DNA of 64,000 nt from Treponemataceae bacterium (GTDB lineage Bacteria > Spirochaetota > Spirochaetia > Treponematales > Treponemataceae): positions 1 to 64,000 of the forward strand of contig JAKSTR010000001.1 of NCBI GenBank assembly GCA_024402495.1, written 5' to 3'. Under the pieces are notes generated by a model that did no database searches, had not been told where the DNA came from, and saw nothing but the letters and a program-made list of their open reading frames with translations. The stretch's first letter is position 1. Each line of letters opens with the position of its first letter. Below, in pieces: positions 1-64,000 of the stretch. The translations under genes and the position numbers were made by a program.

Positions 1-11
1 TCCGAATTTTT

Positions 12-77
12 GTCATTCCGAACTTGCTTCGGAATCTGCTTTTGGGCAATATGCCGGATGTTGAACTAAATTCTGCA
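12..77. repeat. REP-like intergenic palindrome, copy A
   Basis: The core is an inverted repeat, GTCATTCCGAAC followed by GCTTCGGAATC, then a TTTTGGG stretch and GATGTTGAACTAAATTC. The same order recurs at 54944-55012, where the second half is completed by AATTCAGCATGAC. It lies just after the stop of the CDP-alcohol transferase gene on the other strand. The two copies establish it as a dispersed intergenic repeat; a role in mRNA 3' ends is inference. Confidence 0.7.
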
Positions 78-95
78 CCTGATATTGGAAAAACT

Positions 96-638
96 TTAAA
101 ACACGGCATTAGACCTGATAAAACAGCTTTCCTGTATTGCGGCAAAAGTTGCCAGCATGCAAACAAATACTGACGAATATTTTATGTCAATTACAGACAA
201 AGAAAGCGGAAAAACAAACAGCGCTATTCCTGTAAGCTTGTTGCAAATGGAATGAACCGCGGCGAACTGTTTCTGCTTCAAAAATCCGTAAACGACATTA
301 AATATCTTTATCATTCCAATAAGTCCTGTCCAAATCCAAATGCCTGTGCTGATTTGAATTGCAGGCAAAACCCTGAACAATGAAACAGCGGCAAAAACAA
401 TATCGGCGGCAGTATCCAGTTTTGCACCCAATTTGCTATCAGTGCCAAGTTTACGCGCTATCGTTCCGTCAACCATATCCGTAAAACCTGCCGCCAGATA
501 GCAGACATAAAAACCAGATGAAAATATCGGAAAAAATATCATTGCAAGGCTTAGTATGATACGGCAGCCCGTAATGGCATTTGCCGCCATTTTCCTAAAA
601 CTGATATTCTTCACTTCAATTTTCATTATTCGTTTCAT
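96..638 (-). CDS. CDP-alcohol phosphatidyltransferase family membrane protein
   Basis: 180 residues. The family signature D-G-x2-A-R-x8-G-x3-D-x3-D is complete (DGTIAR, then G, D and D in the GAKLDTAAD stretch, residues about 57-79), so the metal- and CDP-binding site looks intact. Hydrophobic segments on both sides fit a small integral membrane enzyme that swaps CMP of a CDP-linked lipid for an alcohol such as glycerol-phosphate or inositol-phosphate. The substrate cannot be read from sequence. Its first 23 nt overlap the end of the HxlR gene, so it is the last gene of a three-gene operon. A second in-frame ATG lies four codons downstream; neither start has a strong Shine-Dalgarno. Confidence 0.85.
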   Translation of the reverse strand: MKRIMKIEVKNISFRKMAANAITGCRIILSLAMIFFPIFSSGFYVCYLAAGFTDMVDGTIARKLGTDSKLGAKLDTAADIVFAAVSLFRVLPAIQISTGIWIWTGLIGMIKIFNVVYGFLKQKQFAAVHSICNKLTGIALFVFPLSLSVIDIKYSSVFVCMLATFAAIQESCFIRSNAVF

Positions 639-1047
639 TCAGGGTTTCCAAGGCATCATTTTTATATGCAATAGCCAGCTGTTCGGGCGTAACTATGCCT
701 TTTGCAAAAAGCGTTTCCTGCATTCCCTTTTCTACCATATAATCAATTCCAACTATCTGCATAATTTCAATTGCTTCAAGCATTTTGCGCCCTCTTCTTT
801 TTGTAAGGGAATATTCTACGTGAAGCGGATATCCTGCAAATTCCTTTTTTTCAACCAGACCAAACATAATCAATTCGCCCAGCTGTTCCAGCAGCATTTT
901 CTGGGTAATGCCCTCTATCCCTTTTTCCAGCTGAGACAAAGACTGGGCGCCGGTTTTAAGCTGGTACAGAATTATGGTTTTCCACTTGCCTTTTATTATG
1001 TCATGAACAATTTCCAAAGGGCACGTGTACTCATTCCTTATTTTCAA
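616..1047 (-). CDS. HxlR-family winged-helix transcriptional regulator
   Basis: 143 residues. The N-terminus has the HxlR pattern of a Cys (C9) followed by a GKWKTIILYQL helix, then a winged helix-turn-helix with the LSQLEKGIEGITQKML recognition region and the wing-forming YSLTKRGR-like stretch. Family members commonly sense electrophiles or redox changes through the N-terminal Cys and control adjacent enzymes. It overlaps the hydrolase gene upstream by 17 nt and the CDP-alcohol transferase downstream by 23 nt, so it is translationally coupled in one operon. An inverted repeat in front of the operon (1570-1588) is a candidate binding site. The inducer is unknown. Confidence 0.9.
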   Translation of the reverse strand: MKIRNEYTCPLEIVHDIIKGKWKTIILYQLKTGAQSLSQLEKGIEGITQKMLLEQLGELIMFGLVEKKEFAGYPLHVEYSLTKRRGRKMLEAIEIMQIVGIDYMVEKGMQETLFAKGIVTPEQLAIAYKNDALETLNETNNEN

Positions 1048-1552
1048 AATATTCCTCCAGCGTTACTACTTTTGCAAACATACCGTCCAAAGCCGCCATA
1101 AACGCATCGTGAACAGTCTGCGCCGGAATCTTTTCTCCTTTAAATTTCAAGCTTTTTGTAGTACACGCATCTTCAATTACTGTAACTTCGTAGCCATAAT
1201 CCTGACAGGCTCTTACGGTGGTGTCTACGCACATATGCGACATCATTCCAGCAACCACAATTTTTTCAACCTGATTCTCGCTAAGATAGCTTTGCAAATC
1301 TGTATTAAGGAAAGAACTTGGACAATCTTTATGAATTATTTTCTCACCGTCTATTGGTTTAACCCTTTTGTTTATTTCTGAAAACATTTTGAAATTATGC
1401 TGAACATGAATGACTAACTTATTTTCTTCTCTGAACAGGGAAAGAATCTGAGCCGCTTTATCGGCTGTTTCTTTGGGCTTGTAAAGCAGCAGCGGGCCGG
1501 GCGTAAAATAGACATCCTGAATGTCTATAAGCAGCAGTGCTTCTTTTTTCAT
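1031..1552 (-). CDS. Isochorismatase-fold cysteine hydrolase
   Basis: 173 residues from the chosen ATG, which has an AAGAGG ribosome site 8 nt upstream; the longer open frame adds 40 residues with no family similarity. The catalytic triad of cysteine hydrolases is visible: D10 in LLIDIQD, K75 in IIHKDCP and nucleophile C108 in SHMCVDTTVRAC. Relatives hydrolyse isochorismate, nicotinamide or N-carbamoyl compounds, and the substrate here is not determined. It is the first gene of the operon with the HxlR regulator, suggesting it acts on, or detoxifies, the compound sensed by that regulator (inference). Confidence 0.9.
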   Translation of the reverse strand: MKKEALLLIDIQDVYFTPGPLLLYKPKETADKAAQILSLFREENKLVIHVQHNFKMFSEINKRVKPIDGEKIIHKDCPSSFLNTDLQSYLSENQVEKIVVAGMMSHMCVDTTVRACQDYGYEVTVIEDACTTKSLKFKGEKIPAQTVHDAFMAALDGMFAKVVTLEEYFENKE

Positions 1553-1569
1553 TATTGTTACCTCTTGTG

Positions 1570-1588
1570 CAATGTTTTTAAGACATTG
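1570..1588 (-). promoter_or_regulatory. Candidate operator before the hydrolase-HxlR operon
   Basis: On the minus strand CAATGT-(7 nt)-ACATTG forms a perfect 6-bp inverted repeat. It sits directly downstream of a TATACA -10-like hexamer (1587-1592) and upstream of the AAGAGG ribosome site. HxlR regulators bind short inverted repeats near their own promoters, so this is the likely autoregulatory site; the matching -35 is poor. Confidence 0.45.
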
Positions 1589-1847
1589 TATAGCACGAAT
1601 ATGCAGGAAACAATTACTTACTTTTTTGTGGGTATGCCTCGCTTTTGCTGCTTGATGTATGCAAAAGCCCAAAGTTTTTACGGATGCCGCAGTTCATTCC
1701 GCAACGTCTGATGTTTAAATCAATTGGTATTGATGGGGATAACTGTTTTTAATATATAAGAATTCTATGAAGTATGTTATACGCAATTTATTAGGTTCAA
1801 TTTCGAGTTTTATATAAAAGTCCAAAAGACATCTATATAATTGTGAT

Positions 1848-1947
1848 AAAAACAGCCGCAGACAGGCACTGACACGAAAAAAAAATCGTCACGACCGAAG
1901 GGCGAACGCTTTTTTTTCGAGGCAGGGACTGTCGAAAGGCTGTTTTT
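1848..1947 (-). repeat. ~100-bp hairpin element, copy 1
   Basis: An imperfect long palindrome with outer arms AAAAACAGCC and GGCTGTTTTT, then GACAG and CTGTC, then GAAAAAAAA and TTTTTTTTC. The centre contains TCGTCACGACC and GAAGGGCGAACG. Its reverse complement aligns along its whole length with 20168-20257, and with 55666-55766 apart from the centre. All three copies lie between genes. It resembles a REP/MITE-like element and contains no coding potential. Confidence 0.8.
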
Positions 1948-2052
1948 AAACATTTCATATAAACTCGACATTCGACCTATTACTATATTGATGCAGGCTG
2001 GAACAAGCACTTTAGGTACAACTACATATTTATCTGCTACTTTCTTTTTTTC

Positions 2053-2152
2053 GATTTTTGCCATTTCAGGCAAGGCGCAAAACTGAAACATTTTTATTTC
2101 AGACTTTGCGCCTTTTTAAGCTTTCGCTTTCAGCCCGAAATGGCAAAAAATC
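2053..2152. repeat. Nested 100-bp palindrome
   Basis: The outer arms GATTTTTGCCATTTC (2053-2067) and GAAATGGCAAAAAATC (2137-2152) pair with one bulged base. Inside, GGCGCAAA-CTGAAA (2074-2087) pairs with TTTCAG-CTTTGCGCC (2097-2112), followed by a T-run, giving a terminator-like core on the plus strand. It lies 20 bp from the 3' end of the methyltransferase gene (minus strand) and may end its transcript or be another mobile palindrome. Confidence 0.6.
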
Positions 2153-2172
2153 TAAAATCAGGGTTCAGGCTT

Positions 2173-2892
2173 TTAAACTTTCTTAATGCTGATCATTACA
2201 AAATTAAGCAAATCGTAAAGCCCTTTGTCCAAATACTCTTTGTCGCGAACCCCGTAATCGTTGCCCGACTTAAACCAGTCGTCACATGCCTTGTCGTAAC
2301 ACTTTCCTTCGGTAACATTTATTTCAATCTGTCCGTCAGTGTTCTTTAAAAGGTGGTTTTTCCACCATTCCGCGGTATGGAATAATTCGTGATCGCCGTT
2401 TTCTGCCCATTCCTTAAAAAGCTCCAGCTCTTTGCCTGCCAGTTCGTACCGTATGCCGGGAACCGCAATTAAAATGCTGCCGCCCTTTTTTACAAAAGGC
2501 AAAATTTTTTCTGCAAAAATACCTTCTGCACAACCAAAATAATGATAAGTATCAACGCTTATGATTGTGTCAAAATAATCTTTTGCAAACAGAAGAGCCA
2601 GCGCATCGCCTTTAAGCGGAATGATTTTATCTTCCAGCGAATGACTGATAATTCTTTTCATGTTATCAGTCGGCTCAATCCACAAATCCAGGGCATAAAC
2701 GCTTTTTGCCGCAGTTTCATTGGCAAGAAAAATAGAAGTCAGTGCCTGTCCGCAACCAAGATCTAAAATCCTGCCGCCTAAAGCTGCCGCATTTTCGTTT
2801 ACAAGTTCGTCCAGTAAAAGAAAAGAATTTGGACCCATCAAATAATCTTTAGTATAAAAATCTTTATACTTATTGTATTTAGCTTTGTTCAT
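2173..2892 (-). CDS. Class I SAM-dependent methyltransferase
   Basis: 239 residues. Motif I, ILDLGCGQA (residues 42-50), is the glycine-rich S-adenosylmethionine loop. ALDLW ends the second strand, and GDALALLF with YFDTIISVD gives the acidic motif and motif IV region. A YHYFG stretch follows. These place it in the Rossmann-fold Methyltransf_11/25 group, usually small-molecule methyltransferases; the substrate is not identifiable. The ATG is preceded by CGGAG. It is divergent from the GntR-family gene, with 162 bp between them containing that regulator's presumed operator, so co-regulation is possible (inference). Confidence 0.85.
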   Translation of the reverse strand: MNKAKYNKYKDFYTKDYLMGPNSFLLLDELVNENAAALGGRILDLGCGQALTSIFLANETAAKSVYALDLWIEPTDNMKRIISHSLEDKIIPLKGDALALLFAKDYFDTIISVDTYHYFGCAEGIFAEKILPFVKKGGSILIAVPGIRYELAGKELELFKEWAENGDHELFHTAEWWKNHLLKNTDGQIEINVTEGKCYDKACDDWFKSGNDYGVRDKEYLDKGLYDLLNFVMISIKKV

Positions 2893-2989
2893 GTTTTTCT
2901 CCGTTGTGGTTACAGCATGAATTTGGCTGGTGGTGCAAAAAAAATAGTAAATAACTTTTTTTATTATTCAATACGCTGCCGCGCCATAA

Positions 2990-3020
2990 AAACACTAGTA
3001 TTCTAGTTATACTAGTGTTT
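2990..3020. promoter_or_regulatory. Perfect 11-bp inverted-repeat operator
   Basis: AAACACTAGTA and TACTAGTGTTT are exact inverted repeats separated by nine bases that themselves contain CTAG. The right arm overlaps the -35 hexamer of the downstream gntR-type gene by two bases. The position and symmetry fit repression by the encoded dimeric GntR-family protein, and possibly control of the divergent methyltransferase. Confidence 0.75.
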
Positions 3021-3047
3021 GACATATTAAAATTATGCGGTTATTAT
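3019..3047 (+). promoter_or_regulatory. Sigma-70 promoter giving a leaderless mRNA
   Basis: TTGACA (3019-3024), a 17-bp spacer and TATTAT (3042-3047). The -10 box ends only 7 nt before the ATG at 3055, so transcription should begin at or within a base of the start codon. No Shine-Dalgarno is present upstream of the ATG. Confidence 0.8.
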
Positions 3048-3054
3048 TTATTCA

Positions 3055-3729
3055 ATGAAGAATACAGAAAAATTAGCCAGAGAAAACAACCGCGACTACG
3101 CTTTGCGCGTAATCCGCGAAAATATCATAAATCTGGAATTGAAACCGGGCAGCATGATTAGCGAACAGGACATTGCAGAAGAACTGCATCTGTCGCGCAC
3201 GCCGGTGCACGAAGCCCTGCAGGAACTTGCCCGTACAAAAATTATTGAAATTATGCCGCAGAAAGGCAGCCTGGTTAGTCTTGTAGACATGAACCGCGTT
3301 GACGAAGCAGTTTTTATGCGTGCAACAATTGAATCGGCGGTAACAGAAGAAGCAAGCAAGCTTGCAACCGATGCCGACATTGCGCAAATGGAAGCAAACA
3401 TAAAATTGCAGCAGTTTTATAACGAAACCAAGGCAATTGAAAAGCTGCTTGAAGTGGATAACCAGTTCCACGAGCTGATGTACAAGATTACAAATAAAAT
3501 GCAGTGCTTTTATATGGTTCGCCTGATGAACATTCATTACGACCGCTTTAGGGAAATGAAAATGCACACGGTAAAAGGCGACCCGATTATTGAAGAACAC
3601 ATTGAAATATTGAACGCGGTTAAAAGCCACGACCCGGAACGTGCAAAAGCGGCTTTGCTGAAGCACATTAACCGGCTTTACCTTGACGTGGTAGAAATTA
3701 AAAATAATTATCCTGATTATTTTGCGTAA
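3055..3729 (+). CDS. GntR-family regulator, FadR/FCD subfamily
   Basis: 224 residues. The N-terminal winged helix-turn-helix (about residues 15-75) has the GntR hallmarks PGSMISEQDIAEEL and LSRTPVHEAL. The C-terminal all-helical FCD domain (about 85-215) keeps the histidines that bind a metal in many members (FHELM, EEHIEIL, LLKHI). FCD regulators usually sense small carboxylates or sugar acids. The promoter overlaps a perfect palindrome and produces an mRNA that starts at the ATG, so autorepression of a leaderless transcript is likely. A 12-bp-stem terminator follows, making it monocistronic. The effector is unknown. Confidence 0.92.
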   Translation: MKNTEKLARENNRDYALRVIRENIINLELKPGSMISEQDIAEELHLSRTPVHEALQELARTKIIEIMPQKGSLVSLVDMNRVDEAVFMRATIESAVTEEASKLATDADIAQMEANIKLQQFYNETKAIEKLLEVDNQFHELMYKITNKMQCFYMVRLMNIHYDRFREMKMHTVKGDPIIEEHIEILNAVKSHDPERAKAALLKHINRLYLDVVEIKNNYPDYFA

Positions 3730-3758
3730 AGTTTTGCCATTTTTTACGCCCCCAACCT

Positions 3759-3794
3759 GCCCGAAACTTTTTCATAAAGTTTCGGGCTTTTTTT
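3759..3794 (+). terminator. Rho-independent terminator of the GntR-family gene
   Basis: GCCCGAAACTTT and AAAGTTTCGGGC form a perfect 12-bp stem with a 5-nt loop, followed by seven T. It lies 30 nt after the stop codon. Confidence 0.9.
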
Positions 3795-3872
3795 GTGATT
3801 TTGGGCTTTGTTAAATTTTCAATATTCTAGCGGCGAAACGGGCGTTTAAGCCCCAAATTGCAAACCGCAGAA

Positions 3873-3935
3873 GCATATTGCAGATTGAAAATTGCAAGGC
3901 GCGCTTAAATCCGCAATCCGCACTCTGCAATATGC
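3873..3935. repeat. Inverted repeat after the esterase gene
   Basis: GCATATTGCAGA (3873-3884) and TCTGCAATATGC (3924-3935) are exact 12-bp inverted repeats with a 39-nt loop that also contains related TTGCAA and GCAATC words. On the minus strand it lies just after the esterase stop, so it may form the 3' end of that transcript. Confidence 0.6.
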
Positions 3936-3941
3936 GCGTTT

Positions 3942-4895
3942 TTATTTTTCTGCAAAATTATCAAAAATCCAGCCGGTAACACCGCGGGGCAAAGCCTGCC
4001 ACATGGGCTCTCCGCTTGCAAACATCAGGTTTTCCTGCATTGGGTTTATCAGACAGTGCTGCCCCATTTCAAAGCCAAAGTTTATTGAAGCTACGCCTCC
4101 GTCGCTGTTGCGCACAAATTCCGGAAAAAAGCACATGCAGTTTCTTGTACGCGCAAGGCGTTCTTCAAAAGGCTTTATCACTTCGTCAAACGGACAAAGC
4201 TCGTCGCGCTTGCCGTGCAGAACCAGAAAATGCATACCGTGTTTTTCAAGGGCACAAAACTCTTCTTCGTTCGGCAGGTCAGAACCGCCAACCGGAATGA
4301 GGGCATCGAAAAAATCCGGATAACGCTTTGCAAGAGTCCATACAAAATGTCCGCCGGAAGAATTGCCGAATATGAGTTTTTTAGACAGATTTTTGCCGTA
4401 TTCTGCATAAACTTTTTCAAAAAGCGCGTGTACCGGAACCGGATAATAATCTTCGTGCCAGCCGCCTTCTATTTTGTCGCCGCCGGCGCGGTATTCGTTG
4501 GCAATAGGAATTAAAATAAACGCTCCGCCCATTTTTTCCTGATATTCCGGGCTTGCAAAAAGTTCGCCGCCGCAATAGTTTATGCACAATTCGCCGTTAA
4601 GCGAGTTTGTTGCACCATGAAAAAACGTAAGCAGCGGATATTTTTTAGAAGAATCTGCGCCGTGCTTCAGCGGATTGTAAAAATAATAAGTCATGGAAAA
4701 AGGTTCTTCGCCTTTGTAAGAAGTGCCTTTTGGCGCGGCGCAGGTAAATGTATATTTTTCAAAAAGATTAAAATATTTGCCTGCTTCATAGCCCGGCGCA
4801 TAGCTTACAAAATCGCCGCTTTCCATTTCATCTTCCCACGGTGCTTTTACGTGAGTTTTCATCTCCGAAGATTTAAATACTCCATTGTCTTCCAT
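3942..4895 (-). CDS. Alpha/beta-hydrolase esterase (feruloyl/PHB-depolymerase-like)
   Basis: 317 residues with no signal peptide, so probably cytoplasmic. The nucleophile elbow G-N-S-S-G-G-H places Ser179 as nucleophile. D231 in LHGKRDEL and H280 in GQHCLIN are the likely other triad members, and FFHGA (about 91-95) supplies the oxyanion region. This layout is typical of esterase-D/PHB-depolymerase-like enzymes, including those that deacylate plant polysaccharide fragments. The AAGGAG ribosome site supports the start. It lies 57 bp behind the sugar-binding lipoprotein gene on the same strand, so it probably belongs to the sensing operon and may process a substituted sugar (inference). Confidence 0.8.
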   Translation of the reverse strand: MEDNGVFKSSEMKTHVKAPWEDEMESGDFVSYAPGYEAGKYFNLFEKYTFTCAAPKGTSYKGEEPFSMTYYFYNPLKHGADSSKKYPLLTFFHGATNSLNGELCINYCGGELFASPEYQEKMGGAFILIPIANEYRAGGDKIEGGWHEDYYPVPVHALFEKVYAEYGKNLSKKLIFGNSSGGHFVWTLAKRYPDFFDALIPVGGSDLPNEEEFCALEKHGMHFLVLHGKRDELCPFDEVIKPFEERLARTRNCMCFFPEFVRNSDGGVASINFGFEMGQHCLINPMQENLMFASGEPMWQALPRGVTGWIFDNFAEK

Positions 4896-4952
4896 ATTTA
4901 CTCCTTGTGTGCTTATGTTTATCCGCGCGCCATGACCAATTCCTGCCGGAAA

Positions 4953-5999
4953 TCAGCGGGCGTAGCGGTAAATTTCTTCTTCAGTATGAAAGCCTGTTTT
5001 AATTATCACGTCGTCAATATTTTGCGCCGTTACCAGCTGCGGATCCAGCCACAAAACGGGAATCTGCCCGAAACCGTTGTCTATTTCTTCATTTATTGCC
5101 GGTAAATCGGCAGGCTTTTTGCCTTTTGCCAGTTCTACCGCACATTCTGCGGCTTTTTGGGCAAGCTGGGTAATGGGCTTGTATACGGTTAAAGTCTGCA
5201 CGCCGGCAATAACGCGCTGGCAGGCGGCAATGTCCGCGTCCTGTCCGCTTACCAGAACATTGCCAATCCTGTGTTCCGAAAGGCTTCGCAGAACCGTTTC
5301 TGCAACCGCGTCGTTGCCGCAAAGCACGCCGTCAGGCACAAAACCGCTTTCCAAAAGCTCGTTCATCTTGCGGTACGAAAGGTCGTAATTCCATTCTTCC
5401 GTAAAAAACTCGCTGTAAATAGAAACCGAACTTTTTGAAAGAACATTGTGAATGCCTTCGCTCATCATGTGCATGTTGTAATCTTCCGGCGCGCCCAAAA
5501 TACAGCACCATTTTCCGTAATTTTTATGCTCCAAAAGACCCTGCGCCATCAGTTCGCCAGATTTGCGGCTGTTGATGGTAATGTAAAGGTCTACCGGCGT
5601 ATTCACCATTAAACGGTCGTAGGAAATAACCGGAATACCGGCATCAACGGCATTCTGTACAACTTCGGCAAGGGAATCGGCGCTTTTTGGTACAATTACC
5701 AGCACGTCAACTTTAGAATCAATCAAATACTGAATCTGCTTAATCTGCTCATTTACGTCGTTGCCGGCATCCTGCACAATTACCGAAGCACCGTTTTCTT
5801 TTGCCGTTGCCATAAAAACGTCGCAGTCGCGCCGCCAGCGTTCAATAACAAAACTGTCAATTGAAAAACCGATTGTCAATTCGTGTTTTTGCTGCGGCGG
5901 AACGGGCTTGTTTTCGGTTTTGGGCTTGCAGGCACAAAGCAAAGCGGCAGCAGATATTGAAAAAATGAAAAAACTTACCAGTTTGAAAAATCGTTGCAT
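4953..5999 (-). CDS. Sugar-binding lipoprotein (xylose/ribose-type periplasmic binding protein)
   Basis: 348 residues. The signal peptide ends in LCAC with the lipidated Cys at residue 24, a permissive spirochaetal-type lipobox. The mature part has the type-1 periplasmic-binding fold of sugar receptors: IGFSIDS, the Q-I-x2-I-Q-Y-L-I motif, SYDRL, and GQDADIAACQ near the ligand site. This pattern is closest to xylose/arabinose-type binding proteins. No ABC ATPase or permease gene is adjacent. Instead it follows a kinase/regulator pair by 105 bp on the same strand, so it may feed ligand to a distant transporter or to the sensor. AAAGGG upstream of the ATG is the ribosome site. Confidence 0.85.
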   Translation of the reverse strand: MQRFFKLVSFFIFSISAAALLCACKPKTENKPVPPQQKHELTIGFSIDSFVIERWRRDCDVFMATAKENGASVIVQDAGNDVNEQIKQIQYLIDSKVDVLVIVPKSADSLAEVVQNAVDAGIPVISYDRLMVNTPVDLYITINSRKSGELMAQGLLEHKNYGKWCCILGAPEDYNMHMMSEGIHNVLSKSSVSIYSEFFTEEWNYDLSYRKMNELLESGFVPDGVLCGNDAVAETVLRSLSEHRIGNVLVSGQDADIAACQRVIAGVQTLTVYKPITQLAQKAAECAVELAKGKKPADLPAINEEIDNGFGQIPVLWLDPQLVTAQNIDDVIIKTGFHTEEEIYRYAR

Positions 6000-6104
6000 A
6001 TATTTCCCTTTTTGCGGAATGATTGGCAGATAAAAATATTTTAAGGCATATCCGGCAATCAGTAAATTTTTCTTAAAAGCTGCGTTTCTGCCGCGCCCCG
6101 GATT

Positions 6105-7694
6105 TTACAGATTGCGGAATTCGGTGGGCGTTACGCCGAATTTTTTGCGGAAAACCTTGCTGAAATAATTCTGATCCGGGTAGCCGGTTGCCCACGACAA
6201 TTCCTTTATGCTCAGCTTGCCTTCTTTCAGCAGTTCCTTGGCTTTTTCCAGCCGCAAATCCGTAACATAATCAATAAAGTTTTCGCCGGTTTCTTCCTTA
6301 AAAAGCTTGCTTAAATAAAACGGATTTACGTTTACGTAAGCCGCCGCTTCTTCCAGCGAAATTCCGTCCGACAAATGTTCCTGAATGAAACTGCGGGTTT
6401 TTTCGATAATCGGGTTCTGCTTAAGGCTTTTTACTTTGTCTATCGTAATGCAATAGGCGCAAAGCTGCCCCAGAACAAACTGTTCCAGCTCGCGGCCTGT
6501 ATCGGTGGCTTTAAAAACCGCAAAAGTACCGCTGGCACCGCCGCTCAAACTGCCGTCTTTTTCAAATGGTACGCCTGCCGCAGAACAAAGCGTGCTTGCC
6601 GTATTTTTTGCCGTTACCAGAAGCGTAAAAAGCCGGTCTTTAATGGAATCAACGTCGCCGTTTAAGTTGCGCCACAAAAGCGGAAAATACAGCGCCGCAG
6701 TTGACTGCACGGTTTTTTCATCGCCAGCCTGAAGGCGGCGTAAAATCTGCTGTTCAAGATTTAAAATCTGGTTTAATTCTTCGGTGCTGTTTGGTGCAGC
6801 GCTGTCTATAAAAGCCACGCCGCCAACGCTGTTGCAAAACGCAAGGGCGGCAAGCGCCTGATTATAGGCAATCTGGGTAAAACCGATTTTTTCCTCAATG
6901 CCGCTAACACCGATGCGCACGTTTGAACCGATTTTCATGCTGAGCTGGCGGTAAAGAATATTCATCAGCTGGCGCTGGGCAAAAGAGCTTTGTTCCGGCG
7001 TTGCCAGCACTTCGCAGGGCACGTAGCAGATAACGCGGTTCATCATCAGCGGCCCGACAATCGCATCGGTGCAGTTGCGCAGGCATTCGCGCACTTTGTC
7101 GTAAAGGTCGCTGCGGTTCTTTTCGTCAACACGGGGCAGTTCTATGCAGCAGTAAAAATATGCTTCGCTGGAAATATTCAGAAACTCCAGATACGGTTCC
7201 ATGTCCCGGCTGTTGTCTGTTGAAAAAATTGAAGAATAAATAAAGTCGCTTTCTACGATAGGCGACACAAAATTCAGTTTTTCTTTCAGCTGAAGGTCAG
7301 AAGTAAGCTTGCCGCGGTTGGAATCTACCACCGTCATGGCATCGCGCAATGTCTGCGTTACCAGATTGCGGTTAACGGGCTTGGTTAAATATTTAAAAAC
7401 GCCCAAATCAATCGCTTCCTGCGCATACTGAAAGCGGTCAAATGCGCTTAAAACAATCATCACCGAATTGGGGCTGGCAGCTTTCATTTCGCGTATGGCT
7501 TCAAGCCCGGTTAAACCCGGCATATTTATGTCAACAAAGGCTATGTCAATTTTTGTCTGGTTAAAAATCTGCACGGCTTCGCTGCCGGAATATGCAGAAA
7601 AAATGCAGACCTTGTCGTCAAATTCCTTCTGAATGATAAAAGAAAGGGTGTCAATTACAATTTGTTCGTCATCTGTCAGCAGAATGTTGTACAT
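6105..7694 (-). CDS. YesN-type response regulator with AraC DNA-binding domain
   Basis: 529 residues. The receiver domain (1-120) is complete: D8/D9, phosphoacceptor D55 in FVDINMPG, switch S83 and K105-P106. A middle region (about 140-420) resembles the linker of YesN regulators. The C-terminal ~100 residues carry two AraC helix-turn-helices (LEEAAAYVNVNPFYLSKLFKEE and the IKELSWATGYPDQNYFSKVF region, ending FGVTPTEFR). Its start lies 26 nt inside the histidine kinase gene, so the two are coupled. Together they form a classic LytS/YesN-like carbohydrate-responsive two-component system, probably activating the downstream binding protein and esterase genes. Confidence 0.92.
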   Translation of the reverse strand: MYNILLTDDEQIVIDTLSFIIQKEFDDKVCIFSAYSGSEAVQIFNQTKIDIAFVDINMPGLTGLEAIREMKAASPNSVMIVLSAFDRFQYAQEAIDLGVFKYLTKPVNRNLVTQTLRDAMTVVDSNRGKLTSDLQLKEKLNFVSPIVESDFIYSSIFSTDNSRDMEPYLEFLNISSEAYFYCCIELPRVDEKNRSDLYDKVRECLRNCTDAIVGPLMMNRVICYVPCEVLATPEQSSFAQRQLMNILYRQLSMKIGSNVRIGVSGIEEKIGFTQIAYNQALAALAFCNSVGGVAFIDSAAPNSTEELNQILNLEQQILRRLQAGDEKTVQSTAALYFPLLWRNLNGDVDSIKDRLFTLLVTAKNTASTLCSAAGVPFEKDGSLSGGASGTFAVFKATDTGRELEQFVLGQLCAYCITIDKVKSLKQNPIIEKTRSFIQEHLSDGISLEEAAAYVNVNPFYLSKLFKEETGENFIDYVTDLRLEKAKELLKEGKLSIKELSWATGYPDQNYFSKVFRKKFGVTPTEFRNL

Positions 7695-9396
7695 TTGGAA
7701 TCCTTACAATAAAACAGGCACCTTGTCCTGCCGGGTTTTGGTCAATGTCAAATACCTGATCACTGGCGTAATAAAGGCGAAGCCGTTCAATAACGTTGTA
7801 AAGCCCAATACCGTGACCTTCCTTTACTTCGCCGCCGTCGCTGGACTGCGCCTGTTTTGTACCGCGGCTCAATAATTCCTTGCGCTTGCCGGGGCTTATG
7901 CCGCCGCCGTTATCGCAAATCGTTATCTGGGTATATCCGCCGATAAAATCTACAGATTTTTCTGTACTTTCGGGCTTTGTACCGGCGGCAGCATTTGGCG
8001 CGGTATTTCCGTCCGGCAAATCCTGTAAATCCTGCAAGCTGCGGTTATATTTTTCTACCACGCTGAAATGCGCGTTTTTTTCAAATCTTTCAGTTCCTGC
8101 GTTTTCAGCCGGAATATCTGGCGCACTGCCGGCGCTGCCTGTATCTGCCACGCCGTGCCAGCTGACCGCAAGCTTTATAACGCCGCCGCTGCTGAATTCT
8201 GCAAGCCCGTGGCGAATGCAGTTTTCTACCAGCGGCTGCAATATCATGCTTGGCATACGGGCGTTCAAATTTTCAGTTTCAATCTGTTTTTCAAAAACAA
8301 ACTTGTTGCCAAACCGAACTTTCATTATGTAAACATAATTGTCTACAATCCGCAGTTCTTCGCCAAGCGTTGTATCGCGGTCTACCTGCTGAATATTATA
8401 GCGAAAAAAATCGGCAATTTGTTCTATAAAATAGCAGGTTTTGTCCGCGCCTTCCATTGTAGCAAGCCCGGCGCCGGTATTAAGCGTATTGAACAGAAAA
8501 TGCGGATTTATCTGCGCCTGCAAAGCCTTAAGCTGGGCATCTTTGTAAAGCGCCGCCATACGGATTTCCTTTTCTTTAAGCTCGGTTTCTTTTACCGCGT
8601 TTTCCCAAATCGTATCAATATATTCGCGGATGCTTACAATCATCCGGTTAAAAGCAAGACAGATATTGCCAACTTCGTCCTGGCTTTCAATTGGCAGAAG
8701 CGGAATGTCAAAATGGCGTTCCGCAATACGGTGGGCAACTTTTGAAATTTCAACAAGCGGGCGCGTAATGTTTGTTACAAGAACGTAAACGATTATCAAA
8801 TCCAGAAAAAGCAGCACCAGAAGAGCCAGAATACCAACCGAACTGGCACGGCGGAACGAACCGAGGGAAAAATTATACCGCGCAATATTTTTATGGAAAT
8901 ATTCGCTGTTAAGCTTTCCCACTTCCGCATTCAGCATAGAATAGACTTTTACCGCGTTTTTATAATTGTAGTCCGCGGCAACCGGGTTGTTTGCGCGCCG
9001 TGCCGATATTGCGGCTTCGGCATACTGCAAAAAAGAGATTTGCAGGCGGCGTACTTTATATTCCAGAAACGCAATTTCGTCGTTGCTGGGCTTGTGCGGA
9101 AAATTATAATCGTTGTTTTCCAGCTTTGAACGGAAATTGTAATACTTATTAATGCTTTCAAATGTGCGTACCTGCATGTATTCGTCAAGCGCGTTCTGGG
9201 TTTGGGTAATTAAAAGCGAATATTCGTCCAGCTTTGAGTTTGTTTTGTAGGAATCTGCAACCGATTCTACAACGTTGGAAAATATTAAAACTACGCAGAA
9301 AAAAACAAGTGCCATAATGCCGCTTGTAATTAAAAAACTAAGCAGCAGTTTGTTGCGCATGCTTAAACGCTGAAAAAGCGAAAAACCTTTTTTCAT
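7669..9396 (-). CDS. LytS/YesM-like sensor histidine kinase
   Basis: 575 residues. TM1 is about 15-40 and TM2 about 187-209, enclosing a helical extracytoplasmic sensor region. HAMP is about 210-262. The His_kinase motif QINPHFLFNT has H299, followed by the N box ENCIRHGL (391-398), G1 DNGGGI and G2 GHGIGLYNV. An unusual insert of about 70 residues rich in Ala, Gly, Asn and Pro (about 415-486) separates the N and G1 boxes. The start overlaps the upstream binding-protein gene by 4 nt (ATGA). The short periplasmic region and the adjacent anchored binding protein suggest that ligand is sensed through that partner, as in clostridial XylFII-LytS (inference). Confidence 0.92.
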   Translation of the reverse strand: MKKGFSLFQRLSMRNKLLLSFLITSGIMALVFFCVVLIFSNVVESVADSYKTNSKLDEYSLLITQTQNALDEYMQVRTFESINKYYNFRSKLENNDYNFPHKPSNDEIAFLEYKVRRLQISFLQYAEAAISARRANNPVAADYNYKNAVKVYSMLNAEVGKLNSEYFHKNIARYNFSLGSFRRASSVGILALLVLLFLDLIIVYVLVTNITRPLVEISKVAHRIAERHFDIPLLPIESQDEVGNICLAFNRMIVSIREYIDTIWENAVKETELKEKEIRMAALYKDAQLKALQAQINPHFLFNTLNTGAGLATMEGADKTCYFIEQIADFFRYNIQQVDRDTTLGEELRIVDNYVYIMKVRFGNKFVFEKQIETENLNARMPSMILQPLVENCIRHGLAEFSSGGVIKLAVSWHGVADTGSAGSAPDIPAENAGTERFEKNAHFSVVEKYNRSLQDLQDLPDGNTAPNAAAGTKPESTEKSVDFIGGYTQITICDNGGGISPGKRKELLSRGTKQAQSSDGGEVKEGHGIGLYNVIERLRLYYASDQVFDIDQNPAGQGACFIVRIPNVQHSADR

Positions 9397-10463
9397 TTTT
9401 CCACCGCCTTAAAATCAATTTCTGCAAGATTTTTGCCACGCAGAACACGTATGTCGTTTGGAATGTAAACGTTGGCGTTGCCGTTTTTTATGTATTCAAA
9501 AATCTGCGCCATCGCAAGTTCGCCGGTTTTACGGGCATTAAACGAAACCAGCGCCTGCAAAACGCCGCGCTGCAAAAGATCCAGAGTTTTTTCGCTTTCT
9601 TCAAAACCGATTACCGCAATTGAAGTCCGGTTCAAATCGATTACGGTCTGGGCAACGCGCAAAGTATCTGCGTGACTAAGGCACAGCACGCAGTTTATGT
9701 CGTGCCGGGCAATAATTTCCTGCCGTATAAAATCGTCCGGGCTTATAGTGGGGTCGTTTTTCAGTTCCAGTATCTGCACGTTTATGCGCTTAACTGAATT
9801 TGCGGAAGTTTCTTCGTCTGAAGCCTGCCTTGCGTAATATTCGTTCAAAGCCTGATTCATGTTGCCAATCAGCTGGCCGGAAGCTTCGCGGTTCTGCACC
9901 GCATCAACCGGGATAAGCAGATTGCCGCCGTCCGGGCAAAGCAGAACCGCGGTTTTTGCCAGAATCTGCCCAAGTTCAAATTTGTTCGGTCCAATGTAGC
10001 AGATAGAATCGTTGTAAGGATTTTGCTGCCCCAGACAGACCAGCGGTATTTCGCCGTTAAAAACATCTTTTGGAGCATGAACAATCTGGCTGTCGCTGTC
10101 TATATAGGCAATAATGCCGCTTGCCCCCAGCGCAGAAGCATATTCAAGCTTGCTTAAAAGCGAATCGTCTTCTGCCTGACTTGAGGGCAGCAAAAGTTCT
10201 ACAACCGCGCTGTAATCGCCTGCAACGGCGGCAGCGCCTTCGTAAACCTGCCGCAAATAGTCGGCATTGTTGCGCCCGCCTGCAATTATTATGTGATGAT
10301 TTAAGAAATTATTTTCCTGCTGGCTGTTCTGGTCTGTAATTTGAAAGATTTTAAAAATATAAAATAAAATAAAACCGAAAATTATCAGCAAGCAAAGCAA
10401 AAAAACTGCTGCAAATATTTTTCTTTTGTTTGAAATTAGGTGCTGCTGAAAACCGATTTTCAT
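9393..10463 (-). CDS. Membrane-anchored periplasmic-binding protein, probable co-sensor
   Basis: 356 residues from the chosen ATG. An upstream in-frame TTG is rejected because it overlaps the -10 box. One N-terminal hydrophobic segment (about 15-40) without a lipobox or clear cleavage site suggests an uncleaved anchor. The rest has the LacI/ribose-binding fold: HHIIIAGG, VELLLPSSQ, IIAYIDSD, GPNKFELGQILA, and AVIGFEES near the C-terminus. It is the first gene of the operon and overlaps the kinase by 4 nt. The family precedent is XylFII, an anchored sugar receptor that presents ligand to LytS. The ligand here is unknown. Confidence 0.8.
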   Translation of the reverse strand: MKIGFQQHLISNKRKIFAAVFLLCLLIIFGFILFYIFKIFQITDQNSQQENNFLNHHIIIAGGRNNADYLRQVYEGAAAVAGDYSAVVELLLPSSQAEDDSLLSKLEYASALGASGIIAYIDSDSQIVHAPKDVFNGEIPLVCLGQQNPYNDSICYIGPNKFELGQILAKTAVLLCPDGGNLLIPVDAVQNREASGQLIGNMNQALNEYYARQASDEETSANSVKRINVQILELKNDPTISPDDFIRQEIIARHDINCVLCLSHADTLRVAQTVIDLNRTSIAVIGFEESEKTLDLLQRGVLQALVSFNARKTGELAMAQIFEYIKNGNANVYIPNDIRVLRGKNLAEIDFKAVEK

Positions 10464-10471
10464 ATATTTCA

Positions 10472-10500
10472 ATAATATGCCCGTTTTTGAAATTTTTCAA
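10472..10500 (-). promoter_or_regulatory. Sigma-70 promoter of the sugar-sensing operon, leaderless
   Basis: On the minus strand TTGAAA (10500-10495), a 17-bp spacer and TATTAT (10477-10472). The -10 ends 8 nt before the ATG at 10463, so the transcript should start at about the start codon. There is no Shine-Dalgarno. Confidence 0.75.
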
Positions 10501-10688
10501 CTTTTACAGCCTTTTGCCGCAAACAGGACTTGCCGTTTTTTTTGCGTGTTATTTGCAGGCACACATAGCGCGCGAATAATGAAAAAAGATTTACAATATA
10601 ACAAGTTTTTAATGCAAAAAGGACATTTTATTGCTATGCTGTAAATAAATTTATATATCGCTACACTATAAACGCAGCGGAGAAAATT

Positions 10689-11384
10689 ATGAATAAGACA
10701 GTTTTAATTGCCGACAACGACAGAAGCTGGCAGAATTCGCTTGCCGAAAGCCTTGAAGCCAGCGGATTTCAGGTTGTTATTGCCCAAAACCCAGAAGAAG
10801 CCAAAAATTTCGGGCAGAATAATTCAATTGGTTTAATAGTTCTTAATACAAGCCTTTCCGGGGAAAACGGAATTGATATTTGCAAAAACCTGCGCGGCAA
10901 TAACATAATTATTCCGCTTGTGTTTGTTGCCGAAAACGCAGCAGCAGACCAGATTGTAGAAGCCTTAAACAACGGCGGCGACGATTTTATCCTTAAATCG
11001 GCTTCAATTGAAGAAATTACGGCGCGCATTGCCGCCCACCTGCGCCGCTTTAACGCTGTAAAAACTTTAAGCGAAACCATAAAGCAAAACGAAGAGCCGG
11101 AACTGGTAATAAATCTGCGCAAGGGCTTTTTGCTTGTACACGGCGAAAAAGTGCCGCTTCTGGCGCAGGAAATTAAGCTTCTTGAATATATGTACATGCA
11201 TCAGGGTGAACTGATTGAACGCGACCGGCTTTTAAACGAAGTCTGGGGATATGACAAACTGGATATAAGTACGCGCACAATCGATGTGCACATTGCAAGA
11301 TTGCGCCAGAAAATGGGCGACAACGAAGTACCGAAATATTTGCAGACTGTGCGCGGCGTCGGTTACAGATTTATAGCGCCGTAA
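10689..11384 (+). CDS. OmpR/PhoB-type regulator with degenerate receiver domain
   Basis: 231 residues. The receiver domain (1-120) folds normally by pattern, but the phosphoacceptor position is Asn53 (LIVLNTSLSG, codon AAT) instead of Asp, and the acidic pocket is D-N-D. The conserved Lys is kept but followed by Ser instead of Pro (LKSAS). The winged-helix DNA-binding domain is intact (RDRLLNEVWGY, STRTIDVHIARLR, VRGVGYRF). No kinase gene is adjacent. It probably works without His-to-Asp phosphotransfer, like other atypical OmpR regulators. GGAG precedes the ATG. Its 3' end overlaps the convergent aat gene by 22 nt. Confidence 0.92.
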   Translation: MNKTVLIADNDRSWQNSLAESLEASGFQVVIAQNPEEAKNFGQNNSIGLIVLNTSLSGENGIDICKNLRGNNIIIPLVFVAENAAADQIVEALNNGGDDFILKSASIEEITARIAAHLRRFNAVKTLSETIKQNEEPELVINLRKGFLLVHGEKVPLLAQEIKLLEYMYMHQGELIERDRLLNEVWGYDKLDISTRTIDVHIARLRQKMGDNEVPKYLQTVRGVGYRFIAP

Positions 11385-12064
11385 AGTTTCTGGGGCAGAT
11401 ATTCGCCCAGATAACGCAAAAACGCCGACCTGCTGATATTCCTTCCGCCAAAACGGGCAACATGGTCGGTGTAAACCTGCGAATCGATGAGTTTGCCGCC
11501 GGCGTTTTTAAAAGCCTGCACAAAGGTGCAGAAAGCCGCTTTAGAAGCGTTGTCAACCGTGGCAAACATCGATTCACCGTAAAAAACGCTTCCTATGCAA
11601 ACACCGTAAAATCCGCCAACCAGCTCGCCGTCTTTCCACGCTTCAATTGAATGGGCAAAACCTTCTTCGTAAAAATCACAGTACGCATCTATCATTTCGT
11701 CAGTTATCCACGTAGAATCCTGCCCGGGGCGGTTTTGCCGTGCGCAGGCTTTAATAACTTTTTCAAAACAGGCATCAATTGAAAACGTAAATACTTTCTG
11801 GTTCAGTACCCGGCGCAAACTTTTGGGCACGTGCAGTTCTTCCGGGAAAAGTACAAAACGAGGATCCGGGCACCACCACAAAATCGGGTCGTCATCACTG
11901 AACCACGGAAAAATGCCCTGCAAATATGCAGAAAGAAGCATACCCGGCGACAGATTACCGCCGGAAACAATTACACCGCTTTCACTTTCTTCCGGATTTG
12001 GAAACTGAAGAAACTGGTCAATTGAAAAATATGGAAAATCTTCTTCGGCTTTTTTTTCGCTCAT
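11363..12064 (-). CDS. aat: Leucyl/phenylalanyl-tRNA-protein transferase
   Basis: 233 residues, full length for the family. Diagnostic motifs are LLSAYLQGIFPWF, the WWCPDPRFVLFP substrate-pocket region, GWELV-equivalent DGELVGGFYG and GESMF. The enzyme attaches Leu or Phe from aminoacyl-tRNA to proteins with N-terminal Lys or Arg, making primary N-degrons. Its start overlaps the clpA stop by 4 nt, so it is translationally coupled. With clpA and clpS it forms the complete recognition side of the bacterial N-degron pathway in one operon. Confidence 0.95.
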   Translation of the reverse strand: MSEKKAEEDFPYFSIDQFLQFPNPEESESGVIVSGGNLSPGMLLSAYLQGIFPWFSDDDPILWWCPDPRFVLFPEELHVPKSLRRVLNQKVFTFSIDACFEKVIKACARQNRPGQDSTWITDEMIDAYCDFYEEGFAHSIEAWKDGELVGGFYGVCIGSVFYGESMFATVDNASKAAFCTFVQAFKNAGGKLIDSQVYTDHVARFGGRNISRSAFLRYLGEYLPQKLYGAINL

Positions 12065-14577
12065 TCGTGTTCGTATGTAATTTCAATCTGGTTATCTTTT
12101 ATGCCGCACACAGCCTTGCCGCCGTTGCACAAACTGCCAAAAAGCACTTCGTCAACAAGCCGGGTACTAATCTGCTGGTCAATTGTGCGGCTTATATTGC
12201 GCGCGCCGTATTCGGCAGAATAACCTTCTTTTGCAATAAATTCCAAACATTCGCCGGTTAAAACCACTTCAACCTGTTTTTCTTTAAGGCGCATATTAAG
12301 CTGCTTTATCTGCTTTTCGCAAATTGATTTCATTACAGACAAATCAAGGCTGCCGAACGGAATAATTGCGTCAAGGCGGTTTATGAATTCCGGCGTAAAG
12401 AGATTTTCTACAGCTTCTGTTACTGCCGACTGGGCTTTTGGGCTTTGGGCAAAACCTATCGGGCTTTTGTTAATGTCCCGTGCGCCTGCGTTGGAAGTCA
12501 TAATCAGAATTACGTTCCTGAAATCTGCCTTGCGTCCCTGATTGTCGGTTAAAGTGGCGTAATCCATCACCTGCAGAAGAATATTAAAAATATCCGGGTG
12601 GGCTTTTTCAATTTCGTCTAAAAGAACAACGGCGTTTGGTTCTTTGCGCACGGCATCGGTCAGCAGACCGCCTTCTTCAAAACCGACATAGCCCGGCGGC
12701 GAACCGATTAAGCGGCTTACCGTATGTTTTTCCTGATATTCGCTCATGTCAAATCGGTGAAGCTTCAGATTAAGAGTTTTGGAAAGAGCCTTTGCAAGTT
12801 CGGTTTTGCCAACGCCGGTTGGGCCTGCAAACAGAAAGCTTGCAACCGGTTTTTCGCCGGTGGTAAAACCAGCCCGGGAACGTTTTACGGCTTTTACAAC
12901 GCTTTCCACCGCCATGTCCTGAGAAAAAACTTTGGCTTTCAAATTGCTTTCCAGATTGCGCAAAACTTCTTTTTCGTTGGTAGAAACGGTCTGTTCCGGA
13001 ATGTTTGCCATTTTTGCGCAGATTTTTTCAATAAGGCTTTCGTCAATCTGGGCGTAAGTTTTGGCAATCCGCTCGCCGCTTTCCGGATCGTTCAAAATTT
13101 CTTCTTCAATAAAAGAAAACTCTGCCGGGTGCAGCCGCGCATAGGAACCGGCTTCATCAATCAAGTCCACGGCTTTATCCGGCAGGCGCCGTTCAAACAT
13201 GAACTGGTCGGTAAGCTTTACGGCTTTTTCAAGGGCTTTGGGGCTGTAGCGCACCGCATGGTATTCTTCATACCGGACTTTTAAGCCCTGCAAAATCTGC
13301 AAAGCTTCGTCAGGGCTTGGTTCCGCAATGTCAATTTTCTGAAAACGGCGGCTTAAAGCCCGGTCTTTTTCAAAAATTTTGTTGTATTCGGCGTAAGTGG
13401 TGCAGCCCAAACAGCGCACGTTTTTAGAAGAAAACAGGGGCTTAAACAGATTTGCGGCGTCTAGCGCGCCGTTGCCGGCTGTACCAGCCCCAACAATCGT
13501 GTGAATTTCGTCAATAAAAAGAATGATATTGCCGCGCTTTACCAGTTCGTCGCCGAGACGCTTAATGCGTTCTTCAAACTCGCCGCGAAACTTTGTGCCG
13601 GCGATTAAAACGCCAATATCAAGGCTTAGAACTTTAAAGCCTTTCAGCGGTTCGGGTACGTTTTCGCCTGCAATTACCTGCGCAAGGCCTTCTGCCATTG
13701 CAGTTTTGCCAACGCCGGGTTCGCCAACCAGAAGCGGATTGTTTTTGCTGCGGCGGCACAAAACCTGCAGAGTGCGCTGCATTTCTTCTTCGCGCCCAAT
13801 CAGCTGGTCAAGTTCGCCGCTGGCGGCTTTTGCGGTTAAATCGGTGGTAAGGCGCTCAATCATGCTGCGCCGGGTTTTGCCGCCTTCTTTTTCGCGCCGG
13901 AAGCCTTCGCTGGCTTCGGCTAAATCACCGGCAAAATCGGAAGTTCCTTTTGCACCAAAATCGCCTTCGTTCGGTTCTATCTGAATATCTTCCGGCAGTT
14001 TTGTATTTTTGAACAGTTCTTCGCCAAGAGTCTGTGCCGAAAAATCGCCATTTTTTTTGCCTTTTGCAGCTTCGTCGCCGGTTAAATATTCATCCAGAAG
14101 GTCTTCAAAAGTTATGCTTTCTTCCAGCGGCACAATTTCGCTTTCAAAATCGTCTTCGCTTTCGGGGTTTACGATGAAACTAAGAAGGGTTAAACGGCTT
14201 ACGCCCGCCTGCCGCAGCAAAATTGAACAAATATTCTGCCGGGCGTCGTAAATGCTTACCAGCAAATCAGATAAAAAAATTGCTTTTTTTTCGGCGCTTA
14301 AACAGTGAAAATATGCCTGCTGCACTACGTTTTCAAAACCTACAGTTTGAATCGGCTGCAGGTTTGGCGCAACGGGTACGTTTTTTTCAAGATAGGCGGT
14401 CAAGCCTTCCTTTAAGAATTCTAAATCGGTGCCGCACAGAACCAGCAGTTTTTGCGTTACCGGGTGCTGCAATAAAATTAAAAGCAAGTGTTCGGGCGTA
14501 ACAAACTCGTGATTTTCTTTTAAGGCAAAATTCCACGCCTTAAAAATCGCATTTTGCGCCTCTTTTGAAATATTCAT
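12061..14577 (-). CDS. clpA: ATP-dependent Clp protease ATP-binding subunit ClpA
   Basis: 838 residues. The Clp N-domain (1-140) comes first, then an acidic linker (about 140-240) longer than in E. coli ClpA (758 residues). AAA1 follows with Walker A GEPGVGKT (about 285-292) and Walker B FIDEIH, then AAA2 with AGPTGVGKT and LLDEIEKAHPD. The D2 domain has an IGF tripeptide (SPIGFAQ) in the position of the ClpP-docking loop. No ClpB-like middle coiled coil is present, which separates it from ClpB and ClpC. ClpP is not in the window. It lies 42 nt after clpS and overlaps aat by 4 nt. Confidence 0.95.
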   Translation of the reverse strand: MNISKEAQNAIFKAWNFALKENHEFVTPEHLLLILLQHPVTQKLLVLCGTDLEFLKEGLTAYLEKNVPVAPNLQPIQTVGFENVVQQAYFHCLSAEKKAIFLSDLLVSIYDARQNICSILLRQAGVSRLTLLSFIVNPESEDDFESEIVPLEESITFEDLLDEYLTGDEAAKGKKNGDFSAQTLGEELFKNTKLPEDIQIEPNEGDFGAKGTSDFAGDLAEASEGFRREKEGGKTRRSMIERLTTDLTAKAASGELDQLIGREEEMQRTLQVLCRRSKNNPLLVGEPGVGKTAMAEGLAQVIAGENVPEPLKGFKVLSLDIGVLIAGTKFRGEFEERIKRLGDELVKRGNIILFIDEIHTIVGAGTAGNGALDAANLFKPLFSSKNVRCLGCTTYAEYNKIFEKDRALSRRFQKIDIAEPSPDEALQILQGLKVRYEEYHAVRYSPKALEKAVKLTDQFMFERRLPDKAVDLIDEAGSYARLHPAEFSFIEEEILNDPESGERIAKTYAQIDESLIEKICAKMANIPEQTVSTNEKEVLRNLESNLKAKVFSQDMAVESVVKAVKRSRAGFTTGEKPVASFLFAGPTGVGKTELAKALSKTLNLKLHRFDMSEYQEKHTVSRLIGSPPGYVGFEEGGLLTDAVRKEPNAVVLLDEIEKAHPDIFNILLQVMDYATLTDNQGRKADFRNVILIMTSNAGARDINKSPIGFAQSPKAQSAVTEAVENLFTPEFINRLDAIIPFGSLDLSVMKSICEKQIKQLNMRLKEKQVEVVLTGECLEFIAKEGYSAEYGARNISRTIDQQISTRLVDEVLFGSLCNGGKAVCGIKDNQIEITYEHE

Positions 14578-14618
14578 GTTTTTTTTCCTAAGATTTGGGA
14601 AAGGTGTTTTTTATGAAA

Positions 14619-14927
14619 TTACAAACGGTCTAAGCCGCAGCGAAGTGGGAACCCGTTTGCCCGTGCCATAGAAAGTGTAAGCTGAACCCGGGTTGCGGCA
14701 ATGTCATACGGATAAACGCCCACTACGGCACTGCCCTTTTTGTGTACGTTTTCCATAATTTCCACGGCTTCTACCATATTTTTATGAAAATATTTTTGCA
14801 AAACTAAAACTACAAAATCTTTGGTTGTGTAATCGTCGTTGTAAAGTACAACCTGATAATCATTGGGTTCTAAAAAATCTTCTTCGGCGAAACTGCCGCT
14901 AATATTCTGCTCAAATTCAAAATCCAT
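14619..14927 (-). CDS. clpS: ClpS adaptor for N-degron recognition by ClpA
   Basis: 102 residues from the ATG; an in-frame TTG six codons upstream is possible but overlaps the -10 region. The family core is clear: YQVVLYNDDYTTKDFVV, VLQKYFHK and HKKGSAVVGVYP, with the N-terminal disordered stretch used to dock on ClpA. ClpS binds N-terminal Phe, Leu, Trp or Tyr and hands substrates to ClpAP. It is first in the clpS-clpA-aat operon. No Shine-Dalgarno is visible, and a TATTAT box ends 7 nt before the ATG, so this transcript may be leaderless. Confidence 0.93.
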   Translation of the reverse strand: MDFEFEQNISGSFAEEDFLEPNDYQVVLYNDDYTTKDFVVLVLQKYFHKNMVEAVEIMENVHKKGSAVVGVYPYDIAATRVQLTLSMARANGFPLRCGLDRL

Positions 14928-14934
14928 GGTTTTT

Positions 14935-14940
14935 ATAATA
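14935..14940 (-). promoter_or_regulatory. Candidate -10 box of clpS operon
   Basis: TATTAT on the minus strand ends 7 nt before the clpS ATG. No good -35 lies at 16-18 bp, so this is the weakest of the leaderless promoter candidates in the window. Confidence 0.4.
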
Positions 14941-15034
14941 TACAAAAACTTGCAAAGCTAGTAAATGCGCTGAAATCAAAAATTTTCAATTTAAAAGCGA
15001 TTAAAACCGCATATTTTATGCAAATGTCCGGGCA

Positions 15035-15085
15035 TAAAAAAACGCCGGCACAAAGGATTTTTCATCTTTGCACCGGCGTTTTTAT
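15035..15085 (-). terminator. Rho-independent terminator of transketolase
   Basis: AACGCCGG (15041-15048) pairs with CCGGCGTT (15073-15080), and the inner CAAAG/CTTTG extends the stem past a 2-nt mismatch. On the minus strand the stem is followed by TTTTT. It lies between tkt and clpS. Confidence 0.85.
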
Positions 15086-15106
15086 AAATGGTTTTACAAA
15101 CCAGAA

Positions 15107-17071
15107 TTAGCCCTGAATAAGTTTTGCAAGGTTAGCAGCTGTAAAGCCGAGGTGTTCTGCAACTTTTGCAGCAGGACCGCTTTCACCAAAACGGTTGATT
15201 GCGAAACAATCGCTTGCGTTTTTAGCAAAATATTCCCAGCCCATAGAAACGCCGGCTTCGGCTGTAACTACACGTGCGGCATTGCCCAAAACTGCATCCT
15301 GATATGCTTTGTCCTGACGGATGAATTCTTCGCGGTCAAGAACAGAAACTACGCGTACTGTTTTGCCGGTAACAAGTTTTGCTGCATCAAGTGCAAGGTT
15401 AACTTCAGAACCTGTTGCAAGAACAGTAACGTCTGGTTTTTCGGCACCTTTAAGAACAACGTAAGCACCTTTGCGTGCATTTTTCTGCCAGTCCGGGTCT
15501 TCTTTTGTGTAAACAGCCAGATTCTGACGTGTCAAAGCAAGGCAGCTTGGTGTTGTTGTGCTTTCCATTGCAATTTCCCATGCAATTGCAGTTTCTTCTG
15601 CATCGCCCGGGCGCAGGATTTTTGTATTAGGAATTGCACGCATTGCAGCCAAAGTTTCGATTGGCTGGTGTGTAGGACCGTCTTCGCCAACGTAGATTGA
15701 ATCGTGGGTCATAATGTAAACAACCGGCTGATTCATCAATGCGCTTAAGCGCAATGCAGGGCGCAAATAGTCGCTGAAAACCATGAATGTTGCACAGAAT
15801 GTGCGCAAACCGCCGTGAAGCTGAATACCGTTACAGATTGCAGCCATTGCAAATTCGCGGATACCGAAGTGAATATAGCGGCCGCCGCGGTTTGCAGCTG
15901 AATATGCTGTTTCGCCTTCCAGTTTTGTAACGTTTGGCCCCTGCAAGTCGGCAGAACCACCAACGAGGCTCTTGTAGCGCTGTGCCATAACGTTAAGTGC
16001 TTTACCAGATGCGGCACGTGTTGCCAAAGAATCGCCGATTTTGTACTGAGGCAATGCAACAGGGTTTGCTTTGCCGCTGAAATCTGCATCCCATTCTGCA
16101 CGTTTTTCCGGGTATTTTTTTGACCATTCGTCAAACATTTTGTCCCATTCAGCGTTTGCAGCGGCAAAATCTTTTGCACGTTTTTCAAAATATGCATAAG
16201 CTTCCAGTGCAACGTAGAAATCTTTGTCAGCAGGAATACCAAGGTTTGCTTTTGCAGCGGCAATGCCTTCTGCGCCAAGCGGTGCACCGTGGGCTTTTGC
16301 TGTACCAGCAACTGTAGGTGCGCCCTGTCCGATTGTAGATTTCAAAATAATTAAAGAAGGACGGTCGTCTTTTTTTGCTTCTGCAACAAGTTTTACGATT
16401 TCTTCCATGTTGTACATTGAACCGCGCAAAACCTGCCAGCCGTATGCTGTATAGCGTGCTGCAACATCTTCTGTAAAAGCAATGTCTGTAGAACCGTCAA
16501 TACTGATTTTGTTTTCATCGTAGAAAGCAATCAGTTTGCCCAGTTTCAATGAACCTGCAAGACTAGAAGCTTCTGACGAAATGCCTTCCATCAAACAGCC
16601 TTCACCCATCAAGGTGTATGTATAATGGTCTACAATTTTGTATTCCGGTGTGTTGTATTTTGCAGCAAGCATGCTTTCTGCCATTGCCAAACCAACAGCC
16701 ATTGCAAAACCCTGTCCCAGCGGACCGGTTGTTGTTTCTACGCCGTCAGTAATTCCGTATTCCGGGTGACCGGCACAATGAGAACCAATCTGGCGGAAAG
16801 ATTTAATGTCATCCATGGTAACTTTGTAGCCGCTTAAGTGCAAAATTGAATAAAGCAGCATTGAACCATGACCAGCAGAAAGTACGAAACGGTCACGGTT
16901 TTTCCATGAAGAATTTTTGGGGTTGTGATTCATAATTTCGCCGTACAAAACAGCGGCTAATTCTGCACAACCAAGCGGTAATCCTGGGTGACCAGAATTT
17001 GCTTTTTGGATAGCATCCATTGAAAGGCTGCGCACTGACAAAGCTACAGCTTCTAATTCTTTAGTATTCAT
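15107..17071 (-). CDS. tkt: Transketolase
   Basis: 654 residues, the usual bacterial length. The thiamine-diphosphate domain comes first (GHGSMLLYSILHLSGY, GPLGQG), then the pyrimidine-binding domain (GIREFAM, FSDYLRP, HDSIYVGEDGPTHQP) and the C-terminal domain. The thiamine motif reads MGEGCLMEG, with Glu at the position that is usually Asp (GDG). The enzyme moves two-carbon units between sugar phosphates in the non-oxidative pentose phosphate pathway. AGGAG precedes the ATG, and a strong terminator follows, so it is monocistronic. A GC-rich hairpin sits in its leader. Confidence 0.96.
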   Translation of the reverse strand: MNTKELEAVALSVRSLSMDAIQKANSGHPGLPLGCAELAAVLYGEIMNHNPKNSSWKNRDRFVLSAGHGSMLLYSILHLSGYKVTMDDIKSFRQIGSHCAGHPEYGITDGVETTTGPLGQGFAMAVGLAMAESMLAAKYNTPEYKIVDHYTYTLMGEGCLMEGISSEASSLAGSLKLGKLIAFYDENKISIDGSTDIAFTEDVAARYTAYGWQVLRGSMYNMEEIVKLVAEAKKDDRPSLIILKSTIGQGAPTVAGTAKAHGAPLGAEGIAAAKANLGIPADKDFYVALEAYAYFEKRAKDFAAANAEWDKMFDEWSKKYPEKRAEWDADFSGKANPVALPQYKIGDSLATRAASGKALNVMAQRYKSLVGGSADLQGPNVTKLEGETAYSAANRGGRYIHFGIREFAMAAICNGIQLHGGLRTFCATFMVFSDYLRPALRLSALMNQPVVYIMTHDSIYVGEDGPTHQPIETLAAMRAIPNTKILRPGDAEETAIAWEIAMESTTTPSCLALTRQNLAVYTKEDPDWQKNARKGAYVVLKGAEKPDVTVLATGSEVNLALDAAKLVTGKTVRVVSVLDREEFIRQDKAYQDAVLGNAARVVTAEAGVSMGWEYFAKNASDCFAINRFGESGPAAKVAEHLGFTAANLAKLIQG

Positions 17072-17097
17072 GTTTTTCTCCTATGAATATTATATTA

Positions 17098-17137
17098 CGG
17101 CGGCTTTAATCTTCCCCCAAAAAGTTTAAAACCGCCG
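17098..17137 (-). promoter_or_regulatory. GC-rich hairpin in the tkt leader
   Basis: On the minus strand CGGCGGTTTTAA and TTAAAGCCGCCG form a 12-bp stem with one G-T pair. It ends about 27 nt before the tkt start. It could end the upstream PTS gene transcript (weakly, lacking a T-run) or structure the tkt leader. Confidence 0.5.
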
Positions 17138-17196
17138 CTTCTTGCCCTTTCATTTATAAACTACTTCGTTAATCGAATTCCCCTAAGTTTATAAAA

Positions 17197-17688
17197 TCAG
17201 GCTTCAACCTTCAAAGATTGTGTAATTTCTTTCAAAAGTTCTTCTTCAGACGGCTTCTGTTCAAGCAAATGCCTGAATTCAGGCTTCTGGAACAAAAATG
17301 CCAGTTGTGAAAGCATTTTCAAATGTGTTTTTGTATTACTTGTAAGCAAAATAAAGAAAACGTAAACAGGACGCATATCCGGCGGGTTCATCATAACCGG
17401 CTTGTCCAAAAAGCAGACAATCAGTTTCTGGTCTGCATCGTTTGTTAAAAGCGGATAGCGCGGGTGCGGAATTGCAATACCGTTTCCAACGGCGGTACTC
17501 ATCAATTCTTCGCGGTGGCAAAGTTCTTCGTAAAGTTTATTTGTATCAAAATCTTCAGGAAAATTAAGCTTGCTGATAATACTTTTAAAAATAATTTCCG
17601 GGCGGTCACCTTTCACGTTAAAATAAACACCGCCGTTTTTAAGCAAAGACTGAATGCTTGCTTCGTTTGTATTTTCCAATTCACTCAT
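17197..17688 (-). CDS. PTS EIIA component, fructose/PtsN type
   Basis: 163 residues, a single EIIA(Fru)/PtsN domain. The phosphorylated histidine is H75 in GNGIAIPHPR, preceded by the REELMSTAVG motif. No EIIB or EIIC domain or gene is adjacent, which points to a regulatory rather than transport role, as for PtsN of the nitrogen-related PTS (family knowledge). Its start lies 8 nt inside the stop region of the upstream 494-residue gene, so the two are translationally coupled and probably act together. Confidence 0.9.
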   Translation of the reverse strand: MSELENTNEASIQSLLKNGGVYFNVKGDRPEIIFKSIISKLNFPEDFDTNKLYEELCHREELMSTAVGNGIAIPHPRYPLLTNDADQKLIVCFLDKPVMMNPPDMRPVYVFFILLTSNTKTHLKMLSQLAFLFQKPEFRHLLEQKPSEEELLKEITQSLKVEA

Positions 17689-19165
17689 GATTTTCTTCCT
17701 CCCTTTTAATCACAATGAATCTTTCACGTTGTAATTTTTTTGCTGCATCGCCAAGTTCTTCGGAAATATCGTCAAAACTATATTCCATTCCTTCCAGCGA
17801 CAGATACATTCCGTCAATATCGTCGTCAGAAACCGCACCGATAACAGATAACGATTCCAACATTCTGCCTAAATGCGAAAACAGCTGGGAAAGAACTACG
17901 AGTGGCTGTTGCGGCAATTTTTCGGGACTGGCATTTGCGGTACTTAAAGAATAAACAAAATTCAGCATTTTGCCGTATAAATCAAGAATTTTCTGCCGCA
18001 GCTTTCCATATTCATGGTCTGCAAACCAGTTATAATCGCGAGAAAGTATAACACGTCTTTTTTCTAAGTGCAATAAACAAAAAAGGCTTTCACGTTTGGG
18101 AATCTGCTCGTAATTATCCTGCAAAAGACGCGGCAAAATCGCGTCGCAGGTTTTTTCCTGCCGGTAAAGAGAATCATACAAAACCGCATCAATCAGCGAT
18201 TCGGAAACCGGAATGCCAATCGTTAAAAACAGTTTGTTCACTTCTGGCAGTTCTTCGGCATTCTGACTGTGCAGATTTGCGGCAAAGGCATCAATTTCCC
18301 TGTCTTTAAACCAAAGCCGGGTTTCTACGCCAAAATCTTTTGCCTCAATTTTTTTGCTGCGCTTAATCAGTTCTTCCACCGAACCGGCAGCTTCGCTTAC
18401 GCCAAGCTGGTCTGCAAGAACGTAGGCAATTGCAATCTGCTCGTCAATCGAAGAACGTGGACCGAAATGTTCAAAACTCTCCAGCAGTTTCTGCTCAAAA
18501 TTATCAAACCAGAGCGAACGGATAACAGTTTCCGGGGTGCTTTCAAAAATGTTGCTGCGCAAATCTTTTTTTACCGACAAATCAAAAATACCTTCCTGCC
18601 AGCTGGTCATTTTAAGAACCAGACGGTCACCGGTTTTGAAATCATTTTCTTCAAAAATCGCAGTCATGTCCAAAACCGTTGCATTCATTTTGCCCGGCAA
18701 TTCGTAATTGCTTGCAACAAAATCAAAATCTTTATTTGCCGGGTCCAAACAGAAATACTGGGGCACGAATTCTTCGCCAAAAAGTGAAAAATATTCAAAC
18801 AAATCGCCGGTATAAAGTTCAATTACCTTTTTGGGCACGGGCTTGCACTTATAATAGAAAGTAAAATCGCAGGAAAGAATATCGGGGTTGGCAAAAGGCA
18901 CGCAGCGGTGCCCGACAACTAAACATTTGCTGGAAATTTCAAACCGGGTGGGCAAAACAGAAAAAGGCTTGTTCAAAAAATAGCCCGGGCGCGAAATGTA
19001 ATAATCGCCCATTTCAAAAACTGCCACGTTGGAACCAATTAAATAACCGGCGTAGCTGGTTTCTTCGCTGTTTAATTGTAAAGTTTGCGACAATTCGTAA
19101 AGGCTGAAGGGCGTTTGCGCATTGTAAACGTATCGGGCAATTAAAGAATCGATGTCCTTTTTCAT
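17681..19165 (-). CDS. Conserved-looking protein of unknown function coupled to PTS IIA
   Basis: 494 residues; I do not recognise the family. There is no signal peptide or membrane segment, so it is probably cytoplasmic. Residues 1-45 (LIARYVYN, FSLYELSQTLQL) could form a small helix-turn-helix, and the C-terminus is acidic and helical (SEELGDAAKKL). It overlaps the PTS EIIA gene by 8 nt, so a regulatory link to phosphoryl transfer is a reasonable guess. The mRNA should start at the ATG: TTGCAA-17-TAAAAT ends 8 nt before it and no Shine-Dalgarno exists. Confidence 0.85.
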   Translation of the reverse strand: MKKDIDSLIARYVYNAQTPFSLYELSQTLQLNSEETSYAGYLIGSNVAVFEMGDYYISRPGYFLNKPFSVLPTRFEISSKCLVVGHRCVPFANPDILSCDFTFYYKCKPVPKKVIELYTGDLFEYFSLFGEEFVPQYFCLDPANKDFDFVASNYELPGKMNATVLDMTAIFEENDFKTGDRLVLKMTSWQEGIFDLSVKKDLRSNIFESTPETVIRSLWFDNFEQKLLESFEHFGPRSSIDEQIAIAYVLADQLGVSEAAGSVEELIKRSKKIEAKDFGVETRLWFKDREIDAFAANLHSQNAEELPEVNKLFLTIGIPVSESLIDAVLYDSLYRQEKTCDAILPRLLQDNYEQIPKRESLFCLLHLEKRRVILSRDYNWFADHEYGKLRQKILDLYGKMLNFVYSLSTANASPEKLPQQPLVVLSQLFSHLGRMLESLSVIGAVSDDDIDGMYLSLEGMEYSFDDISEELGDAAKKLQRERFIVIKREEENHE

Positions 19166-19173
19166 AGAGGTCT

Positions 19174-19202
19174 ATTTTACAGTTTACCGGCAAAAATTGC
19201 AA
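19174..19202 (-). promoter_or_regulatory. Sigma-70 promoter, leaderless, of the 494-residue gene
   Basis: On the minus strand TTGCAA (19202-19197), a 17-bp spacer and TAAAAT (19179-19174), ending 8 nt before the ATG at 19165. Confidence 0.7.
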
Positions 19203-19425
19203 ATTTGCCCCAAAAGCGAAAAAATTGTTCAGTTGAATACCGAATAAACGGCGTTAGTGTATCAAAATTACCCGTTTTTTATGCATAAATATGACACAAC
19301 GCGCATTTTTGCCCGCCATGCTTCCGGCTTTCTTCTTCAACCTGAAAAACATTGGAAAACTTGCGCATTTTTCCCGTATTTTGCCCCAGAAAAACAGAAA
19401 AATTTTCGCAAAATATTTTAAAAAG

Positions 19426-19442
19426 TTGGCACGCTTTTTGCT
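19426..19442 (+). promoter_or_regulatory. Sigma-54 promoter of hsp20
   Basis: TTGGCACGCTTTTTGCT matches the -24/-12 consensus (TTGGCACG-N4-TTGCT), with GG at 19428-19429 and GC at 19440-19441, exactly 10 nt apart. Transcription would start near 19453, giving a ~65-nt leader before the hsp20 ATG. The rest of the 353-bp gap (19166-19518) holds the opposite-strand promoter at 19174-19202. I see no clear enhancer palindrome. Confidence 0.9.
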
Positions 19443-19518
19443 AATTAATATGTGTACGGTTTTTACCGCTGAAACTTCAAAAACTGCGCGTTAAGCGCTT
19501 TGACTCAGGAGGTCAAAT

Positions 19519-19971
19519 ATGAATTCAATGACACTTTTTAACCCGGCACTTGCATCAGACTTGTTTGACGCAATGGACAGAAACTTCAACCCGATGCTGC
19601 CGCTTTTTGCAGAAAATTCTGCCAGAGCAGCCTTTTTGCCAAAAGTTGACGTTCTTGAAAAGAAAGATTTGTATCTTTTGGAAATGGATTTGCCTGGTTT
19701 TACAGAAAAAGATGTTGAAATCAGTTTGAAAGAAAACCTTTTAACAATTTCTTCTGTAAAAATGGCTGAAAGCAAAACAGAAAAAGCTGAAGGCGAATAT
19801 ATTTTGAAAGAACGCAGCTCAAAACAGTTTTTGCGCCGCTTTACACTGCCAAACGACATTGACAACGAAAAAGTCAGCGCTTGCTTCAAAAACGGCGTTT
19901 TGTCTATCAGCATTCCGCGCAAAGAAGCAGCACAAAAACGCACAATCAGTATTACAACTGAAAATGCGTAA
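19519..19971 (+). CDS. Small heat-shock protein, Hsp20/alpha-crystallin family
   Basis: 150 residues. The alpha-crystallin domain (about 40-140) includes the first strand region VDVLEK, EMDLPGF and the family-defining C-terminal motif FKNGVLSI followed by PR. An isoleucine-rich tail (RTISITTE) replaces a strict IxI motif. Small heat-shock proteins hold unfolding proteins for refolding by DnaK. AGGAGGTCAAAT gives a strong ribosome site. It lies behind a near-perfect sigma-54 promoter and ends in its own terminator, so it is a monocistronic stress gene under RpoN control. Confidence 0.95.
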   Translation: MNSMTLFNPALASDLFDAMDRNFNPMLPLFAENSARAAFLPKVDVLEKKDLYLLEMDLPGFTEKDVEISLKENLLTISSVKMAESKTEKAEGEYILKERSSKQFLRRFTLPNDIDNEKVSACFKNGVLSISIPRKEAAQKRTISITTENA

Positions 19972-20048
19972 AACTGCGTATATACACGGCGCACCCGGTA
20001 AAAATATCGGGGCGCAAACTTAAGGTTTAAGCAACTGTTTTAGAACAG

Positions 20049-20089
20049 AAAGCTGGTTACGGCTGAAAAAGTCGCAGCCAGCTTTTTTT
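20049..20089 (+). terminator. Rho-independent terminator of hsp20
   Basis: AAAGCTGG and CCAGCTTT form the base of a stem closing on the GGCTGAAAAAGTCGCAGC region, followed by a run of T. Confidence 0.8.
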
Positions 20090-20167
20090 ATCGGATATTA
20101 AATATTGCGTTTTTTTTTGCTTAGTTCTCACTTACCCCAATTTTGAGTTAAAAAAAATTACAAAAAA

Positions 20168-20257
20168 AGCAAATTTAGACAATCACTGCAAAAAAATGTT
20201 CGCCCTTTGGTCGTGACGAGTTTTCTTTTCGTGTCCGTGCCTGTCTGCGGTTGTTTC
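20168..20257 (+). repeat. ~100-bp hairpin element, copy 2
   Basis: Aligns with the reverse complement of 1848-1947: AGACAATCACTG, then an A-run, GTTCGCCCTTTGGTCGTGACGA, a T-rich run and CGTGTCCGTGCC, TGTCTGCGG. The 5' arm is more degenerate than in the other copies. It occupies the gap between the hsp20 terminator and the terminator of the ribosomal operon. Confidence 0.8.
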
Positions 20258-20293
20258 ATATAAAATCATCCTGCAATTTTCAGGCTAATATTT

Positions 20294-20314
20294 AAAACTT
20301 GACATTTACGGTAA
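20294..20314 (+). repeat. AAAACTCGGCATTTACGG-type short intergenic motif
   Basis: AAAACTTGACATTTACGGTAA. Near-identical words lie at 55103-55123 and 63631-63650, with a partial one at 1961-1973, all between genes and each near another repeat. It contains a TTGACA-like word but no matching -10 is obvious. Confidence 0.5.
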
Positions 20315-20349
20315 TAAAAAAAATGAAAAAAAATGAAAATATTTTATGT

Positions 20350-20385
20350 TAAAAAAAAAGAAAGCTGCCCTTCAAGAGGACAGCT
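20350..20385 (-). terminator. Terminator of the tuf-S10-spc-alpha operon
   Basis: On the minus strand AGCTGTCCT pairs with AGGGCAGCT (9 bp with one G-T pair), followed by TTTC and nine T. It lies about 50 nt after the stop of the 58-residue protein gene, so that gene is part of the operon. Confidence 0.85.
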
Positions 20386-20436
20386 CCGTAATGTGCTAGG
20401 GCACATATTTAAGACGACTTACTAAAAACGTTATAA

Positions 20437-20613
20437 TTAAGCGTTTTTTGCGTTTTTGAGAGCAGCTTTGCAGTATTTGCAAATCTGTGCTTTCACGCCA
20501 TCAATTTCCTGTTCGTACAGAACCTTGATTGCATCTTTTTTACAGCGCGCACAAGTTCCGCGACCGTGGGCTGGTTTATCAAGAATACCTTTTCCGCGAT
20601 GAGCTTTTGACAT
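20437..20613 (-). CDS. 58-residue zinc-ribbon protein at the end of the alpha operon
   Basis: A short gene with ATG at 20613, AGGAG 6 nt upstream and TAA at 20437. The product begins MSKAHRGKGILDKPAHGRGT and contains CARC (residues 21-24) and CKYC (45-48), a four-Cys zinc ribbon. The flanks are basic, with a Lys/Ala-rich tail. I do not recognise a named family and it is not a standard ribosomal protein. It sits 16 nt after rplQ and before the operon terminator, so it is co-transcribed with ribosomal genes. An RNA- or ribosome-associated role is inferred from context and charge only. Confidence 0.85.
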   Translation of the reverse strand: MSKAHRGKGILDKPAHGRGTCARCKKDAIKVLYEQEIDGVKAQICKYCKAALKNAKNA

Positions 20614-20629
20614 ATAGAACTCCTACTGT

Positions 20630-21115
20630 TTATTTTTCATCGCTCTTTGACGATGCACGCTTTTTTGCAGCTGGTTTTTCAGCTTTTGCTTCTGCTTTAT
20701 CAGCAGCTTTTTTTGCTGGTTTTGTTTCGTTCTTTTCTGCTTTTCCGTCTACATCAAGTTTGTAGTCTACAAGTTCAAGAATTACCATATCAGCAGCGTC
20801 GCCTTGACGATAACCAATTTTAAGAATGCGGGTGTAACCACCATTGCGTTCTTTCATTCTAGGTCCGATTTCGTTAAACAATTTTGCAAGAACGATTTCG
20901 TCCTGAATATAGCGTGCAGCTTGTCTGCGGTTGTGCACAGAATCAACTTTGCTGCGGGTAATCAACTTTTCAGCTGCTTTGCGTACTTCAAGAGCCTTTG
21001 CTTTTGTAGTAGTAATACGTTCATATCTGAAAAGAGATGTTACCATATTACGAGACATAGCACGGCGGTGTGCTGTAGTCCGTGAAAGCGGGTTAAAACC
21101 GTATTTATGATTCAT
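20630..21115 (-). CDS. rplQ: 50S ribosomal protein L17
   Basis: 161 residues. The N-terminal L17 core is typical ([31 protein letters not shown]). It is followed by a ~40-residue Lys/Ala/Glu-rich tail not found in E. coli L17 (127 residues). The start lies within the 3' end of rpoA (11-nt overlap), so translation is coupled. L17 lines the peptide exit tunnel region. Confidence 0.95.
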
Positions 21116-22160
21116 CAGATTCTTCCTTCTGCTTTGGTAAATTTACCGCATCTTTAAGATGAGAATAATCTGTCATACCAAGATTAAGGTTCCATTCAAG
21201 AAGCTTTTCTTTGATTTCAAGAAGACTCTTCTTTCCAAAGTTTCTTGTCTTGGCAATGTCATCTTCAGTTTTGCGTGTTAATTCGCCAATAGTACGAATA
21301 TTTGCATTCTTTAGACAGTTTGAAGAACGAACTGAAAGCTCAAGTTCTTCTACAGGAGTGTTAAGCAACTGTTTGATGCGGTCATCACCATCATCAAGCT
21401 CATCTGAATGCCCAATTTCATTGTCATTGAAGTTAACAAAAATAGAAAAGTGATCTTTAATAATTTTTGCTGCTTCTGCCAATGCGTCATCTGGAGCAAT
21501 TGTTCCGTCTGTCCAAATTTCAATAATCAGCTTTTCGTAATCATTGCGCTGTCCAACACGGCAAGGTTCAATAGAATATTTTACCTTTGGAATTGGAGTG
21601 AAAATTGCATCCATCGGAATTGTACCAATTACTTCAATGTAATGCTCGTTCACTTCTGCTGGAACATAACCTCTTCCCAGGTCAATCTGAAGTTCAATCT
21701 CAAGATGAGCTGTCTCCATCATTGTCAAAACCGGGAAATCTTTGGTCAAAACTTCCAAAGAACCTTCTTTGTTGAACATATCACTTGTGACAGTTCCAGG
21801 TCCGTTAAACTCAAACAGAATTGTATCCTGTTCAATGTCTGCCGGAAGTTTAAGCCGAAGCTGTTTAAGGCTATTCAGCACCTCAAGCGTGTCTTCTACA
21901 ACATTTGGAATGGTATCAAACTCGCTTGAGATTACATGTGGCACACCGTCTGCATCATAAGATGTGATGCGAACAGCTGTTATTGCGTAGCCCTGAATTG
22001 ATGACAACAATACTCTGCGCAGGGTATTTCCTACTGTTGTACCGAAACCAATTTCAAAAGGGTAAGCAACGAACTTTCCGTATGAAGAAGTATTTTCTTC
22101 ATGTTCAAAGTTAACACCTTTAGGTTTCTTAAATCCTTTAAGCAGATTTTTGCGGGCCAT
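21105..22160 (-). CDS. rpoA: RNA polymerase alpha subunit
   Basis: 351 residues. The N-terminal assembly domain is about 15-235 ([25 protein letters not shown]). An acidic linker follows, then the C-terminal domain (about 265-330) with [21 protein letters not shown] and [14 protein letters not shown], which contacts UP elements and activators. Slightly longer than E. coli alpha (329). It lies 9 nt after rpsD and overlaps rplQ. Confidence 0.97.
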
Positions 22161-22169
22161 CTAAGCTCC

Positions 22170-22763
22170 TTATCTAGAGTAGAACTCAACGATGAGGTTC
22201 TCTTGAACTGGATAGTCAATATCAGCTTTTGTTGCCAATGCAACAACTTTACCAGTAAAGTTGTCTCTATCAATTTCAAGCCAAGCTGGAACAGCTCTGT
22301 CACCGTTCTTAGCAAGAATCAATTTAATTCCTGTAGAAGTTTTGCTTTTTTCTTTGATAGAAATTACATCGCCAACTTTTACAAGATAAGATGGAATATC
22401 AACTTTTGTACCATTTACAAGAATGTGTCCATGGCTAACCATCTGGCGAGCTTCGTCACGGGTTTTTGCAAATCCCAATCTGAAAACTACATTGTCCAAA
22501 CGACTTTCAAGAAGCTGAAGAAGCATTTCACCTGTAACACCATGTTTTTTTGTTGCCATAACATAGTAGCGGTGGAACTGTTTTTCCAAAATTCCGTAGA
22601 TGAATTTAACCTTCTGCTTTTCTTTAAGCTGAATACCATATTCAGAAGTTTTTCTGCGGGTTTCTTTCTGGTTTCTATTTGAAACTTTTCCGTAACCCAT
22701 AACAACAGGATTAATTCCCAATGCTTTGCAGCGTTTTAATAAGGGTTGTGTACTTTTTCCCAT
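22170..22763 (-). CDS. rpsD: 30S ribosomal protein S4
   Basis: 197 residues. The S4 N-domain has the [15 protein letters not shown] stretch, followed by the S4 RNA-binding domain [21 protein letters not shown] and HGHILVNG. The N-terminus has only one Cys, so it is the zinc-free form. S4 nucleates 30S assembly and, in other bacteria, represses the alpha operon. Order rpsM-rpsK-rpsD-rpoA-rplQ is conserved. Confidence 0.97.
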
Positions 22764-22781
22764 TACTCACGTTCTCCTTCG

Positions 22782-23162
22782 TTACATGCGGCGTGTCTTT
22801 CTAGGACGACAGCCATTGTGTGGGATAGGAGTTACATCAGAAATTGATTTAACCTTGAGTCCCAGAGCACCCAAAGAACGCACTGCTGATTCACGACCAA
22901 CACCAGGTCCTTTTACGTACACATGCACTTCACGTAAACCGTAACTTGCTGCTTTTTGAACAGCTGTTTCTGCAACAGTTTGTGCTGCAAAAGGTGTAGA
23001 CTTTTTAGCGCCACGGAATCCGAGGCCACCTGAAGATGCCCAAGAAAGAGCATTACCATTTAAGTCTGTGATAGTTACAATTGTATTGTTGAACGTTGCC
23101 TGAATGTAAACATTACCTTCATAAACGCTCTTTTTTTCTTTCCGTTTTTTTACGGTTGCCAC
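22782..23162 (-). CDS. rpsK: 30S ribosomal protein S11
   Basis: 126 residues, standard length. Diagnostic words are [30 protein letters not shown] and the C-terminal [11 protein letters not shown]. It binds 16S rRNA at the platform near the mRNA exit. It lies between rpsM and rpsD in conserved order. Confidence 0.97.
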
Positions 23163-23186
23163 GTTAATCTACCTCCGAGCTAACTA

Positions 23187-23552
23187 CTACTTCTTCTTTC
23201 CAGCAACGGTCTTTTTCTTACCTTTGCGTGTACGAGAATTTGTACGAGTCCGCTGTCCGCGAACAGGCAAGCCCTTTCTGTGACGAAGACCACGATAGCT
23301 TCCGATATCCATCAAACGTTTGATGTTAAGACCAATTTCGGAACGAAGGCGACCTTCTACTTTGTATTCAGATTCAATCAACTTGCGAAGTTCGTTAACT
23401 TCATCAACTGACAAATCGTTCATCATTCTATCTGGTGCAATGTTTGATTTTTTACAAATTGCATTGGCAGAAGAACGTCCAATACCGTAAATATAGGTCA
23501 ACGAAACACATACATGCTTATTAGGGAGGTCAACTCCCGCAATTCGAGCCAT
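23187..23552 (-). CDS. rpsM: 30S ribosomal protein S13
   Basis: 121 residues. [10 protein letters not shown] at the N-terminus, the helix-two-turn-helix region ([12 protein letters not shown]) and [18 protein letters not shown] near the C-terminus identify it. It sits at the top of the 30S head and contacts the 50S and P-site tRNA. The AGGAG-type site before the ATG lies in the 12-nt gap after rpmJ. Confidence 0.97.
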
Positions 23553-23564
23553 TTAATTTACTCC

Positions 23565-23678
23565 TCAGCCCTGGCGCTGCTTGTGCTTAGGATTATCACA
23601 GATAATGCGAACAATTCCGTTTCTCTTGATAACCTTGCATTTATCGCAGATGGGCTTTACGCTGGTTCGTACTTTCAT
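23565..23678 (-). CDS. rpmJ: 50S ribosomal protein L36
   Basis: 37 residues, from [14 protein letters not shown] to KHKQRQG, the standard size. The zinc site C-x2-C...C...H (CDKC, CDNPKH) is intact. It lies between secY and rpsM. The genes that often stand here in other bacteria (infA, map, adk) are missing, and a 119-nt spacer separates it from secY. Confidence 0.95.
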
Positions 23679-23797
23679 AAAATCCCCCTTGGAATTTGTG
23701 CTAAAAGCGACACCGATATAACACGTCGCAATGACAGCATCGGTATCGCATATTTAACACTATTTTCCAAACTTAATCTACAGGTTTCTCTCAAAAA

Positions 23798-25117
23798 CTA
23801 CAGATTTCTTGAGCGAAGCTTACCTTTTTTAACAAGACCATCGTGATGGTGCATCTTAAGAAGGGCTTCAACCTGACTCATTGTATCCAGGTCAACGCCA
23901 ACAAGAATCAAAAGTGAAGTACCACCCATCAACATTGAAATTGACTGTGGGAATCCAAAAAGATTCTGAATTACCGTAGGGATTACGGCAATGACTGCAA
24001 GATACAAAGATCCCGGCAGAATAAGTCTGTTAAGAACTTTCTGCATATATTCTTCAGTTTTGTCAGTTCTAATTCCAGGAATCGAGCCGCCGTTTTCCCG
24101 AACTTGCTTTGCGATTTCTGTGGGGTTCAGTGTTACCTGAGTGTAGAAGTATGCAAAGAAAACAATAAGAAGAACCAACAAAATGTTATACCACCAACCA
24201 GTGGGTGACAAGAATGTTGCAAGCTTGTTAAGCCATCTTACATTAGAAGCAAAACTGGTAGCAATCTGAATAGGGAAAGTCAAAAATGTTGAAGCAAAAA
24301 TTACCGGAATAACCCCAGACGGGTTAATCTTGAACGGAATATAAGTGCTCTGACCACCATACATCTTTCTACCTACGACACGTTTTGCATAATGTATCGG
24401 TATCTTGCGCTGTCCCTGCTGTTCAAGAACAACAAGGGCAATAATTCCAACAAACATAATAAGTACGACAACAACAAAAACAAGGTTAATGTCGCCGTTG
24501 TGTACCATACGTCCTAATTCCCAAACTGCAGAAGGCAGGCGGGCAACGATACCAGCAAAAATAAGCATAGAAACGCCGTTTCCAATACCACGTGCTGTAA
24601 TCTGTTCACCCATCCAAACTGTAATCATTGTACCAGTTGTAACTGTAACCATGACAATCGCGTTAAACAAAACGCGGTTGCTGATCATAATTGCATCCGG
24701 AATGCTTCTTGCATAAACGGTTACAGCAACAGACTGAATCAAACATACAAAAATTGTACCGATTCTTGTCCATGCTGCAACCTTTTTCTGTCCCCCGTCC
24801 TCTTGAGCAATTCTCTTGAGGCTGGGGAAGATAATCAAAGCAAGCTGCATGATAATTTGGGTTGAAATATACGGCATAACACCAAGCATAAACACGGAGA
24901 AGTTCGAGAAGGCACCGCCTGCGAAGAAATCCATGTAATCAACAAACGCATTCCCACGAGTCTGTGAGTTAAAAAATGCAGTAAGTGCCTGTGGATTAAT
25001 TCCCGGAATTGTGAGAACGCTTCCCAAGCGGAAAACTGCGAGCATCACAAAAGTAAAGAAAATCCGCTCGCGGAGCTCTTTAACTTTCAGCATATTGATT
25101 ATTGGGTTGTTTGCCAT
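23798..25117 (-). CDS. secY: Preprotein translocase subunit SecY
   Basis: 439 residues with the ten membrane segments of SecY. The N-terminal RIFFTFVMLAVFRLGSVLTIPG, the GGAFSNFSVFMLGVMPYISTQI plug region and the cytoplasmic loop PGIRTDKTEEYM are diagnostic. It forms the inner-membrane protein channel with SecE (encoded at 48217-48396) and SecG. It follows rplO by 17 nt in the spc operon order. Confidence 0.97.
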   Translation of the reverse strand: MANNPIINMLKVKELRERIFFTFVMLAVFRLGSVLTIPGINPQALTAFFNSQTRGNAFVDYMDFFAGGAFSNFSVFMLGVMPYISTQIIMQLALIIFPSLKRIAQEDGGQKKVAAWTRIGTIFVCLIQSVAVTVYARSIPDAIMISNRVLFNAIVMVTVTTGTMITVWMGEQITARGIGNGVSMLIFAGIVARLPSAVWELGRMVHNGDINLVFVVVVLIMFVGIIALVVLEQQGQRKIPIHYAKRVVGRKMYGGQSTYIPFKINPSGVIPVIFASTFLTFPIQIATSFASNVRWLNKLATFLSPTGWWYNILLVLLIVFFAYFYTQVTLNPTEIAKQVRENGGSIPGIRTDKTEEYMQKVLNRLILPGSLYLAVIAVIPTVIQNLFGFPQSISMLMGGTSLLILVGVDLDTMSQVEALLKMHHHDGLVKKGKLRSRNL

Positions 25118-25134
25118 TTTTTAACTTGCTCCGC

Positions 25135-25587
25135 TTACTCGTTTGTAACTTCTACAGTTCCGCCGAGTTTTTCAATCTTCTCTTTTGCAGAAGCTGAAAC
25201 TTTGTCAACTGAAACTGTAAGTTTTTTTGTCAAATCACCGTCGCCAAGGATTTTAACCAGCATGCCTGCTTTTTTAAGCATACCTTTCTGCATCAAACTT
25301 TCCTTGTTAACAGTTTCGCCGTCTGCATATTTTTCTTCAATCATTGAAAGATTGAAAATAGCATAAACTTTTTTGAAAGGATAGTTTGAAAAACCACGCT
25401 GAGCAATACGGCGGTACAAAGGCATCTGACCACCTTCGAAACCAACGTATACCTTGCCGCCAGAACGTGACTGCTGACCTTTGTTACCGCGTCCAGCTGT
25501 AGAACCACGTCCTGAAGAAGAACCACGACCTACAATCCGTTTTTTCTTGTTAGCACCTTCTGGTGCAGTAAGATTAAATTCAGACAT
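25135..25587 (-). CDS. rplO: 50S ribosomal protein L15
   Basis: 150 residues. The Gly/Arg-rich N-terminal extension (GRGSSSGRGSTAGRGNKGQQ) that threads into 23S rRNA is typical, followed by FEGGQMPLYRRIAQRGFSN. It overlaps the rpmD stop by 1 nt (TAATG), so translation is coupled. Confidence 0.96.
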   Translation of the reverse strand: MSEFNLTAPEGANKKKRIVGRGSSSGRGSTAGRGNKGQQSRSGGKVYVGFEGGQMPLYRRIAQRGFSNYPFKKVYAIFNLSMIEEKYADGETVNKESLMQKGMLKKAGMLVKILGDGDLTKKLTVSVDKVSASAKEKIEKLGGTVEVTNE

Positions 25588-25775
25588 TACATCTCCTCCA
25601 CTTTTACAAGGTGAGATACTGCTTTAATCTTTCCGAGAATATCGGGAGTAGCATTCTTCTCAACAGTTGAATTAATTTTGCGCAGACCAAGACTCTTAAC
25701 GGTTGCAACAACCGGTGGTTTCTGTGAGATAGTACTGCGTACTAATGTAATCTTGAGCTTTTTTGTTTCTGCCAT
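25587..25775 (-). CDS. rpmD: 50S ribosomal protein L30
   Basis: 62 residues from the second possible start (MAETKKLKITLVRS), which matches the family N-terminus better than the ATG-containing extension. KSLGLRKINSTVEK is the conserved core. It lies 2 nt after rpsE and overlaps rplO by 1 nt. Confidence 0.94.
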   Translation of the reverse strand: MAETKKLKITLVRSTISQKPPVVATVKSLGLRKINSTVEKNATPDILGKIKAVSHLVKVEEM

Positions 25776-25777
25776 GA

Positions 25778-26290
25778 TTAACCCCACAAATCCTTAAGAG
25801 TTTTGCCTCTGTTCTTTGCAATTTCTTTACCGTCCATCAAGCATGAAAGGGCTTCGAAAGTTGCACGAACAACGTTTACAGAAGAGTTTGAACCAAGTGA
25901 CTTAGAAAGAACATCAGTTGCACCTGCTGCTTCCATTACGGCGCGAACAGGACCACCGGCGATAATACCGGTACCTGAACAAGCAGGCTTAAGCATTACT
26001 GAAGAACTTTTGAACTGTGCCTGAACTTCGTGTGGAATAGTTCCGTTTTTAAGAGGAACGTTTACGAGGTTTTTTCTGGCCTTATCAAGACTCTTTCTAA
26101 TTGCTTCTGAAACATCATTTGCTTTTCCAAAACCAAAGCCAACGCGACCTTTTTTGTCACCTACAACAGTAAGTGCAGAGAAAGCCATACGGCGTCCGCC
26201 TTTAACGGTTTTTGAAGTGCGGTTAAGCTTTACGAGTTTTTCTACAAACTCTTTAGGCTGATCTTTATCATAATTTTTCTGGTGTTCCAT
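25778..26290 (-). CDS. rpsE: 30S ribosomal protein S5
   Basis: 170 residues. FVEKLVKLNRTSKTVKGGRR is the N-terminal double-stranded RNA-binding part. GKANDVSEAIRKS and the C-terminal GTGIIAGGPVRAVMEAAG follow. It has the usual family length and helps decoding fidelity and mRNA helicase activity of the 30S. Confidence 0.97.
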   Translation of the reverse strand: MEHQKNYDKDQPKEFVEKLVKLNRTSKTVKGGRRMAFSALTVVGDKKGRVGFGFGKANDVSEAIRKSLDKARKNLVNVPLKNGTIPHEVQAQFKSSSVMLKPACSGTGIIAGGPVRAVMEAAGATDVLSKSLGSNSSVNVVRATFEALSCLMDGKEIAKNRGKTLKDLWG

Positions 26291-26299
26291 AGCCTTCTC

Positions 26300-26662
26300 C
26301 TAGAATTCGATACCGGCTTTGCGAGCGCCGTCAGCAAGAGCTTTAACTACACCATGGTAGAGATAGCCGTTTCTGTCGAAAACTACAGTTGTAATTTTCT
26401 TTTCCTTCAAGCGTTCACCCATGGCTTCACCAAGTTTTGCTGCACCTTCAGTATTAGGCTTAAGTGAAGCAAATTCTTTTTCCAAAGTAGAAATAGAAGC
26501 CAAAGTTCTTCCAGCATCGTCGTCAATAACCTGTACATACAAGTTGCAGTTACTGCGAGTTACTGTCATACGAGGACGAGCTGCAGTACCGCGAAGGTTC
26601 TTGCGGATATGAATCTTTCTCTTAAGGCGTCTTCTGTCTTTATCATTAAGTTTCTTATACAT
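26300..26662 (-). CDS. rplR: 50S ribosomal protein L18
   Basis: 120 residues. [21 protein letters not shown] is the basic N-terminus, and [15 protein letters not shown] with [20 protein letters not shown] is the 5S rRNA-binding core. It lies between rplF and rpsE in spc order. Confidence 0.97.
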
Positions 26663-26674
26663 ATCGCTTTACCC

Positions 26675-27214
26675 TTATTTAACGCCGGATTTACCGACTT
26701 TTCTTCTGATATATTCGTTTTCATAACGAATACCCTTACCTTTGTAAGGTTCAGGTTTACGAAGGCTACGAATTTCAGCAGCAAATTCACCAACCTGCTG
26801 CTTATCAATACCAGAGATTGTTATTTTACCCTGAGCATCTGCTGTTACAGTAAGACCTTCCGGAATTACTGCGATAAAGTCAGATGAATAGCCAAGGTTC
26901 ATAACAAGCAATTTGCCCTGAACTTCTGCACGGAAACCAACACCGTTTACGATGAGGTTTTTAGAAAAACCTGAAGAAACACCAATAATCATGTTGTTAA
27001 TCAGGTTTCTGTACAAGCCGTGAGCAGCTTTAGCATCTTTTGAATCATTCTGGCGGGTTACTTCAATATTAGAACCCTCAACTTTCAAAGAAACATTGTT
27101 GCTAACTTTCTGTGTCAATTTGCCTTTTGGACCTTCAACACAGATTTCGCCGCCGTTAACGCTTACTTTTACACCCGCTGGAATAGCAACGGGAAGTTTA
27201 CCAAGTCTTGACAT
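26675..27214 (-). CDS. rplF: 50S ribosomal protein L6
   Basis: 179 residues from the ATG ([12 protein letters not shown]) that has GGAGGAAGT directly upstream; an extension of six residues upstream is not supported. Two L6 repeats are visible, ending with the conserved [21 protein letters not shown]6 supports the factor-binding site of the 50S. Confidence 0.96.
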
Positions 27215-27225
27215 ACTTCCTCCTA

Positions 27226-27624
27226 TTACCAAACTTTGCAGAGTAATTCGCCGCCAACCAATTTTTCTGCGGCTTTTTTACCAGTGGTAACGCCGATAGA
27301 AGTTGACACGATGATAGTACCATAACCGTTGAAAACGCGTGGCATATCTTTGTAACCAGAATAAACACGGCGACCCGGTGTAGAAATCTTTTGGATTCCG
27401 TGGATTACCGATTTATTGTTTTCATCATATTTTAAGAAAACGCGGATAACGTTTGAGCCGTCCTGAGAAATCTTTTTGAAGTTTTTGATGTAACCTTCAG
27501 TTTTCAGGATTTTCACTATTTCAAGCTTAAGCTTAGAAGTAGGAATATCCACTTTTTCGTGGCCGGCCGAAACCGCATTTCTTACCTTTGTAAGCATATC
27601 TGCTACTGGATCTGAAACGCTCAT
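27226..27624 (-). CDS. rpsH: 30S ribosomal protein S8
   Basis: 132 residues. [13 protein letters not shown] at the N-terminus and the C-terminal [26 protein letters not shown] are diagnostic. S8 binds 16S rRNA helix 21 and represses the spc operon in E. coli. It lies between rpsN and rplF. Confidence 0.97.
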
Positions 27625-27636
27625 TATATTCTCCTA

Positions 27637-27822
27637 CTACCAGCTAGATTTTGTAACGCCTGGAATAAGGCCTTCGCTTGCCAATTTACGGAAGCAAACA
27701 CGACACATCTGATATTTCCGTAAATATCCACGTGGGCGACCGCAAACCTTACAGCGGTTGTATTTACGTGTGCTGTATTTAGGTGTTGCGTTCGACTTGA
27801 TAATCAAACATTTCTTAGCCAT
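27637..27822 (-). CDS. rpsN: 30S ribosomal protein S14, zinc-binding short form
   Basis: 61 residues, the type Z form. The four zinc cysteines are CKVCGRPRG and CRVC. The C-terminus [10 protein letters not shown] is typical. Only this S14 copy is in the window. Confidence 0.96.
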
Positions 27823-27833
27823 GAACTCCTCAC

Positions 27834-28385
27834 TTATTTTCTGAAGGGCATGCCAAATTTGGTAAGAAGAACACGAGCATCGTTATCAGTTTTTGCGCTG
27901 GTAACAACGTTAATATTCAAACCGGCGATACGTTCGATTTTATCAAAGTCGATTTCCGGAAAGATAATCTGTTCTGTAATACCAAGAGAATAATTGCCGT
28001 GACCATCAAAGCCTGTTGCTTTGATACCGCGGAAATCCTTAACACGTGGTAATGCAACATTGATGAGGCGGTCGAGGAATTCGTACATTCTTGCACCGCG
28101 CAATGTTACCATTACACCAACTTCATTGCCCTGACGAAGCTTGAAGTTTGCAATAGATTTCTTAGCCTTGGTTTTTACAGCTTTCTGACCGGTAATAGCC
28201 GTTATATCAGTAACTGCGGCATCAAGGAGTTTCTTATTTGCAAGCGCTTCACCAACACCCATGCTAACAACAATCTTTTCGATTTTTGGAGTTTGCATGA
28301 CTGATTTCAAACCGAGCTCTTTGAAAAGCTCAGGGGCGATTGTGTCATTGTAGACTTTCTTAAGCCGAGGTTCGTAATTGCTCAT
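27834..28385 (-). CDS. rplE: 50S ribosomal protein L5
   Basis: 183 residues from [10 protein letters not shown]; the ATG overlaps the rplX stop by 1 nt, which supports this start over a six-residue extension. [33 protein letters not shown] and the Gly-rich [15 protein letters not shown] loop identify L5, the 5S rRNA-binding protein of the central protuberance. Confidence 0.96.
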
Positions 28386-28699
28386 TACAGAGTTTCTCCA
28401 CATTTACGGCAAACGCGAATTTTCTTGTCGCCGTCGAGCTTATATCCAATTCTTGTAGGACCGCATTTTTTACATACGATTGCTACATTTGAAATGTGTA
28501 CAGGAGCTTCAACTTCAGCGATTCCGCCTTGGTCTTGCTGACTGCGTTTTTTCATTGCCTTTTTAACAAGGTTTGCGCCAGAAACGATAACTCTGTCTTT
28601 GTCGCTGATAACGCGAACAACAGTACCGCGTTTACCTTTGTCTTTTCCAGCAATAAGTTCTACTGTATCGTCCTTGCGGATTTTAAACTTCTTTTGCAT
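28385..28699 (-). CDS. rplX: 50S ribosomal protein L24
   Basis: 104 residues. The KOW motif is [19 protein letters not shown]. The C-terminal half has two Cys pairs (CKKC, CRKC), a zinc-ribbon variant common in many bacteria. L24 initiates 50S assembly at the tunnel exit. Its stop overlaps the rplE start. Confidence 0.96.
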
Positions 28700-28710
28700 A
28701 GTTTAGCCTC

Positions 28711-29079
28711 TTAGAGAACTTCTGGAGCAAGTGAAACAATCTTCATGTAATCCATATCACGAAGTTCACGAGCAACAGGTCCAAAGATACGCTTACCTTT
28801 TGGGTTTTTGTTTGCATCGATGATAACGCAAGCATTGTCATCAAAACGAACATAAGTTCCGTCAGGACGGCGGTATTCTTTAGAAATCCGAACGATAACA
28901 GCTTTTTCAACTGTTCCCTTTTTAATTGTTGATGTAGGAATTGCATCCTTAACAGCAACAACAATCACGTCGCCAATACTTGCATAACGGCGGTGTGAAC
29001 CACCAATAACTTTAATACACTGAACGAGTTTTGCGCCAGAGTTATCGGCGACGTTCAAATACGACTGCATCTGAATCAT
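28711..29079 (-). CDS. rplN: 50S ribosomal protein L14
   Basis: 122 residues, standard length. [17 protein letters not shown] at the N-terminus and [12 protein letters not shown] near the C-terminus are diagnostic. L14 forms an intersubunit bridge and is the binding site of silencing factor RsfS. Confidence 0.97.
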
Positions 29080-29097
29080 AGCTGCTTTCTCCTTTAC

Positions 29098-29367
29098 TTA
29101 TCTTGCCCGTTCAACGATTTCGGCAAGTCTCCAGCACTTTTCTTTTGAAAGAGGACGACATTCAATGATACGTACTGTATCACCAATGTGGGCTTCATTC
29201 TTTTCATCATGTGCCTTGTATTTCTTGACACGCGTTACATATTTTTTATAAAGCCGGTGAAGTTCCTTAGAAGAAACAGAAACAACGATGGTTTTATCCA
29301 TTTTGTCACTAGTTACTTTTCCAACGAATTCACGTTTAACAGCTTTGCGAACTGTTTGTTCTTCCAC
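29098..29367 (-). CDS. rpsQ: 30S ribosomal protein S17
   Basis: 89 residues. [20 protein letters not shown] and [20 protein letters not shown] mark the OB-fold of S17. It lies between rpmC and rplN. Confidence 0.96.
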
Positions 29368-29377
29368 GGGTCAGCTC

Positions 29378-29581
29378 CTACTTATCCTGTCCGGCAATTT
29401 CTTTCTGCCGGATGAGCATATTCAATGTGGCGATTTCACGACGCATTGTACGCTTCTGCATGGGATTGTCAACGTGTCCAATTACCATCTGGAAACGGAG
29501 ATCCATATACTTCTTTTTCAGCTCATTCCGCTGTGCAACTAATTCGGAATAAGACATTTCTTTTGTTGTTTTTTTAGCCAT
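29378..29581 (-). CDS. rpmC: 50S ribosomal protein L29
   Basis: 67 residues, helical. The ELVAQRNELKKKYMDLRFQ and TMRREIATLNMLIRQKE helices match L29, which surrounds the tunnel exit and contacts SRP and trigger factor sites. It is placed between rplP and rpsQ. Confidence 0.94.
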   Translation of the reverse strand: MAKKTTKEMSYSELVAQRNELKKKYMDLRFQMVIGHVDNPMQKRTMRREIATLNMLIRQKEIAGQDK

Positions 29582-29592
29582 GCTATTCCTCC

Positions 29593-30012
29593 TTACTGTA
29601 CATCGTTGCTGTAAGCAATTTTGGTTTTAATCGGCAATTTGCTGCCAGCAAGCTGCATAGCGCCTTCTGCAATCGCACGATCTACACCGCCAACCTCAAA
29701 AATAATCTGACCTGGTTTGATAACAGATACCCAGTATTCAGGAGCACCTTTACCTTTACCCATACGGGTTTCGGCAGGTTTCTTTGTATAAGGTTTATCC
29801 GGGAAAATACGAATCCATACTTTACCACGGCGGTTCATATAACGGTTCAGAGCAACACGGGCAGCTTCCAACTGACGGTTTGTAAGCCAGTATGGTTCCA
29901 AAGCAACAAGTGCTACGTCGCCGAAATCGAGTTCGTTACCGCGGGTAGCATTGCCCTTGATTCTGCCACGCTGCACCTTGCGGTGAATTACTCTTTTAGG
30001 ACTAAGTGCCAT
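29593..30012 (-). CDS. rplP: 50S ribosomal protein L16
   Basis: 139 residues. [57 protein letters not shown] and [13 protein letters not shown] are canonical. L16 organises the A-site region of the 50S; the basic hydroxylatable Arg loop is present. Confidence 0.97.
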
Positions 30013-30023
30013 CGACTAACTCC

Positions 30024-30791
30024 TTAAGATTTTGCAGCGCGTGGTGCGCGTTGTTTACGCTCAGATTTTTCTGCTCTTGGTTTATCACTTTTTGCAGAAT
30101 CATCTGTCCGTTCGCGACGTTTTTTCATAAGCTGACCAGCATCTTCGTTCAAGTCGCGTCCATAATTCATTCCGTTGAATACCCAAACTTTAACACCAAT
30201 TTTACCAAAAGTTGTTAATGATTCAGCGAAAGCATAATCAATATCAGCACGAAGAGTGTGAAGAGGAACGCGTCCTTCTTTGTGCTCTTCTGTACGAGTC
30301 ATTTCAGCACCGCCAAGGCGTCCGCTCAAACGGATTTTGATACCCTGTGCGCCACCTTTCATGGCTCCGCTAGATGCCTGTCTAAGACATTTGCGGAATG
30401 ATCCACGACCAGCAAGCTGACGTGCAATATTCTGTGCAATCAAAGAAGCGTTGATTTCGGCTCTCTTAATTTCTTTAATCTTAATCTGAACCTTTTTGTT
30501 CAAGCTTTTCTGAATTTCAGCAGTGATTTTTTCAATCGTTGCACCTTTAACCCCAATAATAACACCAGGGCGAGCTGTGTGAATTACGATAGTTACACGC
30601 TGCGGATGACGAACGATTTCAACTTCAGCAATATCAGCGTTTTTGCATTCTGGCAAATCGCCTACCAATTTTCTGATTTTCAAATCTTCATGCAGCAAGT
30701 TTGCATATTCACGTGAATCAGCATACCAGCGAGATTGCCAGGTCTTATTGATTCCAAGGCGCAATCCAATAGGATTTACTTTCTGTCCCAC
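30024..30791 (-). CDS. rpsC: 30S ribosomal protein S3
   Basis: 255 residues. The KH domain ([16 protein letters not shown]) and the C-terminal S3 domain ([26 protein letters not shown]) are intact. The C-terminus carries a ~30-residue Lys/Arg/Ala-rich tail ([11 protein letters not shown]) beyond the E. coli length of 233. S3 binds mRNA at the entry tunnel. Confidence 0.97.
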
Positions 30792-30792
30792 G

Positions 30793-31149
30793 TTATTCCC
30801 CCGCCTTTTCAGCTACAACGACGGTAATATGGCACATACGTCTAAGAAGCATATCAGCTCTACCGCGGGCGCGGCACCAAACTCTCTTCAAACGAGGACC
30901 TTCGTCAATACGAATTTCCTTAACGTACAGCATATCTTCATCAAGCTTTTTATTTGCATAAAGTGCATTTGCAATCGCAGATTTCATAGTTCCGTGAATT
31001 AAACGCGCACCTTTCTGCGGCATATTCTCAAGAATTGCCATAGCCTCTGAACAGGTCTTCCGTTTTACACAATTCGCTACAGGACGAACCTTTGTAGGAG
31101 ATGCAATAAGGAATTTTGTAGTGGCTACATAGTTGGTTGTCTCAGCCAT
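30793..31149 (-). CDS. rplV: 50S ribosomal protein L22
   Basis: 118 residues from the ATG ([13 protein letters not shown]). A GTG three codons upstream is less likely because it falls in the ribosome site [25 protein letters not shown] and the C-terminal [16 protein letters not shown] hairpin are typical. Its loop reaches the exit tunnel constriction. Confidence 0.95.
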
Positions 31150-31158
31150 CTTATCCAC

Positions 31159-31443
31159 CTATTTTCCAGCTTTTTTATCTGAACCGGCATGTCCACGGAA
31201 TGTACGAGTTGGAACAAATTCGCCGAGTTTGTGACCGACGAGGTTCTCAGTAACGTATACAGGTACCCATGATTTACCGTTATACACAGAAATAGTGTTA
31301 CCAACCATTTCAGGAATAATTGTAGAGCAGCGTGAGTAAGTTTTAATCATTTTCTTATCTGCTGCTGATGCCTTGTTCATTTCAATAATCTTTTTGTAAA
31401 GGCTCTTTTCAATGAAAGGACCTTTTTTAACAGATCTTGACAC
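31159..31443 (-). CDS. rpsS: 30S ribosomal protein S19
   Basis: 94 residues. [36 protein letters not shown] and [14 protein letters not shown] are canonical. S19 binds 16S rRNA in the 30S head with S13. Confidence 0.97.
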
Positions 31444-31460
31444 GGTTATCTCCTACACAA

Positions 31461-32285
31461 CTACTTCTTACGTCTCGTGACAATGAAATTGTCAGAAACC
31501 TTCCGCTTTTTGCGGGTCTTGTATCCACGGCAAGGCTGACCCCATGGTGTAACAGGGTTGCGACCCTTACCAGCACCTTCACCACCACCAAGTGGGTGAT
31601 CTACAGGGTTCATGGCCATACCACGTACGGTTGGGCGAACGCCTCTCCAACGTGCACGACCTGCTTTACCAAGACTGGTGTTCATGTGGTCTTCGTTACC
31701 AACAACACCAATAGTTGCATAACACTTCTTGTGGACTTTGCGCAATTCACCTGAAGGAAGACGAATAATTACATATTCTCCTTCTTTTGCCGCGACAAGT
31801 GCGCTTGCACCGGCTGAACGAACGAGCTGTCCGCCACGTCCCAGTGTCAATTCAATATTGTGAACAGTAAAACCAACTGGAATTACCTCTAACGGTAAGG
31901 CATTTCCAACTTCTGGAGTTGCATTTTCACCAGAAAGGATTTTCTGTCCTACTTTCAAGCCTTTTGGCGCAATGATATAACGCTTGTCGCCATCGGCATA
32001 GAAAACAAGAGCAATATTGGCACTTCTGTTTGGATCGTATTCGATTGTGCGAACAGTTCCAGGAATTCCGTGCTTTTCTCTCTTAAAATCTATTTCGCGA
32101 TACTTGCGTTTGTGACCGCCGCCCTGGTGGCGTACAGAAATACGTCCCTGAGCACCGCGTCCGCCATTAGAACGCAAACCGTATGTCAAACCTTTCTCTG
32201 GTTTGTCACAGGTCAATTCATCTCTGCGAAGATCGACACGTGTTCGAGTTCCCGCAGTTATTGGCTTATATACTTTCAGAGCCAT
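31461..32285 (-). CDS. rplB: 50S ribosomal protein L2
   Basis: 274 residues. It has the conserved [15 protein letters not shown], the central KGLKVGQ and [13 protein letters not shown] parts, and the C-terminal [18 protein letters not shown] motif containing the His needed for peptidyl transfer support. Standard length. Confidence 0.98.
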
Positions 32286-32314
32286 TTAGGTTCCCCTTTT
32301 ACCGCGTCGAGGTG

Positions 32315-32599
32315 TTAAACACCCTCGAACACTTTGATTGTTTCACCAGGTGCCAGTTTGACGATTGCTTTTTTCCAGCTTGAAGTTTTACCTGCCGCAT
32401 AGCGAACACGTTTAACTTTTCCGCCAACATTCATTACAGTGCAATCTACAACTTTTACGTTGAACAAACGGCGTACTGCTTCTTTAATTTCAATTTTGCT
32501 TGCATCAGGATGTACTTTGAAAACATATTTTCCCTGTTCGCGAAGCAAAGTTGCTTTTTCAGACAACACAGGCTCGATGAGGATATCTTCGTAAATCAT
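32315..32599 (-). CDS. rplW: 50S ribosomal protein L23
   Basis: 94 residues. EPVLSEKATLLREQGKYVFKV and IKEAVRRLFNVKVVDCTVMN are the family core. L23 is the docking site for trigger factor and SRP at the tunnel exit. Its start overlaps the rplD stop by 1 nt. Confidence 0.96.
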   Translation of the reverse strand: MIYEDILIEPVLSEKATLLREQGKYVFKVHPDASKIEIKEAVRRLFNVKVVDCTVMNVGGKVKRVRYAAGKTSSWKKAIVKLAPGETIKVFEGV

Positions 32600-33237
32600 T
32601 ATTCAGCCCCCTCTTCTGCCTTATAAAAATCGCCAAGATTTTTTGCAGCTGTTTCAAGCATAACAATTTTCTTTCCGTAGAACAAATCGTGTGCACGAAG
32701 TCTGTTGTAAGAAAGGAAAGAAACAGTTGGAATATTACGTCCGGCCTGCTTGATTTTTGCGTCATCGTCTTTAAGAACGATAACTGTGCGTTCGTCTTTT
32801 CCGAAGTTGCTCAAAATCTTTACAAGATCCTTGGTTTTTCCACTTTCAACTGTAAAATCTTCAACTACTGTCAATCTATCAGACTGAGCTTTGAGGCTCA
32901 AAATAGATTTCATAGCAAGACGCTTTACTTTTTTTGGCAAACTGTAGCTAAAATCTCTAGGTTTCGGTCCAAAAATAACACCGCCGCCTCTTGTTAAAGG
33001 TGATTTTTTATCACCACGGCGAGCATTACCAGTACCCTTCTGCTTGTACGGTTTTGCATTGCTGCCATGAACCTCTGAACGGTCTTTTGTACATGCAGTT
33101 CCAACACGTTTGTTGGCTAATTCATTATTGATGGCATAATAGATAACATCTTCATTAACCGGGAGACCGAATACGGCATCATCAAGTGTAATTGTTCTCA
33201 GTTCTTTGCCATCGACTGAATAGACTTTCTTTTCCAT
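32599..33237 (-). CDS. rplD: 50S ribosomal protein L4
   Basis: 212 residues. TKDRSEVHGSNAKPYKQKGTGNAR and GGGVIFGPKPRDFSYSLPKK form the extended loop that reaches the exit tunnel. In E. coli L4 also represses the S10 operon. Here the only structured junction in the first part of the operon near rplD is the rpsJ-rplC gap. Confidence 0.96.
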   Translation of the reverse strand: MEKKVYSVDGKELRTITLDDAVFGLPVNEDVIYYAINNELANKRVGTACTKDRSEVHGSNAKPYKQKGTGNARRGDKKSPLTRGGGVIFGPKPRDFSYSLPKKVKRLAMKSILSLKAQSDRLTVVEDFTVESGKTKDLVKILSNFGKDERTVIVLKDDDAKIKQAGRNIPTVSFLSYNRLRAHDLFYGKKIVMLETAAKNLGDFYKAEEGAE

Positions 33238-33251
33238 TGTCTTCTCCTGTC

Positions 33252-33875
33252 TTAGGATTTTTTAACCGCTGACTTGATGATCAACGCGCAGTCTTTATTC
33301 CCGGGTACAGACCCGCGAACCATCAAAACTTTCAATTCTGGGTCAACTTTTACAATACGAAGATTCTGAATTGTAACGCGTTCACGACCCATACGACCAG
33401 GCATTTTAATGTTTTTGAAACATCTTCCTGGTGATGTACACATACCGGTACCACCAGCTTCGCGGTGAAATTTAGAACCGTGTGTAGCGCGTCCACCGTG
33501 GAATCCCCAACGTTTCATAACGCCCTGAAAGCCCTTACCTTTTGAAGTTGCTGTTACGTCCAAATAACGTACCGATTCAAAAAGTTCAACACCAACTTCA
33601 TCACCAACTTTCACTTCGCCGTCAAAATTGCGAAATTCTTTAAGGTGCTGTTTAGGCGCAATGTTTTCCGGAAACTGACCGGCATAAGGTTTTGTTATAC
33701 GACTCTTTCTTTTGTCGCCAAGACCTAAAACAACCGCATCATAACCGAAAGTTTCTTTGTCTTTAAGTGCTACAACCGTGTTAGGTTCAACGCGGATCAC
33801 AGTAACAGGTGTTAAGTTACCGTTTTCGTCGAAAACCTGGGTCATACCCACTTTTTTAGCAATCAGACCTTTCAT
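33252..33875 (-). CDS. rplC: 50S ribosomal protein L3
   Basis: 207 residues. MKGLIAKKVGMTQVF, the loop KGKGFQGVMKRWGFHGG with the RATHGSKFHREAGGTGMCTSPGR-type stretch, and MPGRMGRERVTIQNL are canonical. AAGGAG precedes the ATG. L3 reaches the peptidyl transferase centre. Confidence 0.97.
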   Translation of the reverse strand: MKGLIAKKVGMTQVFDENGNLTPVTVIRVEPNTVVALKDKETFGYDAVVLGLGDKRKSRITKPYAGQFPENIAPKQHLKEFRNFDGEVKVGDEVGVELFESVRYLDVTATSKGKGFQGVMKRWGFHGGRATHGSKFHREAGGTGMCTSPGRCFKNIKMPGRMGRERVTIQNLRIVKVDPELKVLMVRGSVPGNKDCALIIKSAVKKS

Positions 33876-33891
33876 TCTGATATTTCTCCTT

Positions 33892-33940
33892 GGGAAAGAA
33901 AATCTTTCCCGTCTTCAGCCGCCATCCCCTGATCCTGGGG
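33892..33940 (-). promoter_or_regulatory. Structured rpsJ-rplC junction
   Basis: Within the 98-nt gap the minus-strand RNA can form CCCC/GGGG (33926-33940) and, directly before the rplC ribosome site, GGGAAAG/CTTTCCC (33892-33910). The second hairpin abuts AAGGAG and could tune rplC translation. Function is inferred. Confidence 0.5.
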
Positions 33941-33973
33941 ACCGTACTGTTTATTGTTATACACTCAAGTGTA

Positions 33974-34282
33974 TTACTGTTTGATTTCTACATCCACGCC
34001 AGCAGGCAATTCAAGTTTCATCAAAGAATCCATAACGTCTGAAGATGGTTCGATGATGTCAATAAGCCGTTTATGTGTTCTCATTTCAAACTGTTCACGT
34101 GATTTTTTGTTTACGTGAGGTGAACGCAAAACAGTAACCTTATTGATTCTTGTAGGAAGCGGAATAGGTCCAGAAACCTTTGCTCCTGCTTTCTGCACTG
34201 TCTGTACAATGGCTTTTGCACTCTGATCAATCAATTCTACATCGAATGCACGAAGTCGGACACGAATTTTTTCGGTCGCCAT
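33974..34282 (-). CDS. rpsJ: 30S ribosomal protein S10
   Basis: 102 residues. [18 protein letters not shown], the [19 protein letters not shown] loop and the [10 protein letters not shown] segment are canonical. S10 is also the NusB/NusE partner in antitermination. It follows tuf by 66 nt containing a hairpin. Confidence 0.97.
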
Positions 34283-34301
34283 ATTTCCTCCAGGGTTAAC
34301 A

Positions 34302-34327
34302 AGAGGCTCTTCTTAGCAAGAGCCTCT
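34302..34327 (-). promoter_or_regulatory. Perfect 10-bp hairpin between tuf and rpsJ
   Basis: AGAGGCTCTT and AAGAGCCTCT form a perfect stem with a 6-nt loop, 22 nt after the tuf stop. There is no T-run, so it is more likely an RNA processing or stability element than a full terminator; it would help EF-Tu exceed S10 in amount. Confidence 0.6.
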
Positions 34328-34348
34328 ATAAACTAACCCGAATCTGAA

Positions 34349-35536
34349 TTATTCTTTAATTTCAGTTACCTGACCAGAAGCGATAGTGCGTCCACCTTCG
34401 CGGATAGCGAATTTAAGACCTTTGTCCATAGCAACTGGGTGAATCAATTCACCGATAACTTTTGTGTTGTCACCAGGTTTAATCATATCTACACCTTCAG
34501 GAAGTGTAACAGTACCTGTGATGTCTGTAGTTCTGAAGTAGAACTGTGGACGATATCCTGAGAAGAATGGGCTGTGACGTCCACCTTCTTCTTTTGAAAG
34601 AACGTAAATCTGTCCTTCGAATTTTGTGTGAGGTGTAATTGAACCCGGTTTAGCAAGAACCTGTCCGCGTTCAACTTCTTTCTTATCAATACCACGGAGA
34701 AGAAGACCTACGTTATCACCAGCCTGTCCCTGATCCAACAATTTGTTGAACATTTCGATACCAGTAATAACTGTTTTCTGTGTAGGTTTAATACCAATGA
34801 TTTCAACTTCTTCGTTCATGTTGATTACACCGCGTTCGATACGACCGGTAACAACAGTACCACGACCAGAAATTGTGAATACGTCTTCGATTGGCATCAA
34901 GAAAGGTTTATCAGCATCGCGTTCTGGATCATCAAAGTATGAGTCCATTGTTGCCAACAATTCATCGATACATGCTGTATCTTCAGCAGAAGCACCATCA
35001 GCCATAGCTTTGAAAGCTGAACCTTTGATGATTGGTGTTTCGCGTGAGTAACCGTATGATTCGAGAACGTCGCGAACTTCTTCTTCAACCAATTCCAAAA
35101 GGTCTGGGTCGTCGAGAAGGTCGATTTTGTTCAAGAATACAACCAATTTCGGAACACCTACCTGACGAGCAAGCAAGATGTGTTCGCGTGTCTGTGGCAT
35201 AACTGAGTCTGGAGCAGAAACAACGAGGATAGAACCATCCATCTGAGCAGCACCAGTAATCATGTTTTTGATATAGTCTGCGTGGCCTGGACAGTCAATG
35301 TGTGCATAGTGACGTTTGTCTGACTGATATTCCAAGTGACGAGTGTTAATGGTAATACCACGGGCTTTTTCTTCCGGAGCATTGTCGATTTCGTCATACT
35401 TAAGCTGTTTGTCGCCAAATTTTTTGGCACAGTGCATTGTAATTGCCGCTGAAAGAGTTGTCTTACCGTGGTCAACGTGACCAATGGTTCCAACGTTCAT
35501 GTGCGGCTTTGTTCTCTCGAACTTTTCCTTTGCCAT
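34349..35536 (-). CDS. tuf: Elongation factor Tu
   Basis: 395 residues. The GTPase motifs are G1 GHVDHGKT, G2 RGITIN, G3 DCPGH, G4 NKID and G5 SAFKA-type, followed by the two beta-barrel domains. It delivers aminoacyl-tRNA to the ribosome. AAGGAGG precedes the ATG. It is the first gene of the S10 block instead of following rpsG-fusA, and its mRNA begins with a ~425-nt structured leader. A second tuf copy is not in the window. Confidence 0.98.
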
Positions 35537-35962
35537 TTGATCCTCCTTAACAGATTAAAGGCAATCGTTAAAAGAAATTAATGTGTTGTATTTTAAGGGA
35601 GCGCCGCGACAGCGGAACAACCTCCACACATATACTTGTACTGAGAAAATTTGAATAATAAAAGGTGGGTGTACTGTTAGTACTTTAGTTGATACAGTCC
35701 ATAATATCGAACTGCTTCGCCTGGAACCACCAATCATCATCAAACTTTCGTCCGATGACCGGTCTGGCATCCAAGAGCCTAGCACGGTAGAACGTGAAAC
35801 AACCCTTAATGCCAAACTTTTACAGTTTCTGCTAACCACAGGAAACTTGTTTCATCAAGGGCGGCAAAACCTGACTTGTTCAGCCTTTACGGTTTGCCTA
35901 CGCAATAATAAATCGCTTTGACTCTCAAAGATCCTGAGTTTTCACCTAACTGTAAACTCGTG
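35537..35962 (-). promoter_or_regulatory. ~425-nt highly structured tuf leader RNA
   Basis: Between the promoter and the tuf ATG the minus-strand RNA can fold into a series of hairpins: CTTTGA/TCAAAG (35930-35916), GGCAAACC/GGTTTTGCC (35898-35863), AGTTTCCTG/CAGAAACT (35847-35824), GGCAT-AAGGG/CTCTT-ATGCC enclosing CACG/CGTG (35813-35766), a 9-bp stem capped by GAAA (35758-35737), GTACT/AGTAC (35683-35671) and GTTGT/ACAAC enclosing CCGC/GCGG (35621-35585). No open frame in it looks coding. It matches none of the RNA families I checked by motif (tmRNA, RNase P, SRP, FMN, SAM, T-box). A regulatory leader or embedded small RNA is inferred. Confidence 0.65.
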
Positions 35963-35968
35963 GTTTAA

Positions 35969-35997
35969 TATATAACAAATTGCTAAAAAAAGTTCAA
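35969..35997 (-). promoter_or_regulatory. Sigma-70 promoter of the tuf-S10-spc-alpha operon
   Basis: TTGAAC (35997-35992), a 17-nt T-rich spacer and TATATA (35974-35969). Start near 35962. It lies after the rpsG terminator, so tuf is not read from the rpsL-rpsG unit. Confidence 0.75.
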
Positions 35998-36171
35998 TAG
36001 ATTTTTGCGAAAACCTTGCAGTTTTTCGCAATCGTTGCAGAAATTTCACAAAGAATCAAAAACTGTCAATTTTTCTTCTGTATAAACGCAGCCTTGAGAA
36101 GAAATCGTTTTCAACATCTTTCCGTTAAACATCTATTATATAGAAGAAACTTTACAAATTCGTTTAGAAAC

Positions 36172-36210
36172 AAAAAAAACTGTCTTTGTAATTCACAAAG
36201 ACAGTTTTTG
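36172..36210 (-). terminator. Terminator of the rpmG-rpoBC-rpsLG operon
   Basis: AAAAACTGTCTTTGT and ACAAAGACAGTTTTT are perfect inverted repeats on the minus strand with a short loop and continuing T-run, 24 nt after the rpsG stop. The remaining gap to the tuf promoter (35998-36171) shows nothing else recognisable. Confidence 0.9.
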
Positions 36211-36233
36211 GTAAAGCTAAAAGCTTTTTAATA

Positions 36234-36704
36234 CTACCATCTGAAATGAGAGAAAGCTTTGTTTGCTTCTGCCATTTTGTGTGTATCTTCCTTCTTCTTG
36301 TATGCTGTACCAGTATTGTTGTAAGCATCCAAAAGTTCAGAAGCTAAGCGTTCGTACATATTGTGACCGCTTTTTGATCTTGCAGCTGCAATAATCCAGC
36401 GCATAGCCAAAGCTTCACGACGAGCTTCACGGATTTCAACCGGAACCTGGTAAGTAGCACCACCCACGCGGCGTGATTTTACTTCTACCAAAGGTTTTAC
36501 ATTATCAATAGCCTTCAAGAATACTTCAAGAGCATCTTTGTCGGTTTTTGCTTTCAACATATCCATTGCGTCATAAACGATTTTAACACAAGTGGCTTTT
36601 TTTCCGTCCAACATCATTCTGCCAACGAACTTTGATACAACTAAGCTGTTGTATTTTGAATCTGGCATAGTGTTGCGGTCAACAGACTTATTTTTTCTTC
36701 CCAT
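36234..36704 (-). CDS. rpsG: 30S ribosomal protein S7
   Basis: 156 residues, standard. [36 protein letters not shown] and the C-terminal [15 protein letters not shown] are diagnostic. S7 nucleates the 30S head. fusA, which usually follows, is absent; a terminator follows instead. Confidence 0.97.
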
Positions 36705-36715
36705 CTTATGACTCC

Positions 36716-37090
36716 TTATGCCTTAGGCCGTTTGGCACCGTATTTTGACCGTCCGCGTTTGCGGTCTTCTACACCAAGTGCATCTTTTGTACCGCGGATA
36801 ATGTGGTAGCGTACACCAGGAAGGTCTTTAACACGTCCACCACGAATAAGAACTACTGAGTGTTCCTGCAAGTTGTGTCCAATACCTGGAATGTATGCAG
36901 TAACTTCAATTCCATTGCTCAAACGAACACGAGCAACCTTACGAAGAGCCGAGTTTGGCTTTTTAGGGGTAACAGTCATAACACGTGTACAAACACCACG
37001 TTTTTGCGGACAAGCCTGAAGCGCGGGAGACTTAGTTCTGTTCGCAGCTGTTTTACGTCCCTGACGAATCAACTGATTTATTGTAGGCAT
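36716..37090 (-). CDS. rpsL: 30S ribosomal protein S12
   Basis: 124 residues. [17 protein letters not shown] and [17 protein letters not shown] retain the two lysines whose mutation gives streptomycin resistance, so a sensitive S12 is predicted. It follows rpoC by 129 nt containing a long perfect hairpin. Confidence 0.97.
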
Positions 37091-37176
37091 TAGCCTTCTC
37101 CTATTATTATTCCGGCCAGCACTCCGGAAGGTATGAACAAAAAGGTTTTAACAGTTTATAGAATAAAACTGATGTT

Positions 37177-37217
37177 TTCAAGCCGATTTGTAAAGTTTTT
37201 TATCAAATCGGCTTGAA
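37177..37217 (-). promoter_or_regulatory. Perfect 14-bp hairpin between rpoC and rpsL
   Basis: TTCAAGCCGATTTG (37177-37190) and CAAATCGGCTTGAA (37204-37217) pair exactly, with a 13-nt loop. It starts 3 nt after the rpoC stop. On the minus strand it is followed by AAACATCAGTTTT, so a T-run is weak. A partial terminator or RNase III-type processing site is inferred. Confidence 0.7.
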
Positions 37218-37219
37218 TA

Positions 37220-40200
37220 TTAGTCATTTTCAACTTCAACGCCCATATCGTCATCTTCTTCTGCGGCAGCTTTTTCAAGTTTGCGCAGTTCAAGAATTTC
37301 GTTCATACGAACGTCCAAGTCTGTAGCGTCTTTGTCAAAAAGCTTAACGTTGCGGTAATTTCTGATACCTGTACCAGCCGGAATCATGTGGCCGATAATT
37401 ACGTTTTCTTTAAGACCGTGCAATGCATCTACTGAACCTGCAATAGCAGCGTTGGTAAGAACGCGTGTTGTTTCCTGGAACGAAGCAGCTGAAATGAATG
37501 AATCAATATTCAAAGATGCTTTAGTAATACCCTGGAACAACGGGCGAGCGATAGCCGGCTGACCGCCTTCTTCCATAACACGTTTGTTTTCAGCATGGAA
37601 CTTGTATTTATCAACCTGCTGACCGTAGATAAAGCGTGTATCACCAACGGCAACAACTTCAACTTTGCGAAGCATCTGGCGAACAATAACACCAATGTGC
37701 TTGTCGTTGATTTTTACACCCTGGGCACGGTAAACAGCCTGAATTTCATCCATCAAATAACGCTGCAAAGCATTTTCACCAGAAATTACCAGAATATCGT
37801 GTGGGCTTATTGCTCCGTCACAAAGCTGTTCGCCTGCAACAACTTTATCACCGTCGCGAACAAGCAGACGCTTGTTGGTTGGTACGAAGTGTTCAAATTC
37901 TTTGCCGTATTTATCTTTTACGATTAACTGGCGTTTGCCTTTAATAATACCTTTGAAAGAAACTGTACCAGAAATCTGGGCAAGAACGGTCGGATTCTTT
38001 GGTTTACGAGCTTCAAACAATTCAGAAACGCGTGGCAAACCACCGGTAATATCGTTGGTTTTTGACGATTCTTTTGGCATTTTGGCAATTGTTGTACCGG
38101 CTTTAACTTCAACTTCGTTATCAACCGAAATAACAGCACCAGCAGGCAAGTAATAGCTTGCCAAATCTTCACCGTTTTCATCACGAATGATGATGCGCGG
38201 CTGTTTTGTATCCAGGTGCAAGTCGATAATACGTTTTTCACTTGCGCCGGTTTCTTCGTTTACTTCAGTTTCAAGAGTGATACCTTCTTCGATATCATCG
38301 TAAGTAATAATACCGCTCTTTTCTGCAATAATCGGGTCTGTATAAGGGTCGAAGTTACCAATTGTTTCGTTGGCAGCAAGCAGCTGACCTTCTTTTACGA
38401 AAACAGTAGAACCGTTACGGATTTCAATAATCTGTTCGCGACCTTTAAGCAAAAGTTCGTCGTCGCGGATTTCAATCTGTGCAACGTCAGCAGCAGTTAC
38501 TTCTTCGCCTTTGTTTGTAAAAAGCACAGCGCCTTTTGCAACACGGTCGCCGTTTTCAACCTTCAGGCTTGCACCTTTTGGTACTTTTACAGTGTCAATT
38601 ACGCGAACAACTGTCATATAACCTTTGCGGGTAAACAGCCAGTCGCCGTTGTTATCAACAATGTATTCGTTGTCTTCGTCGAAAGATTCAACCAGTGCCG
38701 GATATTTAAGAACGATTTTGTCCTCTTCTGTTGCTTTAGATGCGGTACCACCAACGTGGAAAGTACGCATGGTAAGCTGTGTACCCGGCTGACCGATTGA
38801 CTGAGCAGCGATAATACCAACTGCTTCACCGATTTCTACAATTTTGTTGCGTGCAAGGTTGCGGCCGTAACATTTGCAGCAAACACCGTACTGGCATTCA
38901 CAGGTCAAAACGGTGCGGAGTTTTACGCTTTCAACACCGGCAGCTTCAATTTCTGCTGCAAGTTCGTCTGTAATATACTGGTTAACATCACAGATAACTT
39001 CTTTTGTAATCGGGTGAATAACCCGTTCCAAAGTGAAGCGGCCTGCAATGCGGTCTTTCAGGTGTTCTACAATTTCATCACCGTTTTTAATTGCAGAATA
39101 TTCAATACCGTTGATAGTTCCACAGTCGTCTTCGTTGATAACAACGTCCTGAGCAATATCAACAAGACGGCGTGTCAGGTAACCTGCGTCCGCAGTTTTA
39201 AGAGCGGTATCGGCAAGACCTTTACGGGCACCGTTGGTTGAAATGAAGAATTCGATAACCGAAAGACCTTCTTTAAAGTTTGAACGAATAGGAAGTTCGA
39301 TGATATCGCCGTTTGGTTTAGCCATCAAACCACGCATAGCACCAAGCTGGCGCATCTGGTTTTTAGAACCACGGGCACCAGAGTCTGCCATCATAAAGAT
39401 TGTATTAAAACCATCTTTGTCAGCGGCAAACTGCTTGTACATCACGTTTGTAAGGTCGTCGTTTGTTTTTGACCAGATATCGACAACACGTCCGTAGCGC
39501 TCTTCCTGAGTAAGGATACCAGCCTTGTACTGGCGCTGGATTTCATCAACAGCTTTGTTTGCACTGTCAATCATTTCTTTCTTTTCTTTTGGAATAACAA
39601 TGTCTTCCATAGAAAGAGTAGCACCAAAGAAAGTTGCGTATTTATAACCACATGCCTTAATGGCATCAAGCATTTGAACTGTGAGCCACGGACCGCTTTT
39701 TTTGTAAACCTTTTCAATTAAGGCACGAATCTGTTTATCGCCCAAAAGCTGGTTAACGTAATCAACTTCAGCAGGCATTTCTTCGTTGAAAATCAAGCGA
39801 CCGGCTGTTGTACTGATAACATCGCCTTTTTTGAAAGAACCGTCGATAGCATCCTTTGTTGCAGGTGCCTTAATTTCTGACTGCCATTCAATATTTTTGC
39901 ATTCAGCAGCAAGCATTACTTCGTTCATGCTTGAGAAACGTTTGCCGGTACCTTTGCCGCTTGGCTTGATTTTTGTAAGGTAGTAAATACCAAGAACCAT
40001 GTCCTGAGAAGGATAAACGATGGTGTCGCCGCTAGCCGGGTCAAGCAGGTTGCGTGCAGAAAGCATCAGGTTCCAGCATTCCATCTGTGCAGCCTGTGTA
40101 AGCGGCACGTGGATAGCCATCTGGTCACCGTCGAAGTCGGCGTTGAATGCTTTACAAACAAGCGGATGCAAACGGATAGCCTTGCCTTCAACCAGTACAG

Positions 40201-41482
40201 GTTCAAAAGCCTGAATACCCAAACGGTGCAAGGTAGGCGCACGGTTCAGCATAACCGGATGTTCGCGGACAACTTCGTCCAGAATCTGGTAAACTTCCGG
40301 TGCTTCGCTTTCAACAAGCATTTTTGCCTTTTTAATATTGAAAACAATGTCTTTATCAACAAGTTTTTTCATGATGAAAGGCTTGAACAGTTCGAGTGCC
40401 ATTTTAGTTGGCAAACCGCACTGCCACAATTTCAGTTCCGGACCAACGATAATTACAGAACGTCCAGAATAGTCTACACGTTTACCCAAAAGGTTCTGGC
40501 GGAAACGACCCTGTTTACCTTTGAGCATGTCTGAAATTGATTTAAGAGGACGTGCAGAAGCACCTTTTACCATGCGTTTGCGTTTTGAGTTATCAAAAAG
40601 AGCATCAACGGCTTCCTGAAGCATACGTTTTTCGTTGCGGATAATGATGTCCGGAGCGGCAAGACTCTGCAATCTCTTTAAGCGGTTGTTGCGGTTGATT
40701 ACGCGGCGATACAAGTCGTTCAGGTCGCTGGTGGCAAAACGGCCGCCATCAAGCTGAACCATAGGACGCAAATCCGGCGGAATAACTGGAATTGCATCCA
40801 GAATCATCCATTCACATTTGTTACCAGAAGAGCGGAAATTTTCTACAATTTCAATACGGCGCAACAGGCGTTTGTCACTTTTTGCACCTTTTTCAATCAT
40901 TTTTGCACGCAGTTCAGCAGCAAGTTCATCAAGATTAAGGTTTTCAAGCAATGTTTTAATTGCTTCAGCACCCATACCAGCCTGAAAAGCGCCGCCGTAA
41001 CGGTCAACAGCTTCGTTGTATTCATCTTCTGTTAAAAGCTGCATAAACTTAAAGTCTGTGTCGCCGGCATCAATAACAATGTATTTTTCGTAATACAAAA
41101 CAGCACGCAATGCGGCAATCTGCAAATCAAGCAGCATACCCATGCGTGACGGAACTGAACGATAATACCAAATATGAGAAACAGGAGCTGCGAGGTCAAT
41201 GTGTCCCATGCGTTCGCGGCGAACTTTGAAGTGGGTAACTTCAACACCACAGCGGTCACAAATTACGCCCTTATAGCGAATTGACTTGAATTTTCCACAA
41301 TAACATTCCCATTCTTTTGTTGTACCGAAAATGCGTTCGCAAAAAAGACCATCTTTCTCTGGTCTAAGTGTACGGTAGTTTATGGTTTCAGGTTTCTTTA
41401 CTTCACCGTAAGACCATGCTCTGATGGTTTCAGGCGAAGCGAGCTTAATCATCAAGCTGTCAAAATCCTGTATATCGCGCAT
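37220..41482 (-). CDS. rpoC: RNA polymerase beta-prime subunit
   Basis: 1420 residues. It has the N-terminal zinc site CYCGKFK...CDRC, the catalytic [12 protein letters not shown] triad of Mg-binding Asp residues, the trigger loop and bridge helix region ([19 protein letters not shown]) and a second zinc cluster ([11 protein letters not shown]). It catalyses RNA synthesis with RpoB. It is separated from rpoB by a 120-nt gap with an 18-bp perfect hairpin. Many antisense open frames across it are shadows. Confidence 0.99.
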
Positions 41483-41515
41483 CTATTTCTCCTATTTTGA
41501 TATGCGTTCATCAAC

Positions 41516-41563
41516 GAAGAAAAAGTTTTGAAAAAAAATCAGCACTTTCAAAACTTTTTCTTC
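41516..41563 (-). promoter_or_regulatory. Perfect 18-bp hairpin between rpoB and rpoC
   Basis: The arms at 41516-41533 and 41546-41563 (GAAGAAAAAGTTTTGAAA and its exact complement) pair over 18 bp with a 12-nt loop. It lies midway in the 120-nt junction. A processing or stability element is more likely than termination, as rpoC must be transcribed with rpoB. Confidence 0.75.
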
Positions 41564-41602
41564 TTATAAAAACCGAAGTTGAAAATTGCTTTTCAGCTTC
41601 TC

Positions 41603-44600
41603 CTAGTCGTCGCTGAATTCTTCCCCGGAAGTTGCCTTTTTAATAAGGTCGTCATCGCGTTCTGTCAGCGGAATCTGTTTACCAGCAGCATCGTAGATTG
41701 TGAAATCAAGTGCCAGACCTCTCAATTCCTGTACAAGAACGTTGAAGGCTTCCGGAACACCGGCTGCTGTTGAAGGTTCACCCTTAACGATAGATTCGTA
41801 AATCTTAGAACGACCGGTCATATCGTCTGACTTAATGGTCATAAGTTCCTGAAGGTTGTTTGCAGCACCATAAGCTTCAAGTGCCCAAACTTCCATTTCA
41901 CCCAAACGCTGACCACCAAACTGGGCTTTACCACCAAGCGGCTGCTGTGAAACGAGCGAGTACGGACCAGTTGAACGGGCGTGCATTTTTTCATCAACCA
42001 AGTGGTGCAGTTTCATAAAGTAAATAACACCAACGAATACAGGGTTTTCAAATGGCAAGCCTGTGCGTCCGTCGCGAAGAATTGCTTTTGAGTTTCCGTT
42101 GAAACCTGCTTCCTGCAATTTTGCTGCAATCTGTTCGTTAGACGGCGACTGGAATACCGGTGCTTCATACCATTCATCAAGGTATTTACCGGCAAGACCA
42201 AGTTCAGATTCCATAATCTGACCAATGTTCATACGAGAAGGAACGCCCAACGGGTTAAGACAAATGTCTAATGGTGTACCGTCTTCAAGGTATGGCATAT
42301 CTTCAACTGGCAATACACGGGCAACAATACCTTTGTTACCGTGGCGACCAGCCATTTTATCACCTTCGCGCAGCTTGCGTTTAATGGCAATCAAAACCTT
42401 GATTTTTTCATCAACGCCAGGGTTAAGGTCGTCGCCGGCAGAACGGCGCAAGCGCTGAACACCGATAACAGTTCCTTCTACACCGTGCTGAATGCGAAGT
42501 GAAGAATCGCGTACTTCTTTAGCTTTTTCACCAAAGATAGAGTTGAGCAATTTAAATTCCGGTGTAGTTTCAGTTTCGCTTTTTGGAGTAACTTTACCAA
42601 CCAGGATATCGCCGCTGCGTACTTTTGCACCGATGCGGATAATACCTTCGGAATCTAGGTTGTCCAAAGCTTTTTCGCTTGTATTCGGAATATCGCGAGT
42701 AATTTTTTCCGGTCCAAGTTTTGTTTCGCGGATTTCGGTTTCAAATTCCTTGATATGAATAGAAGTAAACATATCATCTTTAACTACGCGCTGAGAAATA
42801 AGAATAGCGTCTTCGTAGTTATAGCCGTTCCACGGAACGAATCCAACCAGAATATTGCGTCCAAGTGCAAGTTCGCCATTGTATGTTGCAGGTCCGTCGG
42901 CAAGCGGCGTACCTTTTTCAACATGCTGACCAAGCTGAACGACAGGGCGCTGGTGATAACAGGTATCCTGGTTTGTGCGCTGATATTTCAACAGCGGATA
43001 AACGTCAACATCCTGCGGATTTTTCTGTACGGTCGGCTTAATGCGAACTTCTTCAGAAGTTACCCAGACAACTTCACCAGGGCGTTTTGCCTTAATCAAG
43101 ACACCAGAGTCATAAGCACATTTCTGTTCCATACCGGTACCAACGCGTGGTGGTTCCGGGAACAGCAAAGGAACAGCCTGACGCTGCATGTTTGAACCCA
43201 TCAATGCACGGTTAGCATCGTCGTGTTCAAGGAACGGAATCAATGCAGCAGAAACAGAAATAATCTGTTTTGGCGAAACGTCCATATACTGAACGTCTTT
43301 TGGATCGCGGGTTGTATAGTCGCCTTTGTGGCGGCAAGAAATTGTTTCAGTCGGAAAACTTCCATCTTCTTTCATGTCAACGGTAACTTGACCAATGTAG
43401 TAGCGGTCTTCGTCCATTGCAGAAAGATATTCGTGTTCCTGTGTAGCCTTACCGTTTTCAATTTTGCGGAAAGGAGCTTCGAGGAAGCCGTAATCGTTGA
43501 CACGTGTATAAATTGCCAAAGAAACAATCAAACCAATGTTTGGACCTTCAGGTGTTTCAATTGGACACATACGGCCATAGTGTGTGTAGTGAACGTCACG
43601 AACTTCAAAACCGGCGCGGTCGCGGCTTAAACCACCAGGACCTAACGCGTTAAGACGGCGTTTGTGTGTAAGTTCAGCAAGAGGGTTAACCTGATCCATG
43701 AACTGAGACAGCTGGCTTGAACCAAAGAATTCTTTAATTGCAGCAACAATCGGCTTAATTGAAATCAAATCCTGAGGTTTCATTGTTTCAGTTTCTTTAG
43801 AACCCATGCGTTCTTTTGCAATGCGTTCCATGCGGCTGAAAGCTGTCTTAAGCTGGTTGGTCATCAATTCGCCAACAGAACGAACGCGGCGGTTGCCCAG
43901 ATGGTCAATATCGTCAACCTGATCGTCGCCGTTGTAAACGACCATCAGCTGTTTCATTGTGGCAATAATATCATCAATTACCAGTGTGTGGTCTTCAAAA
44001 GGTTCTGCGTAATTGAATTTTTTGTTCAGCTTGTAGCGGCCAACGCGACCAAGATCGTAGCGACGCAAAGAGAAGAACATAGTCGTCAAATCTTTTTCAG
44101 CTGCGTCAACAGTAATCGGTTCGCCCGGCAGCAATACGGCATATACAGCAGAAAGTGCGTCGTCTTTTGTAGGTTCATCAGATTCTGCACCTTCTTTTGT
44201 ATAGCGGATTTCTTCGCGTTCAAAACAGTTAATGATAATCTGCGAATCAAGAGAATCATTGATTTCGCTTTTGTCGTCAGGGTCGCGGCGTGTGTTGAAC
44301 TTAATGACAGTAATGTCTGTTACGCCATGCTGAATAAGTTCATCAATGCTGTGCGGGTGAAGTTTTTCACCGGCGCGGAAGATTTTTTTATCTTCGCCAG
44401 TTTCTTCATCTTTTGCATAAACTGCACTTGCCAAAACTTTACCGATAAGGGCTTCTTTTGCCTTTTCGTCAGTTTCAACTTTAATATCTTCAACCTTGTA
44501 AAAACAGCGGATGATTTCTTCGCGTGTGTTGATACCCAAAGCACGAAGAAAGATTGTACCCAAAATGCGTTTTTTGCGGTCAATTTTTGCGTAAATTAAT

Positions 44601-45154
44601 TCTTTTTTCTGGTCGATCTCAAATTCAAGCCAGCTTCCGCGGTAAGGAATGATGCGGCTGGAATAAACGCCTTTTTCGTGGCAGAAAATAACACCCGGCG
44701 AACGGTGAATCTGTGAAACGACTACGCGTTCTGCACCATTGATAATGAAAGTACCGCGATCGGTCATCAATGGAATATCGCCCATGTAAATGTCTTTCTG
44801 ACGAATTTCACCAGTCTGGTTAAAAATGAGGTTTACGCGCGCTTTGAGAGGTACGTTATATGTAAGTCCTTTCTGTTTGCATTCCAATTCAGAAAATTTA
44901 ATGTTTTCTTCATCGAGTTCATAAAACTCGTATTCCAAAGACATATCACCATTGGGACTTTCAATAGGAAAAGTGGATCTAAAAACTTCTTCCAAACCCT
45001 GCTCGGCGAGCGGTTCATGGGCATCCAGTTTGCTCTTCTGTAAAAAACTCTCGTATGAAGACGTTTGTATACCAATTAAATCTGGCAGCTCCATAAAGTT
45101 CTGGATGTTCTTACCTATATATTGTCGATTGACTTTCGCTTTTCCCGCGGACAT
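41603..45154 (-). CDS. rpoB: RNA polymerase beta subunit
   Basis: 1183 residues. It has the beta lobes, the rifampicin region ([25 protein letters not shown] split by motif), the GRHGNKG catalytic region and the C-terminal clamp ([19 protein letters not shown]). Residue 502 is Asn (codon AAC) in [10 protein letters not shown], the position of E. coli Ser531. This Asn is the known spirochaetal residue linked to natural rifampicin resistance. It follows rplL after an attenuator-like hairpin. Confidence 0.99.
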
Positions 45155-45275
45155 CGATCCCCCTCAAATGCGCCAAAAACAAAAGGGCGCCAAACTTATT
45201 ATAGACAGATAAAGCCACCAGAACATTCATTCCGGTAGCACACGTTATGTTTTTGAGTAAAACAAAAATTGTTCA

Positions 45276-45307
45276 AAAAATCAGCCGAAAAACTTCGGCT
45301 GATTTTT
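45276..45307 (-). terminator. Attenuator/partial terminator between rplL and rpoB
   Basis: AAAAATCAGCCGAA and TTCGGCTGATTTTT pair over 14 bp with a 4-nt loop, followed by T-rich sequence on the minus strand. It lies in the 210-nt rplL-rpoB gap. Its position matches the known E. coli attenuator that lowers rpoBC transcription relative to ribosomal proteins (family knowledge). Confidence 0.8.
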
Positions 45308-45364
45308 GTGCAAAGATTCTCAGAACCGAAATCCTGAAAACCTTTAGCAACTTGTAAAATTGAC

Positions 45365-45745
45365 TTATGCAATCTTAACTGTGCCGCCTGCAGCTTCAAC
45401 AGTTTCTTTGATTTTTGCAGCGTCTTCTTTAGAAACACCTTCTTTAAGTGTTTTAGGAGCACCTTCAACGAGGTCTTTTGCTTCTTTAAGACCAAGACCG
45501 GTAACTTCGCGAACAGCTTTGATAACAGCAATTTTCTTAGCTGCGTCTGCTGCTTCGAGAGTTACTGTGAATTCTGTCTGTTCTTCAGCTGCAGCTGCAC
45601 CTGCTGCTGCACCACCAGCCATAACAACTGGAGCTGCTGCTGTAACACCGAATTTTTCTTCAATAGCTTTTACGAGGTCTGAAAGCTCAAGAATTGTCAT
45701 TGATGCGATTGCATCCAAAATCTGATCATTAGTAATAGCTGCCAT
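45365..45745 (-). CDS. rplL: 50S ribosomal protein L7/L12
   Basis: 126 residues. The N-terminal dimerisation helices, an Ala-rich hinge ([14 protein letters not shown]) and the C-terminal domain [21 protein letters not shown] are canonical. It forms the GTPase stalk with L10. Multiple copies per ribosome explain the attenuator that follows. Confidence 0.97.
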
Positions 45746-45851
45746 ATTATCTTCTCCTTAAATAGGCAATGTATGGTTTACGCGACAGGACGACAGCAAT
45801 GAAGCCTGACAACGCTTGCGTTTTTACAAAACGCGTTTATTTGTTTGCGGA

Positions 45852-46367
45852 TTAGTTTGCGCCTTCGGCGTTTTTCTTGTCCACAATAGCCTGCAATGTT
45901 GCGGCAAATTTCTGTGTTGTAGAATTGAGGGCACAGGCAAACATTGTAATAAGCTGTTTCTTGCTTGGCAATTTTGAATAAGCTTCAATTTTTGCAGCAT
46001 CGTAAACAGAGTTTTCAATATAAGCACCCTTAATTGACAATACAGGCGTGTCTTTTGCAAAATCAAAAAGAATTTTTGCAACTTCGTTAGAATCTTCTTT
46101 TACAAGAGCAATTGCTGTAGGTCCAGAAAGGAAATCAGCAACGTTTTCAACTTTAAGCTCTTCAAAAGCAACTCTTGCAAAGTTGTTTTTCATAACTTTG
46201 AATTCGCAGTTTTTTTCGCTGAGCTTACGGCGGAGTTCAGAAATCTGAGCTACTGTAAGACCGCGATATTCAGTAAAAATGTATTCTGGATAACCTTCGA
46301 GAATACTTTTTGCTTCTGCAATTGCTTCTACTTTAGCAGGCTGAAGTTTTTTTGCTTTGATAGCCAT
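45852..46367 (-). CDS. rplJ: 50S ribosomal protein L10
   Basis: 171 residues. FTEYRGLTVAQISELRRKL and GPTAIALVKEDSNEVAKIL are the rRNA-binding core; the C-terminal helix binds L7/L12 dimers. It is separated from rplL by 106 nt. Its start overlaps the rplA stop by 1 nt. Confidence 0.96.
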   Translation of the reverse strand: MAIKAKKLQPAKVEAIAEAKSILEGYPEYIFTEYRGLTVAQISELRRKLSEKNCEFKVMKNNFARVAFEELKVENVADFLSGPTAIALVKEDSNEVAKILFDFAKDTPVLSIKGAYIENSVYDAAKIEAYSKLPSKKQLITMFACALNSTTQKFAATLQAIVDKKNAEGAN

Positions 46368-47047
46368 TATTCGGCCTCCTTAAAGTCAACCCAAACACCA
46401 GGTCCCATTGTTGAGTTTACAGAAACTGACTGAACATAATCAGCTTTTGCATCTGCTGGTTTTTTGCGAACAATTTCTGAAAGCAAAGCTTCAACGTTTT
46501 CAGCAACTTTATCAGCATCCATAGAAACTTTACCAACAGCAAGGTGAACTACACCACCTTTGTCAGCGCGGTATTCTACACGACCTTTTTTAAGTTCGTT
46601 AATAGCTGAAACGATGTCGGCAGTTACAGTACCGGTTTTCGGGTTAGGCATCAAACCGCGGCGACCCAAAACCATACCAAGACGACCAACGTCTTTCATC
46701 ATGTCAGGGGTAGCAACAGCAACGTCGAAATCCAACCAGCCGTTTTTAACTTTGTCAACATATTCAGCTGCACCAGCGTAAGCTGCACCAGCATCCAAAG
46801 CTTCTTTTACTCTGTCTTCTTTACAGAAAACGAGAACTTTCTTTTCGCCTTTGAACTGGTTTGGCAACACCAAAGTGTCGCGTACCGTCTGTGATTTTCC
46901 AAGTTTAAGACAAACGTGCAATTCAACTGTTTCGTCGAATTTTGCAAATTTAAGTTCTTTTACTAATTCACAGGCTTTTTTCAAGTCATAAGACTCTGAA
47001 GGATTGTATTTTTTCAGAGACTCGCGATATTGTTTTCCGTGTTTCAT
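46367..47047 (-). CDS. rplA: 50S ribosomal protein L1
   Basis: 226 residues. The [14 protein letters not shown] loop and [17 protein letters not shown] identify it. L1 binds the mobile stalk and, in many bacteria, the rplKA leader as a repressor. It lies 1 nt after rplK. Confidence 0.97.
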
Positions 47048-47048
47048 A

Positions 47049-47480
47049 TTACCGCTCCACCTCTACGCCCATACTGCGTGCAGTACCAGCGATAATTTTT
47101 TTTGCTGCTTCAATGTCATTAGCATTGATGTCAGGCATTTTTGTTTTTGCAATCTCTTCAAGCTTTTCTTTAGAAAGTTTACCAACTTTCTCTTTAAGCG
47201 GATTACCAGAACCCTTCTCAATACCGGCAGCTTTTTTGATAAGAACTGCAGCAGGAGGAGTTTTAAGAATAAATGTGTACGATTTGTCCTGGTAAACAGT
47301 GATTACAACCGGAATAACAAGTCCGGGTTCCATTCCCTTTGTACGGTCGTTAAACTGCTGTACAAACTGAGGAGCGCTAACACCGTGCGGACCAAGAGCA
47401 GGACCAACTGGCGGTGCCGGTGTAGCTTTTCCTGCCGGACACTGCAACTTGATTATGGCCGTTACCTTTTTCTTTGCCAT
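47049..47480 (-). CDS. rplK: 50S ribosomal protein L11
   Basis: 143 residues. [20 protein letters not shown] and the C-terminal [24 protein letters not shown] (thiostrepton-binding domain) are canonical. It starts 125 nt after nusG, in a gap with a terminator-like hairpin. Confidence 0.97.
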
Positions 47481-47575
47481 ATAGGTCTCCTTATTTGATT
47501 GGTGTGCTGAAAACTAAGATTCAGCGTAGCGAGATATTTCACTTCAACGAAGCAACATCTCTCCCAAAACAGAAA

Positions 47576-47593
47576 ACCGGAAATTTTTCCGGT
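47576..47593 (-). terminator. Attenuator-like hairpin between nusG and rplK
   Basis: ACCGGAAA and TTTCCGGT are exact inverted repeats with two loop bases, followed on the minus strand by TTTTC. The short T-run suggests partial termination, separating nusG from the rplKAJL genes. Confidence 0.6.
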
Positions 47594-47605
47594 CTCTTGC
47601 AAGGA

Positions 47606-48202
47606 TTAAATTTTTTCGATTTGAGTAAGTTCTACTTCAAGAGGTGTCATGCGGCCAAATACTGGAATACCAACGACCGCTTTGTTTTTTTCAAGACTGA
47701 TTTCCTGAATCTGTGCTTCAAAGCCAGCCCAAGAACCTTCCCGAAGTTTAATTGTTTCACCAATTTCAAAATTCTGTCTAACGCGAACTGTTTTTTCGCC
47801 TTTAATATCGCCGCTTCTCTGCAACATAGCTTTTGCTTCGTCATCAGAAATCGGGCGCGGTCTTTCGTTTGGACCGTAACCGGCAAAACCTGTAACACCA
47901 TTAATTCTGCGAATTGTTGAAGTTACCTGTTTCCAGCCAATGTTCGGCAAATCCATTTCAAGCATCAAATAGCCCGGCAAAACCAGATGCTTAACTTCTT
48001 TACGCATCGGCTTGCCGTCTTTTGTTTTTTTAGGATTGCCGTCTTTGTCTTTTACAACATCAACAACTGTTTCTGTAGGTGATTTTACATCGCAAACGAT
48101 ATCGCCAGACAATTCATTTTTTTCTAGCATAGAACGAATTGTTCTTTCGATTTTGGCTTCGTAGCCAGAATAGACGTGAAGAATGTACCAACCTTTAGCC
48201 AT
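47606..48202 (-). CDS. nusG: Transcription termination/antitermination protein NusG
   Basis: 198 residues. The NGN domain starts KGWYILHVYSGYE and contains VLPGYLMLEMDL; the KOW domain has LREGSWAGFEAQIQEI. A Lys/Asp-rich insert (about residues 45-70) makes it slightly longer than E. coli NusG. It couples RNA polymerase to ribosomes or Rho. It lies 14 nt after secE. Confidence 0.95.
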   Translation of the reverse strand: MAKGWYILHVYSGYEAKIERTIRSMLEKNELSGDIVCDVKSPTETVVDVVKDKDGNPKKTKDGKPMRKEVKHLVLPGYLMLEMDLPNIGWKQVTSTIRRINGVTGFAGYGPNERPRPISDDEAKAMLQRSGDIKGEKTVRVRQNFEIGETIKLREGSWAGFEAQIQEISLEKNKAVVGIPVFGRMTPLEVELTQIEKI

Positions 48203-48216
48203 GTATAAATCCTATA

Positions 48217-48396
48217 TTAGAAAATAAGATTCATTCCACTGACAAAAAGCCAGTCAAGCAAACCGAGGACTACGCCAACAATAATAGTTGAAACAAGAAC
48301 AACCTTTACAGAAGACACAACATCGTCAACTGTAGGCCATACAACCTTTTTCAACTCTGCAAGACTTTCTTTGAAAAAATTAGTAACCTTACCCAC
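48217..48396 (-). CDS. secE: Preprotein translocase subunit SecE
   Basis: 59 residues, with a GTG start at 48396 and GGGG six nt upstream. The SecE pattern is complete: amphipathic FFKESLAELKKVVWPT, then one membrane helix (VVLVSTIIVGVVLGLLDWLF). It holds SecY in shape in the inner membrane. It lies between tRNA-Trp and nusG, the usual place. Confidence 0.93.
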   Translation of the reverse strand: MGKVTNFFKESLAELKKVVWPTVDDVVSSVKVVLVSTIIVGVVLGLLDWLFVSGMNLIF

Positions 48397-48433
48397 TGCG
48401 AACCCCGTATACTTTAAATATTAAGAAAATTAT

Positions 48434-48506
48434 CAGGCCTGGCAGGATTCGAACCTGCAACATTCGGTTTTGGAGACCGACGCTCTACCGTTAGAGCTAC
48501 AGACCT
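48434..48506 (-). tRNA. tRNA-Trp (anticodon CCA)
   Basis: 73 nt. The acceptor AGGTCTG/CAGGCCT (with one G-T pair), D arm GCTC/GAGC, anticodon loop CTCCAAA and T arm GCAGG-TTCGAAT-CCTGC fold without problems. The discriminator is G. The 3' CCA is not encoded. It lies between rpmG and secE. Confidence 0.96.
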
Positions 48507-48582
48507 AAAAGTTAAAACAAAAGGTCAATACTTTAACCCTTTGTTTTAACTGGCGAATGTTTCAACTCGCCACTTAAAAGAC

Positions 48583-48756
48583 TTATTTTGCCTTTGTTTC
48601 TTTATGCAATGTGTGCTTGCGATCGAAAGGACAATACTTATTCAATTCAAGTTTACCCTGAATATTTTTTCTGTTTTTTGTTGTAGTATAATTCTTTCTT
48701 TTGCATTCTGAGCACTGCAATGCAATAATTTCAACAGCAGTTTTCTTGGAAGCCAT
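48583..48756 (-). CDS. rpmG: 50S ribosomal protein L33
   Basis: 57 residues, from [15 protein letters not shown] to HKETKAK. The family core [14 protein letters not shown] is clear. The first zinc Cys pair is present (CSEC), but the second reads YCPFDRKH: the fourth Cys is Asp (codon GAT), so zinc binding is probably lost or weak. It lies between tRNA-Thr and tRNA-Trp. Confidence 0.93.
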
Positions 48757-48809
48757 CAGATTCCCCTCATATTATACAAATAGCCCTTCTGTGCAAGCAC
48801 TCGAGCGAC

Positions 48810-48882
48810 AGCCTTCAAACAGAATCGAACTGTTGACCTCAACCTTACCATGGTTGCGCTCTACCGACTGAGCTATAAAGGC
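48810..48882 (-). tRNA. tRNA-Thr (anticodon GGT)
   Basis: 73 nt. The acceptor GCCTTTA/TGAAGGC, D arm GCTC/GAGC, anticodon stem CAACC/GGTTG with loop ATGGTAA, and T arm AACAG-TTCGATT-CTGTT fold properly. The discriminator is T; the 3' CCA is not encoded. It is the first element of the rpmG-secE-nusG-rpoBC operon. Confidence 0.95.
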
Positions 48883-48918
48883 ATATTACCAATGTTGCTG
48901 CAACGAATTGGTTTAATG

Positions 48919-48947
48919 AGATTAAACGTAAATATTTTTTTTGTCAA
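48919..48947 (-). promoter_or_regulatory. Consensus sigma-70 promoter of the tRNA-Thr/rpoBC operon
   Basis: TTGACA (48947-48942), a 17-bp spacer with an A-tract, and TAATCT (48924-48919). Start near 48912, about 30 nt upstream of tRNA-Thr. Strong promoter fitting stable-RNA expression. Confidence 0.85.
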
Positions 48948-49080
48948 GTAAAGATTGAGGATTTTCTTGAAAATATTTAAATAATTTTCCGTTTATTCCT
49001 GATGAAAGCATAAAGTTTTTTGGCGATTGTTTCAAGTAGCAAAACATAGCAAAAAACTGGGCAAATAATCGCCTGTTTTA

Positions 49081-49109
49081 TTGAAGAACAAACGCCAAAC
49101 AAGTAAAAT
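49081..49109 (+). promoter_or_regulatory. Sigma-70 promoter of cysE, leaderless
   Basis: TTGAAG (49081-49086), a 17-bp spacer and TAAAAT (49104-49109). The -10 ends 7 nt before the ATG at 49117. The in-frame TTG at 49081 is the -35 itself, which argues against it as a start codon. Confidence 0.7.
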
Positions 49110-49116
49110 TGAAAGC

Positions 49117-50001
49117 ATGAAAACAATAGACACAATGATTGAGCAGATTCTTGAATCTTACGAAAACTACGGCGGAATAAACTTTTCCGAAGCTGAAAAT
49201 TTCCCCAACCGCCAGAGCGTAGTTTCCGTCCTGACAGATTTGCAAAACTTAATATTCCCCGGTTTTAATACCGCAGAAAACCTTGACCGCGCAAGCCTTA
49301 AATATACCACAGGCGCAAGGGTAAACCGCATCGTTTCAACCCTTACTGCCGAAACCCAAAAAGCACTTCTGTATGTGTGCAGCAATTCGCAGATGCAGAA
49401 CACAAACTGCTTCGGGCTGGCAGAAAAAACCGTTCTTTCTTTAATTGAATACATACCCGAACTGCGCCGGCTTGCAAGGCTTGATGCCGAAGCAGCCCTG
49501 AAAAACGACCCGGCAGCAAAAAGCATCGAAGAAGTAATCCTGTCCTATCCCGGACCGGAAGCAATTCTTGTGCACCGCATAGCCCATTTTTTGCAGCAAA
49601 ACGGCGTGCCGATTATTCCGCGCATCATGAGCGAATACGTGCACGGAAAAACCGGCATAGACATAAATCCGGGCGCAACAATCGGCGAATCTTTTTTTAT
49701 AGACCACGGAACGGGCGTTGTAATCGGCGAAACCTGCGTAATCGGTAAAAACGTAAAGGTTTATCAGGGCGTAACGCTTGGTGCGCTAAGCGTAAGCAAG
49801 GAATTGCAGGACAAAAAGCGCCACCCGACAATCGAAGATGACGTTACGATTTATCCGGGCGCAACGATTTTAGGCGGAAAAACCGTAATCGGCAAAGGCA
49901 GCATAATCGGCGGAAACGTTTGGATAATTGAATCGGTTCCGGCGGGAAGCAAGGTAAAATACCGCATGGCAGACCGCCCTGACCAAAAGCCGGTGCAGTA
50001 A
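49117..50001 (+). CDS. cysE: Serine O-acetyltransferase
   Basis: 294 residues. The N-terminal helical domain is followed by a left-handed beta-helix of hexapeptide repeats: INPGATIGESFFIDHGTGVVIG, GKNVKVYQGVTLGA and GGKTVIGKGSIIGG. The DHGTG and H motif hold the catalytic His/Asp pair for acetyl transfer from acetyl-CoA to serine, giving O-acetylserine for cysteine synthesis. No cysK is adjacent. The start at 49117 fits a promoter whose -10 box ends 7 nt before the ATG; no Shine-Dalgarno is present. Confidence 0.93.
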   Translation: MKTIDTMIEQILESYENYGGINFSEAENFPNRQSVVSVLTDLQNLIFPGFNTAENLDRASLKYTTGARVNRIVSTLTAETQKALLYVCSNSQMQNTNCFGLAEKTVLSLIEYIPELRRLARLDAEAALKNDPAAKSIEEVILSYPGPEAILVHRIAHFLQQNGVPIIPRIMSEYVHGKTGIDINPGATIGESFFIDHGTGVVIGETCVIGKNVKVYQGVTLGALSVSKELQDKKRHPTIEDDVTIYPGATILGGKTVIGKGSIIGGNVWIIESVPAGSKVKYRMADRPDQKPVQ

Positions 50002-50327
50002 TTTTTTTTGCAGACCGAATTTCGAGAGTTTTAAGGGTCTGCCTTCCCGGTATAAATATAATGCCGGGAAGGATTTGAAATCTGTTTTCAGCAGCAAGAC
50101 CGGATGCCGTGCGCGCCGCCAAAGTCCGGCAAAAGTTCAGCATGGCAAAATGATTTGCATTTGATAAAATGCGGTTTTGTTTATCAATTTCTAAAAAAAG
50201 CAAAATAAAACCTGCTGATTCAGGTGAAAAACAAAAAGCCCCGGAGTCTTTTATAAATTCCGCAAAGATTTTACAAAAGACGGAATATTCCGCTTTTTCA
50301 ACTTTTCAGTTTGGTAAAGGTAAAAAT
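50002..50327 (+). other. 326-bp cysE-radA gap with two hairpins
   Basis: GCAGACC/GGTCTGC (50010-50042) and CCTTCCCGG/CCGGGAAGG (50042-50072) lie end to end after cysE and are a likely 3' end. The rest is AT-rich with no gene or recognisable RNA; the radA promoter is probably in its second half but I cannot place it. Confidence 0.5.
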
Positions 50328-51686
50328 ATGGCAAAGAAAAAAAGTACAGCCCCCGAATACCGATGCAGCAGCTGCGGTTACACACAGCCGCGCTGGCTTG
50401 GGCGCTGTCCCGAATGCGGCGAATGGAACACATTTGAAGAATACACCCCGGCAGACAGTACCGGCGCGGCGCTGCCATACGGCAAAATGCCCGGCAGTAC
50501 CGAAAGAATAGTGCCCGTGCCGCTGACCAGCGTAGACCCGATGGAATGCCAGCGCATTTCTACCGGGAACAGCGAATTTGACCGCGTTCTGGGTGGAGGA
50601 GCGTGCAAGCGTTCTGCGGTGCTTATCGGCGGCGAGCCGGGCATAGGAAAATCGACGCTTTTACTGCAAACCGCGGCATCAATTAAAAGCGGCGGCAGGG
50701 TTCTTTACGTTTCCGGCGAGGAATCGGGCTCGCAGATAAGGGCACGCGCCGACCGCCTTAAAATCGATACATCAAACATTGATATTTTGTGTACCTTGCG
50801 CCTTGATGACATTACAAACGCGCTTAACAGCCTTAATCCGGTGTGCGTTGTTGTAGATTCAATACAAACCGTATACAGCGCCGAAGCCGGCTTAGTACCC
50901 GGTACGATAAACCAGCTAAAATACTGTTCCAACGAACTTATCAGCTGGGTAAAGGAACGGGATTCGGTTCTGTTTCTTTCGGCGCACGTTACCAAAGACG
51001 GAATAATTGCAGGACCCAAATCCCTGGAACACATGGTAGACACCGTAATTTCTTTTGAACGGAACAACGACGAAGTGCGTTTTCTGCGTGCTTCAAAAAA
51101 CCGTTTCGGGTCTGTTGATGAGCTTGGCATTTTTTCCATGACCGAAGACGGGCTGCATCCGGTAGAAGACCCGTCTTTCATGTTCATTACCCAGCGCGAC
51201 GGCGCTTTGCCGGCTGGCATTGCCATTGCGCCGGTTTTTGAAGGTTCGCGGGTGTTTCTGGTAGAAATTCAGGCTTTGACAATACCGGCAAAAGCTTCGG
51301 TAGCACGCGTTTTTTCTGAAAAAATAGAATCGGCGCGGGTCAGCCGCATTGCCGCAGTTCTTGAAAAGAAAACCGGGCTTAAATTAAGCGAATACGATTT
51401 GTTCGTAAACGTTGCAGGCGGCGTGCGCCTGACCGAAAGCGCCATCGATTCTGCAATTGCAGCGGCTCTTTATTCGGCACGTACCGACCTTGCCTGCCCG
51501 GAATCCTGCGTAATTGCAGGCGAAATCAGCCTTGCAGGCGAAATTCGCCCGGTCAGCCGCCTGAAGCAGCGCGTAAAAACCGCACAGAGCCTGGGCTTTA
51601 CCAAAGTTGTTGCGCCGGAAAATTTAAGCGGCACGCAATGCGTAAACGACATAACAGGTCTGATAAAAGCCCTGTTCGGCGCTTAA
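50328..51686 (+). CDS. radA: DNA repair protein RadA
   Basis: 452 residues from MAKKKSTAPEYRCSSC; the longer frame adds 53 residues of non-family sequence. It has a C4 zinc finger (CSSC...CPEC), a RecA-like ATPase with Walker A GEPGIGKST, the RadA signature KNRFGSVDELGIF and a C-terminal Lon-like domain (FVNVAGGVRLTESAIDSAIAAAL). RadA is a helicase that processes recombination intermediates. AAAGGT lies 8 nt before the ATG. Confidence 0.96.
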   Translation: MAKKKSTAPEYRCSSCGYTQPRWLGRCPECGEWNTFEEYTPADSTGAALPYGKMPGSTERIVPVPLTSVDPMECQRISTGNSEFDRVLGGGACKRSAVLIGGEPGIGKSTLLLQTAASIKSGGRVLYVSGEESGSQIRARADRLKIDTSNIDILCTLRLDDITNALNSLNPVCVVVDSIQTVYSAEAGLVPGTINQLKYCSNELISWVKERDSVLFLSAHVTKDGIIAGPKSLEHMVDTVISFERNNDEVRFLRASKNRFGSVDELGIFSMTEDGLHPVEDPSFMFITQRDGALPAGIAIAPVFEGSRVFLVEIQALTIPAKASVARVFSEKIESARVSRIAAVLEKKTGLKLSEYDLFVNVAGGVRLTESAIDSAIAAALYSARTDLACPESCVIAGEISLAGEIRPVSRLKQRVKTAQSLGFTKVVAPENLSGTQCVNDITGLIKALFGA

Positions 51687-51704
51687 TCTTTATGCGCAAA
51701 AGGC

Positions 51705-51733
51705 TTGCAGTTGGCGGCGTTTTGCGCTATGTT
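51705..51733 (+). promoter_or_regulatory. Probable promoter of the riboflavin operon
   Basis: TTGCAG (51705-51710), a 17-bp spacer and TATGTT (51728-51733), placing the start ~40 nt before the FMN riboswitch. It lies 18 nt after the radA stop. Confidence 0.55.
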
Positions 51734-51777
51734 CTAACAACAGCCGGCAGAAATTCAAAAAACTTCCGCCGGTACAA

Positions 51778-51884
51778 TTTTTCAGGGAAAGGTGAAAATC
51801 CTTAACCGGCGGTAAAGCCCGCGAGCGTTTTTCGCAGATCCGGTGAAACTCCGGAGCCGACAGTATAGTCTGGATGGAAGAAAA
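51778..51884 (+). promoter_or_regulatory. FMN riboswitch (RFN element)
   Basis: The conserved RFN segments occur in order: AGGGAAAGGTGAAAATCC, AACCGGCGGTAAAGCC, CGCGAGCG, GATCCGGTGAAACTCCGG, GCCGACAGTATAGTC and TGGATGGAAGA. Its final P1 strand contains the GGAAGA that must serve as the ribD ribosome site, and the ATG follows 2 nt later. Binding of FMN should close P1 and block translation. I see no separate terminator between the aptamer and ribD. Confidence 0.97.
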
Positions 51885-51886
51885 AC

Positions 51887-53041
51887 ATGCAAGATACCGA
51901 TTTTATGCGCCGTGCAATTGAACTTGCAAAACTCGGCACAGGTCACACAAATCCCAATCCGCTGGTTGGCGCAGTAATTGTAAAAAATAATCAGATAGTC
52001 GGCGAAGGTTTTCATCAGACCTACGGCGATTTGCATGCCGAACGCAACGCAATAAAAAACTGCATGCAAAATCACCCGGAAAATTTCAGCGAACTTTTAG
52101 CAAATTCAACTATTTACGTTACTTTGGAACCATGCTGCCACACCGGCAAGCAGCCGCCCTGCGTAGAAGCTATAATGCAGAACAAAATTGCAAAAGTTGT
52201 CATCGGCAGCCGTGACCCGAATCCGCTGGTAAGCGGCAAAGGCGCGGCAATTCTGCGCAGCAGCGGCATCACCGTAATTGAAGATTTCTTAAAAGACGAA
52301 TGCGATAAACTGAATCCGGTATTTTTTCACTACATTCAGACAAAAACGCCTTACATTGCACTGAAATTTGCCCAGTCCGTAGACGGAAAAATTGCCAGCA
52401 AAACCGGCGATTCTAAATGGATAAGCAACGAAAAAAGCCGTCTTTTTACCCACGAACTGCGCAACCAGTACACGGCAATTTTAATCGGTTCAAATACTGC
52501 CGCCGCAGACGCCCCGACTCTGAACTGCCGCATTGAAAAAATAAACGGCAGAACGCCGCGAAATCCAGTCCGCATAGTTTTAAGCACGCACTTAGATTTA
52601 AATATAGCAGGCAATCTGGTAAAAACCGCAAGGCAAATTCCGCTGATTGCAGTTTGCACAAACGAAAGCTTAGCAGACCCAAAAGTTCTGGAGAAAAAAC
52701 AGGCTTTGGAAAGCTGCGGCGCAACAGTTCTGGCAGTTGCCCAGAAGGCAAACAGAATAGACCTTGCAGACCTTTGCAAAAAACTTGGCGAACAGAAAAT
52801 CGATTCCGTGCTGGTAGAAGGCGGCGGCGAAGTTTTGGGCAGCTTTGCAGACGAAAAGCTTTTTAACCGCGTTTACTGCTTTACCGGCTGCAAAATTATT
52901 GGCGGCGCAGGCAAGCCCAGCATAAAAGGCGAAGGCATAGAAAAAATTTCAAATGCAGTACCGTTAAAGCTGGAAGAAATAAAGCAGTTTGATGACGACG
53001 TTCTGCTGGTTTATTCCAAAAAAGAAAGCAGCGAGGCATAA
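51887..53041 (+). CDS. ribD: Bifunctional riboflavin biosynthesis deaminase/reductase
   Basis: 384 residues. The N-terminal deaminase has the zinc residues H50-A-E and the PCCHTGKQPPC motif (Cys83/84 and Cys92). The C-terminal reductase (about 150-384) has LKFAQSVDGKIAS, SNTAAADAPTLNCR and LVEGGGEVLGSF for NADPH and substrate binding. It carries out the second and third steps from GTP to lumazine. It is translated from within the FMN riboswitch and sits 1 nt before ribE. Confidence 0.96.
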   Translation: MQDTDFMRRAIELAKLGTGHTNPNPLVGAVIVKNNQIVGEGFHQTYGDLHAERNAIKNCMQNHPENFSELLANSTIYVTLEPCCHTGKQPPCVEAIMQNKIAKVVIGSRDPNPLVSGKGAAILRSSGITVIEDFLKDECDKLNPVFFHYIQTKTPYIALKFAQSVDGKIASKTGDSKWISNEKSRLFTHELRNQYTAILIGSNTAAADAPTLNCRIEKINGRTPRNPVRIVLSTHLDLNIAGNLVKTARQIPLIAVCTNESLADPKVLEKKQALESCGATVLAVAQKANRIDLADLCKKLGEQKIDSVLVEGGGEVLGSFADEKLFNRVYCFTGCKIIGGAGKPSIKGEGIEKISNAVPLKLEEIKQFDDDVLLVYSKKESSEA

Positions 53042-53042
53042 A

Positions 53043-53705
53043 ATGTTTACCGGCATTATAGAAGAAGTTGGAACAATAAACCGAATTACCGGCGGCGCAG
53101 GCAACGCAGGCGCAAAGCTGGTAATAAACGCCCAGACAGTTTTGCAAAATACCAAAATCGGCGATTCAATCGCGGTAAACGGGGTTTGCCTTACGGTAAC
53201 GGACTTGACGAATACAAGCTTTACCGCCGACGTAATGCCCGAAACCCTGCGGCGCAGTAATCTGGGTGCGCTAAAAAGCGGCAGCCGGGTAAATCTGGAA
53301 CGCGCCATGCCGGCAGACGGGCGCTTTGGCGGACATATCGTAAGCGGGCACATAGACAGCACCGGCGTAATCTGCAATTTTACGGACGAAGGCAACGCAA
53401 TCTGGGTGCAGATAAACTGCGCCGCCGAAATTCTTTCGCTTATTGTGGAAAAAGGCAGCATAACCATAGACGGAATAAGCCTTACCGTGGCTTATGTTGA
53501 CGAAAAATCGTTTAAGGTTTCGGTTATACCCCACACGGCAAGCCAGACCAGCCTTACAGGCAAAAAAACCGGCGACGTGGTTAATCTGGAAAACGATATT
53601 GTTGCAAAATACGTGCAGAAGCTTTTAGGCACGGCAGTACCGCAAAAAAACGGCGCAGTCAGCTGCGGCATAACAGAAGAATTTTTAAGGGAAAACGGAT
53701 TTTAA
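53043..53705 (+). CDS. ribE: Riboflavin synthase alpha subunit
   Basis: 220 residues from [12 protein letters not shown], the family's conserved N-terminus; upstream in-frame codons lie inside ribD. Two lumazine-binding domains are visible by repeats ([13 protein letters not shown] and [12 protein letters not shown]). It dismutates two 6,7-dimethyl-8-ribityllumazine molecules to riboflavin. The GAGG in the 3' end of ribD is its ribosome site. Confidence 0.96.
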
Positions 53706-53709
53706 TTTT

Positions 53710-54915
53710 ATGGAAGACTTTAAGTATTCAACAATTGAACAGGCGCTGGAAGATTTGCGCGCCGGTAAAGTAATTCTGGTAAGCGACGACCCCGACCGTG
53801 AAAACGAAGGCGATTTTATCTGTGCCGCGGAACACGCAACCGGCGAAAACATCAATTTTATGGCAAGCGTGGGCAAAGGCTTAATCTGCATGCCGATGAC
53901 CGGCGAACTGGCAGAAAAATTAAACGTTCCGCAGATGGTAAGCGAAAATACCGATAACCACTGCACGGCTTTTACCGTAAGCATCGACCACAAAGACACC
54001 ACAACCGGCATCAGCGCATTTGAACGTTCCGTTACCGCAATAAAAGCCGTTGCCGACGATGCAAAGCCGCAGGATTTCCGCCGTCCGGGTCACATGTTTC
54101 CGCTGGTGGCAAAAAAAGGCGGCGTACTGGTGCGCAACGGCCACACCGAAGCAACAGTAGACCTTATGCGACTTGCAGGGCTTAAGCCGTGCGGTCTTTG
54201 CTGCGAAATAATGGCAGACGACGGCAACATGCTGCGCACTCCCGGCTTAATTGAACTTGCGGAAAAATACAAGCTTTCGTTTATAAACATAAAAGATTTG
54301 CAGGATTATATCCGCCTGCACGAAAAGCACGTTGTTCGCGAAGCTGAAGTAAAACTGCCGACGGCATACGGCGAGTTTAAGGCATACGGCTATGTAAGCG
54401 ACATTACGGGCGAACATCACGTGGCGCTTGTAAAAGGCGAAATCGGCGACGGCTTAAACGTGCTTTGCCGCGTTCATTCAGAATGCCTGACCGGCGACGT
54501 GTTCGGTTCAATGCGCTGCGACTGCGGTCCGCAGCTGGAACAGGCGCTTAGACAGATTGAAGCAGAAGGAAGAGGCGTGCTTTTGTACATGCGGCAGGAA
54601 GGTCGCGGAATCGGACTGATAAACAAACTGAAAGCCTACGAATTACAGGAACAGGGATTTGATACCGTAGACGCAAACATAAAGCTGGGCTTTGCCCCGG
54701 ATTTGCGCGAATACTGGATTGGTGCCCAGATTTTGCGCGATTTGGGCATAAAGGAACTGCGGCTGCTTACAAACAACCCGAGCAAAATTTACGGGCTTGA
54801 CGGTCTTGGGCTTAAAATAAAAGAACGCGTACCGATAGAAATTGCCGCGCAGAAATACGACAAATTTTATCTGGATACAAAAGCCCGGCGCATGGGGCAT
54901 ATTTTTAACAGCTAG
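53710..54915 (+). CDS. ribBA: Bifunctional DHBP synthase/GTP cyclohydrolase II
   Basis: 401 residues. The N-terminal 3,4-dihydroxybutanone-phosphate synthase has [22 protein letters not shown] and [10 protein letters not shown]. The C-terminal GTP cyclohydrolase II has the zinc cysteines [24 protein letters not shown] and the catalytic region [11 protein letters not shown]. It supplies both precursors of the lumazine. It lies 4 nt after ribE. Confidence 0.97.
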
Positions 54916-54943
54916 CGGGGTCAAACTTCGAGTTTTGAATATT

Positions 54944-55012
54944 CGTCATTCCGAACTAGTTTCGGAATCTGTTTTTGGGAAAAAATCAGATGCTGAACTA
55001 AATTCAGCATGA
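54944..55012. repeat. REP-like intergenic palindrome, copy B
   Basis: GTCATTCCGAAC and TTTCGGAATC, then TTTTTGGG, AGATGCTGAACTAAATTCAGCATGAC. It matches 12-77 in order and spacing and has the second palindrome complete (GCTGAA/TTCAGC). It lies 29 bp after the ribBA stop and breaks the rib genes into ribDEBA and ribH. Confidence 0.75.
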
Positions 55013-55102
55013 CAATGTGTTATCTTTGAATGAACAAGCGTCATCCTGAATGACAAAAAAGAGTTGTGTTTGATATAAGAGGTTCTTACTTATCAATTTC
55101 TA

Positions 55103-55123
55103 AAAACTCGGCATTCACGGTAA
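55103..55123 (+). repeat. AAAACTCGGCATTTACGG-type short intergenic motif
   Basis: AAAACTCGGCATTCACGGTAA, a close match to 20294-20314, located 40 nt before the ribH start. Confidence 0.5.
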
Positions 55124-55162
55124 CTAAAAAATAAACAATAAAACCATAAAGAGGAGCTTTTT

Positions 55163-55624
55163 ATGAACGTTCTTGAAGGAAAATTAGTTGCAAGCGACAT
55201 GAAAATCGGTATTGTCGTTAGCCGCTTTAACGAATTCATTACAAGCAAGCTGCTTGGCGGCTGTGTAGACGGCTTAAAACGCCACGGCGTAGAAGACAGC
55301 GACATTACCGCTGCATGGGTACCGGGCGCATTTGAAATTCCGCTTATTGCACAAAAAATGGCAGACAGCGGCAAATACGATGCAATCATCTGCCTCGGCG
55401 CAGTTATCCGCGGTTCTACCAGCCACTACGATTATGTCTGCAACGAAGTTTCCAAAGGCGTTGCACAGGTTGGCATGAACTCAAAAATTCCGGTGCTTTT
55501 TGGCGTAGTAACCACAGAAAACATTGAACAGGCAATTGAACGCAGCGGCACAAAAGCCGGCAACAAAGGCTACGACTGCGCCCTTTCTGCAATTGAAATG
55601 GTAAACTTGATAAGAAACATTTAA
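55163..55624 (+). CDS. ribH: 6,7-dimethyl-8-ribityllumazine synthase
   Basis: 153 residues. [22 protein letters not shown] and [14 protein letters not shown] are the active-site motifs. It condenses the RibBA and RibD products to lumazine and forms icosahedral shells in many bacteria. AGAGGAG precedes the ATG. It is 247 bp from ribBA with repeats between; no second riboswitch is present, so it is either read through from ribBA or has its own promoter. Confidence 0.97.
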
Positions 55625-55665
55625 GTTTTTAAGAGCCTGAATGTTGAATTATTGAAAAAAACATT

Positions 55666-55766
55666 AAAAGCAGCCTTTCAACAATCCCAGACACGAAAAA
55701 AAAGACTTGTGCTGTGCACGGCGTATTTTTTTTTCATGTCTGTGCTTGTCTACGGCTGCTTTTTTT
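55666..55766 (+). repeat. ~100-bp hairpin element, copy 3
   Basis: The arms GCAGCC/GGCTGC and GACACGAAAAAAAA/TTTTTTTTCATGTC frame a centre (GACTTGTGCTGTGCACGGCG) that differs from copies 1 and 2. The outer sequence matches them base by base over long stretches, including CAGCCTTTC and TGCTTGTCTACGGCTG. It lies 40 bp after ribH. Confidence 0.8.
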
Positions 55767-55860
55767 ATTTATTGTTTTTCAGGCTAATAAAAAACAGACG
55801 TTTACAGGAAGAAGAAAAATACACGCTCCGCCGCAACAAAAACGGCAAAACGGCAACAAA

Positions 55861-55900
55861 AAAAGCACGCGGCTGGCATTTTTACCAGCCGCGTGCTTTT
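55861..55900. terminator. Bidirectional terminator between ribH and the TraB-family gene
   Basis: AAAAGCACGCGGCTGG and CCAGCCGCGTGCTTTT form a perfect 16-bp stem with an 8-nt loop and A/T runs on both sides. It sits between two convergent genes. Confidence 0.93.
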
Positions 55901-55918
55901 TTTACGAGTTAAAAATAT

Positions 55919-57100
55919 TTAAAAGACGCTTATAAGTGACGGAATTGCGGCAAATGTGCCTATTGAACCGCCGATTGAAACCAAAAAGAAAACCAGAAGA
56001 ACTTTTAAAATCCGGTTGCGGTAAAAACCTTTCAGCGAGGCGGCATCGTTCATCAAATTTTCCATGTCGTTTACTTTTGGCTTGCTTACCCACGCCTGCA
56101 CCAGCCCGGCTACAATGCCGATGCCGATAAACGGGTTTATTGCCGTAACGCAGGCGCCCATAAAACTGATAAAAATCGTCAGCGGATGAGCCAGCGCAAG
56201 CACGGCACCAATTGCAGCAAGAACGCCGTTTACAAGCCACCAGTTCAAAAGCATTTCTGCCGAAGTTTGTGCGCCGCCCTTAAAAAAACCTGCAACAATA
56301 AGCGACAGAATTGCAACCGGTATTGCCCATGCAAGAATTTTGCTTAGCTTGCCCGGCGGCGGTACGATTGAAATTTCTTCGATGGAAGGAGCCGATTCGC
56401 CGGCGGCAAAGCTGTTTAAATGGCGCACAATGCCGGGCAAATGTCCCGCACCAACAACCGCAAGAATCTTGTTGCCGCCGTGGTCAAAGCTTTGCCATAT
56501 CTTGCTGGCAAGATACTGGTCGCGTTCATCGATTAAAACGGTTTTTACGCCGGGCAAATAATCTGCAAGTTCGCCCATCATCTGATCCATTTCGCTGGAA
56601 TTTTTCAGGTTTTCAACTTCTTCGCTGCTGATTTCTTCTTTGTCAAAAATTGCAGAAACCAGAACAGACAAAAGCTTGCATTTGCCCCAGAAACTGTTTT
56701 TTGCCCATGCACGGCGCAAAGTTGTCTGTATCGGGCGGTCAATTAATTCAATTGGAATATTCAGGCTTTCTGCCTTGTCTGCGGCGGCTTTCAGTTCGTC
56801 GCCGGGTTTTACGCCAACGCCTGCGCCCATCCGCTTCTGAAAAGACCCCAGCGCAAGGTTTGCAAGCAAAACCCAGCCGCGCTTTTCTTTAAGCACTTTG
56901 GAAATATCAATATTCCGCCAGTTTTCAGGATTTTTTAAGTTTTCGTAGCGGCCGTCATCAAGCTCAATGCCTACGCGGTCCGGTTTTTCTTCTTCAATCA
57001 ACGTATTTGCTTCGTCAATGCTGTCCTGCGAAACATGGGCTGTACCAAGCAGGATGATTTCTTTGCCGTTTAAGTTAAGGCGCTTAATATTTTCTTTCAT
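55919..57100 (-). CDS. TraB-family membrane protein
   Basis: 393 residues. The N-terminal TraB domain (about 1-240) has the conserved GTAHVS (residues about 19-24), ERDQYLASKI and VVGAGHLPGI motifs with Glu and His residues proposed to bind metal. The C-terminal ~150 residues hold four or five membrane segments. TraB proteins are metal-dependent protease-like or membrane shaping proteins; the enterococcal member limits pheromone signalling. The role here is unknown. It is monocistronic by context, ending at a bidirectional terminator. Confidence 0.85.
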   Translation of the reverse strand: MKENIKRLNLNGKEIILLGTAHVSQDSIDEANTLIEEEKPDRVGIELDDGRYENLKNPENWRNIDISKVLKEKRGWVLLANLALGSFQKRMGAGVGVKPGDELKAAADKAESLNIPIELIDRPIQTTLRRAWAKNSFWGKCKLLSVLVSAIFDKEEISSEEVENLKNSSEMDQMMGELADYLPGVKTVLIDERDQYLASKIWQSFDHGGNKILAVVGAGHLPGIVRHLNSFAAGESAPSIEEISIVPPPGKLSKILAWAIPVAILSLIVAGFFKGGAQTSAEMLLNWWLVNGVLAAIGAVLALAHPLTIFISFMGACVTAINPFIGIGIVAGLVQAWVSKPKVNDMENLMNDAASLKGFYRNRILKVLLVFFLVSIGGSIGTFAAIPSLISVF

Positions 57101-57214
57101 TTCCGGAATGTTCCTAAAACAGCCCGCGCAGTTTGCAGCGCTTTGGGCTTAATTTGCCATATTGAAAACAAATAGTGGCTGTGCAAAATTATAGAAAGTT
57201 TTTTGAAAAAACGC

Positions 57215-57278
57215 AAATGAACGAAGCTCTGTACAAATCCGCATAACCGGATAAAAACCGTACAAAGTTCGTTCATTT
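57215..57278. repeat. Long imperfect hairpin after the TPR gene
   Basis: AAATGAACGAAGCTCTGTAC and GTACAAAGTTCGTTCATTT pair almost fully, with ATCCG/CGGAT extending the inner stem. On the minus strand TTTTTT follows 4 nt later, so it may end the TPR transcript. Confidence 0.65.
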
Positions 57279-57321
57279 TACAGAATTAATAAAATTGTTT
57301 TATAAAGGCAAAAATGCCGGA

Positions 57322-58743
57322 TTACATTTTTTGCAGCCCAAGGCGTTCAATTGCCCACAAAGCCAAAGTATATTCAAAAAACATCGGCGATTTCATTTCC
57401 GAAATTTCCAGATAAAGCTGGTTTGCGGCAGTCTGTGCGCCGGTAGCTTCCAGATAAACCGCCATATAATACAAAAGTTTGCCGCGGGTATTTTTGTTTT
57501 CGCACTGACGGATGCGGCGCAAAACATCGGCTTCGCCCAAACCGTCGTAATAAAAGCGCAAAATCGCGTATTCCGGGCTGGAACGATCCAGATTGCGCAT
57601 TTTTTTGCCGGCATAGTCTTTTGCAAGCTGTTTCTGGTTTTCTTTTATGTAGCAAGCCGTAATTGCCAGCTGATATGAAATGTTTTCACTGTCTACCGCG
57701 GCAATTTTTTCATAGGCTTCGCGGCAGTCTTTCCAGTTGCCGGCACGCCAGCTTAAAGAACCGATAGATTCAAAACCGTACTGATATTGCGGATTGTATT
57801 TTACGGCAAGTTTATAATCTGCCAGAGCTTCGTCAAAACGCTCCATGCGTTCATAAACGGCGCCACGGTAAACGTAAGTTAAAAAATAATCGCCTTTTAC
57901 TTCAATAGCTTTAGTGTAGGCTTCAAGTGCGGCATTGCCTGCACCTTTCAGGCGGTTGTAGTTGCCTTTTTCAAGCCAGTAGTTGTAATAATCCGGGTTA
58001 AGCTTAATAGCCTGTTCAACATAATTTAAGGCTTCGTCGTAGTTTTCCTTTTCGGCTTCAAGCTTGCCCAGGTACGAATACACAATGTCTTCTTCAGGGT
58101 TTTTTACAAGAATTTTTTTGAAGGCGATTTTAGATTCCGTAAAATTGCCCAGATAGTAATTCGCCTGTCCGTAACCGAAAAGCCCGGTAACAAAATACGG
58201 GTCGGTTTTAAGGCTTTTTAAGAAATATTTTGCAGCTTCTTCATAAGCCTTTGCCATCATAAGCTCGTTGCCCAGCTCGGCATTGGCTTCAGGGTTATCA
58301 GGCTGAATTTTAAGAATTTCTTTAAGATACTGGCTTTTTTTATTTTTGTTGCCCAAAGCTTTTGCAACATAGGCATTCAAAAACAGATAATCGGTATTCT
58401 TTGCATCTGCGGCTAAAAGTTTTGCCGCCACTTTTTCAGCTTCGGCATACTGACCGGAAGAAAGCAAAAGCGAACCGAGAAGGTAATTTACGCCCGCATC
58501 TTCGCTTGCCTGCAGCGGCAAGCTGTCAAAAAGCGCAATTGCAGCCTTTATGCCGGACATTCGCGCGGTTGTCTGAACTTCGCTGTAAAATGCAGAAAAA
58601 TCGAAGCTTTCTTCCGTGCTTTCAGTTTTTTCTGCCGGCTTTGCGGCGTTTTTGGGCGCAGCAGACAAAGGCTGGCTAAAAAAAACGGCGCAAAAGCACA
58701 AACTAAAACATTTTATCAAAAACTTGCATTTATTGATTTTCAT
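57322..58743 (-). CDS. Exported TPR-repeat protein
   Basis: 473 residues from the ATG with AAGAGG 4 nt upstream; this start exposes a signal peptide (KFLIKCFSLCFCAVFF, cleavage after LSAA). From about residue 60 to 420 the protein is a series of tetratricopeptide repeats (for example YLFLNAYVAKALGN, PEANAELGNELMM, FLTYVYRGAVYERMERFDEA). It probably acts as a periplasmic or outer-membrane scaffold. It is divergent from the 612-residue gene with 215 bp between them. The partner is unknown. Confidence 0.88.
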   Translation of the reverse strand: MKINKCKFLIKCFSLCFCAVFFSQPLSAAPKNAAKPAEKTESTEESFDFSAFYSEVQTTARMSGIKAAIALFDSLPLQASEDAGVNYLLGSLLLSSGQYAEAEKVAAKLLAADAKNTDYLFLNAYVAKALGNKNKKSQYLKEILKIQPDNPEANAELGNELMMAKAYEEAAKYFLKSLKTDPYFVTGLFGYGQANYYLGNFTESKIAFKKILVKNPEEDIVYSYLGKLEAEKENYDEALNYVEQAIKLNPDYYNYWLEKGNYNRLKGAGNAALEAYTKAIEVKGDYFLTYVYRGAVYERMERFDEALADYKLAVKYNPQYQYGFESIGSLSWRAGNWKDCREAYEKIAAVDSENISYQLAITACYIKENQKQLAKDYAGKKMRNLDRSSPEYAILRFYYDGLGEADVLRRIRQCENKNTRGKLLYYMAVYLEATGAQTAANQLYLEISEMKSPMFFEYTLALWAIERLGLQKM

Positions 58744-58923
58744 AAAACCTCTTAATATTGTTAAAAATCTTCTATATATAAACTGTGTTTTACATAAGGC
58801 AAACAAGCGCGCCCAAACAAGGCAACAGGCAAAAAGCGAACATTAAAAACTTTTAATCCAATTCTAATCTTTTTCAATTTGCTAAGAATTTAACGGCACA
58901 AAGCGCCGCTTGCTTTAGTTCAC

Positions 58924-58952
58924 TTGCAAATGCGCCCTGTTTAGCATAAACT
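58924..58952 (+). promoter_or_regulatory. Sigma-70 promoter of the 612-residue gene, leaderless
   Basis: TTGCAA (58924-58929), a 17-bp spacer and TAAACT (58947-58952), ending 6 nt before the ATG at 58959. No Shine-Dalgarno is present. Confidence 0.65.
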
Positions 58953-58958
58953 AGCAGA

Positions 58959-60797
58959 ATGATTAAACATTCTGTTCAAAAAGCGTTTTTCCTTTTATTT
59001 ATTTATGCCGCAATTATTTTAGGTATTTGTTTCATTCAGTTCAGAAGCGGCCACATAATCAACAGAAACGTCGGCACAATGCGCCTTAGCTTAAAAGAAA
59101 ATATAGACCAGAACCAGCAGACATGGCTGGACAACGGTTTTCAGCTGATTTACAAAGGCTTGATTTTTGAAAGCGACGAAGCAAACCCGATAACCGAAAC
59201 TTTTGCAGACGGCAGTACCCAGCCCGCCGAACTTTTGTCCTATAAAACCGAAGACGACGCAATTGAATTAACATTCAAAAGCGGCGCAATTTTAAAAGCA
59301 ACAGAAAGGCTTGTACCGGCAGAAGGCGGCAGTACAGGCGGCGCAGCAGAAACTGCATTTGAACTAAGCGCCAGATGGCAGCCGTTAAGCGCCGCAAATG
59401 AAGGAAATGACGGAACCGGCGAAGATGATTCTGCAAACATGCAGCCGGTAAACGCAATTTCCGTTCCGCTGCGCTTTGCAAACGGCTACGAAACCGCCGC
59501 CGATGAAAAAACAGAAAGTCTTTTGGTTTCTTCCAAAACGGAAACTTACGCCATTTCTGCCATGCCGCAGGAAAATGCAATTATTCTAAGCACAAACCAG
59601 ATGCCGGTACATTACGCACTTTACCAGCCGGTTGAAGAAACTACATACCAGATTCTGGCAAGCGCAGCACTCGCCCAGGCAGATGCCTACGCCGATACGA
59701 TGCGCCAATTCAGGGCCGGTTTTGTTGCTTCAAACCAAACCATAAACTCAAATACAAGCGAAAAAGCCGTGGCAAGCTTTATTGCAGAATCTGCAAGTCA
59801 GGGAAACTTTTCAAACGCCAAAAAAACGGCTTTAGCCACAGTCAGCGAAAACCGCAAGACATATTTTACCACGCCATATTTCGGCAACCTTGCCGTTACA
59901 AACAAAAGCCTTGTAAGCCACAGCAGCAACCTGCATTTTAAGGCAAAAGAATCTCTTTCTGCAAAAAATCTTGGCGCATTTGACATAGACAACCTGCTTT
60001 TTACGCTTATTTACCAGAACGACATAAACCTTGCATATTCGCTATTTGAATTTGTGGCAAATACCGAAAACCTTAACCCGACGATTTTGCAGTACGCAAA
60101 CATAATCAATACTTACTGCGATGCCGTAAAATACGAAACCGAACTTGCAAATGTTCTGAAAGACAAAATGGAAACGATTTTTGAAAACATTCTTGCAATA
60201 TTAAGTTTTGAAGACCCGGTTTTGCGTTTCAGCGCCGAAGCACCGGCAGCAAGCCAGAGCGACATCTGCCGTCTTGGTGCGGCATTCATGCGCTACGGCA
60301 CGCTTTTTGAACGCCCGGAATTAACCGGAACCGGACGGCTTTTGATTACAAGCTCGCTTAAAACCAGCCCAATCAGCGAAAGCCTTGTTTTTGCAGACCT
60401 TTATCCGGTTTTAATTCAGAACGAATATTATCCGCACTTTGAAGTGCTTTCACGAAATCCTTCAAACATAACGGTCTGGACCTGTTCGCCGGAAGTACAG
60501 CTGAACAGCCCGACATCCGGCGTACTGGAACTTTCCATGAAATTTCCGGTCGGCGACAGCCATTACATGATAGTTACCGGCTTGCGCGCATTCAATTCAA
60601 TTGAAATGTACGGCTTAAAATACCGCTCGGACAAGCAGTTTGAACGCTACGATTCGCCGGGCTATATTTACGATTTTGACAGCCAGACCTTGCTGCTGAA
60701 AATGCGCCACAAAAACGAAATTGAAAAAGTTGTACTGACATACGGAAGTCAGGCAGCAGCTGCGGCGGGCGCAAACGGACAGGGTAAATTACGCTAA
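58959..60797 (+). CDS. Unknown membrane-anchored extracytoplasmic protein
   Basis: 612 residues; I do not recognise the family. One N-terminal membrane segment (about 9-27) without a cleavage site anchors a large domain. Residues about 100-165 are acidic and low in complexity (GNDGTGEDDSANM). The N-terminal part after the anchor has LSLKENIDQNQQTWLDNGFQL and beta-rich GLKYRSDKQFER near the end. The layout suggests a periplasmic-facing assembly or cell-envelope protein. It faces the TPR gene and ends in a strong terminator shared with the convergent PLD-like gene. Confidence 0.85.
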   Translation: MIKHSVQKAFFLLFIYAAIILGICFIQFRSGHIINRNVGTMRLSLKENIDQNQQTWLDNGFQLIYKGLIFESDEANPITETFADGSTQPAELLSYKTEDDAIELTFKSGAILKATERLVPAEGGSTGGAAETAFELSARWQPLSAANEGNDGTGEDDSANMQPVNAISVPLRFANGYETAADEKTESLLVSSKTETYAISAMPQENAIILSTNQMPVHYALYQPVEETTYQILASAALAQADAYADTMRQFRAGFVASNQTINSNTSEKAVASFIAESASQGNFSNAKKTALATVSENRKTYFTTPYFGNLAVTNKSLVSHSSNLHFKAKESLSAKNLGAFDIDNLLFTLIYQNDINLAYSLFEFVANTENLNPTILQYANIINTYCDAVKYETELANVLKDKMETIFENILAILSFEDPVLRFSAEAPAASQSDICRLGAAFMRYGTLFERPELTGTGRLLITSSLKTSPISESLVFADLYPVLIQNEYYPHFEVLSRNPSNITVWTCSPEVQLNSPTSGVLELSMKFPVGDSHYMIVTGLRAFNSIEMYGLKYRSDKQFERYDSPGYIYDFDSQTLLLKMRHKNEIEKVVLTYGSQAAAAAGANGQGKLR

Positions 60798-60810
60798 ATC
60801 ATTATATTGC

Positions 60811-60840
60811 AAAAGGTTCGTGTAAAAGCGAACCTTTTTT
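60811..60840. terminator. Terminator of the 612-residue gene
   Basis: AAAAGGTTCG and CGAACCTTTT form a perfect 10-bp stem with an 8-nt loop and T-run on the plus strand. It meets the stop codon of the convergent PLD-like gene. Confidence 0.9.
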
Positions 60841-61352
60841 TATTTTATGCGGTCGCCGCAAAAAGCCTTTCTTCCGCAGCTTTTGCAAAAATCGCCTGCA
60901 AAAACCGATTCAAACTGTTTTTGCGCCTGCTTTACAAAAACCTTTTCGTCACTAAAAACGCCGGCTTCAAAATTGCGCCTGCTGCTGGATTTTAGCCCGA
61001 TACCGGCGCCGGTTAAGTTTGCAGAACCGGCATAAGCCGTTTTGCCGTCAATAATCACAATCTTAAAATGAACCCGCGGACAAAGACGGCGCTGCAAGCC
61101 GTCAAACAAAACCGGGTATTTATCAAAATCTTCCCTGAAATTTTTCCCCGGTTCTTTTGCGTGCAGAAGCTTCACTTCTACGCCCTTTTCTACCAAATCT
61201 GCAAGAATTTCTAAAAACGGAACTTTAGCCCTGCCCTTTTCAACATAAAGGTCTTTAATGTCGGCAGTGCCCAGCCACAAAGATTTTTTTGCCTTTCTGC
61301 AAAATGCCAAAACTTTTGAATAATGTTCGTCGTTGCAAATATATTCTGTCAT
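60840..61352 (-). CDS. Small phospholipase D-like protein with one HKD motif
   Basis: 170 residues. A single complete H-x-K-x4-D-x6-G-S-x-N motif (H95, K97, D102, N112) suggests a dimeric PLD-fold phosphodiesterase, as in Nuc or MitoPLD-like enzymes. The C-terminus carries a Cys cluster (DFCKSC, FCGD) that may bind zinc. No signal peptide is seen. It lies 5 nt after a small membrane protein gene and so is its operon partner. Substrate could be nucleic acid or lipid. Confidence 0.85.
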   Translation of the reverse strand: MTEYICNDEHYSKVLAFCRKAKKSLWLGTADIKDLYVEKGRAKVPFLEILADLVEKGVEVKLLHAKEPGKNFREDFDKYPVLFDGLQRRLCPRVHFKIVIIDGKTAYAGSANLTGAGIGLKSSSRRNFEAGVFSDEKVFVKQAQKQFESVFAGDFCKSCGRKAFCGDRIK

Positions 61353-61357
61353 TTTTT

Positions 61358-62062
61358 TTACTTTTTGGAATGAATTGCCTTGCGAAGCGCGCGCAAGCCC
61401 AGCCCGGCGGCGCCAATTGCGGTGGCTTTTACCGCGCTTTCCGTTATAAAGCTGCTGTTCTGGTTTACAGCCTGCTTAATTTCGCTTATGCTGCGGGCGG
61501 CAAGCTGGGTAATATTTATGTCCTGCTTAAAACTGTCCAAAAGAATGTTAGTCCAGACCGGTATGGTTGCATTAAAAATGTCGCCCAGAATTGAAAAAAT
61601 AATGCCAATCAGGCAGACAACAGAAAAAATTATGCTGAAAATTAAAAATCCGGCGGAACTTTGGGCAAAAGCGCCGCTGTAACTTGGCACAATATCAGCA
61701 CCGGCGGAAAGAATTCCGCACAGCAAAAAAATAGACCACATATTAAGCACCACAACCGTCAGCGAAAGTACCCGGCGGCAAAGATTCAGCACAAGTTTCA
61801 GCCAGCTTTTAAGATTCACAATCTTCCGCAAGTCCAGCAGGCTTAAAACCGCCGTTGCACCCAGCAAAACCGAAAGCGAAACATTCAAAATTACAAAATG
61901 CCTGTAGCAAAAAAGCCGTATTAAAGCGTACAAAAAGTTTACGCAAATCAAAACAAAGCGTTCCGCATCAAAAAAACTGCTTATTGCCTGAATGATTTTG
62001 CAAAGGCTTTCTTCTGTTTTGGGTAAAATAAAATTGGAACAGTTCGTATTTTCTGCCGCCAT
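61358..62062 (-). CDS. Unknown multi-pass membrane protein
   Basis: 234 residues from the ATG with AAAGGA upstream; a GTG ten codons earlier is less likely. About four or five hydrophobic segments occur (VLICVNFLYALIRLF, HFVILNVSLSVLLGATAVLSLL, LSLTVVVLNMWSIFLLCGIL, FLIFSIIFSVVCLIGIIFSILG). The soluble C-terminus ends GAAGLGLRALRKAIHSKK. No family is recognised. It is adjacent to the PLD-like gene in the same direction. Confidence 0.8.
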   Translation of the reverse strand: MAAENTNCSNFILPKTEESLCKIIQAISSFFDAERFVLICVNFLYALIRLFCYRHFVILNVSLSVLLGATAVLSLLDLRKIVNLKSWLKLVLNLCRRVLSLTVVVLNMWSIFLLCGILSAGADIVPSYSGAFAQSSAGFLIFSIIFSVVCLIGIIFSILGDIFNATIPVWTNILLDSFKQDINITQLAARSISEIKQAVNQNSSFITESAVKATAIGAAGLGLRALRKAIHSKK

Positions 62063-62137
62063 AATCTTTCCTTTAAAAAAGCGTCGGTGCACCAGACTGA
62101 AAAAAAATACGGTGCGCCGGTAAAACGGAAAAAACCG

Positions 62138-62560
62138 TTATTTTTCAATCTTGCTCTCAGCAGGCTCTGCGCTTTTCCATCTGCGGTAAGATTCTATGTC
62201 GTTTTTTACAAACTTCATGCAAAAACCCAGCACCGTCGCGTCGTCCAAATATCCAATGCCGGGCAAAAAATCGGGAATGACGTCAACCGGCGCCAGCACG
62301 AAAAGCAGCGTACCGATAATGGAAATAATCGTGCCCAGCGGCACATCACGGTATTTGCGCGTAGCAAAGTCTTTTATCATACTGAAAAAAGTTTTTACGT
62401 CGTCGTAAAACTGAAAAAGCGAACCTTTCTTCATGATTTTTTCAATTTTTTCTTCGTTATCTAAAACTTTTTTTACGTCGTCTTCAGAATATTCAGCCCT
62501 GCTGAACTCGTCAAAAGCTTTTTTAGACCTTTTTTCGTAATGTTTGCATTTGTCTTTCAC
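62138..62560 (-). CDS. YkvA-family (DUF1232) membrane protein
   Basis: 140 residues from the GTG that has AGGGTG just upstream; a TTG seven codons earlier is an alternative start. The DUF1232 core is clear: VLAPVDVIPDFLPGIGYLDDATVLG, preceded by an acidic helical N-terminus and one hydrophobic stretch (TIISIIGTLLFVL). Family function is unknown. A TATAAT box lies at 62600-62595 on the minus strand, 34 nt before the GTG. Confidence 0.85.
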   Translation of the reverse strand: MKDKCKHYEKRSKKAFDEFSRAEYSEDDVKKVLDNEEKIEKIMKKGSLFQFYDDVKTFFSMIKDFATRKYRDVPLGTIISIIGTLLFVLAPVDVIPDFLPGIGYLDDATVLGFCMKFVKNDIESYRRWKSAEPAESKIEK

Positions 62561-62703
62561 GTTTTCACCCTGCACAAGCAAAAATATTTGAAAAATTATA
62601 CCACGCTTTTATTTTGTAAAACAGCGGAATCAGCAGCCTCGCCGCAAGCAGCGAGATATTAAACCCGACGCACGAATAAAATGCCCGTTGCAATCCGGTT
62701 TTT

Positions 62704-63099
62704 TTACCAAACCTTAATTCCGTTTTCTGCGGCAAGATTTTTAAGCCGCTGATCCTGGGTTAAAAGAACGGCGGCGTTTCTGCGTGCAAGAACCAGAAAA
62801 ACCATATCGTAAAACGAATGATTTAAACGCGCGGCTTCGTGCAGGGATTCTACGGCAAGATCCGGAATATCGCTGTATTCATCTATAAGCTGATAAACCA
62901 AAGTCATGGTCAAAATTGCATTTTCTTCGTCGATGTAGCCGGCTTTTATGTATTTCCACAAAACGTTTGCAGCTTCACTTTGAAACAATTCGGGCGCAAT
63001 AACGAGTTCTGCCTTTGCAAGCAAATCTTTGTAAAGCGCGGCATTTGGGCGGTTAAATGCAATTTCAAAAGCTGCACTGGTATCTAAAACAACTGTCAT
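62704..63099 (-). CDS. PIN-domain toxin, VapC/FitB type
   Basis: 131 residues. The four acidic PIN residues are in place: D6 (LDTSAAFE), E42 (SEAANVLW), D98 (YDMVFL) and D116 (LLTQDQRL). VapC toxins cleave tRNA or rRNA and are held by the cognate antitoxin. It lies 3 nt after the antitoxin gene. Confidence 0.93.
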   Translation of the reverse strand: MTVVLDTSAAFEIAFNRPNAALYKDLLAKAELVIAPELFQSEAANVLWKYIKAGYIDEENAILTMTLVYQLIDEYSDIPDLAVESLHEAARLNHSFYDMVFLVLARRNAAVLLTQDQRLKNLAAENGIKVW

Positions 63100-63102
63100 A
63101 AA

Positions 63103-63354
63103 TTATCTGTCCCTGTCCTCGCGTACAAGCATTTCCGGCAAAGGCGAATCTTCCGGCAAGGAAAGATTGAGCTGATTCAGCCGGTTTAAAATATCAGCCC
63201 GCTTAACGGTATTTGCACCGGAAGAATTTTCGCCGAGACATTGCTTTAAAAGAAAAATTGTCTGCTGGGTAATGCTTCGGTTTTGTTCTTCCGCGTGTTT
63301 TGTAAGCTGAACATAAAGTTCCTGCGGAAAATCCCTGACCTGTAAAAGTGCCAT
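63103..63354 (-). CDS. Antitoxin, FitA/VapB ribbon-helix-helix type
   Basis: 83 residues from MALLQVRDFP, the start with AGGAGGTGTGC directly upstream; the longer frame runs through a terminator and is rejected. The QVRDFPQELYVQLTKHAEEQNRSITQQT stretch (split motif) is the FitA-like ribbon-helix-helix that binds the operator, and the C-terminus binds the toxin. Antitoxin-first order with a 3-nt gap is standard. Confidence 0.9.
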   Translation of the reverse strand: MALLQVRDFPQELYVQLTKHAEEQNRSITQQTIFLLKQCLGENSSGANTVKRADILNRLNQLNLSLPEDSPLPEMLVREDRDR

Positions 63355-63423
63355 GCACACCTCCGTTGTATGCAATAAATATGCAGTTTGCATACTGAAT
63401 ATGTCAATAACATTTCTGCGAAC

Positions 63424-63465
63424 AAAAAAAGCCTTCTTCTTCATGCTGAAAAAAGAAGGCTTTTT
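63424..63465 (-). terminator. Terminator of the HMA-like gene
   Basis: AAAAAGCCTTCTT and AAGAAGGCTTTTT are exact 13-bp inverted repeats with a 14-nt loop and a T-run on the minus strand. It lies between the vapBC promoter region and the gene at the right edge. Confidence 0.85.
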
Positions 63466-63681
63466 AAGATGAATAAGTTTCTATATGCTGAATTCATTAG
63501 TTTTCAGCGGCTGCGCACAGCATTTGATTTGTTGCCTTAAACCAGATGATGAATCTGGTTAGGAATGACAAAACCTTTGTCTCGTCATTTGACCTAAAGA
63601 TAAACTGCCGGAAGATTAGTTTTGTTTTTCAAAATCGGCATTTACGCAAATCAGTAATTTTGTGGCAATAATTAAAGGCTG
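63466..63681. other. Intergenic stretch with short repeats
   Basis: AAAATCGGCATTTACGCAAA (63631-63650) matches the short motif at 20294 and 55103. CCAGATGATGAATCTGG with GAATGACAAAA (63541-63572) resembles the end of the REP-like palindrome. No gene or other RNA is seen. Confidence 0.5.
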
Positions 63682-63990
63682 CTACCAGTTTTTAATTATG
63701 TTTTCCAGTTCCCGCAGTTTTTCCATAACAATATCCCGTTTTTTAACGGAATAATTGCGGACAAGATTTTCTAATTCCATTAAAAAAGGAACTAAAGGTT
63801 CTATCTTGTCCATTGGGACTTTTTCCGGGTCGTATTCCAAAAGAACGCTGCCTGTATTGCAGTTGTTCGTAATGTTTTTTACGGCATCAGATGTTTTCAG
63901 AATCTTTATACATTCTTCCACTATCACTGCATCCTTAAATACAGCTTCCCTTAGCCTTATTCTTCCCGGAAAAAAACTTGTCACCATCAT
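63682..63990 (-). CDS. HMA-like metal-binding-fold protein, at window edge
   Basis: 102 residues. FFPGRIRLRE, then TNNCNTGSVLLEYDP, resembles the HMA_2 type domain found beside P-type ATPases and heavy-metal proteins; the CxxC of true HMA domains is absent. The C-terminus is a helical Lys/Glu stretch. Genes upstream on this strand are outside the window, so the operon context is unknown. Confidence 0.7.
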   Translation of the reverse strand: MMVTSFFPGRIRLREAVFKDAVIVEECIKILKTSDAVKNITNNCNTGSVLLEYDPEKVPMDKIEPLVPFLMELENLVRNYSVKKRDIVMEKLRELENIIKNW

Positions 63991-64000
63991 TTTTCTTCTT

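Follow-up and report, generated by a model that had tools for sequence, protein, structure and literature searches.

The window analysed here is a stretch of 64,000 nucleotides from the genome of a Treponemataceae bacterium (G000; 2.97 Mb, 97% complete), which was compared with relatives from Treponema and allied Spirochaetota. It harbours hsp20, a gene encoding a small heat-shock protein, together with a -24/-12 promoter of the sigma-54 type, two upstream palindromes and the transcript elements listed in Table 1. Orthologues of hsp20 were found in 146 of 149 relatives. Divergent from hsp20, the minus strand encodes a 494-aa protein (17681-19165) without a match in Pfam or NCBIfam, followed by a PTS EIIA-2 gene (17197-17688). 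Large similar-looking proteins were also divergent from hsp20 in the relatives G011 and G009.

The plus strand reads TTGGCACGCTTTTTGCT at 19426-19442. The GG is located at 19428-19429 and the GC at 19440-19441, which gives a spacing of exactly N10, and 76 nt lie between the promoter end and the ATG of hsp20 at 19519. The preliminary description had placed a near-consensus -24/-12 site here with this spacing and this distance; both were confirmed from the sequence, and the site is an exact match to the consensus. It had further described the promoter as isolated, and this was borne out, as TGGCACGN4TTGC is matched exactly only once in the window. A first-order Markov model predicts 0.036 such sites there by chance on both strands, or about 9e-5 on the sense strand of a 350-bp upstream region. 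Scored with an approximate sigma-54 weight matrix, by which a site was called at 13 bits or more, the hsp20 site reached 20.3 bits. The runners-up in the window scored 15.8 bits (at 21939, antisense within rpoA) and 14.6 bits (at 54563, reverse-strand numbering). As a check on the matrix, it also picked out a strong site upstream of one Borrelia rpoS gene.

Table 1. Features of the hsp20 locus, with positions as numbered in the window.
Feature	Position	Strand	Basis
Upstream activating sequence copy 1, TGTATCAAAATTACCCG, 11/14 to palindrome TGTRTCANNNTGAYACA	19258..19274	.	Motif from relatives' upstream regions
Upstream activating sequence copy 2, TGCATAAATATGACACA, 12/14	19282..19298	.	Motif from relatives' upstream regions
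Predicted sigma-54 -24/-12 promoter of hsp20, TGGCACGCTTTTTGCT (TGGCACG-CTTT-TTGCT)	19427..19442	+	Exact consensus and conservation
Predicted transcription start region GTGT, +1 about 19453	19452..19455	+	Spacing from -12; relatives' GTG-like start; hairpin peak
5'-terminal mRNA hairpin CGGT-TTTT-ACCG	19457..19468	+	Fold and relatives' folding z
Shine-Dalgarno AGGAGG of hsp20	19508..19513	+	Sequence
hsp20, Hsp20/alpha-crystallin small heat-shock protein, 150 aa	19519..19971	+	PF00011, E 3.5e-25, 88.5 bits (cut-off 20.8)
Terminator-like hairpin followed by U7	20049..20090	+	Fold of 19972-20100

Transcription had been expected to begin near 19453, and this agrees with the prediction obtained when C19441 is taken as the -12 position, which puts +1 at 19453. 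A GTG-like predicted start is kept in the relatives. RNAs folded from the predicted +1 had a mean z of -1.86 +/- 0.18 (73 relatives), and shifting the fold window 15 nt either way reduced the signal to -0.53 and -0.61. The stems of this hairpin vary in sequence between genomes. A hairpin thus forms where the mRNA is predicted to begin, which supports a transcription start near 19453. Hairpins at the 5' terminus often stabilise mRNA. At the other end, the terminator-like hairpin and its U7 suggest that hsp20 would be transcribed as a single gene.

The sigma-54 site upstream of hsp20 is widely conserved. Within the family it was present at 67 of 69 loci (29/29 loci with enough upstream sequence and 38/40 further ones), in the other families of the order at 20 of 20, and in a sample from other families of the class likewise at 20 of 20. 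Among named genomes, a set overlapping with those of the family and the order, the site was found at 76 of 77 loci, including those of T. putidum and T. lecithinolyticum; the sole miss was the hsp20 of T. zioleckii. These loci share ancestry and the counts are not independent. The DNA around the promoters is nonetheless diverged, since 79 of 84 regions passed a redundancy filter that dropped any region with more than 25% of its 9-mers in common with one already kept.

TGACACA and its variants dominated the k-mers of the 180 nt preceding the family promoters, and the half-sites TGAYACA/TGTRTCA occurred 132 times against 6.0 expected. They form a palindromic enhancer, TGTRTCAWWWTGAYACA (TGT-N11-ACA), whose sites precede the -24 element by a median of 180 nt. 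Matches to at least 11 of the 14 positions numbered 120 in the upstream regions of the relatives' hsp20 genes (4.3 expected), and matches to at least 12 numbered 79 (0.35 expected). Among the class-level hsp20 regions outside the set from which the motif was derived, 18 of 20 carried at least one copy. In the window, the centre of copy 2 lies 24 bp from that of copy 1 and 138 bp from the GG of the -24 element. A conserved upstream activating sequence, taken as the mark of an enhancer-dependent gene when found within 80-300 nt upstream, is thus present at hsp20. NtrC/NifA-type enhancers are likewise inverted repeats that begin with TGT and end with ACA, and they often occur in multiple copies some 100-280 nt before a -24/-12 promoter. 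In its consensus, the motif found here is distinct from the NtrC and NifA sites.

A promoter match of this kind might also arise by coincidence and have no function. In G000, sites allowing up to one mismatch were as frequent as those of a reversed-pattern control (39 and 40, respectively) and were left unused for this reason, and exact matches also exist inside coding regions. Conservation throughout the class in diverged upstream regions, with a linked enhancer and a 5'-end hairpin, rules such a coincidence out for all practical purposes. The proposal that hsp20 is under sigma-54 control is accordingly upheld by the conservation of the promoter, the conserved upstream enhancer and the hairpin at the predicted start; as far as sequence can tell, this control is close to certain.

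The usual explanations for the control of small heat-shock genes are sigma-32, HrcA and RNA thermometers. We considered it very improbable that hsp20 is mainly governed by sigma-70, HrcA or a thermometer with the sigma-54 site in a secondary role, as in E. coli ibpB. In co-culture, T. denticola raises its hsp20 along with dnaK, grpE and clpB (PMC3914990), as such a reading would have it, and the Shine-Dalgarno sequence of hsp20 in the window is able to form a 7-bp hairpin. However, neither a sense-strand sigma-70-like promoter upstream of hsp20, nor CIRCE (TTAGCACTC-N9-GAGTGCTAA) anywhere in the window at up to three mismatches, nor excess folding of the Shine-Dalgarno region (z -0.20 +/- 0.12, 49 relatives) was found. 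One imperfect CIRCE copy occurs elsewhere in G000. An Rfam thermometer search of the hsp20 leader gave no match at E<=1, and with no folding excess across the relatives either, the RNA thermometer was rejected and the 7-bp hairpin treated as incidental.

Outside the class, the 19 usable hsp20 regions contained a sigma-54 site in 7 cases and a CIRCE half-site in 10; two contained neither and none contained both. Control by HrcA and CIRCE, which is likely for hsp20 in other Spirochaetota, differs from the situation in the window in being repressor-based, and in the phylum the hsp20 regions with CIRCE were devoid of the sigma-54 site. A sigma-54 promoter also occurs at E. coli ibpB, a small heat-shock gene (as cited in PMC4370416). 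E. coli has a sigma-32 promoter as well, whereas no sigma-70-type or CIRCE element was seen at hsp20 here, and most of the class shares this arrangement. Production of the chaperone thus appears to be tied to a dedicated signalling system instead of the usual heat-shock regulators.

The hsp20 promoter is not the only one of its kind in the genome. Five exact matches were found in G000. Three of them fall within coding sequence and were excluded; the remaining two precede hsp20 and a gene of the sigma-70 family at C79:27680, divergent from groES. The two promoters have a long identical core in common, with GTGT at the start. A sigma-54 site precedes the orthologues of the sigma-factor gene in 28 of 29 relatives, and promoter and enhancer are both kept before this gene across the order. 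The only two enhancer sites in G000 with up to one mismatch are both at the sigma-factor locus. In eight genomes searched, whenever a fetched enhancer match was followed at short distance by a strong sigma-54 site, the locus was hsp20 or the sigma-factor gene (such pairs occurred in G000, G009, G011 and G045). Other enhancer matches in the relatives were discarded as targets, as they were mostly within coding sequence and without a sigma-54 site. The conserved regulon apparently consists of hsp20 and the sigma-70-family gene, and the promoter, common to this other gene and to other genomes, appears to be ancestral over most of the class Spirochaetia. In a relative with a 1.1-Mb genome, probably T. 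pallidum-like (G026), hsp20, the sigma gene and the enhancer are lost, and rpoN and two activators are kept. The sigma factor scored 214.7 bits against the RpoS equivalog model (cut-off 378.7). In BLAST comparisons, its score was 150 bits against one Borrelia sigma-70 protein, and 111 bits against the Borrelia protein whose gene bears a sigma-54 promoter.

A search for rpoN and for enhancer-binding proteins, suggested in the preliminary description, found both in the genome, so that a lack of rpoN, given there as a ground for refutation, does not apply. The rpoN product has the AID, core-binding and DNA-binding domains (PF00309, PF04963 and PF04552) and scores above the cut-off of TIGR02395. 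Three proteins contain the sigma-54 activator domain. L001 is a response regulator of the Rrp2 type, with a receiver, an AAA+ domain with GAFTGA and a Fis-type HTH, and is the only protein in G000 with both GAFTGA and a DNA-binding domain. L002 (on C112) has an intact sigma-54 interaction domain and no detectable HTH or other DNA-binding domain; its N-terminal domain is without assignment, and a STAS-domain gene is located nearby. L003 (on C170), encoded downstream of rpsA, has kept AAA and HTH parts and has lost GAFTGA throughout the genus g1, suggesting a change of function. Since L002 is without an HTH and L003 without GAFTGA, L001 is by elimination the only complete DNA-binding activator, and it is the probable activator of hsp20.

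The gene for L001 is the last in a cluster murG-cvpA-holB-kinase-rrp2 that is kept in most relatives. The kinase encoded directly before it is soluble, with matches to HisKA, HATPase and, weakly, PAS. This resembles T. denticola, where Rrp2 has been described as an unstudied, predicted sigma-54 activator paired with the PAS kinase Hpk2 (PMC12070737). G021 and G075 each have a perfect enhancer just upstream of the operon, and G009 has a weaker copy; the perfect palindromes are directly upstream of murG (L331 7011-7027 and L330 5340-5356), with no obvious sigma-54 site in G075. Elimination, together with these copies at the rrp2 operon of two relatives, points to Rrp2 as the protein that would bind the palindrome. 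The idea that rrp2 generally regulates itself was rejected: two of 20 relatives had the operon enhancer and one a weak copy, G000 had none, and the occurrence is thus limited to genus g15 plus one weak case.

Sigma-54 control may also be right and the activator another one, in which case a protein of the L002 type would act from solution, or a protein missing from the assembly would act, and the palindrome would bind a separate regulator. The L002 type is kept in the genus with its sigma-54 interaction domain intact, some relatives have further sigma-54 activators, and since G000 is 97% complete, one more could be missing from it. Activation by Rrp2 at Borrelia rpoS has moreover been reported to be enhancer-independent (Blevins 2009, as cited in PMC3037356), implying that binding and activation are separable. 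On the other hand, a palindrome conserved 100-280 nt upstream of most of these promoters is the mark left by a DNA-bound activator, and no DNA-binding domain was detected in L002. We therefore hold another activator to be unlikely, though to be kept in mind.

The best overall explanation, in which we have fairly good confidence, is that sigma-54, a palindrome-bound activator of the Rrp2 type and a PAS kinase act on hsp20 and the sigma-factor gene. RNA polymerase with sigma-54 would transcribe hsp20 from the promoter at 19427-19442. An enhancer-binding protein, seated on the palindromes at 19258-19274 and 19282-19298, would loop to the polymerase and melt the promoter through ATP hydrolysis. 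This protein would most likely be L001, presumably phosphorylated by the soluble PAS histidine kinase of the adjoining gene. The same circuit would drive the sigma-70-family gene beside groES, so that one signal would raise both the holdase chaperone and an alternative sigma factor. As for the signal, Hpk2 of T. denticola responds to the oxygen state (PMC12070737); this and the rise of hsp20 with dnaK, grpE and clpB are compatible with several inputs. Against this explanation, the enhancer copies of the window are imperfect, with 11 and 12 of 14 positions, those at the rrp2 operon are confined to the few relatives named above, and a Borrelia-like genome has an Rrp2 orthologue, yet no sigma-54 site upstream of its hsp20.

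The Rrp2-RpoN-RpoS system of Borrelia burgdorferi is alike in that an activator of the Rrp2 type and RpoN drive a sigma-70-family gene. L001 is orthologous to Borrelia Rrp2, with 57% identity over its length (448 aa) to the Rrp2-like protein of a Borrelia genome, and rpoS in that genome has a strong sigma-54 site, TGGCATGATTTTTGCA. This rpoS differs from the Treponema-type targets, which have an enhancer, in being without the palindrome, in line with the enhancer-independent activation cited above. Furthermore, the predicted targets in the Treponema-type genomes include hsp20, and the sigma-54 site is absent from Borrelia hsp20. Upstream of the Borrelia-like hsp20 (L419 4700-5300), we noticed a sigma-54-like stretch, TGGTATG...TTGCA, whose elements are 4 nt too far apart; it may be the remnant of a promoter.

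The evolutionary history may be depicted as follows, with slightly less than even confidence: A two-target stress circuit ancestral to the Spirochaetia, in which a PAS kinase and Rrp2 act through sigma-54 and the palindrome on Hsp20 and a sigma factor of the group-2 type, would have replaced the control of hsp20 by HrcA and CIRCE found elsewhere in the phylum. The Rrp2-RpoN-RpoS virulence pathway of Borrelia would then be a reduced descendant, from which the enhancer and the hsp20 branch were lost.

A search of the literature, confined to open-licence PMC papers, gave no report of sigma-54 or enhancer control of hsp20 in the Spirochaetia. Sigma-54 at a small heat-shock gene is known from the cited precedent of E. 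coli ibpB; what is new is that the site is conserved over most of the class and accompanied by an enhancer, that hsp20 is coupled to a sigma factor, and that the site alternates with CIRCE. Most of one bacterial class thus appears to place its small heat-shock protein under sigma-54 with one enhancer motif and this coupling. Candidate targets and a DNA site are gained for a regulator of the Rrp2 type, and a possible origin is suggested for the Borrelia RpoN-RpoS cascade. The phylum also offers a natural comparison between a repressor (CIRCE) and an activator (sigma-54) in control of the same gene.

Some other RNA elements were noted. Directly 3' of hsp20, positions 19978-20064 of the plus strand are strongly structured (z -5.1) and match the c-di-GMP-I riboswitch below threshold (18.2 bits, cut-off 35); the match overlaps the terminator-like hairpin, and no plus-strand gene is evident downstream of it. 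Between the sigma-54 promoter and hsp20, the relative G005 has an element resembling TD-1 RNA, with a score below the cut-off (49.6 bits, cut-off 64.5; L030 1372-1492, plus strand). Elsewhere in the window, an FMN riboswitch was detected at 51774-51889 on the plus strand with 112.6 bits.
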